Below are positions 1 through 64,000 of a stretch of 64,000 bases of DNA, piece after piece. A program made the position numbers and the translations under genes. The stretch's first letter is position 1; each line of letters opens with the position of its first letter. The stretch comes from Phaeobacter sp. G2 (lineage in GTDB: Bacteria > Pseudomonadota > Alphaproteobacteria > Rhodobacterales > Rhodobacteraceae): assembly GCA_025163595.1 (NCBI GenBank), contig CP104100.1, forward strand, positions 2,294,001-2,358,000, read 5' to 3'. The notes beneath the pieces were generated by a model. That model was given only the letters and a program-made list of their open reading frames with translations, had not been told where the DNA came from and searched no databases.

Positions 1-467
1 TCAGAGCGGCGGCAATCATAGGTCAGGGTGACAATGGCAGAGACAATCTGACTATCCCCCATGTAGTTGCCAAAGGCGGTTTCCATGCCATGGATGGCAA
101 TCAACACCCCGGCCGGGACGCCGTATTTGCGTTCTAGGGCGGCGTAGAAATCTGCATGGCGCGCCAGGCGTTTGCGGCCCTGGGCCACAATGGTGGCGGA
201 GCCGCGGATCTGCATGAACTTTTCCAGACTATAGCGAAAGCTCTTTTGGTTGCGGTCTGCAGCAATGGTACGACGGGCATATTGCGCCTGCGCCAGGGCC
301 TGCAGCCCGGCTGATTTCACCCCGGCACGGCGTGCGCGTTTGGCAAAATCCGCTTTCCAGGTGTCAAACCCGGCAGAGCTGTTGCCGCAGGGCGCAGCCA
401 TGGCAGGCGATGCAAAACTGGAGACACAAAGGGTCAGGGCGAGGGCGGCAGAGGCGATGAGGCGCAT
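1..467 (-). CDS. Lytic murein transglycosylase, MltB/SLT_2 type (3' part cut by window edge)
   Basis: The reading frame starts with ATG at 467 on the minus strand and runs off the left edge, giving 155 residues. It opens with a hydrophobic signal peptide (MRLIASAALALTL, ending near AMAA), so the product is exported to the periplasm. The region around residues 110-150 reads ALERKYGVPAGVLIAIHGMETAFGNYMGD, which I recognise as the catalytic region of MltB-family lytic transglycosylases; the Glu of HGMETAFG is the expected catalytic acid. These enzymes cleave peptidoglycan between MurNAc and GlcNAc. The C-terminal part, including any peptidoglycan-binding domain, lies outside the window. Confidence 0.85.
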   Translation of the reverse strand, partial: MRLIASAALALTLCVSSFASPAMAAPCGNSSAGFDTWKADFAKRARRAGVKSAGLQALAQAQYARRTIAADRNQKSFRYSLEKFMQIRGSATIVAQGRKRLARHADFYAALERKYGVPAGVLIAIHGMETAFGNYMGDSQIVSAIVTLTYDCRRS

Positions 468-580
468 AATACTGATCCTGAAAACAAGCAAAACAATCGT
501 GATCAGACTCTAGCGGGCTGGCGGGCGGAGTCTAACGGGAAAACTGTGGTCTGCGTCTCATTTCTGACGCGGGCCTTTTA

Positions 581-607
581 GGCAAAGGCAAAGGCAAAGG
601 CAAAGGC
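581..607. repeat. Hexanucleotide tandem repeat (GGCAAA)n
   Basis: Four tandem GGCAAA units sit just past the stop codon of the Hsp70-like gene. The same hexamer forms the last codons of that gene (Ala-Phe-Ala, then stop), so the array looks like slippage expansion of the gene's own 3' end. Confidence 0.7.
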
Positions 608-612
608 ACGGG

Positions 613-1890
613 TTAGGCAAAGGCACTGGCGGCTGATAGCGCCAGCCCATCTGCCACCGCCGTCATGGCATTGCGGTTCTCCACCGTCGCATTGGGGCAG
701 AGCTGACGCAGCCCTGTTTCAAGCGAGGACAGCAGCGAAGAGCCACCCACCATCACCAGCCGGTCAATCCGGGTCGGGGCCACATCTGCGGCCTCTAGGG
801 TCTCAGCGGCGCTCTCTGCGATCTGTGTCATCATTTTGGCCAGGCTTTGCTGCATCAGGTCTGGTGAAAGCGGTGCAGACAGGCCGCGTTCCAGAATGCG
901 CAGGTCAATCCGGGGATCTGCGCCTTTCTCCTCACTGGCCCCGCTTACGCCATTGGTCTGGATCTTGCCGCGTTCCACCGCAAAGGCCAGATCATGCCCC
1001 AGTTCGTCTTCCAGAACGGACACCAGCCGGTTCAACTTTTGGGGTTCTACCGCATATTTTGCCAAATCGCGCGCGGCACGGCGGCTGTCGGCAGCATAGA
1101 GAAAGGGGATCATCTGCCAGGTGGCCAGATCGTTGAACAACCGGTTGGGTGCGGGCAGGGTCTCTTTGCCAAAGGCATTGCGGATCTGGCTGCCGCGTCC
1201 CAACAGCGGCATCACGTGGTCTATGCTGATCTGGCGGTCAAAATCGGTGCCGCCCAGGCGCACCCCATGCGAGCCTAGGATGCGGGTTGCACCGGTGGCG
1301 TCCTGCTCAAACAGGGTGAAATCCGAGGTGCCACCGCCGATATCGACAATCAGCCCCAGCCCCGCCGAGGGCCTTGCAGAGCGCACAGCGGCCTCGGGCT
1401 CATAGAGAAAGCGCACGCCCTCAAAACCCGCTGCCAAATAACAGTCGCGCAGGTCGACTTCGGCCTGGGCATCGCGGGCAGGATCATTGCTGTGAAAATG
1501 CACCGGGCGCCCCGACAGCGCGTGGGTGAATGTCTGGTGCGTTGCGGCCTCAGCGCGGGATTTCACCTCGGCCAGGAAGCGCGCGATGATCTGGATGAAA
1601 TCTGTAACCTCGCCGTTGATCCGCCGTTCTTCGCGCAACAGGGGCGTGCCCAGCAGGCTTTTGAGCGCCCGCATGAACCGGCCCTCGTCGCCATTAATCA
1701 GCGCCCGGGTGGCTGAGCGACCAATGCGCATGGGGCGTTTGGGTTCAAAAAACACCGCCGTGGGCAGGGTGGTTTCACCGGGTTCCATCTCGACCAGCCA
1801 GGGACGGTCGCCAACCGCAATCCCCGCCGCGGAGTTCGAGGTGCCAAAATCGATGCCCAGGGTGTTGGGGCAGGTAGCAGTGGCGGTCAT
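613..1890 (-). CDS. Hsp70 family protein (YegD-like, ATPase domain only)
   Basis: This 425-residue protein has the three nucleotide-binding signatures of the actin/Hsp70 fold: GIDFGTSNS at residues 12-20, IVDIGGGTSD at 181-190 and VMVGGSS near 380. DnaK is about 640 residues long with a C-terminal substrate-binding domain. This protein stops after the ATPase domain, as YegD does, so it is probably a cytosolic Hsp70-like ATPase without the classical peptide-binding module. The start follows an AGGAG-type site on the minus strand. It stands alone, divergent from the small lipoprotein gene. Its client is unknown. Confidence 0.85.
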   Translation of the reverse strand: MTATATCPNTLGIDFGTSNSAAGIAVGDRPWLVEMEPGETTLPTAVFFEPKRPMRIGRSATRALINGDEGRFMRALKSLLGTPLLREERRINGEVTDFIQIIARFLAEVKSRAEAATHQTFTHALSGRPVHFHSNDPARDAQAEVDLRDCYLAAGFEGVRFLYEPEAAVRSARPSAGLGLIVDIGGGTSDFTLFEQDATGATRILGSHGVRLGGTDFDRQISIDHVMPLLGRGSQIRNAFGKETLPAPNRLFNDLATWQMIPFLYAADSRRAARDLAKYAVEPQKLNRLVSVLEDELGHDLAFAVERGKIQTNGVSGASEEKGADPRIDLRILERGLSAPLSPDLMQQSLAKMMTQIAESAAETLEAADVAPTRIDRLVMVGGSSLLSSLETGLRQLCPNATVENRNAMTAVADGLALSAASAFA

Positions 1891-2057
1891 GGTGGGGGCT
1901 CCTTTTGGACGATGGAACGCGCCTATCTATAGGAGCCAACATTTGGCTTCAAGAGGAAGGCGGTGAAATGGATTTAGCGTGGTTGAGGAGGGCGGTTCAA
2001 GCTCTTGTCATAGGGGTGCGATTGGGTAAGGTGCCCCGGAAAAAGGAGAAAAACCCC

Positions 2058-2477
2058 ATGATCACAAAATCTGCGAAACTCTTATGGCCTGTCGCTTGCT
2101 GCGGGTTGCTTGCGGCCTGTGGCGGTGTGCCTGCCAGTAACCAGATTTCGTTCGACGATGATGGCAATGGCCGCTTCAGCGGCAGCGCTGGCGCGGATTG
2201 GACGCCACAAGAAATTAAAACCCAGATTTCTGGTCACGCCTGTGGCAATGGCCCTATTGCGGATTTTCGGGTCTCTGTGTTGCCCTCGGCGCCAGAGTAC
2301 ACGATTTTTTCAGGGCGTTGTGCCTCAGGGGCAGAGGGACTGAGTGCTGCAAGAGGGCCGCAAAACCAGCTTCTCAGCAGGCCGACAGCACAAGCCCTGC
2401 CAGTCTCAACAGCGCCAGTGGTCACAACCGTTGGCAACAGTGCTGGTTGGGATGGATCGACCCCATTTGTGGATTGA
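2058..2477 (+). CDS. Small putative lipoprotein
   Basis: This 139-residue protein starts at ATG 2058, seven bases after a strong AAAGGAGAA site. The N-terminus is a lipoprotein signal: two Lys, a hydrophobic stretch, and LLAAC as lipobox with Cys near residue 19. Membrane anchoring by a lipidated Cys is therefore likely. The mature part begins GGVPASNQISFDDDG, which resembles small lipoproteins common in Rhodobacteraceae, but I cannot name a family. The last third is rich in Ser, Ala, Pro and Thr. A hairpin terminator follows at 2551. Confidence 0.6.
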   Translation: MITKSAKLLWPVACCGLLAACGGVPASNQISFDDDGNGRFSGSAGADWTPQEIKTQISGHACGNGPIADFRVSVLPSAPEYTIFSGRCASGAEGLSAARGPQNQLLSRPTAQALPVSTAPVVTTVGNSAGWDGSTPFVD

Positions 2478-2550
2478 TGCAGCTTAGTCCGCGTCAGGTT
2501 GTGCGTCTTGCGGCCTGTCCGTGCTGGGCGAACCAAAGCGGACACAGAAA

Positions 2551-2577
2551 AAGGGCGCCCAGATGGGGCGCCCTTCC
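2551..2577. terminator. Bidirectional-type hairpin between lipoprotein and glnA
   Basis: GGGCGCCC at 2553-2560 pairs with GGGCGCCC at 2566-2573 around a short loop. Flanking AA and TT extend the stem. It lies between the convergent lipoprotein and glnA genes and could end both transcripts; the T tract is weak. Confidence 0.65.
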
Positions 2578-2600
2578 TTATACCGTCTAACCCATAGGGA

Positions 2601-4007
2601 TTAGCAGCTGTAGTACATGCCATACTCAACAGGGTGTGGCGTGTGCTCATAGGTCTGAACTTCTTCCATTTTTAGAGCGATATAGCCTTCGATCTGATCT
2701 TTGGTGAAGACGTCGCCCTGTGTCAGGAAGTCGTGATCGGCTTCCAGAGCTTCCAGCGCTTCGCGCAGGGAGCCACAGACGGTTGGGATATCGGCCAGCT
2801 CTTCTGCGGGCAGGTCATAGAGGTTTTTGTCCATGGCCTCACCGGGGTCGATCTTGTTCTTGATGCCGTCAAGACCAGCCATCAGCAGAGCTGCAAAGCA
2901 CAGGTAGGGGTTGGCGGCCGGATCAGGGAAACGGGCTTCAACGCGCTTGGCTTTGGGGGATTCAGTCCATGGGATACGCACACAACCGGAGCGGTTACGG
3001 GCGGAGTAGGCACGCAGAACGGGGGCTTCAAAGCCAGGGATCAGACGCTTGTAGCTGTTGGTCGCTGGGTTGGTGAAGGCGTTCAGGGTCTTGGCGTGCT
3101 TGAGGATACCACCGATGAAGTACAGGGCTTCATCCGAGAGATCCGCGTATTTGTCGCCAGCAAAGAGCGGCTTGCCGTCTTTCCAGATCGACATGTTCAC
3201 GTGCATGCCGGTGCCGTTGTCGCCGTAGATCGGCTTGGGCATGAAGGTGGCGGATTTGCCGTAGGCGTGGGCCACGTTGTGGATCACGTATTTGTATTTC
3301 TGCAGCTCGTCGGCCTGTTTGGTCAGGCTGTCAAAGATCAGGCCCAGTTCGTGCTGACAGGAGGCAACCTCGTGGTGGTGCTTGTCCACTTTCATGCCCA
3401 GACGCTTCATGGTCGACAGCATTTCGGAGCGCAGGTCCTGAGACTCGTCGGTGGGGTTCACTGGGAAGTAACCACCTTTAAGGCCGGGGCGGTGGCCCAT
3501 GTTGCCCATTTCGTACTCGGTGTCGGTGTTCCAGGAGGCGTCTGTTGCGTCGACCTCATAGGAAACCTTGTTGATCGAGTTGGAGTAACGCACGTCGTCG
3601 AACAGGAAGAATTCTGCTTCGGGACCCATGTAGGCCACGTCACCAATGCCGGAAGACTTGAGGTAGGCTTCAGCTTTCTGTGCCGTGCCGCGTGGGTCAC
3701 GCTCATAGGCTTCGCCGGTGTCGGGCTCAACGATGGAACAATGGATACAGATGGTTTTTTCGGCGTAGAACGGATCTACATAGGCGGAGGTGGTGTCTGC
3801 CATCAGTTTCATGTCGGAGTTTTCGATCGATTTCCAGCCGGCGATCGAGGAGCCGTCGAACATGAAGCCTTCTTCGAGGAAGTCTTCGTCAACCAGGTCC
3901 ACGTCCACGGTGACGTGCTGCAGCTTGCCGCGCACATCTGTAAAGCGGATGTCGACATAGGCGGCATCTTCGTCTTTGATCATCTGGAGAACTGCGTCTG
4001 TGCTCAT
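2601..4007 (-). CDS. glnA: Glutamine synthetase, type I
   Basis: The 468-residue product matches the full length of bacterial GSI. It makes glutamine from glutamate, ammonia and ATP as a cytosolic dodecamer. Visible motifs are [10 protein letters not shown] near residue 49, the Glu/His-rich active site (GPEAEFF, KGGYFP, HHHEVA), NRSGCVRIP, and the adenylylation loop NLYDLPAEE with Tyr397 in the canonical position. Control by adenylyltransferase is therefore expected. It lies 39 bases downstream of glnB in the same direction, the usual glnBA operon. The start follows an AAGGA site. Confidence 0.98.
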
Positions 4008-4046
4008 TCCCTTGGTCCTTCTGATTTTAATGTCAGGTAATTCTGT

Positions 4047-4397
<351 letters not shown>

Positions 4398-4515
4398 TCA
4401 CAACCTTGTCGAAACTTCTCAGATCATTTCTTATCAGTGACGACAATGCGCTGTGCTGTCTCAGGGGGAGCGCGCTGGTCGATTTGAAGGCGAATGATTA
4501 AAAGATAGGCTGTCC

Positions 4516-4530
4516 GCACAAAAAATGTGC
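4516..4530. promoter_or_regulatory. Candidate NtrC-type palindrome upstream of glnB
   Basis: GCACA-N5-TGTGC, followed by A, lies about 130 bases before the glnB start in the glnB/nnr intergenic region. It resembles the NtrC consensus TGCACC-N5-GGTGCA in its outer bases. The assignment is by eye only. Confidence 0.35.
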
Positions 4531-4570
4531 AGAAGTGAATCGTCAGATCTTTGGGAGAAGGAGGCCCTGG

Positions 4571-6226
4571 ATGATGGAACTGCTAACTGCGGCCCAGATG
4601 CGCGCCATTGAACATGAGGCCATCGAGTCGGGGGAGGTTACCGGGCTGGACCTGATGGAGCGCGCTGGCGCCGGCGTGGTCGCGGCCATCTTTGAGGAGT
4701 GGCCGGAGCTGGAAAGGGTTGGGCAAGAGGGCGGCCCAGAAGGGGGCGCTGCCCCCGATCCTGCGGATCCCCCCCGAGGTATTTTGGGCAAGATGAAAGC
4801 CCTGGTGCTTTGTGGGCCTGGAAACAATGGTGGCGATGGCTTTGTCGTGGCGCGATTGTTGTTGGCGCGGGGCTGGCAAGTGGATGTTTTCCTTTATGGA
4901 AACCCGATCGATCTGCCGCCGGATGCTGCAGAAAACTATCGCAGATGGGCCGCGCTGGGTGAGGTAAGGACGTGGAATGACCGGGAAATAAGGGATTTAT
5001 ACGAGGGGAATGACAAAAACCGTTTTCTGGTTGTAGACGCTCTTTTTGGGACTGGACTGACGCGGCCTATGCCGGATGATACTGCTGAGATGTGGCGCGG
5101 ATTTATGCCGTCGCCATTTGTCAGCGATGGGCGTGATCCTGGCGGGGATCGTTTTGTGGCGATCGATTTTCCCAGCGGAATGTGCAGTGATAGCGGCAAG
5201 GATTTTGGTGCTTTGCCGACCCACCTCACGGTGACATTTCACGCCGCCAAAATTGGCCATTACATGTCTCAGGACTGTGGCAGCTATGGTGGTTCGGATA
5301 ACTGTGGCAGGCTACGTGTTGTAGATATTGGCATGACAAAGACCGCCGCCAAAGGGCGCGTGACCCTGGTGGAGGCGGGCGGAGTGTTGGGCCAAACGAA
5401 GCGAGGGGGGCACAAATACAACCATGGTCACGCCCTTGTTCTGTCGGGCGGGCATGGCAAAACCGGTGCTGCACGGCTGGCGGCACGAGGTGCGTTGCGG
5501 ATTGGTGCGGGGCTGGTGACACTGGGGTCGCCGCGTTCGGCGATGTTTGAAAATGCAGCCCAGCTGACAGCGATCATGCTGCATCAGATTGATGGCGCAC
5601 ATGGGGTGAGTGAGCTGCTGGAAGACAAGCGGCTCAATGCGGTGTGTCTCGGGCCGGGGTTGGGGCGCGGCATGGATACCCAGGCGGTAGTGATTGCGGC
5701 TTTGAAAGCGAAGCGCGCCACCGTTCTGGATGCCGATGCGCTCACCCGGTTTGAGAGAAACCCACAGGTGTTGTTTGATCTACTGCATGAGCAATGCGTG
5801 CTCACACCGCATGGGGGTGAGTTTGCAAAACTCTTCCCGGATTTGGCGGCAAAACTTGCGCAGAGGCCGCAAACCGGCCCGGCCTATTCGAAGGTGGATG
5901 CCACCCGCGAGGCTGCGGCGCGCGCGGGGTGTGTGGTCTTGTTCAAGGGGGCTGATACGGTGATCGCAGATCCCACGGGGCGCTGTTCGGTGAATTCGGC
6001 GCAGTATGACAGGGCGGCGCCATGGCTGGCGACTGCCGGGGCGGGGGATGTTTTGGCTGGATTTATCACCGGGCTTTTGGCGCGCGGCATGTCGCCAAAG
6101 GCCGCAGCGGAGGCCGGAGCCTGGTTGCACGTGGAATGCGCGCGAGAATTTGGGCCCGGCCTGATCTCTGAAGATTTGCCAGAGCAGCTTCCAGCCGTGT
6201 TGAGGCGGCTGGAACGGGACGGCTAA
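4571..6226 (+). CDS. nnr: Bifunctional NAD(P)H-hydrate epimerase / ADP-dependent dehydratase
   Basis: The 551-residue protein repairs hydrated NAD(P)H. The N-terminal epimerase (YjeF_N) domain shows CGPGNNGGDGFVVARLL from residue 81 and VDALFGTGL. The C-terminal kinase-like dehydratase domain shows GGHGKTGAARLAARGALRIG, GPGLGRG, LDADALTRF, LTPHGGEFAKLFP, KGADTV and GAGDVLAGF. The start at ATG 4571 follows AAGGAGG by seven bases; ATG 4574 is equally possible. Residues about 51-76 (glycine/proline-rich, ending GILGKMK) look foreign to the family and coincide with a repeat element at 4730-4799. The end overlaps the convergent Hint gene by four bases. Confidence 0.93.
   Translation: MMELLTAAQMRAIEHEAIESGEVTGLDLMERAGAGVVAAIFEEWPELERVGQEGGPEGGAAPDPADPPRGILGKMKALVLCGPGNNGGDGFVVARLLLARGWQVDVFLYGNPIDLPPDAAENYRRWAALGEVRTWNDREIRDLYEGNDKNRFLVVDALFGTGLTRPMPDDTAEMWRGFMPSPFVSDGRDPGGDRFVAIDFPSGMCSDSGKDFGALPTHLTVTFHAAKIGHYMSQDCGSYGGSDNCGRLRVVDIGMTKTAAKGRVTLVEAGGVLGQTKRGGHKYNHGHALVLSGGHGKTGAARLAARGALRIGAGLVTLGSPRSAMFENAAQLTAIMLHQIDGAHGVSELLEDKRLNAVCLGPGLGRGMDTQAVVIAALKAKRATVLDADALTRFERNPQVLFDLLHEQCVLTPHGGEFAKLFPDLAAKLAQRPQTGPAYSKVDATREAAARAGCVVLFKGADTVIADPTGRCSVNSAQYDRAAPWLATAGAGDVLAGFITGLLARGMSPKAAAEAGAWLHVECAREFGPGLISEDLPEQLPAVLRRLERDG
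4730..4799 (+). repeat. REP-like element inserted in frame in nnr
   Basis: The segment holds a hairpin, GGGGGC-GCT-GCCCCC at 4742-4756, then a tail CCCCCGAGGTATTTT and GGGCAAGATGAAAG. The hairpin-plus-tail plan recurs at 49177-49224 and, on the minus strand, at 20660-20712, both between genes. Here it is translated as part of Nnr. Confidence 0.6.
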
Positions 6227-6762
6227 CTGAGTGATCCGGTGGACTGTGGTTGGGCGCAGAGGGAGGCCTTGGCGGTGGCCACTTCCAACCCACCAGCATA
6301 GATGACATTGGGGCGGCTAAAGCGCAGAACGGTCAGCGTCATCTCATGGGGGCCGAGGTCACAGATGAACTCCCCATCGACCAGAGAGCCTGCCCGGGCC
6401 AAGGCCTGGGGAGAGCCAAAAATGGCTTTGGCCCGCCAGTCGCGCAGCAATACCTGCTGGTCGGCAGGCAGGATCAGGTCACAGTCCGGGCGGCTATCCC
6501 CAAGCGAGCCGGGGGCGAACCAAATGGCGTTGCTGGTGCAGAGATACTGCTCTACTGCCAAACAGCGTACTAGCCCCAGATCGCGCGAGATGATGTCGTC
6601 GCCGGGCTGAATTGACTCGACCCTGCGGTCACCCTGCCGCGTCAGCAACTGGGTTCCGCGTAGGAAACCGATAGATGAGGTCTGATCAGGGGAGGATTGG
6701 CGTGGGTGCAGGGGCGCAGATTCAATTTTTACCCCCGCAGGCCTTAGGGCTTGCGATGTCAT
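6223..6762 (-). CDS. Hint-domain-containing protein
   Basis: This 179-residue protein matches short Hint (hedgehog/intein) domain proteins that are frequent in roseobacters. The core begins near residue 33 with GFLRGTQLLTRQGDRRVESIQPGDDIISRD, followed by LGLVRCLAVEQY, ILPADQQVLL and FGSPQALARAGSLVDG. The usual catalytic Cys/Ser at the start of the domain is not obvious: Gly-Phe-Leu-Arg stands there, so self-splicing is doubtful. No signal peptide is seen. Its role is unknown. The gene is convergent with nnr, overlapping by four bases. Confidence 0.7.
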   Translation of the reverse strand: MTSQALRPAGVKIESAPLHPRQSSPDQTSSIGFLRGTQLLTRQGDRRVESIQPGDDIISRDLGLVRCLAVEQYLCTSNAIWFAPGSLGDSRPDCDLILPADQQVLLRDWRAKAIFGSPQALARAGSLVDGEFICDLGPHEMTLTVLRFSRPNVIYAGGLEVATAKASLCAQPQSTGSLS

Positions 6763-6978
6763 GATATTGTACTCTTTTTCTGCCTCAGTTTTTTTGAACC
6801 AGGCTAGGCGAGATCAATGAACAGGTCGCGTTCTTTCTCTTTGCTGCGTGCATAATACACGCATTTTTTCCAGATTGTTGCGCTCATGCATTGTTGTGAT
6901 TTTGATGAAAATAGCGCTCGCATCCGGGTGCAACCTTTGCTATCCACCGCGACACGCAACAAGTGATTTGCGAAACGT

Positions 6979-7063
6979 GCGGGTGTGGCGGAATTGGTAG
7001 ACGCACCAGATTTAGGTTCTGGCGCCGCGAGGCGTGGGGGTTCGAGTCCCTTCACCCGCACCA
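6979..7063 (+). tRNA. tRNA-Leu (anticodon UAG)
   Basis: The 7-bp acceptor stem GCGGGTG (6979-6985) pairs with CACCCGC (7053-7059), followed by discriminator A and an encoded CCA. The D loop has AATTGGTAGA, the anticodon loop is TTTAGGT with TAG at 7013-7015, there is a long variable arm as expected for tRNA-Leu, and the T arm contains GGTTCGAGTCC. The 3' side abuts integrase remnants, so it is the probable integration target. Confidence 0.97.
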
Positions 7064-7158
7064 CTTTGATTTTAATGTAAAAAATGGGTTTTGCGAGGTG
7101 AGCTGAGAAGTATGCCCTCTGCGAGTTTCCCAGTTTGTTTCCCGTTTTCTTGTTCTGT

Positions 7159-7587
7159 TCATGTTCTGGTCCTACGCGCCTGTGCCGATTGTGAAAGGCG
7201 CTTCTGGTTTGCTTGATTCCGGTACTTCTTGACCATCTCAAGCGTCTTGTGCCCGGTCACTGCCTGGATCTCGCTATCGCTCGCCCCGGCATCAGCGAGA
7301 TGCACCGCAGCGGTGTAGCGCCAGCCATGAATAACGTAGGCCTGAGCGCCGATTCTTTCGCGTACTGACATGACCCGCTGTTGGATTGTTCTCTTGGCTA
7401 CGCCTTTATGAAGCGATTGGGCTATTATAAAGCGCCCCTTCCGTGGCAGGTTATCTAGATACCGTCTCAAGAAACTAGGGCAGGCAACCCAAAGTCTGGT
7501 AGCCGTCTTCTCCTGAACTACGGAAATGAATTCACCGTCGTAGTGTTCCCATTGCATCGCAATCAGATCTCCAATCCGTTGACTTCC
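7159..7587 (-). pseudogene. Tyrosine integrase, C-terminal catalytic half
   Basis: The frame on the minus strand can be read from about 7587 and ends at 7159. It begins at QRIGDLIAMQWEHYDG, which carries the first catalytic Arg. It continues through IHGWRYTAAVHLADAG (the H-x-x-R box), TGHKTLEMV and KYRNQANQKR (the nucleophilic Tyr). The core-binding N-terminus is missing, and a stop codon lies just upstream at 7588-7590. It points toward the adjacent tRNA-Leu, the standard arrangement for a tRNA-targeted integrase. Its natural N-terminal partner appears to be the fragment at 8931-9407, now on the opposite strand. Confidence 0.85.
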
Positions 7588-7846
7588 TTAGGTTCTTCGG
7601 ACAAGAAGGGATGAATTTTCATGTATACGACATGCGCGATTTGTCTTCGACCAACGAAGACATTAACTAACGGATTTTCCCCATAAACCATACCTAGTCA
7701 GCTAAATGTGGACCTTGGAGCACAGGCTCGAAGTCCGCTTTAACCGATCTGAGGCAACGCCCTAGCACTTGCAGCTAACGGCAGCTCTCCGCCACTTCCA
7801 ACTGGCGGGACCACTACGCCCCGCCAGCCAATGTCCCCCATCAGAT

Positions 7847-8004
7847 CTAGCCGATACGCGGTTCAAAGTTGGATATGATCAGCTCGGCCGCATCCGTCGC
7901 ACCACCAGCAGCGACGGTATATTTCAGGCGGACCTCTTCAAACTCAAACCCGGCGAACAGCTCGCGGATCTCGGGGCAGGGGGCATCGACAGAAAGCAGG
8001 AGCC
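7847..8004 (-). pseudogene. C-terminal fragment of D12-class DNA adenine methyltransferase
   Basis: A minus-strand frame ending at TAG 7847-7849 encodes about 50 residues: LLSVDAPCPEIRELFAGF, then EFEEVRLKYTVAAGGATDAAE and LIISNFEP. The FLLSxxD...EIRELFAGF and ELIISN patterns are the C-terminal signature of phage-type D12 N6-adenine methyltransferases. The fragment begins where the next, plus-strand gene starts, so its upstream part has been removed. The matching central part of such an enzyme lies at 14140-14512. Confidence 0.6.
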
Positions 8005-8007
8005 ACC

Positions 8008-8659
8008 ATGAAACAGTTGAAAGTGCTTATCGGCTGCGAAACCAGCGGCGCGGTGCGTCGGGCGTTTCTCGATCGCGGCCATGACGCCTGGTCCTGTGAT
8101 CTGTTGCCCGCGCAAGATCGCAGCAACCGACACATGCAATGCGATGTGCGCGAAGTGCTGGGTCTGGGCTGGGATCTGCTGGCCGTAATGCACCCGCCTT
8201 GCACCCGGCTTTGCAACAGCGGCGTGCGCTGGCTGCACCAGCCCCCAAAGGGACGCAGCCTGGCAGAGATGTGGGCTGACCTCAATGCAGGCGCCGCGCT
8301 GTTTTCAGCCTGCTGGAATGCGCCGATCGCGCGCGTCGCGGTGGAAAACCCGGTGATGCACAAACACGCAAAACAGCGGATCGAGAACTTTCAGCCCGCC
8401 GCCCAGCATGTGCAGCCCTGGTGGTTTGGGGAGCCTGCTTTCAAATCCACAGGGCTTTACCTGCGCGGGTTGCCCAAGCTCACCCCCCACCAACAAGCTG
8501 ACACCGCCTGAGAAAGGCACAGAGACCCACAAACGCTGGTCCGCCATCCACCGCGCCCCACCGGGCGAACTGCGCTGGCAGATCCGTAGCAAGACATTCC
8601 CAGGCATTGCCAATGCCATGGCAGATCAGTGGGGCAACTATGCGGCAGAGCAATCATAA
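8008..8659 (+). pseudogene. Phage DNA (cytosine) methyltransferase-like gene with one frameshift
   Basis: The first frame (ATG 8008) encodes VLIGCETSGAVRRAFLDRGHDAWSCDLLP, then VMHPPCTRLCNSGVRWL with a PPC motif like that of C5-methyltransferases, then VAVENPVMHKHA and QPWWFGEPAFKSTGL. It stops at 8509-8511. Frame +1 continues the same protein (LTPPEKGTETHKRW, IRSKTFPGIANAMADQWG) to 8659. Both frames join at a run of six C at 8483-8488; removing one C restores a single 216-residue reading frame. This is either a pseudogene or a base-calling error. Phage homologues of this small protein are common in alphaproteobacterial prophages. Confidence 0.7.
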
Positions 8660-8730
8660 ACAGATTAGCTCAAGTGTGGCGCGCAGCGCCTTGAGTGAAC
8701 CTCACCCAAACCCATCAGATGGAGAACCGC

Positions 8731-8937
8731 ATGGGACAAGTTGAAAGGATTGCGGTTACGGAGAAAACAGCCGCTAAGATGATGGACATGGCCCCAACAG
8801 AATTCAGGCGCCTCGTGCGGTGGGGCTCGCTACCATTGCCTGTCAAGATTACCGGTAAGCTTGAACGTTGGCGGGTGTCAGACCTTGAAAGCGTACTAAA
8901 TGGTAGTGCAATGAACGAGGACGAATTCTCATGGTGA
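8731..8937 (+). CDS. Excisionase / AlpA-like DNA-binding protein
   Basis: This 68-residue protein (start ATG 8731 after GGAGAA) reads TEKTAAKMMDMAPTEFRRLVRWGSLP then ERWRVSDLESVL. That is the helix-turn-helix plus wing plan of MerR/AlpA-like excisionases, which bind DNA beside attachment sites. It overlaps the integrase N-terminal fragment by seven bases (ATGGTGA), the usual xis-int arrangement. With int broken, its function is probably lost. Confidence 0.65.
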   Translation: MGQVERIAVTEKTAAKMMDMAPTEFRRLVRWGSLPLPVKITGKLERWRVSDLESVLNGSAMNEDEFSW

Positions 8938-9407
8938 AGAATTTGACACGAAAATACGTCACCACCAAAGTCAGCAAGGGGCGGGCCTACTACTATTTCC
9001 GCCGTGGAGAAACCTACGAACTTCTCCCCAGCGATTCTGACAGTCCTGAATTTGATGAGGCATACTGGGCGATACGGTCTGGCCGATCAAAGAAGAAAAC
9101 AAAAACCACATTTGAGACTCTGATCGTCAGCTATTACCAGACCCCAGAGTTCAAAGACCGAAAACCCCGTGTTCGGCAGGAATATCGCCGGACACTTGAA
9201 TTGATCCGCGAGAAAAACGGGACCAAGGATTTCACCAAACTGCGTCGCCGAGACGTAATCGCAGGCCGTGACGCCTATGCAGAGACCTGGCGCAAAGCAA
9301 ACGCAATAGTCGAAATGATATCGATCTTGTCTAGGCATGCCATCGAGTTGGAATGGATCACAACCAACCCCGCGAGCGGCGTGAAGAAACTAAAAGGTGG
9401 CGAATAC
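8931..9407 (+). pseudogene. Tyrosine integrase, N-terminal half
   Basis: The frame from ATG 8931 encodes an Arm-binding segment (YVTTKVSKGRAYYYFRRG) and the core-binding domain (LIVSYYQTPEFKDRKPRVRQEYRR, LRRRDVIAGRDAYAETWRKANAIVE, IELEWITTNPASGVKKLKGGEY). After GGEY at 9407 the frame runs into unrelated sequence and has no catalytic domain. The sequence style matches the catalytic half at 7159-7587; only some 35 residues between them seem missing. The two halves are now on opposite strands. Confidence 0.8.
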
Positions 9408-9540
9408 CTGCCGCAACATCTGCATGCACCGGGGCTGGGGCAACCGCTACCGCCGCCGGGTGACGGATCGGCGGCAACTGGCGGGTGTTCGGCTATACCC
9501 CAGTGACAGGGCGCGGGATCTGACGGAGATTTTTGCATGA
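9408..9540 (+). pseudogene. C-terminal fragment of a phage-type protein
   Basis: The frame ending at TGA 9538-9540 encodes CRNICMHRGWGNRYRRRVTD and then LAGVRLYPSDRARDLTEIFA. It has no start and begins at the integrase break. It overlaps the next gene by ATGA, a phage-operon trait. I do not recognise it firmly. Confidence 0.4.
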
Positions 9541-9815
9541 GCCCATCTCCGAACTTTCTGCGGCCCGTCGATATGGGCGACCTGCCGGAGTACCCGCTGT
9601 CCTGCGATGACCGGCTGGACAGCCATTTCTTCATGGCTTGGGAGCGGCGACGCTGGCTGGCCTCGGACATGCGGCTGAATGCAACGCCAGAATGCCGGGC
9701 GCTGTTCTTTGATCTGATCAATATCGCCTATGACAACAGCCCCGTGGGCACTCTGCCGATGGATCAGAACATCCTGGCGAAACTGCTGATGATTGATCCG
9801 AGGCATTTTGGCTCG
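9537..9815 (+). pseudogene. N-terminal fragment of an unidentified prophage protein
   Basis: From ATG 9537 the frame encodes FLRPVDMGDLPEYPLSCDD, DSHFFMAWERRRWLASDMRL, TPECRALFFDLINIAYDNSP, GTLPMDQNILAKLLMIDPRHF. About 90 residues match my memory of prophage proteins beside replication or regulatory genes in Rhodobacteraceae, but I cannot name it. At about 9815 it runs into an IS5-type remnant and loses its C-terminus. Confidence 0.5.
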
Positions 9816-9819
9816 CCTG

Positions 9820-10243
9820 ATCGGGCGCACAAAGGGCGGGATGAACTCGAAACTGCACGCGGTCACCGACGCGGCAGGTGGCCCGTTGCGCATGTTCCTG
9901 ACGGCTGGTCAGCGCAGCGATTACATCGGTGCGCGGGCGCTTCTGAGTACTCTGCCAGCCGCCAAACACATGCTGGCCGACCGTGGATATGATGCGGATT
10001 GGTATCGCGAAGCCCTTGAAGACAAGGGGATCACGCCCTGTATCCCATCGCGAAAGAACCGCAAGGTTCCGATACCGCATGATGAAACCCGCTATCGCAC
10101 TCGCCACAAGATCGAGAACAGCTTCGCCCGCCTTAAGGACTGGCGGCGAGTCGCCACTCGCTACGACAGGTGCCCGAAGGTCTTCTTGTCGGCATGCGCA
10201 TTGGCTGCCCTGGTCATGTTCTGGTTATGAATCCTGACCCTAG
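9820..10243 (+). mobile_element. IS5-family (IS427-like) remnant, 3' half
   Basis: The encoded tail of a DDE transposase (GRTKGGMNSKLHAVTDAAGG, AGQRSDYIGARALL, MLADRGYDADWYREAL, HKIENSFARLKDWRRVATRYDR) holds the second Asp and the final Glu, but lacks the N-terminal half with the first Asp. The element ends with TCCTGACCCTAG at 10232-10243, like a terminal repeat of this IS group. The left end is missing, having been lost at the junction with the phage gene. It is not autonomous. Confidence 0.8.
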
Positions 10244-10330
10244 GTCGCTCGCATATTTCGGATTGTGCCTATAACGATGGGCGATCTATGCTCGAACCTA
10301 AGAAATTCTTTGTTATATTCGGATTTAATA

Positions 10331-11404
10331 ATGTCAAAAATTTCGATCAACGAACGAGTGTTCTCAGCGCTTAACGCAAAGCCTGAAGCCACAATTGAAG
10401 AGTTGGCTCAGGGTGACAAACGATCCACGGTGACTGCGGTTCGAAATTTCTGGCGAAAGACCCGCCACAAGACCTACACCTCTGCATCTACGGTTCCGGA
10501 CCCTGTTGAAACTGCGCGATCCATCCTAATTAAAGCCACGAAGCAGGGGCTGTCCGAGACAGAAGGCCGTGATCTCGCAATTGATGCCGGGGTCGCTCAC
10601 GGGACAGCCTTTGCCGTAGCCGCGCAAGTCTATCGCGATTTCCGGCGCCAGCAACCCAACCTGAAAGGCGCTCGCGGGACTTGGACCGTTTTAACAGAAA
10701 GCGGCTTAGAAATACCTGTTTGCCATAATATTCGAGTAGATTGGACCCAAGATCCTCCTGTTTATACTGATGCTTTCAAAAAGATCAGCCGGAAGTACCA
10801 CCGTTGGCTGTCAGCTTTTGCGAATGGCTATGCTGTTGTCCAAAAGGGTAAGATCGAAGATGGCGTTGAGACGCGAGCCCGCGATAGTTATCTGGGCATC
10901 TATCGGATCGACCATCTTAATGAGAAAGTGATGCCGGACGGTGAAATGGCCGCCGTTACATTCCAATTAGTAGAGGAGTTGTCCGAGGTTCCAACAGTCG
11001 CGGCCACGTCTGGTGGCGTGCGTGGTGCAGGCGCTACGTCCAAAGATTTGCGCAAGGCGCTACTGACCATTGCATACAGAGCTGAGCGGACAACAAAGGA
11101 GTCCGGTAGAGAAAATACGACAATTAGCAAATGGAAGGAGTTCGGCTTCGAAAGTGCCGATGCCATGGCAGATTACCTGGAGGCCCTTTATCACAGACAA
11201 AGTGGTCTATGTGCGTTATCACAAGTTCGAATGTCTCTCACCCCAGGAGAGTGGTGTGTGAGCCCGGACCGCATTGCAAGCGATGGCCATTATACACCGG
11301 ATAACCTTCAACTCGTTGCGAATTGCGTGAATTCGATGAAGGGTGCGACACCGAACTCGCAGTTTGTAGCTCAGTTAGAAAAGATCAGGAAATCGGGAAG
11401 TTAA
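10331..11404 (+). CDS. Uncharacterised protein: N-terminal HTH, C-terminal HNH-like nuclease motif
   Basis: This is the only intact, non-transposase gene of its size in the island: 357 residues from ATG 10331; an in-frame ATG at 10265 is a less likely start. Residues about 5-45 look like a winged-helix/HTH (INERVFSALNAKPEATIEEL, RSTVTAVRNFWRKTRHK). The middle is unfamiliar. The C-terminus reads YHRQSGLCALSQVRM, WCVSPDRIASDGHYTPDN, LQLVANCVNSMKG. This resembles HNH nucleases of the C-x-x-(S/T)-G...S-x-D-R-I-D...G-Y-x-x-x-N...N-x-M-K type, with Ser-Gln at the usual Thr-Gly and Ala at the second Asp. Whether it cuts DNA is unknown. It is less GC-rich than the flanking chromosome, suggesting transfer. 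Confidence 0.6.
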   Translation: MSKISINERVFSALNAKPEATIEELAQGDKRSTVTAVRNFWRKTRHKTYTSASTVPDPVETARSILIKATKQGLSETEGRDLAIDAGVAHGTAFAVAAQVYRDFRRQQPNLKGARGTWTVLTESGLEIPVCHNIRVDWTQDPPVYTDAFKKISRKYHRWLSAFANGYAVVQKGKIEDGVETRARDSYLGIYRIDHLNEKVMPDGEMAAVTFQLVEELSEVPTVAATSGGVRGAGATSKDLRKALLTIAYRAERTTKESGRENTTISKWKEFGFESADAMADYLEALYHRQSGLCALSQVRMSLTPGEWCVSPDRIASDGHYTPDNLQLVANCVNSMKGATPNSQFVAQLEKIRKSGS

Positions 11405-11511
11405 TACCTTCTTATGCGAGATATGAGGAACGCTTAGGACTGAAAAGCGACCATCTGTCGCAAGTTGCATGGATGGCAGCAATGGGCCGAACCCAAAGAA
11501 GGAAATTAAGT

Positions 11512-12088
11512 TTAAAGTGGCACAGGTTCCAGCCAAAGCTCCAAGGTCTTGCGGCGAGGCTTAGCACCTTGAAAACTGGTGAAGTCAGCTACGGAAACAT
11601 CTGCCTTCAGGCCCATCACGAGCAAGACATCGTTTAATTCCTTCTTCAACCCCTCTGCTTGCTCTCGATCTTCGTCAAAGAAAAAGCGGATCTCACGTTT
11701 CCCTGCGGCGATCGATGTGCGTTCTTCTCCCGGCATCAAATAGCCTCGATCTTCTAGTCTTGCAGAAATTGCTTCGGCCAATTCACGGCTAGATCCAGCG
11801 AATTGAAAATAGACGGTTGTAGTACCCAATTGCTCAGATTATCGGATGCGACCTCTGCAACCGCTTCTTTTATGGCTGCACCGTCCGCACCTTCTTGAAG
11901 CAACTCTTCGGTCGTTGAAGCCTTTTGAGTGAGCTCTAGAAGCTGATCATTCATGGCTGCTAGCTGAGCGCCAAGGAGATCGACCGACCGGGCAACAGTT
12001 TCCAAGTCGCCTGCGCTGGCGAGCCGGTTTAACTCAATTCCAAATTCCTCAGTGCGTATCTGATACTCAGAAAGGTTGTCATTCAAGA
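11512..12088 (-). pseudogene. Truncated and frameshifted coiled-coil protein gene, 5' end removed by IS5 element
   Basis: Reading from the IS edge at 12088, the minus strand encodes a helical, Leu/Glu-rich segment (EEFGIELNRLASAGDLETV, SVDLLGAQLAAMNDQLLELT, EELLQEGADGAAIKEAV), likely a coiled coil. Near 11830 the sensible frame shifts. The new frame gives TTVYFQFAGSSRELAEAI, GEERTSIAAGKREIRFFFDED and TLELWLEP to 11512. That C-terminal module looks like the small alpha/beta (SPOR/LytR_C-like) domain seen at the ends of some effector and envelope proteins. The second part has only a TTG start, supporting a frameshift rather than a separate gene. No function can be assigned. Confidence 0.5.
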
Positions 12089-13140
12089 GGGCTTTGTTGC
12101 ACAAATCGTGACGGGGATTCACTGTATGAATCCAGCGTGATAGCTGGGATGCATGAGCAGTTGGGCCCCTACGAAGTATAAGACCACGAATTGGTCGTCT
12201 TCCAATGACGCGCTGAAGCAGCGTGGATCGTTGGCGATCTGGTTTGATCCCGAGATGGTTTGGACACCGCCACCGACCGGCAGGCGCGGTCGTCAATGCA
12301 AGTTCAGCGATGCCGCGATCCAGACCTGTCTGACCATGAAAGTCCTTTTCGGTATGCCACTGAGGCAGACGGCTGGGTTCGTTGAGAGTCTGTTGCGGCT
12401 GGTCGGACTGGATTGGTCCGTGCCCGATTTCAGTACGCTGTGGCGCCGCCAGAAGACGCTGAACGTGAGCTTGCCGTATCGCGGTGGGACTGGCCCACTG
12501 AACCTTCTGATCGATAGCACAGGCATCAAGGCAGAGGGCGAAGGTGAATGGAACGCCCGCAAGCATGGCGGCCCCAAGCGACGTATTTGGCGCAAGATAC
12601 ATATCGGGATTGATGAGGAAACGCTGGAGGTTCGCGCGGTAGAGGTCACCACCAGCAACATCGGTGATGCGCCCATGTTGCCTGAACTGCTCAACCAAAT
12701 CCCACCAGATCAGGACCTTGGGTCATTGACCGCCGATGGTGCCTACGACACGCGCAGATGCCATGACGTGATTGCAGCACGGGGCGCTCATGCAGTCATT
12801 CCGCCGCGCAAGAACGCCAAACCGTGGAAACCCACAAGCGCCGGAGCCATCGCAAGAAACGAAGCGGTCAATGCCTCACGATACCTAGGGCGCGCGCTGT
12901 GGCGACGATGGAGCGGATACCACCGCCGAAGCCGCGTTGAAACCAAGATGCACTGTGTGAAGCTGCTCGGCCAATCGCTGATGGCCTGGGACTTCGACCG
13001 GCAGGTAGCGGAAATCCAAGTCCGCATCGCGGTCCTAAACCGCTACACCGCTCTTGGCATACCCGTCACAGAGCCCGTAGGGTAAATCCGTCCAGGGAAA
13101 GGGGAAATGCGCTCGGGCCCCGATTTGTGCAACAAAGCCC
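12089..13140. mobile_element. Complete IS5-family insertion sequence
   Basis: A 1052-bp element bounded by perfect 20-bp inverted repeats (left GGGCTTTGTTGCACAAATCG at 12089-12108; right complement at 13121-13140). It carries one full transposase gene. No matching target-site duplication is seen: flanks are ATTCAAGA on the left and TGCGCGCT on the right. It interrupts a coiled-coil gene on the left and an integrase on the right. Confidence 0.9.
12153..13085 (+). CDS. IS5-family DDE transposase
   Basis: The 310-residue protein catalyses movement of the surrounding element. The DDE triad is visible: LLIDSTGIK (first Asp, near residue 127), LTADGAYDTRRCH (second Asp) and RRSRVETKMHCVKLLGQSL (Glu). 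The N-terminus has FDPEMVW and TGRRGRQCKFSDAAIQTCL, typical of this IS5 group. Length and terminal repeats are complete, so the copy may be active. The start ATG 12153 lies 45 bases inside the left inverted repeat. Confidence 0.92.
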   Translation: MSSWAPTKYKTTNWSSSNDALKQRGSLAIWFDPEMVWTPPPTGRRGRQCKFSDAAIQTCLTMKVLFGMPLRQTAGFVESLLRLVGLDWSVPDFSTLWRRQKTLNVSLPYRGGTGPLNLLIDSTGIKAEGEGEWNARKHGGPKRRIWRKIHIGIDEETLEVRAVEVTTSNIGDAPMLPELLNQIPPDQDLGSLTADGAYDTRRCHDVIAARGAHAVIPPRKNAKPWKPTSAGAIARNEAVNASRYLGRALWRRWSGYHRRSRVETKMHCVKLLGQSLMAWDFDRQVAEIQVRIAVLNRYTALGIPVTEPVG

Positions 13141-13852
13141 TGCGCGCTATGCTCTAGCGCCAGAACAGATCGCACACAGCCTTTACACACAGCGCTTAGC
13201 CTTTGATGACGAGCTCAGGAATGATCCGCGATATCCGAGCGTTGGGATCGACGATGTGCTGGTTAACCGGCTGCGTATGGCGATTGCAGGCCTGGCCGGT
13301 GATGATGAGTTAGTTGCCTGGGGCGGTGCACAGATTGAACGATTCCGGCCAGTCGGAAATCTTGACGCCGAACCCGGTAGCGATGAATGGCGCGTGATCG
13401 CCCGTGCCTTGTGCAGCGCTGAGCTGGAAGCCCTAGCACGAGTTGCTGAGCGCGACGAAGGCGATTTCACCGGCACACCTACTGCGCCGATCATCAAGGG
13501 CTTACAGCCCCAAGAGAATGCCGATGCCAGGGTTAACCTGACGGACCTGTGGTCTCACTACGTGCAGAGCCGCGTGCAGGCTGGGTTCATGCGTGATGGT
13601 GGTAAATGGCTGCGCCCGGTCATTGAAAACCTGCGCAAGTTCGTCAAACGCAACAACGCAAGCCGGATCACAAAGAAAGATCTTTTGGCTTGGCGTGATC
13701 ACCTGATGAACGATCTATCAGCTAAGACCGTCAACGATGTCTACCTTTCCGCTGTTCGATCATTGTTTACATGGGCAGTGGAGAATAACTGCTTGCCTGA
13801 GAATGTAGCAAGCAGCATAAGGCAGCCAAACCCGTTGGCGGTGCGAGCATGA
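13141..13852 (+). pseudogene. Second tyrosine integrase, N-terminal part only
   Basis: The frame entering from the IS edge encodes ALAPEQIAHSLYTQRLAFDDE, a long helical linker, and then the core-binding domain (LTDLWSHYVQSRV, ENLRKFVKRNNASRITKKDL, AWRDHLMNDLSAKTVNDVYL, SAVRSLFTWAVENNCLPENV). It ends about 20 residues later without the R-H-R-Y catalytic domain. The start is cut off by the IS element. It differs in sequence from the integrase pieces at 7159-9407, so a second integrated element is implied. The stop overlaps the start of the terminase fragment (ATGA). Confidence 0.75.
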
Positions 13853-14037
13853 CCACGGCAAGCACATACCCAAACTGGATTCATGACGGAAGCACTATCT
13901 CGGACCCTTTAGGCTACGGTGAACGGGCCGTCGAATTTCTGACCAAGCTGCGCCACCCGGCAAGCAATGCTCCAAAGCGCAGCTTTCAGCTTTACCCGTT
14001 TCAGGAATGTATCGTCAGGCGCACTTATGCGCCTGAA
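13849..14037 (+). pseudogene. Phage large terminase subunit, N-terminal fragment
   Basis: The frame from ATG 13849 encodes YPNWIHDGSTISDPLGYGER, AVEFLTKLRHPASNAP and SFQLYPFQECIVRRTY. This is the N-terminus of the large terminase (TerL) of alphaproteobacterial prophages, just before the ATPase Walker A region. The ATPase and nuclease parts are gone: after about 14025 the sequence becomes unrelated. DNA packaging is not possible from this copy. Confidence 0.65.
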
Positions 14038-14139
14038 CCTGGTGCAGGATCTGGACGCTGACACGCGGGGGCAGTTGCTGAGGCGCACTGCAAATCTGTC
14101 GCGCCGGGTGAATGTGGCGCTGACCAATGGCGCAGATAA

Positions 14140-14512
14140 AACCGTAACGCGGTTGAACCGCTTGCAGGATCTGATTGGCGGTTCAGGCAGCGGCAATCTG
14201 ACTTTTGCCGGTGGGGTGAGCGGCTGCGCAAAACCGATCCCGCCACCCTGACCGATCCGCAGCGCGTGGCCCGGTTTTTGTATCTGCAGCGCCAGGCCTT
14301 TGGCGGCAAGCTCGGTAGTGTCTTTGGCGTGGCCGCCGATCGGCCATCCAGGTTCAGCCTGTCGCGCCTGGAACTAATCCTCGAGGCTGCACATGAACGG
14401 CTGGAAAGCGTCATATTTGAGAACCTCGACTGGTCAGATCTGATCCGCCGCTGTGATGGCAGCAAGACGCTGTTTTACCTCGACCTACCCTATTGGGGCG
14501 GCGAAAGCGATT
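14140..14512 (+). pseudogene. D12-class DNA adenine methyltransferase, central fragment
   Basis: After a stop at 14137-14139 the frame encodes ERLRKTDPATLTDPQRVARF, LYLQRQAFGGK, LELILEAAHERLESVIFENL, DWSDLIRRCDG and TLFYLDLPYWGGESDY. TLFYLDPPYWG is the methyltransferase motif IV; here the first Pro of DPPYW is Leu, which would probably damage catalysis. Beyond GESDY an IS5 remnant begins. The missing C-terminus is of the type found on the minus strand at 7847-8004. The N-terminal SAM-binding part is also absent. A different frame just upstream (about 14028-14190) is open but unrecognised. Confidence 0.7.
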
Positions 14513-14735
14513 ATCGCTGTAGGTTTGCCGCCGCCCGCGTCGCCCTGTCGGCACGGTGTCCCAGCTCATCTCGGGGTCGAACCAGATTGTCAGAAAACAT
14601 CTGCGCTTGAGCGTTTCATTGTAGGCTGGCCAGTTTCTGGTCTTGTAGGTTGGGGGAGACGGTCTGCCCGTACAGCCCAGCTTCCACGCTGGATTCACGA
14701 GATGAATCCCGCACAGGTTTTGTGCAACAGAGCCA
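14513..14735 (-). mobile_element. IS5-family remnant, 5' end of the transposase
   Basis: The minus strand encodes ETLKRRCFLTIWFDPEMSWD and TGRRGRRQTYSD, homologous to the N-terminus of the complete transposase at 12153. The outer end at 14716-14735 (GGTTTTGTGCAACAGAGCCA) is a diverged copy of its inverted repeat. It is therefore a related but older IS, cut after about 60 codons. Confidence 0.8.
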
Positions 14736-15096
14736 CTCAGAGACTAAATCTCTTTCATTGGCATCTTCCCAAAGCTTCAAGTGCCGCAGGGCGCCAAGTA
14801 CACTCAAAATAGTACTCTGGGAGAGCTCGGAGCGCAGCTCAACAGTGACAAAGAGTGTTGGTCAATAGTCTGGCAAATTGTCTTCAGCTTCGAGGCAGCT
14901 GAACGGTTCGCCACTGGTGAGAAAGGAATTACGCTGTATGAGCACCTGATCCGAAACCAATCAAAAATCTACGCAATTGATCGGCTCCGGAGCAAGGTGG
15001 GTTTTTCAACCTCAAAATTATACATTTTTGATGAGGTTCTCATTTCCTTACAGGTGGTTATCGTTCAAAAATCTACGATCTTGAAGTCTACTACCC
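14736..15096. other. Island right flank without a supported gene
   Basis: An open plus-strand frame (about 14781-15070: VFSFEAAERFATGEKGITLYEHLIRN, KLYIFDEVLISLQ) reads fairly protein-like but has no good ribosome site, runs into ssb in reverse and resembles nothing I know. It may be a remnant. I see no tRNA 3'-end copy here. Confidence 0.3.
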
Positions 15097-15618
15097 TCAG
15101 AACGGGATTTCGTCGTCGTCAATGTTGTGTGAGGGGCCGCTGTTACCGCCACCAAAGCCGCCGCCCTGTTGCGCGCCGCTGTCGTAACCGCCGCCGCCAC
15201 CGCCATAGCCGCTGTCCTGGCCACCACCGTAGTTGCCGCCACCGCCGCCTGCGCCGCCGCCTTCGCCACGGCCATCGAGCATGGTCAGTGTCGAGCCAAA
15301 CCCCTGCAGAACCACTTCGGTGGAATAGCGGTCATTGCCGCTTTGATCCTGCCATTTGCGGGTCTGTAGCTGACCCTCAATGTAGACTTTGGAGCCTTTG
15401 CGCAGGTATTGCTCAGCGACACGGACAAGACCTTCGTTGAAGATCGCTACCGAATGCCATTCGGTACGCTCGCGGCGTTCGCCAGTGTTGCGGTCTTTCC
15501 AGTTTTCCGAGGTTGCAATGCGCAGATTGCAAACTTTGCCACCGTTCTGAAACGACCGTACTTCCGGGTCACGCCCCAGGTTGCCGATGAGAATGACTTT
15601 GTTGACTGAGCCGGCCAT
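15097..15618 (-). CDS. ssb: Single-stranded DNA-binding protein
   Basis: The 173-residue protein has an N-terminal OB fold ([62 protein letters not shown]), a glycine-rich flexible linker (residues about 122-160), and the acidic tail DDDEIPF that docks replication and repair partners. It coats single-stranded DNA in replication, recombination and repair. It marks the return to conserved chromosome to the right of the island. The glycine linker is encoded by CCGCC/ACCGC-rich repeats, which explains other open frames across it. Confidence 0.97.
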
Positions 15619-15898
15619 AGGGGTCCGTCCTTATTCTTTTCTTAGGTTGTGTTGCGCGCGGAAGAGAGCCTGCTTGCCGAATCCCAACCGCTGGGTTGCA
15701 GTTACAGTATAGACCTGGGCACGGCTAGGAAAGCTCTCCTCTGGCCCCATTGTCGTTGCGAGAGGAAGAGCGGCTTTGTTTAGGTGGCGGGGGGATTTCG
15801 AGCGAATTTATCCCTATGTGCTGGCCTGTGTGAACCAGTTTGCTTCCCTTTGATGCAAATCCGGCTATAGTCGCGCTAGAACTCAGCAGGGTAATGGG

Positions 15899-16504
15899 AT
15901 GAGAAGCGGAATGCGGTCACTGACACTTGGGATTTTTAGCGCCGGTCTTGGCCTTGGTCTCACCTGTGCCACAGTGGGGCAGGCGGATATGTTCAGCACC
16001 AAAAGCAGGCGTGATCTTTTTTCGGCCCATACCCGGATTCTGGATACGCGGGCAGCGCAGCAATACGAAAATTCGGTACGGCTGCGCCCGGATACGGTGC
16101 CGACAGTCTCGTCGATCAGCCCGCGCTATACGGGGAAATATCGCGGGGAATACCTGACCATGGCGCGGCAAGCTGCCCGCAAACATGGGGTGCCCGAAGA
16201 CCTGTTTCTGCGTCTGGTGCAACAGGAAAGCAACTGGAACCCCAATGCAGAATCGCACAAAGGTGCGCTGGGGCTGGCACAGCTGATGCCCGCCACCGCG
16301 CGTCGGCTCGGTGTGGATCCTTCCATTCCAAAACAGAACCTCGAAGGCGGTGCCCGCTACCTGTCTAAACAGTTCAGAAAATTCGGATCCTGGCGTCTGG
16401 CGCTGGCAGCCTATAACGCCGGGCCGCAAGCGGTTCGAAAATATGGCGGCGTGCCCCCCTATGAGGAAACGCAAAACTACGTGGCCAAAATCTGGGGTAG
16501 CTGA
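15899..16504 (+). CDS. Lytic transglycosylase, SLT domain
   Basis: This 201-residue exported protein has an N-terminal signal (ending near QADMF). The SLT catalytic domain covers residues about 85-198: [20 protein letters not shown] (catalytic Glu), [61 protein letters not shown] and ETQNYVAKI. It cleaves peptidoglycan in the periplasm. It stands alone between ssb and a small membrane protein gene. The ATG at 15899 fits the signal peptide; an internal ATG at 15911 is possible. Confidence 0.9.
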
Positions 16505-16679
16505 GGGCGTTTTTTGCCGCCCCTGGAAAACCGGAAACTACTATTTTTCTTCAACAAGGCAGGGACCTACAGGGCGCGTTTTCTGGCGTGATTGCCGATG
16601 CGTCCGGCTATGGCGCGCGCCTATCAGCGCAAAAGCCCACCGTCGAAAGGCGCGCCCGTTAAGGAGTTGATAATTTTCC

Positions 16680-16694
16680 TTAATGCCTTGTTAA
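16680..16694. promoter_or_regulatory. CtrA-type box TTAA-N7-TTAA
   Basis: TTAA at 16680-16683 and TTAA at 16691-16694 are separated by exactly seven bases and followed by C, matching the CtrA consensus. It lies 70 bases before the GTG start at 16764. A second imperfect pair (TTAAGGAGTTGATAA) lies just upstream at 16660. Confidence 0.6.
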
Positions 16695-16763
16695 CTTCCT
16701 CGGTTTGCCATGAATCAGCCTTATTATTTTTTGATGTTGCCTGTGATTTCAGGAGGAATTCAA

Positions 16764-17141
16764 GTGACCAGCAGAAGCTTTGACGACCGGCTCGAACGCA
16801 TTCAATGGGTACCCGGAGCGGTGCCATCACAAGAGGTGATTGATAGCGTCCTGGGGGGGCAGCGTGGCCAGGCAAAGGCCCGCAGCGTTGGGGCAACACT
16901 GTTGGGCGCAATTTTGGGTATTTGTATCGGCTTTGGCGTCAAGGGGATGACACTTGTTGGCTCTCCTTGGGGGCCAGATACCGGCATGGTGGGGCTGATT
17001 GGGGGCGGTTTGGCTCTTTCTGGTCTCGCGGTTTCGGTAACTCTGGCGATCTACGCTGCGCTGCGCAGCCGTAGACATCCCTGGCTGATGCAATTTGCCT
17101 CGATGAACCTTCTGATGATCGTGGTCTTGCTGCTAAGTTGA
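16764..17141 (+). CDS. Small inner-membrane protein, probably CtrA-regulated
   Basis: GTG at 16764 follows AGGAGG (16751-16756) by seven bases, which decides the start over an upstream in-frame ATG at 16710. The 125-residue product has a polar N-terminus (SFDDRLERIQWVPG) and three hydrophobic segments: about residues 43-62, 76-98 and 106-125. I do not recognise a family. The perfect CtrA box upstream suggests expression in the motility/cell-cycle programme that CtrA controls in Rhodobacterales. Confidence 0.65.
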   Translation: MTSRSFDDRLERIQWVPGAVPSQEVIDSVLGGQRGQAKARSVGATLLGAILGICIGFGVKGMTLVGSPWGPDTGMVGLIGGGLALSGLAVSVTLAIYAALRSRRHPWLMQFASMNLLMIVVLLLS

Positions 17142-17201
17142 CCACAAATACCTTTGGGGTAGCGCCGAAATCTCATCTGCTGTGGGAGTGGGGGAGGTGT
17201 A

Positions 17202-17220
17202 CCTGATTTTTTTGATCAGG
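17202..17220. promoter_or_regulatory. Short palindrome upstream of cytochrome c peroxidase
   Basis: CCTGAT-N7-ATCAGG with a T-rich centre lies 72 bases before the peroxidase start. It may be an operator or a weak hairpin; it is not a match to an FNR box. Confidence 0.3.
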
Positions 17221-17291
17221 AATTGCGCTGCATCAAGGTCCGCATTATGGGTTTCCGGGAGTTTTAGGCAAAACTGCTATTCCCGGAGCCC

Positions 17292-18488
17292 ATGATGCAG
17301 CGATTTATCCCGATCCGCCCGATCCGCCCGATCCGATTGACCCTTTCCAGCCTCTGTGCGCTGGCCGTTTTTACTGCTGTGGGGCCTGTGCAGGCAGAGA
17401 CCTTGGTTCGGGACCAGCTGATGGCGCAGCTGGGCGAGGCGCTGTTTCACGACGAAAACCTATCTCTCAATCGCAGCCAGTCCTGCGCCAGCTGCCACGA
17501 CCCCGAACAGGGCTTCAGCGATCCCCGTCGCTCGGCTGATGGGGCGTTTTCTTTGGGGGATGACGGCGCGTCCTTGGGCAATCGCAATGCGCCAACCGCG
17601 TCATATGCTGCCTTTGTTCCCCCTTTTCACCAGAACGCGGATGGAAAATGGATTGGCGGTTTGTTCTGGGATGGGCGTGCCGCTGATCTGGAAGAACAGG
17701 CCGGTGGCCCGCCCTTGAACCCGATCGAGATGGGGCTGCCAGACAAGGCAGTCTTGGTTCAGCGTCTGCTGGAGAACTCAGACTACAGGGAACAATTTGC
17801 CGCGCTATTCTCCCCGACTGTTTTGCAGGAGGATGAGAGCGGCTTTACCGCCATGACCCAGGCGATTGCAGCCTTTGAACGTGGCGCTGAATTTACGCCC
17901 TTCAGCAGTAAGTATGACCGCTATCTGGCTGGAAGGGCGCAGTTTTCAAAAGAGGAGGAGCTGGGGCGCACACTGTTCTTTTCAGAGCAGTTTACCAATT
18001 GTAATCAGTGCCATCAGTTGCGCAGCAGCCCGATTGCTGCACAGGAAACCTTTAGCGATTACAGCTACCACAACATCGGCGTGCCGGGTAATCCTGCGGT
18101 GATCCAAGAGGCTGGTATGGCTATGGATTTTGTCGATGAGGGGCTATTGGCCAATCCGCAGGTGACGGACCCGGGCGAGCGCGGCAAGTTTCGCACCCCA
18201 ACCCTGCGCAATGTCGCTGTCACCGGGCCCTATATGCACAATGGGGTGTTTCAGGACCTGCGCACGGTTGTTCTGTTTTACAATCGCTACAACAGCAAAG
18301 CGGAGGCGGCGCAAATCAACCCCGAAACCGGGCAGCCCTGGGGAGAGGCACCGGTGCCAGGGACTCTCTCCGTCAAGGAGCTCGCCCACGGGCCTGCTTT
18401 GGATGACCGGCGGGTGGACGCACTGGTGGCGTTTCTAAAAACCCTGACGGATCAGCGCTACGAATATCTCCTGGAGGCCGAGGACTAG
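17292..18488 (+). CDS. Di-haem cytochrome c peroxidase
   Basis: This 398-residue periplasmic enzyme reduces hydrogen peroxide with electrons from cytochrome c. After a signal peptide (ending near VQAET) the N-terminal domain carries CASCH near residue 58 and the C-terminal domain carries CNQCH near 237, the two haem c sites of the CcpA/MauG family. ERGAEFTPFSSKYDRYLAG, GKFRTPTLRNVAVTGPYMHN and LKTLT also fit. Length is slightly above typical CcpA. The signal peptide starts with an in-frame (Ile-Arg-Pro)n run, encoded by a CGATCCGCC tandem repeat at about 17309-17337. CcpA and MauG-like subfamilies cannot be separated here. Confidence 0.9.
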   Translation: MMQRFIPIRPIRPIRLTLSSLCALAVFTAVGPVQAETLVRDQLMAQLGEALFHDENLSLNRSQSCASCHDPEQGFSDPRRSADGAFSLGDDGASLGNRNAPTASYAAFVPPFHQNADGKWIGGLFWDGRAADLEEQAGGPPLNPIEMGLPDKAVLVQRLLENSDYREQFAALFSPTVLQEDESGFTAMTQAIAAFERGAEFTPFSSKYDRYLAGRAQFSKEEELGRTLFFSEQFTNCNQCHQLRSSPIAAQETFSDYSYHNIGVPGNPAVIQEAGMAMDFVDEGLLANPQVTDPGERGKFRTPTLRNVAVTGPYMHNGVFQDLRTVVLFYNRYNSKAEAAQINPETGQPWGEAPVPGTLSVKELAHGPALDDRRVDALVAFLKTLTDQRYEYLLEAED

Positions 18489-18501
18489 AAGCAAAAGACA
18501 T

Positions 18502-18530
18502 GGCTCCCGCCCGTCTTTGGGGCGGGGGCC
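18502..18530. terminator. Hairpin between convergent peroxidase and ABC genes
   Basis: GGCTCCCGCCC (18502-18512) pairs with GGGGCGGGGGCC (18519-18530) around TCTTT. GC-rich, with a short pyrimidine tail, it probably serves both directions. Confidence 0.55.
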
Positions 18531-18540
18531 TTCTGTGCGC

Positions 18541-20631
18541 TCACTCCGCCGCCAGCTTGATGACGGGCTGCATCCGTTCCAGCACCTCATCGCTCAGGTG
18601 GCATTTGATCTGGTGTCCAGCCTCCAGAACGCGGGTGGGCGGCACCTCACTGTCACAAAGCCCGCCCGGAACCTCGCTTTTCCAGCGGCATCGGGTTTGA
18701 AAGGGGCAGCCAGAGGGCGGGTTCATTGCCGAGGGAATATCGCCTTCCAGGACGATATGTTCCTTTTGAATGGACGTATCGGCAATTGGCACCGCGCTGA
18801 GCAGGGCCTCGGTATAGGGGTGGTAGGGCGGCGAGAACACCTGGTCGGTATCGCCCAGCTCCACCACATGGCCCAGATACATCACCATGACCCGATCACT
18901 GAGATAGCGCACGATGGACAGATCATGGCTGATAAACAGCAGGGTGGTCTTTTCGGTGCGCTGGATTTCCATCAGCAGGTCAGTCACGGCGGCCTGAACC
19001 GAAACATCCAAGGCCGACACCGGCTCATCCGCCACCACAATCCGCGCCCCACCAGAAAAGGCCCGTGCAATACCCACCCGTTGCTTTTGCCCACCCGACA
19101 GCTGTCGCGGCATCCGATCGGCAAAGGCCCGCGGCAGTTTCACCAGGTCCAGTAGTTCAAGCATGCGCTGCCGGCGGTCCAGGTCGCTGTCGCCGATGTC
19201 AAAGACCTCCAGTGCGCGGATGATCTGACGCCCCACAGTCATCGACGGGTTGAGCGTATCAAATGGGTTCTGGAACACCATTTGCACATCCGAAATGGTT
19301 CCGGTTTTCCGGTCGTCGATCGGGGTTTGTTCGATGTTTTCTCCGTCCAGCAGGATTTCTCCCTCGGTGGCGGTTTCCAACCCCATCAACACCTTGGCAA
19401 AGGTGGATTTGCCACAGCCGGATTCCCCAACAATGGCAAGGGTCTCAGACTCCCTGGCTTCAAAACTCAGGGTCTCATTGGCTTTGACCACCTTCTTGGC
19501 GCCGCCCCCAAACAGCGCATTGGCTGCCACCTCGTAGTATTTCTTGAGATTGTCGATCTTGAGAACAACCTCGCCGGGGCTGGTCTTTTCCTTCTGCTCA
19601 CCAATGGCGATGGGGGCGTTCCAGTCGATTTCCTGATGGCGCAGACAGCGGGTGGCATGGCGGTCGTTTCCCGCCACATCTGCCATATCGATCTGTCCCA
19701 CATCGCAGCGACCAGCTTCGAAGTAGTCGCACCTGGGGCCAAAATTGCAGCCTGTCGGCCGCTCATGTGGCAGCGGAAAGTTGCCGGGGATCGCCACCAG
19801 GGGATGCGCGTTCTTGTCGGCACCGGGGAGCGGGATCGATCGAAACAGCGCCTGGGTATAGGGATGCTGCATCTCATCAAACACCTCGGCGATCGAGCCG
19901 CGCTCGACGGCCTCGCCCGAATACATCACACAAAGCCGGTCACAGGTTTCCAGGATCAACCCAAGATTATGGCTGATGAACAGCATGGAGGTGCCGTATT
20001 TCTTCCCAAGATCCCGGACCAGCTCGACCACGGCGGCCTCAACAGTAACATCCAGCGCCGTTGTTGGCTCATCCAGGATCAGCAACGATGGTTTCGACAT
20101 TAACGCCATAGCAATGACAATACGCTGCTGTTGCCCGCCAGAGAGCTGATGCGGATAGGAGTTCAGCATCCGCTCGGGATCGGGCAGGCGTACATCTGTG
20201 ACCACTTCCAGCGCCCGCTCATAGGCCTGGCTTTCGCTGACCCCCTCGTGGATCATCGGCACCTCCATCAACTGGCGGCCGATTTTCATCGCCGGGTTGA
20301 GGCTGGCCATCGGCTCCTGGTAGATCATCGCAATCTCATTGCCGCGGATGTCGCGCAGCTCTTCGGCGCTCATCTGCGCCAGATCGCGACCCTTGAACTT
20401 GATCGAGCCGCCGACAATGCGGCCGTTCTTGCCCAGGTCCTGCATCACCCCCAGCGCCACCGTGGATTTGCCGCAGCCGGATTCGCCCACCAGCCCCACC
20501 GCTTCGCCTGGCTGCACCGAGACAGAAAAATCCATCACAGCCGGGATTTCCCGCAACCGCGTAAAAAAGGAAATCGACAGCTTGTCGATCTCAAGCACCG
20601 GCCCGTCGGTCTCTGACAGTTTGTTCATCAT
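18541..20631 (-). CDS. Dipeptide/oligopeptide-type ABC transporter, fused ATPase (DppD-DppF)
   Basis: The 696-residue protein joins two ABC ATPases in one chain. The first has Walker A GESGCGKSTVALG near residue 54, signature LSGGQQQRIVIAMAL and Walker B LLILDEPTTALDV. The second has GESGCGKSTFAK near 404, [15 protein letters not shown] and IVVADEPVSALDV. Each ends in the oligopeptide-ABC cysteine motif (GCNFGPRC.., GCPFQTRC..), which in some relatives holds an Fe-S cluster. It powers uptake through the two permeases encoded upstream. It is the last gene of the operon beginning at 25031. Confidence 0.92.
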   Translation of the reverse strand: MMNKLSETDGPVLEIDKLSISFFTRLREIPAVMDFSVSVQPGEAVGLVGESGCGKSTVALGVMQDLGKNGRIVGGSIKFKGRDLAQMSAEELRDIRGNEIAMIYQEPMASLNPAMKIGRQLMEVPMIHEGVSESQAYERALEVVTDVRLPDPERMLNSYPHQLSGGQQQRIVIAMALMSKPSLLILDEPTTALDVTVEAAVVELVRDLGKKYGTSMLFISHNLGLILETCDRLCVMYSGEAVERGSIAEVFDEMQHPYTQALFRSIPLPGADKNAHPLVAIPGNFPLPHERPTGCNFGPRCDYFEAGRCDVGQIDMADVAGNDRHATRCLRHQEIDWNAPIAIGEQKEKTSPGEVVLKIDNLKKYYEVAANALFGGGAKKVVKANETLSFEARESETLAIVGESGCGKSTFAKVLMGLETATEGEILLDGENIEQTPIDDRKTGTISDVQMVFQNPFDTLNPSMTVGRQIIRALEVFDIGDSDLDRRQRMLELLDLVKLPRAFADRMPRQLSGGQKQRVGIARAFSGGARIVVADEPVSALDVSVQAAVTDLLMEIQRTEKTTLLFISHDLSIVRYLSDRVMVMYLGHVVELGDTDQVFSPPYHPYTEALLSAVPIADTSIQKEHIVLEGDIPSAMNPPSGCPFQTRCRWKSEVPGGLCDSEVPPTRVLEAGHQIKCHLSDEVLERMQPVIKLAAE

Positions 20632-20659
20632 CTTGTCTCCCTGCTGAGCCCAAGAAAGA

Positions 20660-20712
20660 TAGCCCTTTCAATTGGCCTCAAATATCCCGGGGGCCGGGGG
20701 GCTGGCCCCCGG
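20660..20712 (-). repeat. REP-like hairpin element, second copy
   Basis: CCGGGGGCC (20687-20695) pairs with GGCCCCCGG (20704-20712). On the minus strand the tail reads GGGATATTTGAGGCCAATTG then AAAGG, resembling the elements in nnr and near 49200. It lies between two genes of the ABC operon. Confidence 0.5.
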
Positions 20713-20723
20713 TCCGGTTTGGA

Positions 20724-22166
20724 TTAATCCTTCAGGCTTTCTTCACGCAGCCCATCGGCCAATAGGTTGAGGCCCAGAACCATGCTCAACAGCGCAAAGG
20801 CAGGTGGCAGGGCCGGGTGCAGATAGATCGCCAACAGCTTGCGCCCTTCATTGATGGTCGACCCCCAATCCGGGCTCTCCGGTGGTAAGCCGAGGCCGAA
20901 AAAACCTAAGGTTCCCAGAAGGATGGTGGTGTAGCCAATGCGCAGGCAGAAATCGACAATCAGCGGACCACGCGCGTTGGGCAGCACTTCCCACAGCATG
21001 ATGTACCAGGGCCGCTCGCCACGGGTTTGGGCCGCCGCCACATAGTCGCGGGTTTTGATATCCATCGCCAAGCCGCGCACAATACGAAACACTGTGGGCG
21101 AGTTCACAAAAACAACCGACACAAAAACCACCAGGATGCCGCCCGGAATGTCTATTCTGTCCAGAACCGCAGGCAGGATATCGACCTTTGAGCCGGGGTC
21201 GTTCACCACCATCAGATACACGGCCAGCATCGGCAGCAAAAGGACCCCAAGGTAGAGAAGGTTTTTGGAGGGTTGGGTGCGATACCGCGCATTGATCAGC
21301 ACGTAGAAAAAGATCAGAGGAAAGGCAAAAAGCACAATGGCCATAAACTGCGGCAGGCCTGTTTGCACTATTTCAGGTGTTACCAGCAGGTAAAACAGCA
21401 AGATCACCGGAAAGGCCAGGATCAGATTGGCAAGGAAGGACAAAACAGTGTCGAGCCTTCCGCCAAAATACCCCGCAGGCAGGCCAAGTGTAATGCCAAC
21501 CATAAAGGCAAACAGCGTCGCCAGCGGTGCAATCTTGACCACCTCCCAGGCGCCCTTGATCATGCGGCTAAAGACATCGCGGGCCAGGTTGTCCCCGCCC
21601 AGCAGATACCACTGAAAATCGCCCTCTTCGGGGCTGCGCAGGGGGGTCCCTGGCACTTTGTTTTTCAGGCCGGATAACTGCGCCAATGGGTCATGGGTGA
21701 CAATCAGGTCAAAAGCGCCAAAAAAGCCCGTAAACACCCAGAACATCACCAATGCAAAACCGATCATGCCGATGGGGCTGTCAAACAGCTTGCCATAGAG
21801 GCCGAGCCTGCGCTTGTAGCGGATCGACAGGGTGAAAAGCAGCGCCAAAGCAATCCACACGGGCAAGAACCGTTGTGCCATTGCGCCGATAATCCCAGCA
21901 CCTGTGCCCATAATCATGCCCAGGATCAGATAGGCGAGCAGCACGGCAGTGGTAGCCAACAGGGCCGCCTTTACAGCCCGGTTGGCCAGACCTCTGGGGT
22001 CTGAGCTAAGGCCGAGGCTGCCATTTCCGGCATTGATGGCACGCTGTTCTGGCAACACTGCGCTGAGCAGGATCCAGACCAGAACCGAGATGGCAAGCAG
22101 CCCAAGGGCGATGAAAAGGACGGGGTCGAGGAAGGCGATCTTGCCGGTCCAGCTGAGAGGGTCCAT
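20724..22166 (-). CDS. ABC transporter permease, DppC type (long form)
   Basis: This 480-residue inner-membrane protein is longer than the usual 300 residues of DppC. It has two or three extra N-terminal membrane helices (residues about 15-35, 70-95 and 100-120). The permease core follows with MVGITLGLPAGYFGGRLDTV and the EAA loop YVAAAQTRGERPWYIMLWEV, LPNARGPLIVDF. It forms the channel with the adjacent permease. The order in the operon is binding protein, permease, permease, ATPase. Confidence 0.88.
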   Translation of the reverse strand: MDPLSWTGKIAFLDPVLFIALGLLAISVLVWILLSAVLPEQRAINAGNGSLGLSSDPRGLANRAVKAALLATTAVLLAYLILGMIMGTGAGIIGAMAQRFLPVWIALALLFTLSIRYKRRLGLYGKLFDSPIGMIGFALVMFWVFTGFFGAFDLIVTHDPLAQLSGLKNKVPGTPLRSPEEGDFQWYLLGGDNLARDVFSRMIKGAWEVVKIAPLATLFAFMVGITLGLPAGYFGGRLDTVLSFLANLILAFPVILLFYLLVTPEIVQTGLPQFMAIVLFAFPLIFFYVLINARYRTQPSKNLLYLGVLLLPMLAVYLMVVNDPGSKVDILPAVLDRIDIPGGILVVFVSVVFVNSPTVFRIVRGLAMDIKTRDYVAAAQTRGERPWYIMLWEVLPNARGPLIVDFCLRIGYTTILLGTLGFFGLGLPPESPDWGSTINEGRKLLAIYLHPALPPAFALLSMVLGLNLLADGLREESLKD

Positions 22167-22181
22167 GTCTGTCTCCTTCCG

Positions 22182-23234
22182 TTAAGAAATGCGAATGCGG
22201 GGATTAAGAAAGACATAGCCAATGTCAGAAATCAGCTGGGTCACCAGCACAACAAAGACCGACACAACCGAAATCGCCAGCAACAGCTCGATGTCGTTAT
22301 TGCCTGCGGCCTGCACAAGTATCCATCCGAAGCCTTTGTAGTTAAACAGGGTTTCCACAATGACGACGCCATTGAGCAGCCAGGGAAACTGCAACATGAT
22401 CACGGTGAACGGAGCGATCAGTGCATTGCGCAGGGCGTGTTTCAGTACGATCTTGGGAAAGCTGACACCCTTAAGCCGGGCGGTTCGAATGTACTGCGCC
22501 GTCATTACCTCGGTCATCGAGGCGCGGGTCATGCGGGCGATGTAGCCCATGCCATAAAGCGCAATTGTCAGAACCGGCAGAAAGAAGTTCTCAAAGGTTG
22601 GGTTTTCAGTGGCGGCGGTGGCAGAGCCTTTGAACCACTTCAACCCAACGGTGGAAGAGGTGAATATTGCGATAAAGACCACGCCTGAAACATATTCCGG
22701 GGTGGCAGTTGTCAGAATGGAGACGGTTGAAAGGCTGCGGTCCGTCACCGATCCTTCGCGCATGCCGGCCAGAACACCGATGATCAACGCGGAGGGGATC
22801 ATCAGCAGCAAAACCCAGCCCATCAGGCGCAGGGTATTGCCCAGACGTTCTGAAACCACACTGGCAACATCCTTTTGCAACACCGTGGATTGGCCCCAGT
22901 CACCCTGCAGAATACCACAAAACCGTGGGGCTTCGGCGGCCTGGGCCTGGGGCACAGTACCGATTATGCAGCGGCCAGATATTCCGTCGTCACCCTGCAG
23001 TGTCCATCCGGGCAAGACGCCCAGCCATTGACCATATTTTATAGCCATCGGCTGACTGTAGCCGTTCTTGTCAAGCCAGCTGGCCACGGCCTCGTCGGTC
23101 ATCCGGAAGTTGCCTTGGGTCTTGGCGAGCTTTTCCAGATTTGGATACAAATTGGTGAGCGTAAAAACGATGAACGTCAGGCATAGCGCCGTCAGAAGCA
23201 TCACGCCTGAGCGGCGTAAAATGAACAATCCCAT
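22182..23234 (-). CDS. ABC transporter permease, DppB type
   Basis: The 350-residue protein has an N-terminal membrane anchor (LFILRRSGVMLLTALCLTFI), a periplasmic domain with several Cys, then five helices and the EAA loop ARLKGVSFPKIVLKHALRNA. It pairs with the permease encoded 15 bases downstream. The periplasmic insertion (about residues 40-115) is longer than in E. coli DppB. A strong hairpin separates it from the binding-protein gene upstream. Confidence 0.9.
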   Translation of the reverse strand: MGLFILRRSGVMLLTALCLTFIVFTLTNLYPNLEKLAKTQGNFRMTDEAVASWLDKNGYSQPMAIKYGQWLGVLPGWTLQGDDGISGRCIIGTVPQAQAAEAPRFCGILQGDWGQSTVLQKDVASVVSERLGNTLRLMGWVLLLMIPSALIIGVLAGMREGSVTDRSLSTVSILTTATPEYVSGVVFIAIFTSSTVGLKWFKGSATAATENPTFENFFLPVLTIALYGMGYIARMTRASMTEVMTAQYIRTARLKGVSFPKIVLKHALRNALIAPFTVIMLQFPWLLNGVVIVETLFNYKGFGWILVQAAGNNDIELLLAISVVSVFVVLVTQLISDIGYVFLNPRIRIS

Positions 23235-23303
23235 AGGGTTCCCTGTTGGTCTGGCGTCAAAACCGGGGCCACCTCGCAGGTGCCGCCTTGGTCTTTTTGG
23301 CTG

Positions 23304-23336
23304 CCCTGAGCCGCAGTGCAGATCTGCGGCTCAGGG
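23304..23336 (-). terminator. Intercistronic hairpin after the binding-protein gene
   Basis: CCCTGAGCCGCAG (23304-23316) and CTGCGGCTCAGGG (23324-23336) form a perfect 13-bp stem with a 7-base loop. Lying between the binding protein and its permeases, it probably stabilises or attenuates the transcript so that the binding protein is made in excess. Confidence 0.7.
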
Positions 23337-23363
23337 GGAGGGACGTAGGTGGTGGCTGCTAAC

Positions 23364-25031
23364 TTAGGCCGACCAACCCCATTTGTAGTGATGATGTTCA
23401 AAGGTTACATGCATATCGGCATTGGCAACGCCTTCGCGCATGTGACGATAGAGGGAGCGCCAGTAGGGTTGGATGGTAACGCCTTCATCCTGAACGATCA
23501 TCTCCATCTTCTTCATGACTTCGCGACGCTTGTCGGCGTCTGCAATGGCCAGGGCCTCGGTCAGCAGGCCATCGAACTCTTCATTGGACCAGCCAAATTC
23601 GTTCCAAGCCTCGCCCGAGCGATAGGCCAGCGCGTGGATCTGCACACCCAAGGGGCGCGGATTCCAGTTGGTTGAGCTGAAGGGGTATTTCACCCAATCG
23701 TTCCAGAAGGTCGAGCCGGGCAGCACTGTCCGCTTCACCTTGAAGCCGGCATCGCGCAGCTGTGCTGCAACCGCATCGGTGGTGTTTTTGCGCCAGTCAT
23801 CATCAATCGAGATGATTTCATGTTCGAAATCCAACATGCCTGCTTCTTCCATCAGGGCACGGGCGGCTTCGGGATCATGTTTCTGCGGGGGCAGCTCGGC
23901 ATATTCGGGATGGATTGGGCCCACATGGTGGTTTTCGGCTGCTTGACCACGGTTGCCATAGCCAAGTTCAAGACAGACAGCGTTATCAACGGCCATTTGG
24001 ATCGCCTGGCGGACGCGTTTGTCCGCATAGGGGCGTTTGCCATCTACTTCGGCCAGCTGGTTGGGACGCACCACGATGGTGGCCATGGTGACAACCTCGG
24101 ATTTAGGGTAGCCCAGCGCGTCCATTACATCAATGAATTCACCAACCGATTCATAGAGCATGTCAACTTCGTCGGATTCCAGCGCGGCCAGCCAAGACGA
24201 GGGGTCGGTGCCAAAATCAGTGTATTCGATGCGATCCAGAGCAGGGGTGCCATAGACCTCTTCGCCCCACCATTTATGGGCCGTGTTGCGCTCCAATACA
24301 GCTTTGACGCCCACTTCCAGGGTGCTGAGCAGATAGGGGCCAGTGCCGACGTTATTAGTGAAGTCATTGGTCTGAAAGCTGGAATGGGTAATGGCGGCAG
24401 GGTAATCTGCCATGCCGGCAATCAGTGAAATATCCGGGCCAGGCAGGTTCAGGCGCAGAGTGTGGTCGTCCACAATCTCGATGCTGCCCTCGGCTGCGGC
24501 ATTGGTCTCGGCGTCGATAAGCGTGGCGAAACGCCCGGCCATCGAGTTGCCCTCGAGCCCCTTGTCGCACCACCCAGCAATGTTACGTGCCACATCTTCG
24601 GCGGTGAAGGCGTCGCCATTGTTCCAGGTCACGCCCTTACGAACATTCAGGGTATAGACTGTGGCGTCGTCATTGACCTCCCAGCTCTCCAGCAGCATGC
24701 CCCGAATGGTGCCGTCGTTGTTGTACTCTACCAGATACTCCAGCGTGCCGCGTGTCTGGTTGCCCATCTGCGACCAGTCATAGGTCCGTGGGTCTTTGAG
24801 AGGGCGCACTTCCATCTGGACCCGCAGGGTGCCGCCGGATTTCATTTCGGTTGCCGCCTGGGCGGCGGGGGCCGCCAAACCAAGAAGGCCGTAAGCCGCC
24901 GCTGCGCTCACCCCCAGACCGGTGGCGCGGGTCAGGAATTCGCGGCGGTCCAGCTTGCCTTCGATCACCTCCTGGGCATGCATTTTTGCGGCCCAGTGTG
25001 GCGTCACGTCTGTTGTGGAATTATGGGTCAT
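23364..25031 (-). CDS. ABC transporter substrate-binding protein, peptide/nickel family (SBP_bac_5)
   Basis: The start ATG at 25031 follows GGGAG by six or seven bases, giving 555 residues. A twin-arginine type leader is present: [20 protein letters not shown], cleaved near AQA around residue 60. The N-terminus before it is unusually long (about 35 residues). The body has the SBP_bac_5 pattern [59 protein letters not shown] and [21 protein letters not shown]. It captures a solute in the periplasm. An AraC-type regulator lies just upstream in the same direction. The substrate is unknown. Confidence 0.9.
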
Positions 25032-25515
25032 TCGGATCTCCCTTTGGTGCACCGCCGGGGAACTGTTCCCCTTCTGGACATTGCCAATGTGTTTCCGGAC
25101 CTGAGGTCAGAAACGGTGCGGTTGTGGCTTATTGCCTTTTGATGGCCTCATTCGGCCCTAGATCCGAAGGCAGGTCAATGCTTAGAATCGATCTTTGGGG
25201 GGCTAAAAGCGACATTATTGGTGTCGATTTTGACTTATGGCCCTCAGCTGGTCGAAGACTGGGCACTTGTGCCCAGTTCTGAAGGCTTAGGAGAAGTGTC
25301 ATGCGGTGAATCGATGCAAAAGAATCGCCAGAGCTGTCGCTGCACGTTGGGAGGCGCAAGTCAGGGCAGCTCAAAGATGCGTCACGCTGTCAGTCAGTTC
25401 TCGGTCTGAGCAGGCGCACAAATTCAGGGGCATCACATTTCCCGAGGCCGGTTCATATAGGCCAGTTCGAAAAAAGATGACTACAAAGAGTAGCGGTTTG
25501 ACAAGGCGGTGAGGG
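25032..25515. other. Leader region of the ABC operon, no gene seen
   Basis: This 484-base stretch separates the AraC gene from the binding-protein gene. It holds the palindrome at 25258-25277 and a T-rich segment near 25230. Several open frames here lack ribosome sites and protein-like composition. Confidence 0.5.
25258..25277. promoter_or_regulatory. Perfect 20-bp palindrome, candidate operator
   Basis: ACTGGGCAC-TT-GTGCCCAGT has 9-bp arms and lies about 230 bases before the binding-protein start. It has no T tract after it on either strand, so an operator is more likely than a terminator. Confidence 0.4.
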
Positions 25516-26328
25516 TCACTGGCGTCTACGGGAGGTTTTTCGCAGGGTACTGGGGGTTTGGCCGGTGTGTTGGGTAATGAAGCGGGTGAAATAGGCTGGG
25601 CTGCCGAAGCCAATCTGGTCCGCGATATCCCGCATGGTCATATCCGAAAACGCCAACAGACAGCGCGCCGCATAGAGCTGGCGTTCGGTGAGCAAAGCCG
25701 CAGCCGTTTTGCCGGTTTCTGATTTGCAGACGCGGGTGAGGTGGGTCGGTGTCACATTCAGGGCAGCGGCGTGGTCGGCCATTGTGGAGCGCGCGTCATA
25801 GTAGTCGCTGACCCGTTGGCAATAGGATTGCGACAGGCGCCGGGCGGCGGATGGCCGCTCTGGGGGCAGGGGACCGGAAGGCGGCAGGCGGCGCAATTGA
25901 ATGCTGATCAGCTCACTATAGGATTGCAAGGCGCGCCGCCATAGGGCTGGATGGCCGGTCTGTTCCTGCACCATGGCTTCGAGCAGAGCATTGAGCCGTG
26001 CCTGTTCGCGCGCGTCAGAGATTTTCAGATGCAGGGGTTTGTCAGGTGTAGCGACCGGAGCAGTGACCGGAATGCGCAATGCCTGTCCCAGGCATTGGCG
26101 GCCAAATTCTACAGACCAAAGCGACCTGGCGGGAAAGAACAAAGCGCTATGTGTGCTGAACCCACGCTGGTTCCCATCCATCAGCATACGCCCCTGGCCA
26201 CGGGTGACCCAGATCAGCAAATGCTCTCCGCGATCATGCGCAAGCTCGGTTTGCCATGCGCCAAACGATACCAGTTGGGAAAGTGGAATAACCTGGATTT
26301 CTTCGCTGGGGTTAGGATCAAAAGGCAT
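25516..26328 (-). CDS. AraC-family transcriptional regulator
   Basis: The 270-residue protein has a cupin-like N-terminal sensor half (residues about 10-120: GQGRMLMDGNQRGFSTHSAL) and two helix-turn-helix motifs at the C-terminus: MADHAAALNVTPTHLTRVCK and MRDIADQIGFGSPAYFTRFI. GSPAYFTRFITQHTGQTPS is the AraC signature. It lies upstream of the ABC transporter operon in the same direction and probably controls it and itself. Confidence 0.9.
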   Translation of the reverse strand: MPFDPNPSEEIQVIPLSQLVSFGAWQTELAHDRGEHLLIWVTRGQGRMLMDGNQRGFSTHSALFFPARSLWSVEFGRQCLGQALRIPVTAPVATPDKPLHLKISDAREQARLNALLEAMVQEQTGHPALWRRALQSYSELISIQLRRLPPSGPLPPERPSAARRLSQSYCQRVSDYYDARSTMADHAAALNVTPTHLTRVCKSETGKTAAALLTERQLYAARCLLAFSDMTMRDIADQIGFGSPAYFTRFITQHTGQTPSTLRKTSRRRQ

Positions 26329-26643
26329 TCAGTGGCAAACACTTCAGTAATAGGGTCAATTTGAAGCGAGCAGGCCATGAATTTTTGATTCTGGCAAGTT
26401 CTGCAAAAACCTACTGTTGCTGAAGTGTTTTTTCGTTTCCTATTTGCAACCCAGAATTGTTAGGACTGCGCGGGTATTTATGCCATCAGAGTGTATCGGT
26501 TCTGCGTGGTTTTAATCGGCGCAGCTCTGAGCGTTTGATGACTGGCCGCTATTCTCTGCCCTAGATTATCTGCCCCCTAGTATCTGGCCTCGTGTATCTG
26601 ACGTGGGGCAACCCGGGTCTTGCTGGCTGGGGCAGAAATCACT
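26329..26643. other. Promoter region of the AraC gene; inverted repeat pair
   Basis: AACACTTCAG at 26338-26347 is repeated inverted as CTGAAGTGTT at 26420-26429, flanking an AT-rich stretch that would hold the AraC-gene promoter. Near 26560-26600, before miaA ends, TATCTG occurs three times. No gene is seen. Confidence 0.35.
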
Positions 26644-27510
26644 TCACAAGGCGCTGGATGAGATCAGTGTCCAGTCTTTCATTCTGGAGCGAAACCAGCT
26701 GCGTTGTCGTTTGGCATAGCGGCGCGTGGCGATCGCGGCCTGTTCCCGGGCGGCTTCCAGTGGGAGATCACCACAGATATACCCCATCAGTTCGGGCACG
26801 CCGATGGCCTTGCAGGAGGGTAGCTTGGGATCATAGCGCTCCCGCATTGCCTCCACCTCTTCCAGCGCGCCTTGCGCTAGCATCTGGTCAAAGCGGTGAC
26901 GGATCCGGGGCTCCAGCCAGTCTTTGGGACTATCCATAACCAGGGCAGAACAGGCTTTGATTGGCATAATGGGTGCAGGCGTGTCGTCTTGCCAGTCCGC
27001 CAGGGAGCGGCCAGAGGCCTGCAAGACCTCCCAGGCGCGTTGCACCCTGGCGCGGTTGTTCAGATCTATGCGCGCGGCAGTTTGCGGATCGAGCTGCGCC
27101 AACAGCACCTCGAGCGTGAGGGAATCAGCACGTTTGCGAATCTCATCAGGCGTTGCGGGGATTTCTGCCAGCCCTTCGGTAAGGGCGGAAAAATATAGCC
27201 CGGTCCCGCCTACGATAATGGGACGTTCTGCCCCCTCCAGCAGGGTTTTGACCTCGCGCAACCAGTGACCTGCGGAATATTGCCCATCATAGGCGACATG
27301 TCCGTACAGGCGGTGCGGCAGCTGCTCTTCCTCGGCGCGGGACGGGCGGGCGGTGACCACTCGCCAACAGTCGTAGATCTGGCTGGCGTCGGCGTTGACG
27401 ATCACACCACCTTGTTTTTGTGCGATTTCCATCGCCAGGGAAGATTTCCCCGAGGCCGTGGGCCCCGCCAGAAGTACGGGTTTGTCCGGGTCAAGATCGG
27501 GCAGCAGCAT
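26644..27510 (-). CDS. miaA: tRNA dimethylallyltransferase
   Basis: This 288-residue enzyme adds a dimethylallyl group to A37 of tRNAs that read codons starting with U. The P-loop is [15 protein letters not shown] near residue 16. [51 protein letters not shown] and [16 protein letters not shown] follow in family order. DASQIY with Trp after Asp-Cys varies slightly from the common DSxQ(V/I)Y. It is convergent-free, divergent from pyrH. Confidence 0.96.
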
Positions 27511-27663
27511 CAGGGGTCCGTCCAGAGGTTTGCGAATTTGGGCCAGCGGTAGATTGGAAACAGGTCAGAAACAGAAAGGAAAGCGGTTTACCCGCATTGA
27601 AACCCGTCGCATTTTGCTCCATTTTGCCGCGCAAACTAACCCACTCATCTGCCGGAGCGCAAC

Positions 27664-28410
27664 ATGCCCCTTGATCTTGAAACGCTGGATACTGCTCCAG
27701 ACGCTACCTATAACCGTGTCATGCTGAAAATTTCGGGTGAAGCGCTGATGGGCGACCAGGGGTTCGGCCTGCACCCGCCCACCGTTCAGCGCATCGCGCG
27801 CGAAGTTAAATCCGTGCATGATATGGGCGTCGAGATTTGCATGGTGATTGGTGGCGGCAATATTTTCCGCGGCTTGTCCGGTGCCGCCCAGGGTATGGAG
27901 CGCACCACTGCCGACTATATGGGGATGCTGGCCACGGTGATGAACGCCCTGGCCATGCAAAGCGCCCTGGAAGATCTCGGCGTGTTCTGTCGGGTGATCT
28001 CTGCCATCCCGATGGATCAGGTCTGTGAGCCCTATATTCGCCGCCGCGCGGTACGCCACCTGGAGAAAAAACGGGTTTGCATCTTTGCCGCCGGTACCGG
28101 CAACCCCTATTTCACCACCGACACCGCAGCTACGCTGCGCGCCAATGAAATGGGCTGTGAAGTGATCTTCAAAGGCACCAAAGTGGATGGCGTCTATGAC
28201 AAGGACCCCGAAAAGCACGCCGATGCCCAGCGGTATGATGCCGTGAGCTTTGACGATGTTCTGGCCAAGCGCCTTGGGGTGATGGATGCCTCGGCAATTG
28301 CCCTGGCGCGGGACAACAATCTGCCCATCATCGTGTTCTCTCTGGATGAGCCCGGCGGGTTTCGCGGCATTCTGGCAGGGGAAGGAACCTATACCAAGGT
28401 GCAGGACTAG
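27664..28410 (+). CDS. pyrH: UMP kinase
   Basis: The 248-residue protein phosphorylates UMP to UDP in pyrimidine supply. Motifs are [15 protein letters not shown] near residue 18, [47 protein letters not shown] and [12 protein letters not shown]. It opens the conserved block pyrH-frr-uppS-cdsA-dxr-rseP. A 389-base gap with a hairpin separates it from frr, so frr may have its own promoter. Confidence 0.97.
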
Positions 28411-28799
28411 CCTGCGGCACGACAGGCTGCTCCGAGTTAAACTGCTCCGATTTGATCAGCTCCGGTGTAATCAGAGCAGGGCAGAACCGAACATGCGGGG
28501 CTGTCATGCCGCTGACATCTTGGCTGTCTAAATCAAGGGCAGGCATACTTTACAGAATGTAAGCACCGGGTAAATTGATCTAACCCGGTGGTGCCATGGT
28601 CCCCTCGGACCTTTTTTATCTACGCGTGATGGCCTGCCATCACGCGTAATTTCGTTCAGGGCACTATGGCGCCCCAAGGGGCGCGGTCTGTGATGTCAAA
28701 GCGCGCCTGTGCAGAAATCCATGTCATGATCGCTATACATTGACGGACCAATGGCTTATGAGCGGAACAAAGACTGCCTCAAGTCAGGGGAGAGAAGAG
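28411..28799. other. pyrH-frr intergenic region
   Basis: It contains two or three degenerate copies of CTGCTCCGA/ATCAGCTCCG at 28428-28470 and the hairpin at 28621. No open frame with a ribosome site is seen except the frr start region. Confidence 0.5.
28621..28648. terminator. Strong hairpin between pyrH and frr
   Basis: TACGCGTGATGGC (28621-28633) pairs perfectly with GCCATCACGCGTA (28636-28648). A run of T precedes rather than follows it on the plus strand, so it would end transcripts on the minus strand better; it may also be a protein site. Confidence 0.45.
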
Positions 28800-29363
28800 A
28801 TGTCTGACGATTTCGAACTGGATACCGACGATCTGAAACGCCGTATGGACGGCGCGATGGCGAATCTGAAAACCGAATTTGCCTCTTTGCGCACCGGACG
28901 TGCCTCTGGCTCCATGCTGGAGCCGGTCATGGTCGAGGCCTATGGCTCAATGACACCGATCAACCAGGTTGGCACGGTCAACGTACCAGAGCCGCGCATG
29001 GTGACCATCAACGTCTGGGATAAGGGCCTGGTGGGGCCGGTGGAAAAAGCGATCCGCAATTCTGGCCTGGGGATCAACCCTCAGCTTAACGGCACCATCA
29101 TCATGCTGCCGATCCCAGAGCTGAACGAAGAACGCCGCCGCGAGCTTGGCAAGGTTGCCGGCCAATATGCTGAACATTGCCGGGTTTCCATCCGCAATGT
29201 GCGCCGTGATGGCATGGACCAGATCAAAAAGGCCAAGTCCGATGGCTTGTCCGAGGATGACCAGAAATTCTGGGAATCCGAAGTGCAGGATCTGACCGAT
29301 GCGATGATCAAAGCTGTGGATGATGCGCTTGAGCACAAGCAGGCAGAAATCATGCAGGTCTGA
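28800..29363 (+). CDS. frr: Ribosome recycling factor
   Basis: The start ATG 28800 follows GGGGAGAGAAG, giving 187 residues, the standard RRF length. [49 protein letters not shown] and [20 protein letters not shown] are diagnostic. With EF-G it splits ribosomes after termination. uppS follows eight bases after its stop. Confidence 0.97.
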
Positions 29364-29371
29364 CCCGCTAA

Positions 29372-30130
29372 ATGCCCAGTGATCCCAATACGAGTATGAA
29401 AAGCGCGGCGTCAGAGGGACACAGATCCTCTGGCCCGCGTCATGTTGCAATTATCATGGATGGCAATGGCCGGTGGGCGCAGGCACGGGGGCGACCCCGC
29501 CTGTTTGGTCATCACGCGGGCGCACGCCGTGTTCGCGAGATTGTTGAATGCTGCCCGCGCTTTGGGGTCAAATATCTCACCATCTTTGCCTTCTCTACTG
29601 AGAACTGGAAGCGGACCCAGGTTGAGATCTCCGGATTGATGAGCCTGTTTCGCCGCTATATCTCCAAAGAAATGAAGGCCCTCGCTGCGCAAAATGTGCG
29701 GGTGCGGTTCATTGGTGATCGTCTGCGTCTGGACGCCAAGCTGGTGCAGCTGATGGACGATCTGGAGCATGAAACCGAGACCAATGACGGCATCCACCTC
29801 ACCATCGCCCTGAACTATGGTGGCAGGGATGAAGTCGCCCGCGCCACCAAACGGCTGGCGCAGGATGTTGCGGACGGGCGGCTGCTGCCTGAGGATGTCA
29901 ACGAAGAAACACTGCCGCGCTATCTGGACACCCATGTTTTACCCGACCCGGATCTGGTGATCCGCACCAGCGGCGAAGCGCGGATTTCCAACTTCCTGCT
30001 GTGGCAGTCTGCCTATGCGGAATATGAATTTATTGACACGCTCTGGCCGGATTTCTCCGCCGACGAACTGGGGCGTTTGTGCAGCAAATTTGGCGCGCGG
30101 GATCGCCGGTTTGGCGCGGTTCCCTCATGA
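29372..30130 (+). CDS. uppS: Undecaprenyl diphosphate synthase
   Basis: This 252-residue cis-prenyltransferase makes the C55 lipid carrier for peptidoglycan. It shows HVAIIMDGNGRWAQARG (catalytic Asp) near residue 24, GHHAGARRVREIVE, FAFSTENWKR and RTSGEARISNFLLWQSAYAE then FIDTLWPDF. It has about 20 extra N-terminal residues. Its stop overlaps the cdsA start (ATGA), indicating translational coupling. Confidence 0.96.
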   Translation: MPSDPNTSMKSAASEGHRSSGPRHVAIIMDGNGRWAQARGRPRLFGHHAGARRVREIVECCPRFGVKYLTIFAFSTENWKRTQVEISGLMSLFRRYISKEMKALAAQNVRVRFIGDRLRLDAKLVQLMDDLEHETETNDGIHLTIALNYGGRDEVARATKRLAQDVADGRLLPEDVNEETLPRYLDTHVLPDPDLVIRTSGEARISNFLLWQSAYAEYEFIDTLWPDFSADELGRLCSKFGARDRRFGAVPS

Positions 30131-30927
30131 AACCACCCATTCCAAATGGCGCTGGCGGCACCGGTCGCTGGGGCGATCTGATACCACGGATCATCTCGGC
30201 GCTGGTGATGGTTGTGGTGGCTCTGGGGGCAATCTGGGCCGGGGGGCTGGTTTTCACCCTGGTGATTGCAGCCTGCTGTGGTGGCATGGTTTGGGAGCTG
30301 AGCCAGATGTTGGCCCCCCGTCGGGCCGACACTGCGCTGCTGCTGGGGGGCGCGAGCTTTGGCGCGGTGCTCCTTGCTGGAATTCTGCCTGCGGCATTGG
30401 GGGCGGGGCTCTTGCTGCTGCCCGTTGTTCTGGGCTGGTTGCAGGTTGCTGAAGGCGCCAAGACGCGATTTGCGGTCTTTGCGCTGTGGATTGTTCTGGC
30501 GGGCTATAGCTTTATCTGGATGCGGATCTCTTTGGGCGCGGATTGGTTGATCTGGCTGGCACTGGTGGTGATTGCAACGGATGTCGCCGGGTATTTTGCA
30601 GGCAAGACAATCGGCGGGCCAAAGTTCTGGCCGCGTATCAGCCCGAAAAAGACTTGGTCGGGGACTTCGGCTGGCTGGGTCGCCGCGGCACTGGTGGGCC
30701 TGGGGGCTGCGCCTGTGTTTGACATGGGCTTTGCCCTGGTTTTGGCCTCGGTGCTGGTTGCGATGGCCAGTCAGGCCGGAGACGTCGCCGAAAGCGCCTT
30801 GAAACGTCAGACCGGCGTCAAGGATTCCAGCGGGCTTATTCCGGGCCACGGGGGCCTGCTTGATCGCTTTGATGGAATGCTGGGCGCTGCGGCCATGTTC
30901 CTGCTTCTCTACCCCTTTCTGGGATAG
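30127..30927 (+). CDS. cdsA: Phosphatidate cytidylyltransferase
   Basis: The 266-residue membrane protein makes CDP-diacylglycerol for phospholipid synthesis. It has seven or eight hydrophobic segments and the family signature at the C-terminus: SPKKTWSGTSAGW, GDVAESALKRQTGVKDSSGL, IPGHGGLLDRFDGML. The ATG start at 30127 lies inside the uppS stop. dxr follows 16 bases later. Confidence 0.95.
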   Translation: MKPPIPNGAGGTGRWGDLIPRIISALVMVVVALGAIWAGGLVFTLVIAACCGGMVWELSQMLAPRRADTALLLGGASFGAVLLAGILPAALGAGLLLLPVVLGWLQVAEGAKTRFAVFALWIVLAGYSFIWMRISLGADWLIWLALVVIATDVAGYFAGKTIGGPKFWPRISPKKTWSGTSAGWVAAALVGLGAAPVFDMGFALVLASVLVAMASQAGDVAESALKRQTGVKDSSGLIPGHGGLLDRFDGMLGAAAMFLLLYPFLG

Positions 30928-30943
30928 GCCGAGAGGGAAATAA

Positions 30944-32116
30944 ATGCGGAAAATCTCAATTTTTGGGGCCACGGGCTCTATCGGGCAAAGCACGATTGAT
31001 CTCATCAAACGCGCGCCACAGGCCTATGAGGTGGTGGCGCTGACCGGCGGGCGCAATATTGCCCAGTTGGCGTGCGACGCAATCGACCTGCGTGCGGATC
31101 TTGCGGTTACCGCCTTTGAGGACCAGCTCCCCGCCCTGCGCGCGGCGCTTGCTGGCAGCGAAGTCGAGGCCGCAGCGGGGCAGGCGGCCCTGATTGAGGC
31201 GGCAACGCGGCCCGCGGACTGGATTATGTCGGCCATCGTTGGAGTTGCGGGTCTGGCGCCGGGGCTCAAGGCGTTGGAACAGGGCACCACGCTGGCGCTG
31301 GCCAACAAGGAATCCCTGGTCTGCGCCGGAGCGCTGCTGCTGGACACCGCCAAACAGCATGGCGCACGCCTGCTGCCGGTGGATAGCGAACATTCGGCGG
31401 TGTTTCAGGGGCTGGTGGGCGAAGAGATTTCTGCGGTGGAGCGTCTTGTCATCACGGCCTCTGGCGGCGCATTTCGCGACTGGCCTTTGGCAGACCTGCA
31501 ACAGGCGACGCTGGCTCAGGCCTCGTCGCATCCCAATTGGGACATGGGCCAGCGGATCACCATTGACAGCGCTTCCATGTTCAATAAGGCGCTGGAAGTT
31601 ATTGAAACCCGTGAATACTTTGGGGTTGAGCCAGATCAGATCGAGGTGCTGGTACATCCTGAATCCCTGGTGCATGCGCTGGTTGGGTTTCGCGATGGAG
31701 CCTTGATGGCCCACCTTGGCGCGCCAGATATGCGCCATGCCATTGGCTATGCTCTGCACTGGCCCGAGCGGCGCGACCTGCCTGTTGCGCGGCTGGATCT
31801 GGCCAGCATCGGCCAGCTCAACTTTCGCCAGCCCGATCTTGCCCGCTATCCGGCGCTGGCGCAGGCGCGAGATGTCATGCAGCGGCGCGGGTTGATGGGC
31901 GCTGTGTTCAATGCCGCCAAGGAACGCGCGCTGGACCATTTTATCGCCGGCGCCATCCGGTTTACCGATATGGCCGAGATCACCGCCAGGGTGCTGGATC
32001 AAATTGAGACGCAAAGCGGCCTCATTGAGTCCGCAATGACCCTTGATAACGTCACACAGATTGACCACATCGCCCGCAAGGCAGCCGATGTGGCTGCAGC
32101 TCAAAGCATAGGGTAA
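30944..32116 (+). CDS. dxr: 1-deoxy-D-xylulose 5-phosphate reductoisomerase
   Basis: The 390-residue enzyme makes methylerythritol phosphate, the committed isoprenoid step that feeds uppS. NADPH binding: FGATGSIGQSTIDLI at the N-terminus. Active site: ALANKESLVCAG, LPVDSEHSAVFQ, ITASGGAFRDWP, HPNWDMGQRITIDSASMFNK and the flexible loop. The start ATG follows GAGAGGGAAATAA. Confidence 0.97.
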   Translation: MRKISIFGATGSIGQSTIDLIKRAPQAYEVVALTGGRNIAQLACDAIDLRADLAVTAFEDQLPALRAALAGSEVEAAAGQAALIEAATRPADWIMSAIVGVAGLAPGLKALEQGTTLALANKESLVCAGALLLDTAKQHGARLLPVDSEHSAVFQGLVGEEISAVERLVITASGGAFRDWPLADLQQATLAQASSHPNWDMGQRITIDSASMFNKALEVIETREYFGVEPDQIEVLVHPESLVHALVGFRDGALMAHLGAPDMRHAIGYALHWPERRDLPVARLDLASIGQLNFRQPDLARYPALAQARDVMQRRGLMGAVFNAAKERALDHFIAGAIRFTDMAEITARVLDQIETQSGLIESAMTLDNVTQIDHIARKAADVAAAQSIG

Positions 32117-32120
32117 AGTT

Positions 32121-33470
32121 TTGGACCTACTCGCACTTCTCCCGCAGCTTAGCGGGCTCGTTTATACGGTTGTCAGTTTTGTCGTGGCGCTCTCGGTGAT
32201 CGTTGCGGTACATGAATACGGCCATTACATTGTCGGACGTTGGTCCGGTATCCATGCTGAGGTTTTCTCGCTGGGGTTTGGGCCGGTGCTGTGGAGCCGC
32301 CATGACAAGCGCGGCACCAAATGGCAGATCGCAGCCCTGCCGTTTGGCGGCTATGTAAAGTTCCTGGGCGATGCGGATGCGGCCTCGGGCAAGGACACGG
32401 ATGTCATCGAAGCGGCGGCGGCAGATCCGGTGCAGCTGCGGCGCACCATGCACGGAGCGCCGCTCTGGGCGCGTGCTGCCACGGTTGTGGCAGGGCCAGT
32501 GTTCAACTTTGTCATGTCGATTGCCGTCTTTGCTTCGCTTGCGCTCTATTTTGGCATGGTGCGTGACCCGTTGACCGTTGGGTCATTGGTGCCTGTTCCG
32601 GGTGTTGAAAACACTCTGCGCTCCGGGGATGAGCTGTTGGAGGTTGCCGGTCTTCCGGTTCCAGCCCTCAGCGATTCAATGGCCTGGACGGAATTCCGTG
32701 ACGCGCTGCCGGTGACGCCCAGCCTGGAATATTTGGTGCGCCGCGATGGTGCAGATCTGCGGGTTACGGATACCCATTTTGCCCCGGCCTATGTTTCTTC
32801 TGTGTCGCCGCGTAGCGCGGCTGCTGATGCGGGGTTGCAACCTGGCGACTTTATCACTGCGGTGGACGGGGATCCGGTTTTTGCCTTTGGGCAGCTGGTG
32901 GACAAGGTTGCACAGACCAAGGGGGCGGAGCTTTCGCTTGATATATTGCGCGATGGCACAACGATTCAGATGTCCCTGTCACCGCGCCAAATGGACCTGC
33001 CCACAGCAGATGGCGGCTTCACCAGTCGCTGGCTGATTGGCGTGAGTGGTGGCAACCTGATCGAGTATGAGACCGAGCCGACCACAGTGGGGCATGCACT
33101 CTCAAGTGGGGTCGCGCAGGTGTGGACGGTTGTCAGCTCTTCGATTTCCGGGCTTGGTCATATTATCACCGGGGCAATCAGCAGCTGTAACCTGTCGGGG
33201 CCGATTGGCATTGCCAAGGCTTCCAGCGACACCGCGAGCCAGGGGACGGCCAGCTTCATTCGCTTTATCGCGGTTCTGTCGACTGCTGTTGGCCTGTTGA
33301 ACCTGTTTCCAATCCCGGCGCTGGATGGCGGCCATCTGGTATTTTATGCCTATGAGGCGGTGGTTGGACGTCCGCCCAGCGATCGCGCAATGCAGATTCT
33401 CATGACTGCGGGCATCGCCATGATCCTGTCGTTGATGGTCTTTGCGCTGAGTAACGACATTTTCTGCTAA
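32121..33470 (+). CDS. rseP: RIP zinc metalloprotease (site-2 protease family)
   Basis: This 449-residue membrane protease cuts anti-sigma factors and signal peptides within the membrane. The zinc site HEYGH is at residues 31-35, the PDZ domain spans about 210-290 (VSPRSAAADAGLQPGDFITAV), and the third metal ligand lies in NLFPIPALDGGHL near 405. The start is TTG at 32121, five bases after the dxr stop. No better in-frame ATG keeps the first helix, so TTG is accepted. Confidence 0.93.
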   Translation: MDLLALLPQLSGLVYTVVSFVVALSVIVAVHEYGHYIVGRWSGIHAEVFSLGFGPVLWSRHDKRGTKWQIAALPFGGYVKFLGDADAASGKDTDVIEAAAADPVQLRRTMHGAPLWARAATVVAGPVFNFVMSIAVFASLALYFGMVRDPLTVGSLVPVPGVENTLRSGDELLEVAGLPVPALSDSMAWTEFRDALPVTPSLEYLVRRDGADLRVTDTHFAPAYVSSVSPRSAAADAGLQPGDFITAVDGDPVFAFGQLVDKVAQTKGAELSLDILRDGTTIQMSLSPRQMDLPTADGGFTSRWLIGVSGGNLIEYETEPTTVGHALSSGVAQVWTVVSSSISGLGHIITGAISSCNLSGPIGIAKASSDTASQGTASFIRFIAVLSTAVGLLNLFPIPALDGGHLVFYAYEAVVGRPPSDRAMQILMTAGIAMILSLMVFALSNDIFC

Positions 33471-33532
33471 TACTGTATCCCTGCTGACACTCTTTGCCAG
33501 TGCCTGTCTGGGATCTTCATAAATCAATGGTG

Positions 33533-33556
33533 GGGCGGCCTGAGGGCCGCCCTTTG
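33533..33556 (+). terminator. Hairpin downstream of rseP
   Basis: GGGCGGCC (33533-33540) and GGCCGCCC (33545-33552) form an 8-bp stem with loop TGAG, followed by TTTG. The T tract is weak. Confidence 0.55.
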
Positions 33557-33713
33557 CGAATTCAGAATGTGCCAAACTCATGCCACATTCTGCGGTTAAG
33601 GCTTTGGTAATCTGCATTAACGCGCAAGATTTGGCGGACAACACCTGATGTCATGGCCCAAAGAGGGGCTCTGTAAGGTGCCAGATCCTGCGTCTTTCCT
33701 GGGGGATAAAGTC

Positions 33714-33851
33714 ATGCAAAGCCAGATGATGATACCTGCTGAAACTGAAAACGGATTTGCTCTTTTGTTGCGCCTGAATTGGGATCGAGCGCTTTCGGCA
33801 ACGTTTATCGTGCTGTCGCTTTGCCTCGGAAGCTGGCTGGCGTCTATGTAA
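33714..33851 (+). CDS. Small single-span membrane protein (45 aa)
   Basis: The start ATG 33714 follows GGGGGAT. The product has a polar N-terminal half (MQSQMMIPAETENGF, LLLRLNWDRA) and one hydrophobic helix (LSATFIVLSLCLGSWLA). A strong terminator at 33886 closes it as a separate transcript, and a TTAA-N7-GTAA near-match to a CtrA box lies at 33596-33610. These flanking signals are the main support. No family is recognised. Confidence 0.55.
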   Translation: MQSQMMIPAETENGFALLLRLNWDRALSATFIVLSLCLGSWLASM

Positions 33852-33885
33852 CCGCCTCATAAGTCTGAATTTACAGTGCCAGTAG

Positions 33886-33916
33886 ACGCGCGGGTTCCTG
33901 CCCGCGTGTTTTTTTG
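33886..33916 (+). terminator. Intrinsic terminator
   Basis: ACGCGCGGG (33886-33894) pairs with CCCGCGTGT (33901-33909, one G-T pair) around TTCCTG and is followed by seven T. It ends the small-protein transcript before bamA. Confidence 0.85.
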
Positions 33917-33956
33917 TTGGTTTTGACAACCGCTCACAAACCCGGTACGCACAGTG

Positions 33957-33971
33957 TTAAGCTGCTATTAA
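33957..33971. promoter_or_regulatory. CtrA-type box TTAA-N7-TTAA before bamA
   Basis: TTAA at 33957-33960 and TTAA at 33968-33971 with exactly seven bases between lie 17 bases before the bamA start codon. Binding so close to the start would be expected to repress or to overlap the promoter. Confidence 0.5.
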
Positions 33972-33987
33972 TTTCGGGTAAATACTG

Positions 33988-36390
33988 ATGGTCTGGGGCA
34001 AGAACGTGGGCATATCCTGCGGTAAGCGCGTAAAGCGTACCAATATTTTGTATCGTGGCGTATCTGTGATCGCCTTAACTGTTACTTTCGGGCTTGGGCT
34101 GTCACCCAATTTTGCCGAGGCACAGAACTACCGGTTCAACCAAGTGCAAGTTGAGGGTAACCAGCGTATCCAAACCTCAACTATTGTTGCCTATACGGGC
34201 ATCGAACGGGGGAAGACCGTTTCTGCCGGCAAGCTGAACGATGCCTATCAGAACATCGTCGACAGTGGTGTGTTTGAAAGCGTCGAACTGGTTCCCAAAG
34301 GGAATACCCTGGTCATCAAGGTGACAGAATTCCCGACCATCAATAAAATCAACTTTGAAGGCAATCGCCGTATCAAAGATGAGAATCTCTCCGAAATTAT
34401 CGAATCGTCACCGCGCCGGGTGTTTAATCCGGCCGTCGCAGAACAGGATGCGGCAGCCATCGCTGAAGCCTACGGCGTGCAGGGGCGGCTGGCATCGCGG
34501 GTAACCCCACGGATCATTCGCCGCAGCGACAACCGTGTTGATCTGGTGTTTGAAATCTCCGAAGGCGACACCACCGAAGTTGAACGGGTGTCCTTTCTTG
34601 GCAACCAGGTCTATTCGGACCGCAGGCTGCGTCGGGTTCTGGAAACCAAACAGGCTGGTTTCCTGCGCGCTTTTATCAACAAAGACACTTTGATCGAAGA
34701 CCGTATCGACTTTGACAAACAGATCCTGCGCGATTTTTACCTGTCCCGCGGCTATGTCGATTTCCGGGTCAACAGCGCCAATGCCGAGGTCACCCGCGAG
34801 CGTGACGCGGTCTTCTTGGTGGTTGATGTCTCCGAGGGACAGCAGTTCTCCTTTGGCGATATTACGGTCACCAGCGAGATGTCTGAAGCCGACGCGGATG
34901 TGTTCCGCAGGGTGCTCAAATCCAAACCGGGTATTACCTATTCACCCACCGTGGTTGAAACAGAAATCGAACGCATGGAAAACCTGGCCCTGCGCTTGGG
35001 CATCGATTTCCTGCGGATTGAACCTCGGGTGACGCGCAATGATCGCGATCTGACCCTTGATGTCGAATATGTTCTCACCCGTGGGCCTCGTGTCTTTGTT
35101 GAGCGTATCGATATCGAGGGTAACACAACGACGCTGGACCGGGTGATCCGCCAGCAGTTCCGCACGGTCGAAGGCGATCCCTTCAACCCACGTGAGATCC
35201 GGCGCACGGCGGAACGTATTCGCGCCCTTGGTTTCTTCTCTGAATCAGACGTTGATGTCCGCGAGGGAAGTTCACCCAGCCAAGTGGTAGTGGACGTCAA
35301 TGTTGCAGAACAGCCCACCGGCTCGCTGAGCCTTGGTGGCTCCTATTCGGTAAACGATGGCTTTGGCATTTCGCTCGGGTTAAGCGAAAACAATTTCCTG
35401 GGCCGTGGGCAGCGTCTTTCCTTCGCTATTGCAACAGCGACTGAAGCGGACGAATATGTCCTAGGGTTTGTTGAGCCGCATCTGTTGGGCCGCGATCTAC
35501 GCTTCAGTTTTGACCTTGGGCTTTCTGAATCAGACTCGAGTTTTTCTGAGTATGATACCAAGCGTGCGTTTCTGTCCCCAGCGCTTTCCTTCAAGCTGAG
35601 CGAGAGCTCAGCCTTGCGGGTGAGCTACTCTTGGAATACCGCCGAGATGATTGCGCGGGCTGATAGGAGCTACATTGGCGGCACTTACCCGTCTGCGGCG
35701 CCGACAATTGTAAATGAAATCGCCCAAGGGGAACGTTCCAGCAGCGTTTTTGGTCTGAAATACACCTATGATAGCCGGTTGAATGGTCTGGACCCCAATG
35801 CAGGATTTCTTTTTGAAGTCGGCGCGGATTATGCTGGTCTTGGTGGTGACAATGAGTTCCTGAAGACAAGCACAAAATTTGTGGCTCAAAAAACGATCTT
35901 CAACGAAGAGGTAACTCTGCGCGCGACGTTGGAAACTGGTGCTCTGCATTGGATGGGGAACAACAATAGCCGGTCCTTGGATCGGTATGTTCTTTCCCCG
36001 TCCATCATGCGGGGGTTTGAACCCGGTGGTATTGGTCCACGGGATCGTTCTGCGCGGCCCGATGGCACTACTTATGATGACTTCCTTGGCGGCAATATAT
36101 TTGCTGTAGCGCGATTTGATGCTGAATTTCCGCTGGGGCTGCCCGATGAGCTGGGGCTTCGTGGGGCGTTGTTCTATGACGTTGGCAACCTCTGGGGGTT
36201 GAACGATGTTGATACCTCCGGCAGCACAAACATCGTCGGTCGCGACGGGTCTTTCCGTCATGTGGTTGGCTTTTCGGTGCTTTGGACAACGGGGCTTGGG
36301 CCGCTGCGGTTCAATTTTTCCAAGGCGCTCAAGAAAGAAGACTTTGACCAGGAACAAAGCTTCGATCTGACCCTACAGGCGCGGTTCTAA
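33988..36390 (+). CDS. bamA: Outer membrane protein assembly factor BamA
   Basis: The 800-residue protein is the core of the BAM machine that inserts beta-barrel proteins. A signal peptide ends near FAEAQ (residue about 46). Five POTRA repeats follow (for example VQVEGNQRIQTSTIVAYTGI, INFEGNRRIKDENL, VSFLGNQVYSDRRL, IDIEGNTTTLDRVI). The C-terminal barrel has the VRGF-like box as IMRGFEPGGIGPRD near residue 672 and the final Phe of a barrel protein (LTLQARF). It sits in the rseP-bamA-ompH-fabZ-lpx order. A start at a later Met/Val within the leader is possible. Confidence 0.96.
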   Translation: MVWGKNVGISCGKRVKRTNILYRGVSVIALTVTFGLGLSPNFAEAQNYRFNQVQVEGNQRIQTSTIVAYTGIERGKTVSAGKLNDAYQNIVDSGVFESVELVPKGNTLVIKVTEFPTINKINFEGNRRIKDENLSEIIESSPRRVFNPAVAEQDAAAIAEAYGVQGRLASRVTPRIIRRSDNRVDLVFEISEGDTTEVERVSFLGNQVYSDRRLRRVLETKQAGFLRAFINKDTLIEDRIDFDKQILRDFYLSRGYVDFRVNSANAEVTRERDAVFLVVDVSEGQQFSFGDITVTSEMSEADADVFRRVLKSKPGITYSPTVVETEIERMENLALRLGIDFLRIEPRVTRNDRDLTLDVEYVLTRGPRVFVERIDIEGNTTTLDRVIRQQFRTVEGDPFNPREIRRTAERIRALGFFSESDVDVREGSSPSQVVVDVNVAEQPTGSLSLGGSYSVNDGFGISLGLSENNFLGRGQRLSFAIATATEADEYVLGFVEPHLLGRDLRFSFDLGLSESDSSFSEYDTKRAFLSPALSFKLSESSALRVSYSWNTAEMIARADRSYIGGTYPSAAPTIVNEIAQGERSSSVFGLKYTYDSRLNGLDPNAGFLFEVGADYAGLGGDNEFLKTSTKFVAQKTIFNEEVTLRATLETGALHWMGNNNSRSLDRYVLSPSIMRGFEPGGIGPRDRSARPDGTTYDDFLGGNIFAVARFDAEFPLGLPDELGLRGALFYDVGNLWGLNDVDTSGSTNIVGRDGSFRHVVGFSVLWTTGLGPLRFNFSKALKKEDFDQEQSFDLTLQARF

Positions 36391-36405
36391 CGGGGGATCA
36401 AGCCT

Positions 36406-37038
36406 TTGGTGTCAACTGTGCTTTTTCGATTTCAACAAGCGCTGGCCCTAGGGTCGGCGCTTGTTGCCCTGACAACAGCAGCAGCGCCCGCTGCGGCGCA
36501 GCAGGGCCTGCCACTGGGTGGGTTCGAGCTGGGGCAGAACGTGCAGCTGGGAACGCCTCAAAGCGGCTTGCTGACCATTCAGCCGGACCGGCTGTTTTCA
36601 GAAAGCCTGTTTGGCAAGCGCGTGGCGCAGGAGATCGAGGCCGAAGGCGCTGTTTTGACGGCCGAAAATCGCAACATCGAGGCTGATTTGCGGGCCGAAG
36701 AACAGGAATTGACCGCCCGACGCAGTGCAATGGAGGCAGAAGCCTTTCGCACCCTCGCCGATGCCTTTGACCGCAAGGTGCAAGAAACCCGCAGCACGCA
36801 GGACCAAAAACTTCGTGAAATCAGTCAGCTCGGAGAGACCGCCCGGCGCGAGTTTTTTGCCGCCTCTCTTCCCGTGCTGGAAGGGATCATGCGCGAAACC
36901 GGGGCCGGGGTGATTCTCGACCATTCCACCGTCTTTCTCAGCGCAGATGTGGTGGATATCACCGATCTGGCGATCACGCGGATCGACAAGGTCCTGGGCG
37001 ATGGTGTGGATCAGCCCGACGGGGCTCAGGATCAATAG
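36406..37038 (+). CDS. OmpH/Skp-family periplasmic chaperone
   Basis: This 210-residue exported protein has a signal peptide (ALALGSALVALTTAAAPAAAQ) and the OmpH plan: LLTIQPDRLFSESLFGKRVA, a long charged coiled coil (residues about 75-145), and AGVILDHSTVFLSADVVDIT. It holds unfolded outer-membrane proteins for BamA, encoded 15 bases upstream. The start is TTG 36406 or GTG 36409; neither has a strong ribosome site, suggesting coupling to bamA. Confidence 0.85.
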   Translation: MVSTVLFRFQQALALGSALVALTTAAAPAAAQQGLPLGGFELGQNVQLGTPQSGLLTIQPDRLFSESLFGKRVAQEIEAEGAVLTAENRNIEADLRAEEQELTARRSAMEAEAFRTLADAFDRKVQETRSTQDQKLREISQLGETARREFFAASLPVLEGIMRETGAGVILDHSTVFLSADVVDITDLAITRIDKVLGDGVDQPDGAQDQ

Positions 37039-37110
37039 GCCCGGGAAGCTTGCTCAAAATGGACCTAGTTGATAGGGACTTTCAAACATACCAAAGACAG
37101 GATACTTGCC

Positions 37111-37575
37111 ATGACCGCTGAGCTACAGAGCGCCGACATTCACCTTATTCAGCGGATCCTGCCGCATCGTTACCCATTCCTGCTGGTCGATAAGGTGGTC
37201 GACATCGACGGAATTAATTCGGCGCGTGGCATCAAGAACGTGACCATGAACGAGCCGCATTTTCAGGGCCATTTTCCGGGCACACCGATCATGCCAGGGG
37301 TCACAATTGTTGAGGCCATGGCGCAGACCGCTGGTGTTATGCTGGGGGTCGCTTTGGACATGGTCGACCGCGATCTGTTGATCTACTTCATGAATATCGA
37401 CAAGTGCAAATTCCGCCGCAAAGTCATTCCAGGTGACGTGCTGGAAATGAAGGTTGAGATCTTGCGCGGCAAGGCTGGCGGCAAAATCTTTAAATTCAAG
37501 GGCCTTGCCACTGTTGAGGGGGAAACTGCCGCCGAGGCAGAGTTCACCGCAATGGTGGATATTCAAAAGGATTGA
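37111..37575 (+). CDS. fabZ: 3-hydroxyacyl-ACP dehydratase
   Basis: From ATG 37111 the 154-residue protein shows [37 protein letters not shown] (catalytic His, then Glu) and [11 protein letters not shown]. It dehydrates hydroxyacyl-ACP in fatty acid synthesis and competes with LpxA for the same substrate. An ATG-less upstream extension in frame from 37069 lacks conservation. No lpxD is present between ompH and fabZ, where many proteobacteria have it. Confidence 0.96.
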
Positions 37576-37580
37576 ATAGG

Positions 37581-38366
37581 ATGAGCCAAATTCACCCCAG
37601 TGCGGTGGTCGAAGAGGGCGCCAGGATTGGTGAGGGCTGCCAGATTGGGCCCTTTTGCCATATCGGCCCCGAGGTGGTTCTGGGTGCGCGGGTGACGCTG
37701 AAATCCCATGTAGTGATCACCGGGGATTGCGAGATTGGTGATGACACCGAGGTGTTCTCTTTTGCGGTGCTTGGTGAGATCCCACAGGATCTCAAGTTCC
37801 AGGGCGAGAAAAGTCGCACAGTCATTGGCAAGCGCAACCGCATTCGTGAACATGTCACGGTCAATGCCGGCACTGAAGGGGGCGGCGGCGTGACCCGAAT
37901 TGGCGATGATGGGCTGTTTATGGCCGGCTGCCATATTGCCCATGATGCCATTGTGGGCGACCGGGTGATTGTCGTGAATTCCGCTGCGGTGGCCGGGCAC
38001 TGTGTGCTTGAGGACGATGTGATCATTGGTGGGCTTTCCGGCATTCACCAATGGGTTCGTATTGGTCGCGGCGCCATTATTGGTGCTGTGACAATGGTGA
38101 CCAATGATGTGATCCCCTACGGCCTGGTTCAGGCGCCGCGCGGCGGGCTGGATGGGCTCAACCTTGTTGGTCTGAAACGGCGCGGCGTGACGCGCTCTGA
38201 CATCACCGCTTTGCGGGCGGCATTTCAGATGTTGGCCCAGGGCGAGGGCACCTTTCAGGAACGCGCCCGGCGTTTGGGGGACGAGACCGAAAGCGCCTAT
38301 GTTGAAGAAATCGTTGCCTTTATTACCGGGCAGACCGATCGCTCTTTCCTGACGCCCGGAGGCTGA
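37581..38366 (+). CDS. lpxA: UDP-N-acetylglucosamine acyltransferase
   Basis: The 261-residue enzyme performs the first step of lipid A synthesis. It has the left-handed beta-helix hexapeptide repeats (IHPSAVVEEGARIGEGCQIG, VLGARVTLKSHVVITGDCEI) and catalytic His region CHIAHDAIVGDRVIVVNSA, then GLSGIHQWVRIGRGAIIGA. The start ATG 37581 lies six bases after the fabZ stop. Confidence 0.97.
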   Translation: MSQIHPSAVVEEGARIGEGCQIGPFCHIGPEVVLGARVTLKSHVVITGDCEIGDDTEVFSFAVLGEIPQDLKFQGEKSRTVIGKRNRIREHVTVNAGTEGGGGVTRIGDDGLFMAGCHIAHDAIVGDRVIVVNSAAVAGHCVLEDDVIIGGLSGIHQWVRIGRGAIIGAVTMVTNDVIPYGLVQAPRGGLDGLNLVGLKRRGVTRSDITALRAAFQMLAQGEGTFQERARRLGDETESAYVEEIVAFITGQTDRSFLTPGG

Positions 38367-38370
38367 CCCG

Positions 38371-39159
38371 ATGCTTGCTGTCATTGCCGGAACCGGGCTT
38401 TTGCCCAAGGAAATATGCGACCGCCAGACCCGGCGCGCGCTGATCTGCGCCATGGAGGGCTCTGAGCCGGACTGCGTCGATGCAGAGATTTCCTTTCGCA
38501 TTGAACATCTCGGCAGTTTTTTTGCGCGGCTGAAATCCGCAGGCGTGACCGAGGTCTGTCTGGCCGGCGCGGTCAGCCGCCCGCCCATTGATCCGACCGC
38601 TATTGATGCCGCCACCCTGCCGATGGTGCCGGTTATCCAGGCGGCTTTGGGAGCCGGCGACGACGGGGCCCTGCGCGCGGTGATGGGGCTGATCGAGGCC
38701 GCGGGCTTTACCCTGCGGGCGGCACATGAGGTCGCACCAGAACTGTTGATGGCAGAGGGTGTTGCCACTCAGGTCCAGCCCGGCGCAATCGACAAAGCGG
38801 ATGCCGAGCGCGGCGCCGAGGTGGTTGCGGCCATGTCCGCAGCGGATATTGGCCAGTGCTGCGCCATTCGGGCTCGTCAGGCAATCGCCGTGGAAAATGC
38901 CTTTGGCACCAACTGGATGCTTCAAAGCCTGGTAAATCGACCGGATGGACAGGGCGGCATCTTGTTCAAGGCGCCCAAACCCGGCCAGGATCGCCGCGCT
39001 GACCTGCCTGCCATTGGGCCGCAGACGGTTGAGCTGGCGGCCAAGGCCGGATTGTCGGGGATCGTGCTGGAGGCCGGCGGCGTTATCGTGCTGGAGCAGG
39101 ACGCGGTGATTGCGGCTTGTGATCGCCTTGGGCTGTTTCTCTGGTTACGCGCCTCGTGA
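38371..39159 (+). CDS. lpxI: UDP-2,3-diacylglucosamine hydrolase LpxI (DUF1009)
   Basis: The 262-residue protein fills the LpxH step in alphaproteobacteria. It starts MLAVIAGTGLLPKEI and carries the C-terminal LpxI pattern: AVENAFGTNWMLQSL, GQGGILFKAPKPGQDRRADLP, IGPQTVELAAKAGLSGIVLE. Position between lpxA and lpxB fits. It overlaps the lpxB start by four bases. Confidence 0.93.
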   Translation: MLAVIAGTGLLPKEICDRQTRRALICAMEGSEPDCVDAEISFRIEHLGSFFARLKSAGVTEVCLAGAVSRPPIDPTAIDAATLPMVPVIQAALGAGDDGALRAVMGLIEAAGFTLRAAHEVAPELLMAEGVATQVQPGAIDKADAERGAEVVAAMSAADIGQCCAIRARQAIAVENAFGTNWMLQSLVNRPDGQGGILFKAPKPGQDRRADLPAIGPQTVELAAKAGLSGIVLEAGGVIVLEQDAVIAACDRLGLFLWLRAS

Positions 39160-40316
39160 GCCTTAAGGTCTTTATCCTGGCGGGGGAGCCCTCGGGCGAC
39201 AGGCTGGGGGGCGCCTTGATGGCGGGGCTCAAGACCCTGCGCCCGGATGTCAGTTTTGAGGGGATCGGCGGCACATTGATGGCCGAACAGGGGCTGCACT
39301 CTCGATTTGCGATGGCGGAGCTGTCGGTCATGGGGCTGGCAGAGGTGCTGCCCAAGTACCGTCATCTCAAACGGCGTATCCGCGAGACGGCAGAGGCAGT
39401 GATTGCCCAGAACCCTGACGTTCTAATCACCATCGACAGCCCGGATTTTTCCCTGCGGGTTGCCAGCTTGGTCAAGGCTGGTAGTGATATTCGCACCGTG
39501 CATTATGTTGCCCCTTCGGTTTGGGCCTGGCGCCCCAACCGGGCGGTAAAGATGGCGCGGAGCATTGATCAGGTTCTCGCGCTGCTGCCGTTTGAGCCGC
39601 CCTTGATGCAAGCGGCAGGAATGGACTGCGATTTTGTCGGCCATCCGGTTGTGGCAGAGCCACTGGCAACAGACGCTGAAATAGCAGAGTTTCGCGCCAA
39701 ATTTGATCTCGGTGAGGCGCCGTTGGTGCTGGCTTTGCCCGGCTCCAGACGGTCAGAGGTCACCCGGTTGGGGCCTGTTTTTGGCGAAGCCTTGCAGGCC
39801 TTTGCGCATCTTCATCCAGGCTACAGGGCGGTGGTTCCCTGTGCCGCGCCGGTGGCTGATCTGGTACGGGCCCAGGCCGAGGATTGGCCCAAAAACACCC
39901 TTTTTCTGGATCCCAACAGCCATGATTCCCAGGCCTATGCCGCAATCAAGCGCGCTGCCTTTGCAGCGTCAGATCTGGCGCTTGCGGCCTCGGGGACGGT
40001 CTCTTTGGAGCTGGCCGCCAATGCAACGCCCATGGTGATTGCCTATCGGTTTCAGTGGCTCACCTGGCAGGTGATGAAACGCATGGCGCTGGTGGATACG
40101 GTGACCTTGGTCAATCTGGTAAGTGAAACCCGCGTAGTACCAGAATGCCTGGGCCCTGAGTGCACAGCCGAAAACATTGCGAGGCAATTGGACGCGCTGG
40201 CACAGGCGCCTGAGCTGCAAAAGGCGGCAATGGCAGTGACCATGCAGCGTTTGGGGCAGGGCGGTGAGGAACCGGGGCTGCGCGCTGCCAGGGCGGTACT
40301 CCACCGCCTCCCCTAA
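39156..40316 (+). CDS. lpxB: Lipid-A-disaccharide synthase
   Basis: The 386-residue GT19 glycosyltransferase joins UDP-2,3-diacylglucosamine and lipid X. Visible signatures are LAGEPSGDRLGGAL at the N-terminus, FEGIGGTLMAEQGL, ELSVMGLAEVLPKY, HYVAPSVWAWRPNRAVKMAR, PGSRRSEVTRL and LAASGTVSLELA. The start is GTG 39156, inside the lpxI end, indicating coupled translation. Confidence 0.96.
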   Translation: MSLKVFILAGEPSGDRLGGALMAGLKTLRPDVSFEGIGGTLMAEQGLHSRFAMAELSVMGLAEVLPKYRHLKRRIRETAEAVIAQNPDVLITIDSPDFSLRVASLVKAGSDIRTVHYVAPSVWAWRPNRAVKMARSIDQVLALLPFEPPLMQAAGMDCDFVGHPVVAEPLATDAEIAEFRAKFDLGEAPLVLALPGSRRSEVTRLGPVFGEALQAFAHLHPGYRAVVPCAAPVADLVRAQAEDWPKNTLFLDPNSHDSQAYAAIKRAAFAASDLALAASGTVSLELAANATPMVIAYRFQWLTWQVMKRMALVDTVTLVNLVSETRVVPECLGPECTAENIARQLDALAQAPELQKAAMAVTMQRLGQGGEEPGLRAARAVLHRLP

Positions 40317-40408
40317 AGCGGGCCGCGCTCAGTATTCCCCTTTACAGTTCTGGGATAGAGTAGCTGTTGCATGTGGAAGATCTGTCCCGCACCTCACTGT
40401 TGAGCAGC

Positions 40409-41554
40409 TTAATAGCCGCGCCAGATCCAGCCGCCGCCATAGATACGGCTGCTGTCGGAGTCGTAAAACACACAGGCCTGCCCCGGAGAGACGCCTTCCT
40501 CGGGTGTCAGCAGTTCGACCTCGGCGGTGGTGGCGCTGAGCGGGCGAATGATTGCTTCGCGCGGCGGCCGGGTTGAACGGACCTTGACCATGACCTGCCA
40601 TTCCTTGCGGCTGTCAAAGGGCTCATCCCCGAGCCAGTTGATTTCGCGCACCGGAATGGTGCGGGTCGCCAACAGCTCTTTGGGGCCGACAATCACCTGC
40701 TTTTTGTCCACATCCAGCCGCACCACATAGAGCGGCTCTGTCAACCCGCCAATGCCCAGCCCGCGCCGCTGGCCGATTGTGTAGTGGATAACGCCGGTAT
40801 GGCTGCCCAAGACGCGACCATCCGCATGGACGATTTCGCCGGGTTCCGCTGCGCCGGGACGCAATTTCTCGATGACGGAGGTATAGTTTCCATCTGGTAC
40901 AAAACAAATGTCCTGGCTGTCCGGCTTATCCGCCACCGCTAGGCCGTATTGTGCCGCCATCTCGCGGGTTGCGTCCTTTGAAGGCAGATGCCCCAAGGGA
41001 AACCGCAGATAGTCCAGCTGCTCAGGCGTGGTGGAGAACAGAAAATAGCTCTGATCGCGATTCGCATCTTCTGCGCTGTGCAACTCGGCACCTCTGTCGC
41101 CCATCTTGCGCTGAATGTAATGCCCGGTCGCCATGCAGTCCGCCTCTAGATCGCGGGCAGTTTCCAGCAGATCCTTGAATTTCACCCGCTCATTGCAGCG
41201 AATACAGGGCACAGGCGTTGCCCCGGCCAGATAGCTGTCGGCGAATTCGTCGATCACGGCATCTTTGAAGATGTTTTCATAATCAAGCACATAATGGGGG
41301 AAGCCGCGCTCTTCGGCGACCCGGCGTGCATCATGAATATCAATGCCAGCGCAGCAGGCGCCTTTTTTGGCCAATGCCGCACCATGGTCATAGAGCTGCA
41401 AGGTCACCCCAATCACATCATAGCCCTGCTCGGAGAGGTAGGCGGCAACAACCGAGCTGTCGACCCCGCCGGACATGGCCACCACCACACGGGTTTCTGA
41501 GGGCGGTTTGGCAAAGCCAAGTGAGTTCAGCGGGGTATCGGTATCCAGTGCCAT
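40409..41554 (-). CDS. mnmA: tRNA-specific 2-thiouridylase
   Basis: This 381-residue enzyme thiolates U34 of tRNAs for Lys, Glu and Gln. The PP-loop SGGVDSS is at residues 28-34; [11 protein letters not shown] holds the first catalytic Cys, and [10 protein letters not shown] the second. [11 protein letters not shown] and [10 protein letters not shown] complete the pattern. It is convergent with lpxB and divergent from sciP. Confidence 0.97.
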
Positions 41555-41703
41555 CAGGCAAATCCTTAGATCAAGGGGGCAAGCATCGAAGAATATATGA
41601 AAATCCTACAGACTCTCAAGGGGGTAGGTTCATTGCTCCTTAAGTAGACTGAGCAAAAGCTACTGGCGAACGAAAGACTGATGTACCGAACAAGGGTAGA
41701 GGC

Positions 41704-41982
41704 ATGTTTCTGAAGAAAGTTGAGGGTCCGCGCGCTGTTACGTTGCCTGATGGCAGCACGATGACTCGTGCTGATTTGCCGCCGGAAAATACCAGACGCT
41801 GGGTGGCCTCCCGCAAGGCCGCAGTGGTGCGCGGCGTGCTGTATGGGCTGCTGCCCCAGACCGAAGCCCTGCGTCGATACGGGCTGAGTGAGGAAGAGTT
41901 TCGCAGCTGGATTTCCGCCGTTGCAGACCACGGGGAAGAGGCGCTCAAGACCACTCGACTAAAAGACTACCGTAAACACTGA
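41704..41982 (+). CDS. sciP: CtrA inhibitor SciP (DUF1153)
   Basis: The 92-residue helix-turn-helix protein begins MFLKKVEGPRAVTLPDGSTM and continues LPPENTRRWVASRKAAVVRG, PQTEALRRYGLSEEEFRSW. This is the DUF1153/SciP family, which in Caulobacter binds CtrA and blocks its activation of target promoters. Its placement 125 bases before ctrA supports a shared control unit. Confidence 0.9.
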   Translation: MFLKKVEGPRAVTLPDGSTMTRADLPPENTRRWVASRKAAVVRGVLYGLLPQTEALRRYGLSEEEFRSWISAVADHGEEALKTTRLKDYRKH

Positions 41983-42020
41983 AGCCTTTTTTAAGTGAAG
42001 ACTTGAGTCAAAGTTGATAA

Positions 42021-42068
42021 TTAACGATTATGGTAACGGGCCATTAACCTTTTTCGATCAGGGTTAAC
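42021..42068. promoter_or_regulatory. CtrA half-sites upstream of ctrA
   Basis: TTAAC occurs at 42021-42025, 42044-42048 and 42064-42068, and GTAAC at 42033-42037, all within 90 bases before ctrA. None forms a perfect TTAA-N7-TTAA pair; the first pair is one base off in spacing. Autoregulation is plausible. Confidence 0.4.
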
Positions 42069-42107
42069 GCAACCTAAGGGAAACAGTCACAGGCGGAGAC
42101 TTTCAAC

Positions 42108-42827
42108 ATGCGCATTCTACTGGTCGAAGACGATCCAACGACAGCAAAGAGCATCGAATTGATGCTGACCCATGCCAACCTTAATGTCTATTCGACGGAC
42201 CTAGGTGAGGAAGGGATCGATCTGGCCAAGCTTTATGACTACGACCTGATCCTGCTGGACCTTGGCTTGCCGGATATGAATGGCCACGAAGTTCTGCGTC
42301 AGCTGCGCATGGCCCGTATCGAAACACCAATCCTGATCTTGTCTGGTGCCGATGATACCGACAATAAAATCAAAGGCTTCGGCTTTGGCGCGGATGACTA
42401 TCTGACCAAGCCATTCCACCGCGAAGAGCTGGTGGCCCGGATCCACGCGATTATTCGCCGTTCCAAAGGTCACTCCCAGTCCATCATCAAAACCGGCAAG
42501 ATTGCGGTGAACCTGGATGCCAAAACCGTAGAGGTGGACAGCAAGACCGTGCATCTGACCGGCAAGGAATACCAAATGCTGGAACTGCTCAGCCTGCGTA
42601 AGGGAACCACCCTGACCAAAGAGATGTTCCTTAACCATCTTTATGGCGGCATGGACGAACCAGAGCTGAAAATCATCGACGTTTTCATTTGCAAACTGCG
42701 CAAAAAGCTCAGCACGGCCACAGGTGGTGACAATTATATCGAAACAGTTTGGGGCCGGGGCTATGTTCTGCGGGACCCGCAGGATGATCAGATGTCCGGT
42801 GGTCACCGCATGGCTGTAGGGGCCTGA
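42108..42827 (+). CDS. ctrA: Cell cycle response regulator CtrA
   Basis: The 239-residue OmpR/PhoB-type regulator has a receiver domain with the phospho-acceptor Asp51 ([10 protein letters not shown]), Lys at YLTKPFH and a winged-helix DNA-binding domain ([46 protein letters not shown]). It is very close to CtrA over its whole length. In Rhodobacterales it is usually nonessential and controls motility and gene transfer agents. A terminator follows at 42962. Confidence 0.97.
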
Positions 42828-42885
42828 GGCGACAATTTCTGATCGCGGCGGTTACAGTCCGGAAATGGCATGTGGCGAACCCTAA

Positions 42886-47459
<4,574 letters not shown>

Positions 47460-47488
47460 GGGTATTTGGTCCACTTTTTTAGGCCGAG

Positions 47489-47503
47489 GTTCCGAAAAAG
47501 TTC
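47489..47503. promoter_or_regulatory. LexA (SOS) box GTTC-N7-GTTC, first
   Basis: GTTC at 47489-47492 and GTTC at 47500-47503 with exactly seven A-rich bases between match the alphaproteobacterial SOS box. Confidence 0.75.
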
Positions 47504-47509
47504 GCAAAT

Positions 47510-47524
47510 GTTCTCAAAAAGTTC
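47510..47524. promoter_or_regulatory. LexA (SOS) box GTTC-N7-GTTC, second
   Basis: GTTC at 47510-47513 and GTTC at 47521-47524, again seven bases apart, follow the first box by 21 bases (two helical turns). TAAAAT at 47540-47545 could be the -10 hexamer. Confidence 0.75.
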
Positions 47525-47627
47525 TTTACAGGGCAGGCGTAAAATGAGAACAAAAGAGCAACAAGGCCGACAGAGAGCGGCGCGGTGAAAACCTGAACCC
47601 CGACAGAGAGTAGTGGAGACAATTCTG

Positions 47628-47750
47628 ATGATGACCCAACTGAAGACAACCCTGCACAATGCCCAATCAACCCTGTTGCAGGATGCTATCGGCGCTGTTG
47701 CCCTAGTTGTAATGCTGATTGTTGCCCTTCACCTGCCGGGGTTTATGTAG
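47628..47750 (+). CDS. 40-residue SOS-controlled membrane protein
   Basis: The start ATG 47628 follows GTGGAG; a second ATG is next to it. The product has a polar N-terminus (MMTQLKTTLHNAQSTLLQD) and one membrane helix (AIGAVALVVMLIVALHLPGF). Two perfect LexA boxes lie about 105-140 bases upstream and a hairpin with seven T follows at 47938, so it forms its own damage-inducible transcript. Caulobacter SidA is a very small SOS-induced inner-membrane division inhibitor, and TisB-type SOS toxins are also tiny membrane proteins; this gene fits either pattern by context only. I cannot show homology. Confidence 0.7.
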   Translation: MMTQLKTTLHNAQSTLLQDAIGAVALVVMLIVALHLPGFM

Positions 47751-48254
47751 TCGCGCTGTCGTGACTGAGCATCCCCTTTTTCGCTAACCCTGGACCCCTA
47801 TCTTATTACTGCCTGCTGTCTTTATGTCATGTGCGCTGGCATCCATCCCGGTGCCTTTTGATCCCCGCCTGATCTATGACCGGTTGCGCCTAACAACCGG
47901 TTCGCGCACTTGAACCCCGCATGAAGACGCATTTCCTGCCGCCACCATCTGCCCGGATGTGTGGCGGCTTTTTTTGCCTCGCGGGGCTAAGTTATAGTTC
48001 TCATTCGGATGCCGCCCCAATGGCAGGCACCGACAAAAACAGGAACTGGCAAACGGGCACTGTCAGATCCTTCATCCTCACAAAATCCCCATGGCGTCTT
48101 TGGCCGGCGCTAAGGCCAGCACCTGGAATTGGCGCGCAGGCATTGGCTAATGCTGTCTCTTGTGGGTCGCTAGACTGATTGTTTGTGGCCTGTGTTAGAT
48201 CAACAGACCGATTGTATTTTAACAAAAAAACGATCTGTAGTTAGGATTCCGGCC
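47751..48254. other. Gap between the SOS gene and the Fe-S scaffold gene
   Basis: Apart from the terminator-like hairpin at 47938 this 504-base stretch shows no supported gene. Open frames near 47921-48178 lack ribosome sites and look like chance. Confidence 0.5.
47938..47975 (+). terminator. Hairpin with seven T
   Basis: GCCGCCAC (47938-47945) pairs with GTGGCGGC (47961-47968), followed by T7. The 15-base loop is long but the signal is otherwise standard. Confidence 0.65.
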
Positions 48255-48707
48255 CTAAGCGCAGTTTCTCTGCAAGGCCGCCTTGAAGGCTTCCAGGCTG
48301 GCTTCGAGGCAGAGCAGGATTGAGGCGTGACGGTTTTTGAATTCGCGTGCGGGAACAAGAACTTCCAAATCCGAAAACGGGGAATTGGGCGCAGGTTGGT
48401 CATCCTTCAGCATGGCTTTCAGCTCATCGCGTGCGGTTTCCACCTCGGCAAGGGAGCGTCCAATTATGTTGCGTCCAACAACCGAGGCAGAGGCCTGACC
48501 CAGCGCGCAGGCTTTGACATCCTGGCCAAATGCAGTGACGCGTCCGTCTTTGATGTTGAGATCAACTGTAACGGTTGACCCACACAGGGGGGCGCGTTTT
48601 TTTGCCGTCGCATCCGGGTGTTCCAGCCTGTCCAGAAAGGGAATATCGGCGGCGAGCGCCAGAATGCGGGACGAGTAGAGTTTGATCAGATCGGTTTCGC
48701 TAGACAT
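48255..48707 (-). CDS. Iron-sulfur cluster assembly scaffold protein (NifU/IscU-like)
   Basis: From ATG 48707 the 150-residue protein reads LIKLYSSRILALAADIPFLD, APLCGSTVTVDLNIKDGRV and QDVKACALGQASASVVGRNI, the NifU N-terminal fold. Cys in PLCGS and KACALGQAS correspond to two of the three cluster ligands. The third, near ILLCLEA, replaces the usual Cys-x-x-L. A longer start at 48749 is open but unlikely. It would carry nascent Fe-S clusters in the cytosol. It diverges from hisI. Confidence 0.8.
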   Translation of the reverse strand: MSSETDLIKLYSSRILALAADIPFLDRLEHPDATAKKRAPLCGSTVTVDLNIKDGRVTAFGQDVKACALGQASASVVGRNIIGRSLAEVETARDELKAMLKDDQPAPNSPFSDLEVLVPAREFKNRHASILLCLEASLEAFKAALQRNCA

Positions 48708-48784
48708 TGGCGGCCTTGGGCTTTCCCTTGGGGTTTCTTCCTCATACATAGGCAGACAAATGCAAGATGCAAAAGGTTTTTACG

Positions 48785-49144
48785 ATGTCCTTTGATCCCA
48801 ATAATTTGAAGTATGACGCTGCGGGTCTGATCCCCTGTATCGCCCAGGATGAGGCGAGCGGCGAAGTTTTGATGATGGCCTGGATGAATGCGCAAAGCGT
48901 TGCCAGAACGCTGGAAACCGGCAAAGTGACCTATTGGTCCCGGTCTCGCCAGGCATTTTGGGTCAAAGGAGAAAGCTCGGGTCATGTTCAGAGCCTGGTG
49001 GATCTGCGGCTTGATTGTGACCGGGATTGTCTGTTGGCGCTGGTTCATCAGGTCGGCCCCGCCTGTCACACCAATCGGCGCAGCTGTTTTTATACGGCTG
49101 TTCGTGACGGGGAAGAGGTGGAGCTGATGAAGCCCATGGACTAG
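48785..49144 (+). CDS. hisI: Phosphoribosyl-AMP cyclohydrolase
   Basis: ATG 48785 follows AAAAGG, giving 119 residues. The family core is clear: IAQDEASGEVLMMAWMNAQS, YWSRSRQAFWVKGESSGHVQ, LDCDRDCLLALVHQVGPACH and RRSCFY, with the zinc ligands Cys, Cys and Cys. It opens the imidazole-ring precursor in histidine synthesis. It is monofunctional, as usual for alphaproteobacteria. Confidence 0.96.
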   Translation: MSFDPNNLKYDAAGLIPCIAQDEASGEVLMMAWMNAQSVARTLETGKVTYWSRSRQAFWVKGESSGHVQSLVDLRLDCDRDCLLALVHQVGPACHTNRRSCFYTAVRDGEEVELMKPMD

Positions 49145-49176
49145 GGGCAGGCCCTTGGCTCACGCAGCAGAAAAGG

Positions 49177-49224
49177 GCGGCGCTGGCGCGCCGCTGCCTC
49201 CGGCGGAGGTATTTGGAGAAAGAT
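49177..49224 (+). repeat. REP-like hairpin element, third copy
   Basis: GCGGCGC-TGGC-GCGCCGC at 49177-49194 is followed by CTCCGGCGGAGG and TATTTGGAGAAAGATGAA. The tail matches the element inside nnr. It sits between convergent hisI and gluQ and may also end transcription. Confidence 0.6.
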
Positions 49225-49238
49225 GAAACAGGGGGAGG

Positions 49239-50159
49239 TTAGCCCAGGCCGACAAGTTCGCGGATGTCTTGCGGGTTGGCGCCATCCTGACGGTATGTGG
49301 CAATGGCGCGGGCATCGTCCCGTTTGGCCAGGCGTTTGCCCGCCTCGTCGCGGATCAGGCTGTGGTGGTGGTAGGTTGGATGGGGAAGGTTCAACAGGGC
49401 CTGAAGCAATATATGTATCCGCGTTGCTTCAAAGAGATCCTGACCCCGAATGACGTGGTTCACGCCCTGCGCCGCATCGTCCAGCACCACTGAGAGATGG
49501 TATGAGGTTCCCATGCCGCGCCTGGAAAGAACAACGTCGCCGATGGTCTTAACCATGTTGTCTGGGGTGAATTCAACGAGACCCCGTTCGCCATTTGGTC
49601 CGTTTCCGGTCTCCAGAAAACTGCCACAGCTAGAAAAAGATTTTCCGGGCACTCTGCGATTCTGAAACAGGCCGGGCACCATGCCGATCGCTTTTTCCAT
49701 ATCGAGCCTAAGGGGAACATTTTGAGGGCGTTGGTGCTGATCAGAAAAGACCCGTTCCCACGGCCCCCGGCATGTTCCGGGGTAGATTACCCCGTCTGGC
49801 CCCAGCAGAGGTGAACCTTCCTGCGGGGCGGCAGCCGCGGCGGCGATGTCTTTACGATTGCAGGTGCAGGGGTAGAGGAGACCCAACTGCCACAACCGAT
49901 CCAGAGCCTGATCGTAGATTGACTGGCGCTCTGACTGGCGCATTACCGGTTTGGGCCACCACAATCCAAGCCATTCCAGATCTTCATAGATCTGTGCTTC
50001 CCACTGGGGGCGTGCACGAGATTGGTCAATGTCTTCGATCCGTAGCAGAAATTTGCCCCCCTCAGCCATGGCCATGTCATGGGCCAGTAGGGCGGAATAG
50101 GCATGGCCCAGGTGTAGGGGGCCTGTAGGAGAGGGGGCAAAGCGGGTGATGAAGGTCAC
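49239..50159 (-). CDS. gluQ: Glutamyl-Q tRNA(Asp) synthetase
   Basis: This 306-residue class I synthetase paralogue lacks the anticodon-binding domain of GltX. RFAPSPTGPLHLGHAYSALL holds the HIGH motif at residues 16-19, YPCTCNRKDI supplies zinc-binding Cys, and AGKRLAKRDD is the KMSKS equivalent. It attaches glutamate to queuosine in tRNA(Asp). Zinc ligands and length fit the family. Confidence 0.93.
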   Translation of the reverse strand: MTFITRFAPSPTGPLHLGHAYSALLAHDMAMAEGGKFLLRIEDIDQSRARPQWEAQIYEDLEWLGLWWPKPVMRQSERQSIYDQALDRLWQLGLLYPCTCNRKDIAAAAAAPQEGSPLLGPDGVIYPGTCRGPWERVFSDQHQRPQNVPLRLDMEKAIGMVPGLFQNRRVPGKSFSSCGSFLETGNGPNGERGLVEFTPDNMVKTIGDVVLSRRGMGTSYHLSVVLDDAAQGVNHVIRGQDLFEATRIHILLQALLNLPHPTYHHHSLIRDEAGKRLAKRDDARAIATYRQDGANPQDIRELVGLG

Positions 50160-50188
50160 GGGATCTGCCCCCTTGGTGTTCAGGATGT

Positions 50189-51532
50189 TCAGGCGAAGTT
50201 ATCCAGCCAGCTGGTCCAGGCCGTTTTGGCGCGATCCGTATAGGCCTTGTAGCGGTCCTTGCGGCCGCGACGGCCGCCTTTTAGGCCCTCAACCGGTTGG
50301 AACAGGCCAAAGTTCACGTTCATAGGCTGGAAGGTCTTGGCCTCGGCTCCGCCGGTGATGTGATGGATCAGCGCACCCATGGCGCTGTCTTGTGGTACTT
50401 CTGGCAGCTCAAGGCCGAGGATTTCGGCGGCGGCCATGCGACCGGCCAGCAGCCCCATGGCCGCGCTTTCCACATAGCCCTCGACGCCGGTGATCTGTCC
50501 GGCAAAGCGCAGGTGGGGTTTTGATTTCAACCGCATTTGGGCGTCAAGCAGGGTGGGGGAGTTGAGGAAGGTGTTGCGATGGATCCCGCCAAGACGGGCA
50601 AAACTGGCGTTTTCCAGCCCTGGGATCATCCGCAGCACCTCGGTTTGGGCGCCGTATTTCATCTTGGTCTGGAAGCCGACGATATTGAACAGGGTGCCAA
50701 GCGCGTTGTCGCGGCGCAGCTGCACCACGGCGTGGGCTTTGACATCGGGCTGATGTGGATTGGTCAGGCCAACGGGTTTCATTGGGCCAAAGCGCAGGGT
50801 CTCGCGGCCACGTTCGGCCATGACCTCGATCGGCAGGCAGCCGTCAAAATAACCGGCGGTTTCGCCTTCGTGAAATTCGGTCTTATCGGCGGCCAGCAGC
50901 GCGTCGATAAAGGTCTCATACTGGTCTTTGCTCATCGGGCAGTTGAGATAGGCGGTGCGCTCTTCCTCGGTTTCGCCCTTGTCATAGCGCGACTGCATCC
51001 AGGCTTTCGACATGTCGATGCTTTCGGCATAGATGATTGGCGCGATTGCATCAAAGAAGGCAAGCGCCTCGGCGCCGGTCTCAGCCTGGATGGCCTGGCC
51101 GAGAGGGGCAGAGGTCAAGGGACCGGTGGCAAAGATCCAATGGCCGTCCGTTGGCAGGACGCTGATTTCCTCGTAGGAGATCTCGATATTGGGATGGGCT
51201 TTCAGCTTGGCTGTCACCGTTTCGGCAAAGGGCTCGCGGTCGACCGCCAAGGCACCACCAGCAGGCAGGCGGTGTTCTTCGGCTGTGGCCATGATCACGC
51301 CATTTGCCGCGCGCATTTCCCAATGCAGCAGGCCAACGGCGTTTTGCTCATCGTCATCAGAGCGGAAGGAATTGGAACAGACCATTTCGCCCAGATTGCC
51401 CGTCTGATGGGCAAAGGTTTCCACTTTGGGCCGCATCTCGTGGATCACCACTTTGACGCCCATGTTCGCTGCCTGCCAGGCTGCTTCGGACCCGGCCATG
51501 CCGCCGCCCACGATATGTAATGTCTCTGTCAT
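50189..51532 (-). CDS. trmFO: Methylenetetrahydrofolate-tRNA-(uracil-5-)-methyltransferase
   Basis: From ATG 51532 the 447-residue flavoprotein starts [20 protein letters not shown] (FAD site) and contains [46 protein letters not shown] and [20 protein letters not shown]. It methylates U54 in the T loop of tRNA using folate. Three more in-frame codons upstream are possible; no clear ribosome site is seen. Confidence 0.95.
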
Positions 51533-51997
51533 AGGGGGCAAATAGGGCAGTGCGCGCCCTTAAGCAATATTGCGCAGGCTCAAATGTGGCAGCAAAGGGG
51601 CAGAATAGGGCAAAGACGCGCGCGGCATATTCTCAGCGCGCTGGCCGGGGCCGAATGCATGATTTTTTAGCGGGGGAAACAACTACCCCGAAGGCACAGC
51701 ATTGTTTCCATCCCTTGCACAGCCCACCAAAGGTTAGGACGGCATAGCCCAAAGTATGGGCGGTTTTTCTTTGGATGAGGAGAATTTGGGGCCGCTGAGC
51801 GGGAATGTCGCCCGGGGAGAGAGATTCCCGGTTGGAGGGACCTTCCGCTTCAGCGGCCCAAATTGTGTCCGGGTCAGGACCTGTGCCGTAACCCGTGCCC
51901 AATCTTTGCCATTATCTTGCCCCGATTAAAAGGCCCGATATAGAAACAATAAATCCTGAATGGTAAACAAAGCCTAAAATTTTCGAAAAAATTGTCT
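51533..51997. other. Gap between trmFO and crotonase genes with structured element
   Basis: This 465-base stretch holds no supported gene. It contains a run of short inverted repeats and the long hairpin at 51783-51866. The part near 51900-51990 is AT-rich. Confidence 0.5.
51783..51866. ncRNA. Unassigned structured element (possible RNA)
   Basis: AATTTGGGGCCGCTGAGCGG at the left pairs with CCGCTTCAGCGGCCCAAATT at the right, about 18 pairs with one or two mismatches. Inside, GGGAAT...ATTCCC and GGTTGGAGGGACC can form two further hairpins, giving a three-way junction. I cannot match it to tmRNA, SRP RNA, 6S RNA or a known riboswitch by eye. Strand is undecided. Confidence 0.4.
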
Positions 51998-52780
51998 CTA
52001 TTTCCAGTCAGGGCTGCGTTTTTCGATAAAGGCCTGCATGCCCTCAACGGTGTCGGGCTGCATCAGGTTGGTGACAATGACCTCGCTGGTATAGGCATAG
52101 GCCTCCTCAATGGGCATCTCTAGCTGCTGGTAATAGGCTTCTTTGCCCACCTTGACGGCGGCACCAAGTTTGGATGCGATCTTATCCGCCAGGGCGCGGG
52201 TCTCTGCCTCCAGCTGCGCGGTGGGGACTGCGCGGTTGATCAGCCCCAGCTCAGCGGCGCGGGGGGCGGACATGAACTCGCCAGTGGTGAGCAGTTCAAA
52301 GGCGTGTTTGCGGGGGATGTTGCGGGAGAGGGCCACCATGGGCGTTGAGCAGAACAAGCCGATGTTGACGCCATTGACGCCAAAGCGGCAGTCATCACTG
52401 GCTATCGCGAGATCGCAAGAGGCAACCAGCTGACAGCCCGCAGCGGTGGCAATGCCATGGACCTGTGCAATGACCGGCTGCGGCAGCTGTTGCAGCCCCA
52501 ACATGACCGAGGTGCAGCGGGCAAAAAGCCCCTCAAAATAAGACTGTCCCTTATCCGCTGCCGCGCGCCCTGCGGTCATCTGGCGAATGTCGTGGCCAGC
52601 ACAAAAGGCTTTGCCAATGCCCGACAGAATCACCGCCTTGATGCTGGTATCGTCTTTCAGAACATCAATCTGCGCCTGCAGCGCCTGCAACATCTCGTCC
52701 GAGAGGGCATTCAGCCGCTCGGGTGCATTCATTTGTAGATGAGCCACCGCGTTTTTGTCGTGACGTTCCAGAATTGCCAT
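51998..52780 (-). CDS. Enoyl-CoA hydratase/isomerase family protein
   Basis: The 260-residue crotonase-fold protein has the oxyanion-hole regions GKAFCAGHDIRQMT (residues about 57-70) and IATAAGCQLVASCDLAIASD. Where rat hydratase has the first catalytic Glu (Gly-x-Pro-Glu), this protein reads GVNGVNIGLF, so that Glu is missing. It may therefore be an isomerase, hydrolase or non-catalytic member, as in the ECHDC3-like branch it resembles. It stands alone, divergent from a thioesterase gene. Confidence 0.8.
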   Translation of the reverse strand: MAILERHDKNAVAHLQMNAPERLNALSDEMLQALQAQIDVLKDDTSIKAVILSGIGKAFCAGHDIRQMTAGRAAADKGQSYFEGLFARCTSVMLGLQQLPQPVIAQVHGIATAAGCQLVASCDLAIASDDCRFGVNGVNIGLFCSTPMVALSRNIPRKHAFELLTTGEFMSAPRAAELGLINRAVPTAQLEAETRALADKIASKLGAAVKVGKEAYYQQLEMPIEEAYAYTSEVIVTNLMQPDTVEGMQAFIEKRSPDWK

Positions 52781-52838
52781 CTTGCTCTCCTCCTAGGTTC
52801 CGGGTGAACACTAGGGCGCAATGAGGGAGAGGAAAAGC

Positions 52839-53261
52839 ATGGGTTTGGCATTCGATGTCGCAGGGCTTGACGCCTATATGGATGAAATTTTTCCGCAAGT
52901 GGCCGATGATTTTGCCGTTGATGCGCTGTCGATGGAGGGCATTACCATGCGCTTGAAGGTGGCAGAGCGCCATCTGCGCCCTGGCGGTACGGTTTCTGGA
53001 CCGTCGATGTTTGCCCTAGCCGATGTCACGGTCTATGCGCTGGTGCTGTCGCGTCTGGGCGCCAAGGCGCTGGCAGTGACCACCAATTGCTCACTTGATT
53101 TTATGCGTAAACCAGAAGCCGGCCGCGACATCATCGCCAAAGGTCAGTTGCTGAAACTGGGCCGCAGCCTGGCAGTCGGGGATGTGCATATGTTCTCTGA
53201 GGGGTCAGATAAGCTGGTGGCGCGCTCCACCATGACCTATTCGATCCCGCCAGAGCGCTGA
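52839..53261 (+). CDS. PaaI-family hotdog thioesterase
   Basis: ATG 52839 follows GGGAGAGGAAAA, giving 140 residues. The hotdog fold is suggested by HLRPGGTVSGPSMFALADVT (helix with the catalytic-type Asp), VTTNCSLDFMRKPEAGRDII and GDVHMFSEGSDKLVARSTMT. Such proteins hydrolyse acyl-CoA esters. Facing the crotonase gene, it could act on the same CoA compounds, but this is only context. Confidence 0.75.
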   Translation: MGLAFDVAGLDAYMDEIFPQVADDFAVDALSMEGITMRLKVAERHLRPGGTVSGPSMFALADVTVYALVLSRLGAKALAVTTNCSLDFMRKPEAGRDIIAKGQLLKLGRSLAVGDVHMFSEGSDKLVARSTMTYSIPPER

Positions 53262-53299
53262 AGCCAGAGAGCAGTGCGCGGGCTTTTAGATGCTTGCTG

Positions 53300-54193
53300 T
53301 TACAGGGGCGCTGTTGCTAAGGGCTGGCCGACCTTGACCAGGGTTTCCAGACCTTTGGCGCTGTTTTCTACCAGATCTGGGCTAAAGGTGACCTGACCGG
53401 GCTGAAAGACCACCACAACGGTAGAGCCGCCAAACTTGAAATAGCCCTTTTCTTGCATCTTGCGCACGGCGCCAGAGGAGGTGGTGTTGATGATCGAGCC
53501 GACCCCAAAGGCGCCAATTTCGCTAAAGCAATAGGTGCCGATCTTATCGTTTTTGATCAAAGTGTTGCAGCGCTTGTTTTCACCAAAAACATCCGGCCCG
53601 GCCCCCAGGGCAATGGGGTTAACCGAATGCAGCGCGCCGGCAAGCTCTTGGGTGGTTTCAATCTGGCCAGAGGCTGGGAAATGATAGCGGTGGTAATCCG
53701 CCGGACAAAGACGCACGATGGCTAGCGCCCCGCCCAGAAATGGCTCTGACAGGCCGGGCAGCATGGATGTGATCGACATCGGGTGGCCTTTGACCGGGAC
53801 AAAGACATCTTTGTCCAGCTTAGGAAAAACCAGAACCCGACCATCGGCTGGGGCAACAATCTCGCTAGGGTCATCTGAATAGGGGCGCGCCTCAGGCCGA
53901 AGGTGGCGGGCAAAAAAGTCATTAAAGGAAGTGTAGTCGTCGGCAGGTCTGACGGCCTCTGCCATGTCGATGGACAGCTCATCAATCACCGCGTTGATCT
54001 TGCCGCGCGACAGGGGGCTGTCATACCACAGTCCAAACATCCGGCTGATCAGGGAGGAGCGAAACAACAGCCGCTCTATCAGGCTGGAACCGGCATCCTG
54101 ATAAGCCCAGCGGATCCATTTTTCGCCCAGGATGACTTCGTCAAATACCCTGCCATTGTCCCGGTCGACCACTTGAATTGGGGTGTTCTGCAT
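53300..54193 (-). CDS. psd: Phosphatidylserine decarboxylase
   Basis: The 297-residue proenzyme makes phosphatidylethanolamine in the inner membrane. The C-terminal maturation site is FKFGGSTVVVVFQPG near residue 262: Gly-Ser is the autocleavage bond that leaves a pyruvoyl group (GGST here, LGST in E. coli). PADGRVLVFPKLDK, LCPADYHRYHFPASG and NKRCNTLI also fit. No pssA is seen next to it. Confidence 0.95.
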   Translation of the reverse strand: MQNTPIQVVDRDNGRVFDEVILGEKWIRWAYQDAGSSLIERLLFRSSLISRMFGLWYDSPLSRGKINAVIDELSIDMAEAVRPADDYTSFNDFFARHLRPEARPYSDDPSEIVAPADGRVLVFPKLDKDVFVPVKGHPMSITSMLPGLSEPFLGGALAIVRLCPADYHRYHFPASGQIETTQELAGALHSVNPIALGAGPDVFGENKRCNTLIKNDKIGTYCFSEIGAFGVGSIINTTSSGAVRKMQEKGYFKFGGSTVVVVFQPGQVTFSPDLVENSAKGLETLVKVGQPLATAPL

Positions 54194-54444
54194 GTGATCA
54201 GCCTTGCGTTACTTCCGTCGGTGCGGCCTAGCAGAACCAGGCGGAGGGGCCAAGGGGCAGAGCGGAGCGGCTGCAGAAAGCAGGAGAGGCGGATTGAGTA
54301 TAGTTTTTAACAATAATAATCATTCCCGTTATCTGTTTGTCCAATGGGGCAAGCTGTGCAAGCCTCTCCTGACAGATGCCAAGGGGCAAGGCACGCGCAG
54401 CGGACCCCCTAGAGAGCAATCGGGAACCGACATAGGAGAGACCC

Positions 54445-55227
54445 ATGACATCGCGTAGAACGCTTTTGAAAACCACATTGGCCGCAGGTTTAGCCCTGGC
54501 CACCAGCCTCACCACTGCCAGCTTTGCAATGGCAGAAGAGCTTGGAAAAATTAAGGAAGCGGGCGTCATCCGCATCGCAATGAGCGGCGCTTACCCTCCC
54601 TTCAACTTTGTCAATGACAGCAACGAGGTTGTTGGCTTTGACCCGGCTGTTGGGGCTGAGATCGCCAAACGGATGGGCGTTGAAGTTGAAATCGTCACCA
54701 CTGCTTGGGATGGCATCATCGGCGGTTTGCTGGCCAATAAATATGACGCGATTGTTGGCTCCATGTCGATCACCGAAGAACGCCAGCAGGTGGTTGATTT
54801 TGTAGGCCCTTACTACACTACCAAACGCGCGATTTTTGCCAAACCCGGCGGCATCAGCTCGGCTGCGGAACTGAGCGAGGCCAAAGTTGGCCTGACCCTG
54901 GGCGAAACCCATGAGGCCTGGGCCCGTGAAATGGGCTATGACGTGCGCACTTACAAGGGGCTGCCCGAGCTGCTGCTGGAGCTTGAACATGGCCGCGTTG
55001 ATGTCATCGTCAATGACTCGATCGCCGCTATTCTGGCGATGAAAGAGACCGGTCAGGACTATGTTATGATTACCGATTTCGAGACCGAAGAATTCGGCGC
55101 CGGTATCGCCATCCGCAAGGGCAGCCCAGAGCTGGCGGCTGCCATGCAAGGCGCGCTGGACGCGATGATGGAAGATGGCACCTATCTTGAGATTGCTAAC
55201 AAATGGGTTGGCGGCGACATTCGCTAA
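54445..55227 (+). CDS. Polar amino-acid ABC transporter, substrate-binding protein
   Basis: The 260-residue periplasmic protein has an N-terminal export signal with paired Arg (TSRRTLLKTTLAAGLALATS), cleaved near MAEE. The SBP_bac_3 body shows IRIAMSGAYPPFNFVNDSNE, GFDPAVGAEIAKRMG, MSITEERQQVVDFVGPYYTT and LLLELEHGRVDVIVNDSIA. It captures an amino acid or related zwitterion. It leads an operon of two permeases and an ATPase. The start follows a GGAGA site. Confidence 0.92.
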   Translation: MTSRRTLLKTTLAAGLALATSLTTASFAMAEELGKIKEAGVIRIAMSGAYPPFNFVNDSNEVVGFDPAVGAEIAKRMGVEVEIVTTAWDGIIGGLLANKYDAIVGSMSITEERQQVVDFVGPYYTTKRAIFAKPGGISSAAELSEAKVGLTLGETHEAWAREMGYDVRTYKGLPELLLELEHGRVDVIVNDSIAAILAMKETGQDYVMITDFETEEFGAGIAIRKGSPELAAAMQGALDAMMEDGTYLEIANKWVGGDIR

Positions 55228-55350
55228 ACCAGCTAAGATGCGGCCCCGTTCAGGTTTCTATTAGAGCAATGAATGGGGCCGTTTTAGATGCCGTTGCCTT
55301 TCCCTGGAGAGGTCGGCACAGAAAAGCGCGGCTCAAGGAGACAGACGCCA

Positions 55351-55998
55351 GTGGATTATGCCTTGATGCAACGGGTCTTTCCCTTCTTTCTGGATGCGGC
55401 CTGGATAACCATATTGCTGTCGGTGTTGACAGCTCTGTTGGGGGTGACCTGCGCCATACTCGGCACTGCCGCCCGACTGTCGCGGTTCCCGCTGTTGCGG
55501 TTTCTGGGCGCCGCCTATGTTAGCCTGTTTCGCGGCACTCCGGCGCTGATCCAGCTGTTTATCCTATATTTTGGCGGCCCGCAGATCGGTATCCAGCTGG
55601 ATGCATTTGAGGCGGGTGTCATTGGCCTCGGCGTCAATGTCGGCGCCTATATGACCGAAACCATGCGCGGTGCCATTATCTCGGTTGACAAAGGGCAGGG
55701 CGAGGCCGCCCGAACCCTCGGCATGAGCAAGTGGCAAGCGATGCGCAATGTGGTCCTGCCGCAAGCCATGCGCCTGATGATCCGGCCGCTGGGGGTGAAC
55801 CTCAACACGCTGATCAAAAGCACCGCGCTGGTCGCCGCCATTTCAGTGGTCGAGCTGACCTATACAGCGCAGCGCTATATTGGCTCTACCTACAAACCCT
55901 TCGAGATGTTCCTGATTGCAGGCCTTTTGTACATGATCATCATTTATGTTGTCGGGCTGGCCGTGACCTGGGCCGACCGCAAAGCTCGCCTGAATTGA
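55351..55998 (+). CDS. Amino-acid ABC transporter permease (HisM/ArtM-type), first
   Basis: GTG 55351 follows AAGGAG (55335-55340), giving 215 residues, the usual length; an in-frame upstream extension is not conserved. The HEQRo permease signature is FRGTPALIQLFILYFGGPQI near residue 66, and the EAA loop is EAARTLGMSKWQAMRNVVLP, QAMRLMIRPL. It forms half of the membrane channel. Confidence 0.9.
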   Translation: MDYALMQRVFPFFLDAAWITILLSVLTALLGVTCAILGTAARLSRFPLLRFLGAAYVSLFRGTPALIQLFILYFGGPQIGIQLDAFEAGVIGLGVNVGAYMTETMRGAIISVDKGQGEAARTLGMSKWQAMRNVVLPQAMRLMIRPLGVNLNTLIKSTALVAAISVVELTYTAQRYIGSTYKPFEMFLIAGLLYMIIIYVVGLAVTWADRKARLN

Positions 55999-56016
55999 TC
56001 GGGGAAAGGATACCGC

Positions 56017-56673
56017 ATGGGACTCGATTTTAGCGTCATTCCAAAATACCTCGATATCGTCCTGCTGGGGGCGCTCTGGACCATTGCCATTACCGTTGGC
56101 GCTGCAGTTGTCAGCTTTTTCGGGGGCATTCTGCTTGCGGTCATTGCGCTCTATGCCCCTGCCGTGGTGCGTTGGCCCTTTCGGGTTTTCTCCTTCCTGT
56201 TTCTGGGCACGCCGCTGTTGCTGCAGCTGTTCCTGATCTACTTTGGTCTGGTGCAGATCGGTGTGGATGTGCCTGCATTTGTGGCTGGGGTGATCGGTCT
56301 GGGGCTGCACTTTGCCGTCTATAACTCAGAACTGTTTCAGGCCAGTATTCTGGCCGTTGACAAGGGCCAGATCGAAGCCGCCAGGACCTTGGGCCTGTCG
56401 CGGATGCAGGCCCTGCGCAAAGTGGTGGTGCCACAGGCCGTGCGCGATGTGATCCCGCCGATTGGCAACAACATGATCGCACTTCTGAAGGATTCAGCCC
56501 TGGTCTCGGTGATTGGTGTTTCTGAACTGACCCTGTCCGCCCAACGCGCCATTGGCAGCACATACCGGCCCTTTGAATTCTACGTTCTGGTGGCGGCAAT
56601 CTACTACATTATCAACCTCGGCATGGAGGCCGTCTTGCGCCGCGTTGAACGCCGCATTCAGGCCTCGAAATGA
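56017..56673 (+). CDS. Amino-acid ABC transporter permease, second
   Basis: The 218-residue protein pairs with the previous permease. It carries [20 protein letters not shown] and the EAA loop [38 protein letters not shown]. The start ATG follows GGGGAAAGGAT. Its stop overlaps an ATG (ATGA) before the ATPase gene. Confidence 0.92.
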
Positions 56674-56690
56674 ACCGGCAGGAGAAAGAC

Positions 56691-57464
56691 ATGAGCGAGC
56701 AGAAACCTTTCATCGACATTCGTCACGCCAAAAAAAGCTTTGGCACATTGGAAGTGCTGAAAGACATCAACCTGCAGGTAGACCGGGGGCAGATCGTTGC
56801 CATCATTGGCCCCTCAGGCTCTGGCAAAAGCACCCTGCTGAGGGCGATCAATGACCTGGACCCCCTGACCGGCGGGGAGATCTGGCTGGAGGACAAGCAG
56901 ATCAATATGGATCTGCCCCATGGTCAGTACGAACGCCATATCAATAAGGTGCGCCAGGAAATCGGCATGGTTTTCCAGCACTTCAACCTGTTTCCGCACC
57001 TGAAGGTGCGCGAAAATGTGACCCTGGCGCCGAAGATGCTCAAAGGTCTGTCCGACGCTGAGGCCAACGCCCTGGCCGAGGAGCAGCTGACCAAGGTGGG
57101 CATGATTGAACGTATCGACTATTACCCCTCGCAGCTGTCAGGCGGCCAGAAACAGCGGGTGGCCATTGCCCGTGCCCTGGCGATGAAGCCCAAGGTCATG
57201 CTGTTTGACGAGGCCACATCGGCCTTGGACCCTGAGCTGGTGGAAGAGGTGAACCTGGTGATGAAGCAGCTCGCAGAGGAGCACATGACCATGATCATTG
57301 TCACCCATGAAATGGGCTTTGCCGAAAGCGTGTGTGATCGCGTTTTGTTTATGGATCAAGGCGTTGTGGTTGAAGAAGGTCCGCCAGAGGTGATTTTCCG
57401 CAACCCCAAGAGCGAGCGGACCCAGAACTTCCTGCGCAAGCATCTGGCAGGGCAGCACGCCTAG
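56691..57464 (+). CDS. Amino-acid ABC transporter, ATPase subunit
   Basis: ATG 56691 follows CAGGAG by seven bases, giving 257 residues. Walker A is [15 protein letters not shown], the signature [19 protein letters not shown] and Walker [33 protein letters not shown] is typical of GlnQ/HisP-type importers. It powers the preceding permeases. It overlaps the convergent LysR gene by four bases. Confidence 0.94.
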
Positions 57465-58429
57465 CGATAGCTGCGCTGCTCTATCGGAGTCTCGTCGATT
57501 GCCGCGATCAGCCGGTCGAGCAGGATTTGCTCTGCCCGGTTCTTGGTCGCTCCTTCGCTCCAGACCAGATAGACGTCGATCGGCGGCAGATCCTCATAGG
57601 GGGGCACCTGCCACAGCTGCCCGTCCTGCACGTCGCGTTCGGCCACATGGATCGGCAAGGGGCCTACACCCAGCCCAGATACGATCATGCGCCGTACCTC
57701 CTCCAGGTGGCTTGAAACGCCGGTGATTTTCTGGCCCAGGGCGGCCTGGGCCCGCATCACGGTGATGGGTTTCAAGACATCCTGCAACCGATCGGTTTCA
57801 AAACTGACCGAGGAATGGCCTTCCAAATCTGCCGACGTGAGATCCTTGCGGCCAAAAAGCGGATGCGGCGGGCCGCAGAACAGGCCAAAATATTCGCGGA
57901 ACATGCGCCTGTATTCCAGATTAGGGTTGTGGTCCCCCACCAGACAGATGGCAAAAGAGGCGCGTTTTGCGGCGACCTCTGCGATGGCTTTGGAACTGGA
58001 CAGAACCTCGATTTTTAGGCTGGCCTTTGGGTGGTCGCGATGAAACCCGGTGAGGGCCTGATTGATCAAAGGGCTCACCACATGACTGGCCACGGCAATG
58101 CGCACATGGCCACGGACATCATCGGTCATTTCGCGCATCAGGGTCGATAACCGCAGCACCGATCCATTGATTTCCACCGCCTCACGGTACAGTAAACGTC
58201 CCGCTTCGGTGAGGGCATAATAGCCAGGAGAGCGGTTGATCAACTTGCGCCCAACCCGGTCTTCTAACCGTTTTAAGGCAGTGGAAACAGATGGTTGCTT
58301 GAGGCGCAATTGGCTCGCTGCATCGGTGACCGAGTGGCTTTCCGCCAGGACCACAAAGGTGCGCAACAGGTTCCAGTCCAGCTCGCGGGCGATCCGTTCC
58401 GGTTCGTAGTGAGGGTCGTCTTGCCGCAT
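57461..58429 (-). CDS. LysR-family transcriptional regulator
   Basis: The 322-residue protein has an N-terminal HTH ([40 protein letters not shown]) and a periplasmic-binding-like effector domain ([38 protein letters not shown]). It diverges from the aminotransferase operon and converges on the transporter operon, so it probably controls both. The 167-base shared promoter region contains the imperfect palindrome ATCAAGAATTCCAATTAT at about 58443. Confidence 0.9.
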
Positions 58430-58596
58430 AGCTCTTCTCTATATCAAGAATTCCAATTATCTATTTGATCTATACTAGTGGCTCTCGCATGGTTCTATCA
58501 AGCCCGCTTTGCGGCCATCGGCATCTTCGGCGCAGTCCTGTTGCGCCATGGCGTTTGGGTTCAGCAACAAGGCGGTAGGGAGTTGGAAAGCAAAGA

Positions 58597-59934
58597 ATGA
58601 GCAATCTATTTTATCAGGCGCAGGGGCGCAGGCCGGTTCTGGAACAGGCGCGCGGCGTTTACATGTGGGACAAGGATGGCAAGCGCTATCTGGATGGCTC
58701 GTCTGGGGCGATGGTTTGCAATATCGGCCACTCCAACCCGGAGGTGCTGACCGCGATGCGCCGCCAGATGGAAAAATCCACCTTTGGCTATCGGCTGCAT
58801 TTTGAAACAGAGGCCTCCGAGCGTTTGGCGCAGAAGCTGGCCGGGCTGATGCCGGGGGATCTGAACCGGGTGTTCTTTGTGTCCGGCGGCTCTGAAGCGG
58901 TGGAAAGCGCCACCAAGCTGGCCCGGCAATATGCCCTGGCCAGTGAACAGGGCAGCCGCTGGAAGGTCATCTCGCGCGCACCCAGCTATCATGGCTGCAC
59001 ATTGGGGGCTTTGGCCCTGACCGGCTATACCCCGCTGACCGCGCCCTTTGCGCCGATGATGCAGGACATGCCCAAAATCCCCGCGCCCCGTGCCTATCTG
59101 GACGGGCTGGACGCCGAGGATCCCGCCACCGGCCACTACTATGCCGATATGCTGGAGGCAAAGATCCTCGCAGAGGGTCCCGAAAGCGTGCTTGCCTTTA
59201 TCGTTGAGCCTGTTGGTGGGGCCTCCACCGGTGCGCTGGTGCCACCAAATGGCTATATGGAGCGGATCCGCGAGATCTGCACCCGCTATGGCGTGCTTTT
59301 GATCATGGATGAAGTGATGACCGGTGCTGGACGCACTGGCAGCTTTCTGGGCTCGGATCATTGGCAGGCGCAGCCGGATATTGTGGTGATGTCCAAAGGT
59401 CTGGGCGCGGGTTACATGCCCCTGGGCGCGGTGATCGCCGATGAGCGCCTGGTAGCGCCGATCCTGGCGCAGGGCGGTTTTGCCCATGGCTTTACCTATG
59501 CCGGCAACCCTCTGGCCTGCGCCGCCGGACTGGCGGTGGTAAATACCCTGGAAATGAATGGATTGTGCGACAATGCTGCCAAAATGGGAGAGACCCTTTT
59601 GGCGCGGCTCAACGGATTGATGCAAAAGCATGAATTGATCGGGGATGTGCGCGGCAAGGGGCTGCTTACGGCCTTTGAATTCATGGCTGACCGGGACAGC
59701 AAGGCGCCGCTTCCGGCGCGGTTGAATGCCCATCAGCGCTTTGTCGATCTGGCCTATGCAAAGGGTCTGATTATCTATTCGCGGCGCACGCGTGACGGCA
59801 CCGAGGGGGATCACATTCTGGTTTGCCCGCCGCTGATCGTGAACGCAGAGCATATCGACGAGATCATCGAGGGCCTTGATGCCAGCCTGGTGCAGTTCAG
59901 CCAAGACATCCATGCCGAACTAAAGGCAGGCTGA
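58597..59934 (+). CDS. Class III aminotransferase
   Basis: This 445-residue PLP enzyme shows FVSGGSEAVESATKLARQYA near residue 92, SYHGCTLGALALTGY, LLIMDEVMTGAGRTGSFLGS (Asp that holds the PLP nitrogen) and VMSKGLGAGYMPLGAV (Schiff-base Lys). The family acts on omega- or beta-amino groups. In this cluster it may convert an amino acid into the keto acid used by the next enzyme. The start follows GGAAAG. Confidence 0.9.
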   Translation: MSNLFYQAQGRRPVLEQARGVYMWDKDGKRYLDGSSGAMVCNIGHSNPEVLTAMRRQMEKSTFGYRLHFETEASERLAQKLAGLMPGDLNRVFFVSGGSEAVESATKLARQYALASEQGSRWKVISRAPSYHGCTLGALALTGYTPLTAPFAPMMQDMPKIPAPRAYLDGLDAEDPATGHYYADMLEAKILAEGPESVLAFIVEPVGGASTGALVPPNGYMERIREICTRYGVLLIMDEVMTGAGRTGSFLGSDHWQAQPDIVVMSKGLGAGYMPLGAVIADERLVAPILAQGGFAHGFTYAGNPLACAAGLAVVNTLEMNGLCDNAAKMGETLLARLNGLMQKHELIGDVRGKGLLTAFEFMADRDSKAPLPARLNAHQRFVDLAYAKGLIIYSRRTRDGTEGDHILVCPPLIVNAEHIDEIIEGLDASLVQFSQDIHAELKAG

Positions 59935-59937
59935 CCC

Positions 59938-60864
59938 ATGAGCAAAATATTGATTACCTGCGCCGTCACCGGCTCTATCCACACTCCGTCAATGTCGCCC
60001 TATCTGCCCGTGACCCCTGCGGAAATTTCCGATCAGGCCCAGGGCGCCGCCGAGGCAGGCGCGGCAATCCTGCATCTGCACGCGCGGAACCCGCAGACCG
60101 GCCAGCCCTCGGCTCGCGCAGAGGATTTTATGAGCTTCCTGCCGCAGTTGAAACAGTCCTGCGATGCGGTGTTGAACCTTTCAACCGGCGGCAGCGCGGT
60201 GATGACCCTGGATGACCGCCTGGCCGCCCCCAAACGGGTCGAACCAGAGATGTGCAGCCTCAATATGGGCAGCATGAACTTTGCGCTTTACCCGGCGGCG
60301 GCGCGGATTTCCGACTGGAAACACGATTGGGAACAGCCCTTTCTGGAGAACTCGGATGATCTGGTGTTCAAAAACACCCCGCGCGACATTGCCCGTATCC
60401 TGACCGAGCTGGGGGTCGAGCGCGGCGCCCGGTTTGAATTTGAATGCTACGACGTCGGGCATCTCTATATGCTCAAACATTTTGTCGATCGTGGTTTGGT
60501 GCAGAAACCCCTGTTCATTCAGTTTGTCTTTGGGGTTTTGGGCGGCATGGGGACGGACCCGGAAAACCTGATGCATATGAAGGTGATCGCCGACAAGCTG
60601 TTTGGCGATGATTACATGTTCTCGGTGCTGGCAGCGGGGCGTCAACAGATGCCGCTGATCACCATGGCGGCCGCCATGGGCGGGCATGTGCGGGTCGGGC
60701 TGGAAGACAGTCTGATGATCTCGCGCGGGGTTCTGGCCAAGGACAACGCAGAACAGGTGCGCAAAATTCGCCGCATCGTCGAAGACCTTGGCCGTGAGGT
60801 GGCAAGCCCTGATGAGGCCCGCGACATGCTGGGGCTCAAAGGTGCTGACCGCACCGCGATCTAA
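59938..60864 (+). CDS. Beta-keto acid cleavage enzyme (BKACE, DUF849)
   Basis: The 308-residue TIM-barrel protein has the zinc site AAILHLHARNPQTGQPS near residue 42, then LNLSTGGSAVMTLDDRLA, FECYDVGHLYMLKHFVDRGL, PLFIQFVFGVLGGMG and GHVRVGLEDSLMISRG. BKACE enzymes react a beta-keto acid with acetyl-CoA to give acetoacetate and a CoA ester. The side-chain pocket determines substrate and cannot be read here. It starts four bases after the aminotransferase stop. Confidence 0.9.
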   Translation: MSKILITCAVTGSIHTPSMSPYLPVTPAEISDQAQGAAEAGAAILHLHARNPQTGQPSARAEDFMSFLPQLKQSCDAVLNLSTGGSAVMTLDDRLAAPKRVEPEMCSLNMGSMNFALYPAAARISDWKHDWEQPFLENSDDLVFKNTPRDIARILTELGVERGARFEFECYDVGHLYMLKHFVDRGLVQKPLFIQFVFGVLGGMGTDPENLMHMKVIADKLFGDDYMFSVLAAGRQQMPLITMAAAMGGHVRVGLEDSLMISRGVLAKDNAEQVRKIRRIVEDLGREVASPDEARDMLGLKGADRTAI

Positions 60865-60891
60865 AGTGACACAAAAAGGCAGGACAGGCAG

Positions 60892-61917
60892 ATGAAAGCG
60901 ATCTTTGACGCACGCCAATGGCACCACGACCCCAAGCATTTTATGGCCAACGGTAAGGCGCAGCCAAACCCGGAGCAGCCCAAACGCATTGAGGTTCTGC
61001 AAAACGGCGCTTTGGCGGCGGGCTGCACATTTTCAGAGCCACAGGACGCGGGTCTTGGCCCGATCGCTGCGGTGCATACGGCCGAATATCTGACCTTTCT
61101 CAAGAATATCTATCGCCGTTGGCAATATATCAAAGACGCAGGCGAAGAGGTGATCCCCAATATTCATCCCGCCAACCGCAGCGACAGCTACCCCAAATCG
61201 GCCACCGGCCAGTCGGGCTACCATCAGGCAGATACCGCCTGTCCAATCGCCGAAGGCACCTGGGAAGCCTCCTACTGGTCGGCGCAGTCGGCGATTTCAG
61301 GCGCTGATTACCTGCGTGAGGGCGGCCAGTCCGCCTATGTACTGGCGCGTCCCCCTGGGCATCACGCCTTTGCCGATATGGCCGGGGGCTTTTGTTTTCT
61401 GAACAACTCCGGCATTGCCGCCCAACGGCTGGCCGCAGCCGGGCTACGTCCGGCGATTGTTGATGTGGATGTGCATCACGGCAATGGCACCCAAGGCATA
61501 TTCTACAATCGCGACGATGTGTTGACCGTCTCCCTTCATGCCGACCCCGAGCGGTTTTACCCGTTTTTCTGGGGCCACGCCCAGGAGCGCGGTGAAGGCG
61601 CAGGGTTGGGCTATAACCTGAACCTGCCCCTGGCGCGCGGCACCGATGACGCGGGCTTTCTCAAGGCGCTTGATGTGGCGCTGGAACGGGTGACCCTGTT
61701 TGGTGCCGACGTTGTCGTCGTGGCCCTGGGGCTTGATGCTTCGATTGATGATCCGTTTCAGGGGCTTGCGGTGACCAAAGAAGGGTTCTCTCGTATTGGT
61801 GCGGCCTTTGCAAAGCTGGGCCTGCCGGTGCTGTTTGTCCAGGAGGGCGGATACCTGAGCGACAGTCTGGGGGAAAACCTGACCCGCTGCCTGACAGGCT
61901 ATCAAACCGCCACCTGA
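60892..61917 (+). CDS. Histone-deacetylase-family amidohydrolase (acetylpolyamine type)
   Basis: The 341-residue protein has the class II HDAC/AphA motifs: LARPPGHHAFADMAGGFCFL (paired His), AIVDVDVHHGNGTQGIFYNR (zinc Asp and His), VSLHADPERFYPFFWG, LGLDASIDDPFQG and VLFVQEGGYLSDSLGENL. Residues FDARQWHHDPKHFMANGK at the start are typical of acetylpolyamine amidohydrolases, so deacetylation of a small acetylated amine is likely. It belongs to the operon starting at 58597. Confidence 0.88.
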   Translation: MKAIFDARQWHHDPKHFMANGKAQPNPEQPKRIEVLQNGALAAGCTFSEPQDAGLGPIAAVHTAEYLTFLKNIYRRWQYIKDAGEEVIPNIHPANRSDSYPKSATGQSGYHQADTACPIAEGTWEASYWSAQSAISGADYLREGGQSAYVLARPPGHHAFADMAGGFCFLNNSGIAAQRLAAAGLRPAIVDVDVHHGNGTQGIFYNRDDVLTVSLHADPERFYPFFWGHAQERGEGAGLGYNLNLPLARGTDDAGFLKALDVALERVTLFGADVVVVALGLDASIDDPFQGLAVTKEGFSRIGAAFAKLGLPVLFVQEGGYLSDSLGENLTRCLTGYQTAT

Positions 61918-61923
61918 CGAAAA

Positions 61924-61945
61924 CGCCCCCCCACACGGGGGGGCG
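61924..61945 (+). other. GC hairpin between deacetylase and M20 genes
   Basis: CGCCCCCCC (61924-61932) pairs perfectly with GGGGGGGCG (61937-61945) around ACAC. No T tract follows. Lying inside the operon, 18 bases before the next start, it may stabilise the upstream mRNA or damp expression downstream. Confidence 0.6.
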
Positions 61946-61963
61946 AAAAGGAAAGAAGCCGAT

Positions 61964-63199
61964 ATGACAGCCGTACTCACCAACACCCAGTTGGCCTATC
62001 TGCAATCCCTGCGCCAGACGCTGCACCAAAGCCCCGAGATCTCGGGCGAGGAGGTGGAAACCGCGGCGCGTATCACCCAGGAGCTGACGCGCGCCGGGGC
62101 GGACCGGGTCTGGACCGGGCTTGGCGGTCATGGCGTTGCGGCTGAATTTTGCGGGCAGCAGGACGGGCCGACAGTCCTGATCCGCTGCGAGCTGGACGCT
62201 TTGCCGATCCCTGAAATCTCGCAGGCCCCCTATCGCTCGCAGATCGAGGGCAAGGGGCATCTGTGCGGCCACGACGGCCACATGGTGATGGTGCTGGGGG
62301 TGGCGCTGGCGCTAAAAACACGTCCTGCCACGGGCCGGGTGATCCTGTTATTCCAACCCGCAGAAGAAACCGGCGCCGGGGCTGCCGCGGTGATCAATGA
62401 TCCGCGCTGGCCTGAGTTGCGACCTGACTTTGCCTTTGCTTATCATAATGTTCCGGGTCGTCCTTTGGGTGAGATTGGTCTGTGTCCAGGGGTAAGTAAC
62501 TGTGCCTCCCGTGGGATGAAGATCCGCTTTGGCGGCAAAACCTCCCATGCGGCAGCGCCCGAAGACGGGGTCTCGCCCGCAGGGGTGATCGCAGATCTGA
62601 TGCAGAGCCTGCCAGTGCTGGGCCCGGGTGGCGATATGGGGGCTGACTTTGCCCTTGCCACCTTGACCCATGCGCAGCTTGGCGAGGCCAGTTTTGGCAT
62701 CGCGCCGGGGGCCGGAGAGCTGCGCATGACCCTGCGCAGCCAGACCGATGCGCGCATGGACCGTCTGGTCCAGGAAGCTGAGGCGCAGCTGGCGCGCGCC
62801 CTGGCAAAGGCTGCGCAGCAGGTCGGGGGGCGGGCCGAACATGTGTCCGCCACTGTGTCCGCCACTGTGACCTGGCACGATGTGTTTTTGGCCACCGTAA
62901 ATGACGACAGGGCTCTCACAATCGCCAGCACCGCCGCCGCCGCCCTTGGCCTGTCAACACATTCCATGGGCCAGCCGATGCGTTGGTCGGAAGACTTTGG
63001 CCGTTTTGGTCTGGATGGCGCCAAGGCGGCGATGGTGTTCATCGGATCGGGCGAAGCCCAGCCACAGTTGCACAATCCCAATTATGACTATCCAGATGGC
63101 TTAACCCCTACCGGCGTGGCCCTGTTGGTTGAAATTGTCGACCAGTTGTTGGGCAGGCAGGGCGATGCACATGCCCAGCCAAACATCTCTGGCAACTGA
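61964..63199 (+). CDS. M20-family amidohydrolase / peptidase
   Basis: The 411-residue dinuclear metal hydrolase shows IRCELDALPI, GHLCGHDGHMVMVLGVALAL (His, Cys and Asp ligands), LLFQPAEETGAGAAAVINDP (Glu pair) and FAYHNVPGRPLGEIGLCPGV. Related enzymes are hippurate hydrolases and N-acyl-amino-acid amidohydrolases. It would free an amino acid from an acyl conjugate. A duplicated VSATVSATVTW near residue 295 comes from a 12-base direct repeat at 62845-62868. Confidence 0.9.
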   Translation: MTAVLTNTQLAYLQSLRQTLHQSPEISGEEVETAARITQELTRAGADRVWTGLGGHGVAAEFCGQQDGPTVLIRCELDALPIPEISQAPYRSQIEGKGHLCGHDGHMVMVLGVALALKTRPATGRVILLFQPAEETGAGAAAVINDPRWPELRPDFAFAYHNVPGRPLGEIGLCPGVSNCASRGMKIRFGGKTSHAAAPEDGVSPAGVIADLMQSLPVLGPGGDMGADFALATLTHAQLGEASFGIAPGAGELRMTLRSQTDARMDRLVQEAEAQLARALAKAAQQVGGRAEHVSATVSATVTWHDVFLATVNDDRALTIASTAAAALGLSTHSMGQPMRWSEDFGRFGLDGAKAAMVFIGSGEAQPQLHNPNYDYPDGLTPTGVALLVEIVDQLLGRQGDAHAQPNISGN

Positions 63200-63204
63200 C
63201 CCCC

Positions 63205-64000
63205 ATGACGGATCACACAAACGAAAGCGCCTGGTGCGAGATTTCCCCGGCGCAGATTTCGCAGAACCTGCGCCACACCCTGGACCGGCTGCCTGCGCGG
63301 ACCCGGCTTTGTGCCGTAATCAAAGCGGATGCCTATGGGCATGGCATTGAAAACGTGGTGCCTGTGTTGATGGCCCAGGGGGTGAGCCATATCGGGATTT
63401 CCTCCAACGGCGAGGCCCGCGCGGTGCGGGCGGCTGGTTTCACCGGCGCAATCCTGCGTCTGCGCACCGCCACACCGGATGAGGTCAAAAGCGCCTTGGG
63501 AGAGGATGTCCAAGAGCTGGTGGGTTCAGAGGAGGCTCTACTAGCAATTCGGGGCAGGCTGGGAGAGAAGCCGCTGCCAAAGCTGCATATCTCACTGAAT
63601 GCCAATGGGATGTCGCGCGATGGCGTAGAGCTGTCGACACCGCAGGGACGGCAAGCCTGTGGCAATATTTTGAAACTGGGAGCGGGGAAGATCGTCGGGC
63701 TTTGCACTCATTTTCCGTCTAATCACAGTGATGAGCTGGTGAAAAATATTGCAAGGTTTCAACGGGATATCGCCTGGATCTTTGCCAACAGTGACCTGCG
63801 GCGTCAGGACGTTATGATTCACGCCGGCAGCACGTTGACCCTGGTTTCCGGATTGGATCCGCAGGTGGATATGATGCGTTGTGGAGCCATCCTGTTTGGC
63901 ATCGCCGGTCCCAGCCCGGCGTTCCATCCCGCATTGACGCTGAAATCCCAGGTGATCAGCGTAGGATCCTACCCCAAGGGCAGCACAATCGGCTATGATC
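63205..64000 (+). CDS. Alanine racemase-family enzyme (3' end outside window)
   Basis: The frame from ATG 63205 stays open to the edge (265 codons). AVIKADAYGHGIENVVPVLM near residue 39 is the PLP-Lys motif of fold-III alanine racemases, followed by HISLNANGMSRDGVEL and MMRCGAILFGIAGPSP. In place of the family's usual HxKxDTGMxRxG, the sequence reads HISLNANGMSRDG: Lys, Asp and Thr are changed, so substrate may differ from alanine. It begins five bases after the M20 stop and is part of the catabolic operon. Confidence 0.82.
   Translation, partial: MTDHTNESAWCEISPAQISQNLRHTLDRLPARTRLCAVIKADAYGHGIENVVPVLMAQGVSHIGISSNGEARAVRAAGFTGAILRLRTATPDEVKSALGEDVQELVGSEEALLAIRGRLGEKPLPKLHISLNANGMSRDGVELSTPQGRQACGNILKLGAGKIVGLCTHFPSNHSDELVKNIARFQRDIAWIFANSDLRRQDVMIHAGSTLTLVSGLDPQVDMMRCGAILFGIAGPSPAFHPALTLKSQVISVGSYPKGSTIGYD

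What the first reader, a model, noticed from the sequence alone, without database searches (positions are those of the whole stretch)
47489..47750. Two tandem SOS boxes drive a 40-residue membrane protein
Two perfect GTTC-N7-GTTC boxes lie 21 bases apart in front of a tiny single-helix membrane protein with its own ribosome site and downstream T7 hairpin. The layout matches SOS-induced small membrane proteins that stop division (SidA in Caulobacter) or depolarise membranes (TisB in E. coli). Its sequence is not one I recognise, so it may be an undescribed DNA-damage checkpoint or toxin gene. The boxes are seen directly; the role is inference. CCGACAGAGAG is also repeated in the leader (near 47567 and 47600), possibly for RNA control.
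Basis: partly seen in the sequence, partly recalled or inferred. Interest (0 to 1): 0.85.

Follow-up and report, generated by a model that had tools for sequence, protein, structure and literature searches.

The report
SOS-switched membrane peptide with RNA tail
In 84 of 89 genomes of one bacterial family, an unnamed gene of about 40 codons lies behind LexA-type DNA-damage boxes and, in most, ahead of a conserved RNA with a predicted fold; its product is predicted to sit in the membrane and likely halts cell division during DNA repair.

Summary
The 40-residue gene is in 84 of 89 genomes of the window's family, next to recG in 74 of 77 loci, under purifying selection (dN/dS 0.09). A perfect GTTC-N7-GTTC box lies within 200 nt upstream in 76 of 77 loci (control mean 0.18 of 77).

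Two corrections. The conserved operator is not the tandem pair (3 of 77 loci) but one direct box plus an inverted near-box 38 bp downstream. And the finding missed half of the transcript: its 3' UTR is a structured RNA ending in the terminator (window fold z -5.6, compensatory changes, no Rfam match). A model built from 11 relatives outside the window's genus matches 105 of 121 genomes of the order at 29 bits or more; all 44 hits checked lie behind the same small gene.

Best reading: a LexA-repressed transcript encodes a single-helix inner-membrane peptide whose one conserved helix face likely docks on a divisome protein such as FtsW, so it would work like SidA (homology to SidA could not be tested), and carries a 3'-UTR RNA of unknown role. 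Regulation rests on strong sequence evidence; function is inferred. Every name shown for homologues is 'hypothetical' or 'uncharacterized' protein.

The parts
45369..47459 (+). recG, upstream neighbour
   Evidence: NCBIfam RecG equivalog model NF008164; next to the gene in 74 of 77 loci
47489..47503 (+). first GTTC-N7-GTTC box; as a perfect second box 21 bp upstream found only in the window and two close relatives
47510..47524 (+). conserved LexA-type box of the family
   Evidence: perfect box within 200 nt of the ORF in 76 of 77 loci; consensus
47525..47530 (+). TTTACA, inferred -35 element
   Evidence: conserved (TTTAC at the same place in most of 67 loci); the sigma-70 consensus scan did not report it, so inference
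47548..47562 (-). inverted near-box GTTGCTCTTTTGTTC (7 of 8 bases), 38 bp from the conserved box; would overlap the inferred -10 and start site
   Evidence: present at 37-40 bp in 72 of 77 loci, 66 of them at 38
47567..47610 (+). leader with CCGACAGAGAG at 47567-47577 and 47600-47610; feature of the window's close relatives
47613..47618 (+). GTGGAG, likely ribosome binding site
47628..47750 (+). 40-aa predicted single-helix membrane protein
47806..47974 (+). structured 3'-UTR RNA: outer stem 47814-47836 with 47904-47931, hairpins 47838-47855, 47860-47874, 47878-47902
   Evidence: R2 match 63.8 bits, E 5e-16; fold z -5.62; coordinates
47938..47975 (+). intrinsic terminator, stem 47938-47950 with 47955-47968, T7 at 47969-47975
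48255..48749 (-). NifU/SufU-like gene, convergent neighbour (context only)
   Evidence: found in the held flank of 56 of 77 loci

Best explanation
This is a family-wide gene whose promoter carries a direct LexA-type box and an inverted near-box, and it likely makes an SOS-induced 40-residue inner-membrane peptide that would stop cell division by docking one conserved helix face on a divisome protein such as FtsW. Shown by sequence: the boxes, the conserved frame, the conserved helix face, the structured 3' UTR and terminator. Inferred: LexA binds the two sites and shuts the promoter; RecA-driven LexA cleavage opens it; the peptide inserts with its K/R-bearing N terminus inside; the face D19-G22-L26-L30-A/G33-P37 packs against a membrane partner; the partner belongs to the septal wall machinery; division resumes when LexA returns. 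The 3' UTR would protect the mRNA or be released as a small RNA; its role is open.
For: Conserved gene: 84 of 89 family genomes. Purifying selection: dN/dS 0.09 over 12 genus members. Operator: perfect box within 200 nt in 76 of 77 loci, control windows mean 0.18 and at most 2 of 77; inverted near-box at 37-40 bp in 72 of 77. lexA and recA of this genome carry the same motif just upstream. The gene goes with lexA: 80 both, 2 lexA only, 4 gene only, 3 neither, Fisher p 0.003, not corrected for kinship. Membrane helix: AlphaFold2 helix 2-39, pLDDT 81; hydrophobic 18-mers in all 77 (lowest mean KD 1.7), K+R 2.4 in the first 18 residues against 0.03 after. Conservation in the helix peaks at 100 degrees per residue, p 0.006, as expected for one packing face. 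Precedent: SidA and DidA act on FtsW/FtsN (PMC4211646, passages) and YneA's membrane helix binds FtsW (PMC13396833, abstract and passages).
Against: No expression or phenotype data. The motif alone is not enriched in the genome. No sigma-70 consensus promoter was found there. Net charge flanking the helix does not settle topology: N side higher in 26, equal in 34, lower in 17 of 77. Four genomes have the gene without a lexA over cut-off, though three of them are drafts of 74-86% completeness. SidA's sequence was not held, so homology was not tested; FtsW binding could not be modelled (one chain per job).
Confidence: 0.5

Rival explanations
1. An SOS-induced membrane-depolarising peptide (TisB- or DinQ-like toxin) that drives cells into dormancy, with RNA control.
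For: Size, single helix, LexA-type boxes, RNA-rich transcript.
Against: Helix conservation lies on one face with a single acid and no charged stripe. Leaders are short in the family (median 30 nt from the inferred start, 73 loci) and the window's leader is unstructured (z -0.11). Leader and 3' UTR do not pair better with their own partner than with others. An antisense RNA was not searched for.
Confidence: 0.15
2. An SOS-induced regulator of another membrane protein (protease, transporter, respiratory or envelope complex), not of division.
For: The conserved helix face fits any membrane partner; nothing in the data names FtsW.
Against: The best studied SOS-induced small membrane proteins in the papers seen target the septal wall machinery.
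Confidence: 0.25
3. The 3'-UTR RNA is only a stability and termination element of the mRNA, with no action of its own.
For: It ends in the terminator and was found only behind this gene in all 44 hits examined.
Against: About 170 nt with compensatory changes and repeated CTGCCTG/CTGTCCC words is more than a terminator needs.
Confidence: 0.5
4. The sites bind a regulator other than LexA.
For: Four genomes have the gene without a detected lexA.
Against: Same motif just upstream of lexA and recA here; GTTCN7GTTC is the reported Caulobacter LexA motif (PMC12700426, passages); association with lexA.
Confidence: 0.05

Closest known systems
SidA of Caulobacter crescentus (29 aa; passages of PMC4211646)
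   Same: SOS control through GTTC-N7-GTTC boxes, very small single-helix inner-membrane protein
   Different: 40 aa with an 18-residue N-terminal part; two opposed operator sites; structured 3'-UTR RNA; no profile match outside the window's family in 385 class genomes. SidA's sequence was not compared.
YneA / SosA / ChiZ, SOS-induced single-pass division inhibitors (PMC13396833, abstract and passages)
   Same: SOS-induced, one membrane helix; in YneA that helix binds FtsW
   Different: YneA also has an extracellular LysM domain, which this protein lacks
TisB and DinQ of E. coli (recalled; DinQ also in the search listing)
   Same: SOS-induced single-helix membrane peptides
   Different: No structured leader or self-pairing found here
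3'-UTR-derived bacterial small RNAs (recalled)
   Same: Structured RNA between stop codon and intrinsic terminator
   Different: No Rfam family matches it; processing untested

Membership tests
LexA (SOS) regulon | LexA-type operator at the promoter | tested here: met
   76 of 77 loci, control mean 0.18
LexA (SOS) regulon | LexA binding and induction by DNA damage | not testable with these tools
   needs footprint and expression data
LexA (SOS) regulon | host encodes lexA with the same motif in front of it | tested here: met
   lexA found, box GTTCTATTCATGTTC just upstream of it
SidA | sequence homology to SidA | not testable with these tools
   SidA sequence not held; none of the names shown for the 120 listed homologues is SidA
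SidA | very small protein with one membrane helix | tested here: met
   prediction only:
SidA | binds FtsW and blocks septation | not testable with these tools
   no complex prediction or phenotype available
TisB/DinQ-type type I toxins | translation controlled by a structured leader or fold-back | tested here: not met
   leader z -0.11; own leader-UTR pairing -29.5 against -30.1 kcal/mol for exchanged partners, 64 loci
TisB/DinQ-type type I toxins | antisense RNA antitoxin | not tested
   no search for an antisense transcript was made
Rfam RNA families | match of the 3' UTR to a covariance model | tested here: not met
   no match at E 1 in window 47400-48300; in 8 relatives only weak Ysr141 matches at other places, on the minus strand, far below its gathering score
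Pfam / NCBIfam protein families | match of the 40-aa protein | tested here: not met
   0 families at E 1

The most novel reading that the evidence does not exclude
One SOS transcript carries two effectors: a membrane checkpoint peptide that freezes the divisome, and a new 3'-UTR small RNA family that reprograms other mRNAs through its C-rich CUGCCUG/CUGUCCC words; together they would be the DNA-damage checkpoint of a whole marine bacterial family.
Probability: 0.3. Interest if true: 0.9.

Novelty: new variant of a known kind. Interest (0 to 1): 0.75.

Why it matters
Division control after DNA damage is known in few bacteria. If true, this gives an abundant marine group (Phaeobacter, Sulfitobacter and Roseobacter are among the named carriers) its likely checkpoint protein, so far unnamed, and shows an SOS gene welded to a conserved RNA. 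It also supplies a ready test: one small gene, one promoter, one RNA, present once per genome in most members. The operator layout (direct plus inverted site around the promoter) would be a natural subject for LexA binding work.

Tried and rejected
Rejected or weak: (1) tandem boxes as the conserved layout: 3 of 77 loci. (2) Leader repeat as RNA control: lineage-limited, leader unstructured. (3) Fold-back of the 3' UTR on the leader: no preference for own partner. (4) Spread by phages or plasmids: no tblastn match at E 0.1 in either collection. (5) Wider distribution: of 385 class genomes 37 matched at E 0.1, but only the 5 of the window's family were convincing (7e-14 or better); the other 32 start at 0.008, mostly as parts of long frames. 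(6) RNAalifold on 24 aligned UTRs predicted the terminator only; the inner structure was then named by hand on 11 sequences, so the counts lean towards it; its fair tests are single-sequence folds and the model search on sequences outside the training set. (7) CTGTCCC as a loop motif: 33 of 69 TGTCCC copies have at least 5 bases unpaired, with no baseline computed, so not claimed. (8) My strict terminator search found one in 19 of 77 (exact stems); a fold-based one in 68 of 76. (9) A partial fold of 47748-47890 was not unusual (z -0.52), as it lacks the 3' strand of the outer stem.

Literature: ten counted searches of an openly licensed PMC library; no listing named this gene or RNA. Only passages of four papers were read.

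Full report
What is there. The window lies at G000:C1:2294001-2358000. Downstream of recG (45369-47459) are two perfect GTTC-N7-GTTC boxes (47489, 47510), a frame of 40 codons (47628-47750) and, about 190 nt further, a hairpin with T7. The motif by itself means little: 102 copies in the genome against 139 of the reversed control.

The gene is conserved. A search of 146 genomes gave 82 with a match at E up to 10; 79 of these are in the window's family (89 genomes counting its own). I examined all of them. 77 loci gave the gene directly, one more (L101) by reading downstream of recG, and in G024 the first match was spurious but the gene with its operator was found elsewhere through the operator model. 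Of the 10 family genomes without a match, 5 have a diverged copy behind recG (L141-L144, L149). That makes 84 of 89. Weak members (E above 0.01) were accepted on place, operator and family profile. Missing: G018, G027, G039, G064, G069. recG is adjacent in 74 of 77 loci, at 67-312 nt.

It is a real protein. Within the genus dN/dS is 0.09 (12 sequences). 62 of 77 proteins have exactly 40 residues. In the alignment of 76, D19 is invariant and G22, L34 and P37 are at 90% or more; outside that alignment two relatives have E at this place (L142, L297). AlphaFold2 gives one helix, 2-39, pLDDT 81, pTM 0.42. Conservation within 19-38 follows a helix period of 100 degrees (p 0.006 against shuffles): D19, G22, L26, L30, A/G33 and P37 share a face. 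That fits a specific membrane partner better than a lipid-disrupting peptide; this step is inference. No Pfam or NCBIfam family matches; 165 homologues at E up to 1, of which 120 were listed, have no Pfam domain and no functional name.

The operator. A perfect box lies within 200 nt upstream in 76 of 77 loci; windows elsewhere in the same loci gave 0.18 on average and at most 2 in 200 repeats. The exception, L105, has boxes with N6 spacing. The conserved unit is not the tandem pair, which occurs in 3 of 77 (window, L032, L036); three others have boxes 11 bp apart. It is a direct box followed, 38 bp start to start, by an inverted near-box, usually GTTG-N7-GTTC on the other strand: 66 of 77 at 38 bp, 72 of 77 at 37-40. 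The consensus over 67 loci is GTTCnCaaATGTTCtcAaAAAGTTCTTTACa-N11-AnaTGAGAACAAAnggCAACA. I infer TTTACA as -35 and the second site over the -10 and start; a consensus scan does not report it. In the window's genome the operator model matches once. A strict form of it in 84,980 species genomes gave 26 matches, and 26 of 26 precede the gene.

Link to SOS. lexA has GTTCTATTCATGTTC just upstream and recA has GTTCGCCTCTTGTTC just upstream in this genome. Across the 89 family genomes, lexA over its cut-off and the gene occur together in 80; lexA only in 2 (G027, G064), gene only in 4 (G031, G038, G043, G079), neither in 3 (G018, G039, G069); Fisher p 0.003, not corrected for kinship, and several of these are drafts.

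The second half: a structured RNA. The stretch from stop codon to terminator (median 181 nt, 68 of 76 loci) holds repeated words, CTGCCTG in 51 of 68 against 2.3 expected and CTGTCCC in 44 against 1.9. In the window it folds to -77.0 kcal/mol against -54.6 (sd 4.0) for shuffles, z -5.62, 0 of 200. An outer stem joins its two ends in 59 of 68 single-sequence folds against 20.2 expected, and mean z of the UTR bodies is -2.5. On 11 relatives outside the genus a hand-named structure has 17 pairs with changes on both sides against 6.9 in shuffles, and 88% of cells paired against 36-44% for slid versions; the structure was chosen on these sequences, so this leans towards it. A model from these 11 matched 75 of 84 sources at the expected place (64 of 73 not used for training), the window with 63.8 bits, E 5e-16; no match in L075, L083, L094, L100, L103 (cut by its contig end), L108, L144, L149, L221. 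On the alignment fitted to the model (77 rows, 2 of them stray minus-strand matches) 444 cells changed on both sides against 110.

Genome-wide test of the RNA. In the window's genome the next best match has 17 bits. In five genomes that lack the gene nothing better than E 0.019 was found, nor in G024 and G066, which have it. In 121 genomes of the order, all of the same family, 107 matched at E 0.001; two of these are under 27 bits, and that in G061 lies away from its gene, so 105 of 121 at 29 bits or more is the safer count. I examined 44 of the 107: all 44 lie behind a frame of the family, and 43 have a perfect box within 200 nt of it. No Rfam match.

Mechanism. I commit to a LexA-controlled division inhibitor. 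SidA is a 29-residue inner-membrane protein that acts on FtsW, and DidA acts on FtsN (PMC4211646, passages); YneA's helix binds FtsW, and low-confidence models place SidA, SosA and ChiZ there as well (PMC13396833, abstract and passages). A Caulobacter lexA mutant filaments because of sidA (PMC12700426, passages). A LexA study in Dinoroseobacter shibae lists predicted sites, and the passages I saw do not mention this gene (PMC6473078). The partner, the induction and the phenotype here are untested. The RNA may stabilise the message or act in trans; nothing here decides.

Noticed in passing
window:47806-47974: Conserved structured 3'-UTR RNA without an Rfam match, one strong copy in the window's genome; taken into the main report.
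   Followed up: yes
L105 upstream of its ORF (position 2408): GTTC half-sites spaced N6 instead of N7 on both strands, with the operator otherwise intact; possibly a shifted LexA spacing.
   Followed up: no
L096, L097, L107: Overlapping boxes 11 bp apart that share a GTTC half-site, so three half-sites in a row.
   Followed up: no
genomes G039 and G079 (97% and 100% complete): No lexA match, although most of the family has one; G079 keeps the gene and its box.
   Followed up: partly
genomes G024, G039, G069: No recG-level match, only weaker Mfd-like helicase hits; G024 still has the small gene with its operator elsewhere (L221).
   Followed up: partly
window:7152-7166: A third GTTC-N7-GTTC match in the window, close to or inside predicted frames on the minus strand; likely chance.
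   Followed up: partly
window:47567 and 47600: CCGACAGAGAG repeat in a longer leader (about 68 nt from the inferred start), seen in the window's close relatives; role unknown.
   Followed up: partly
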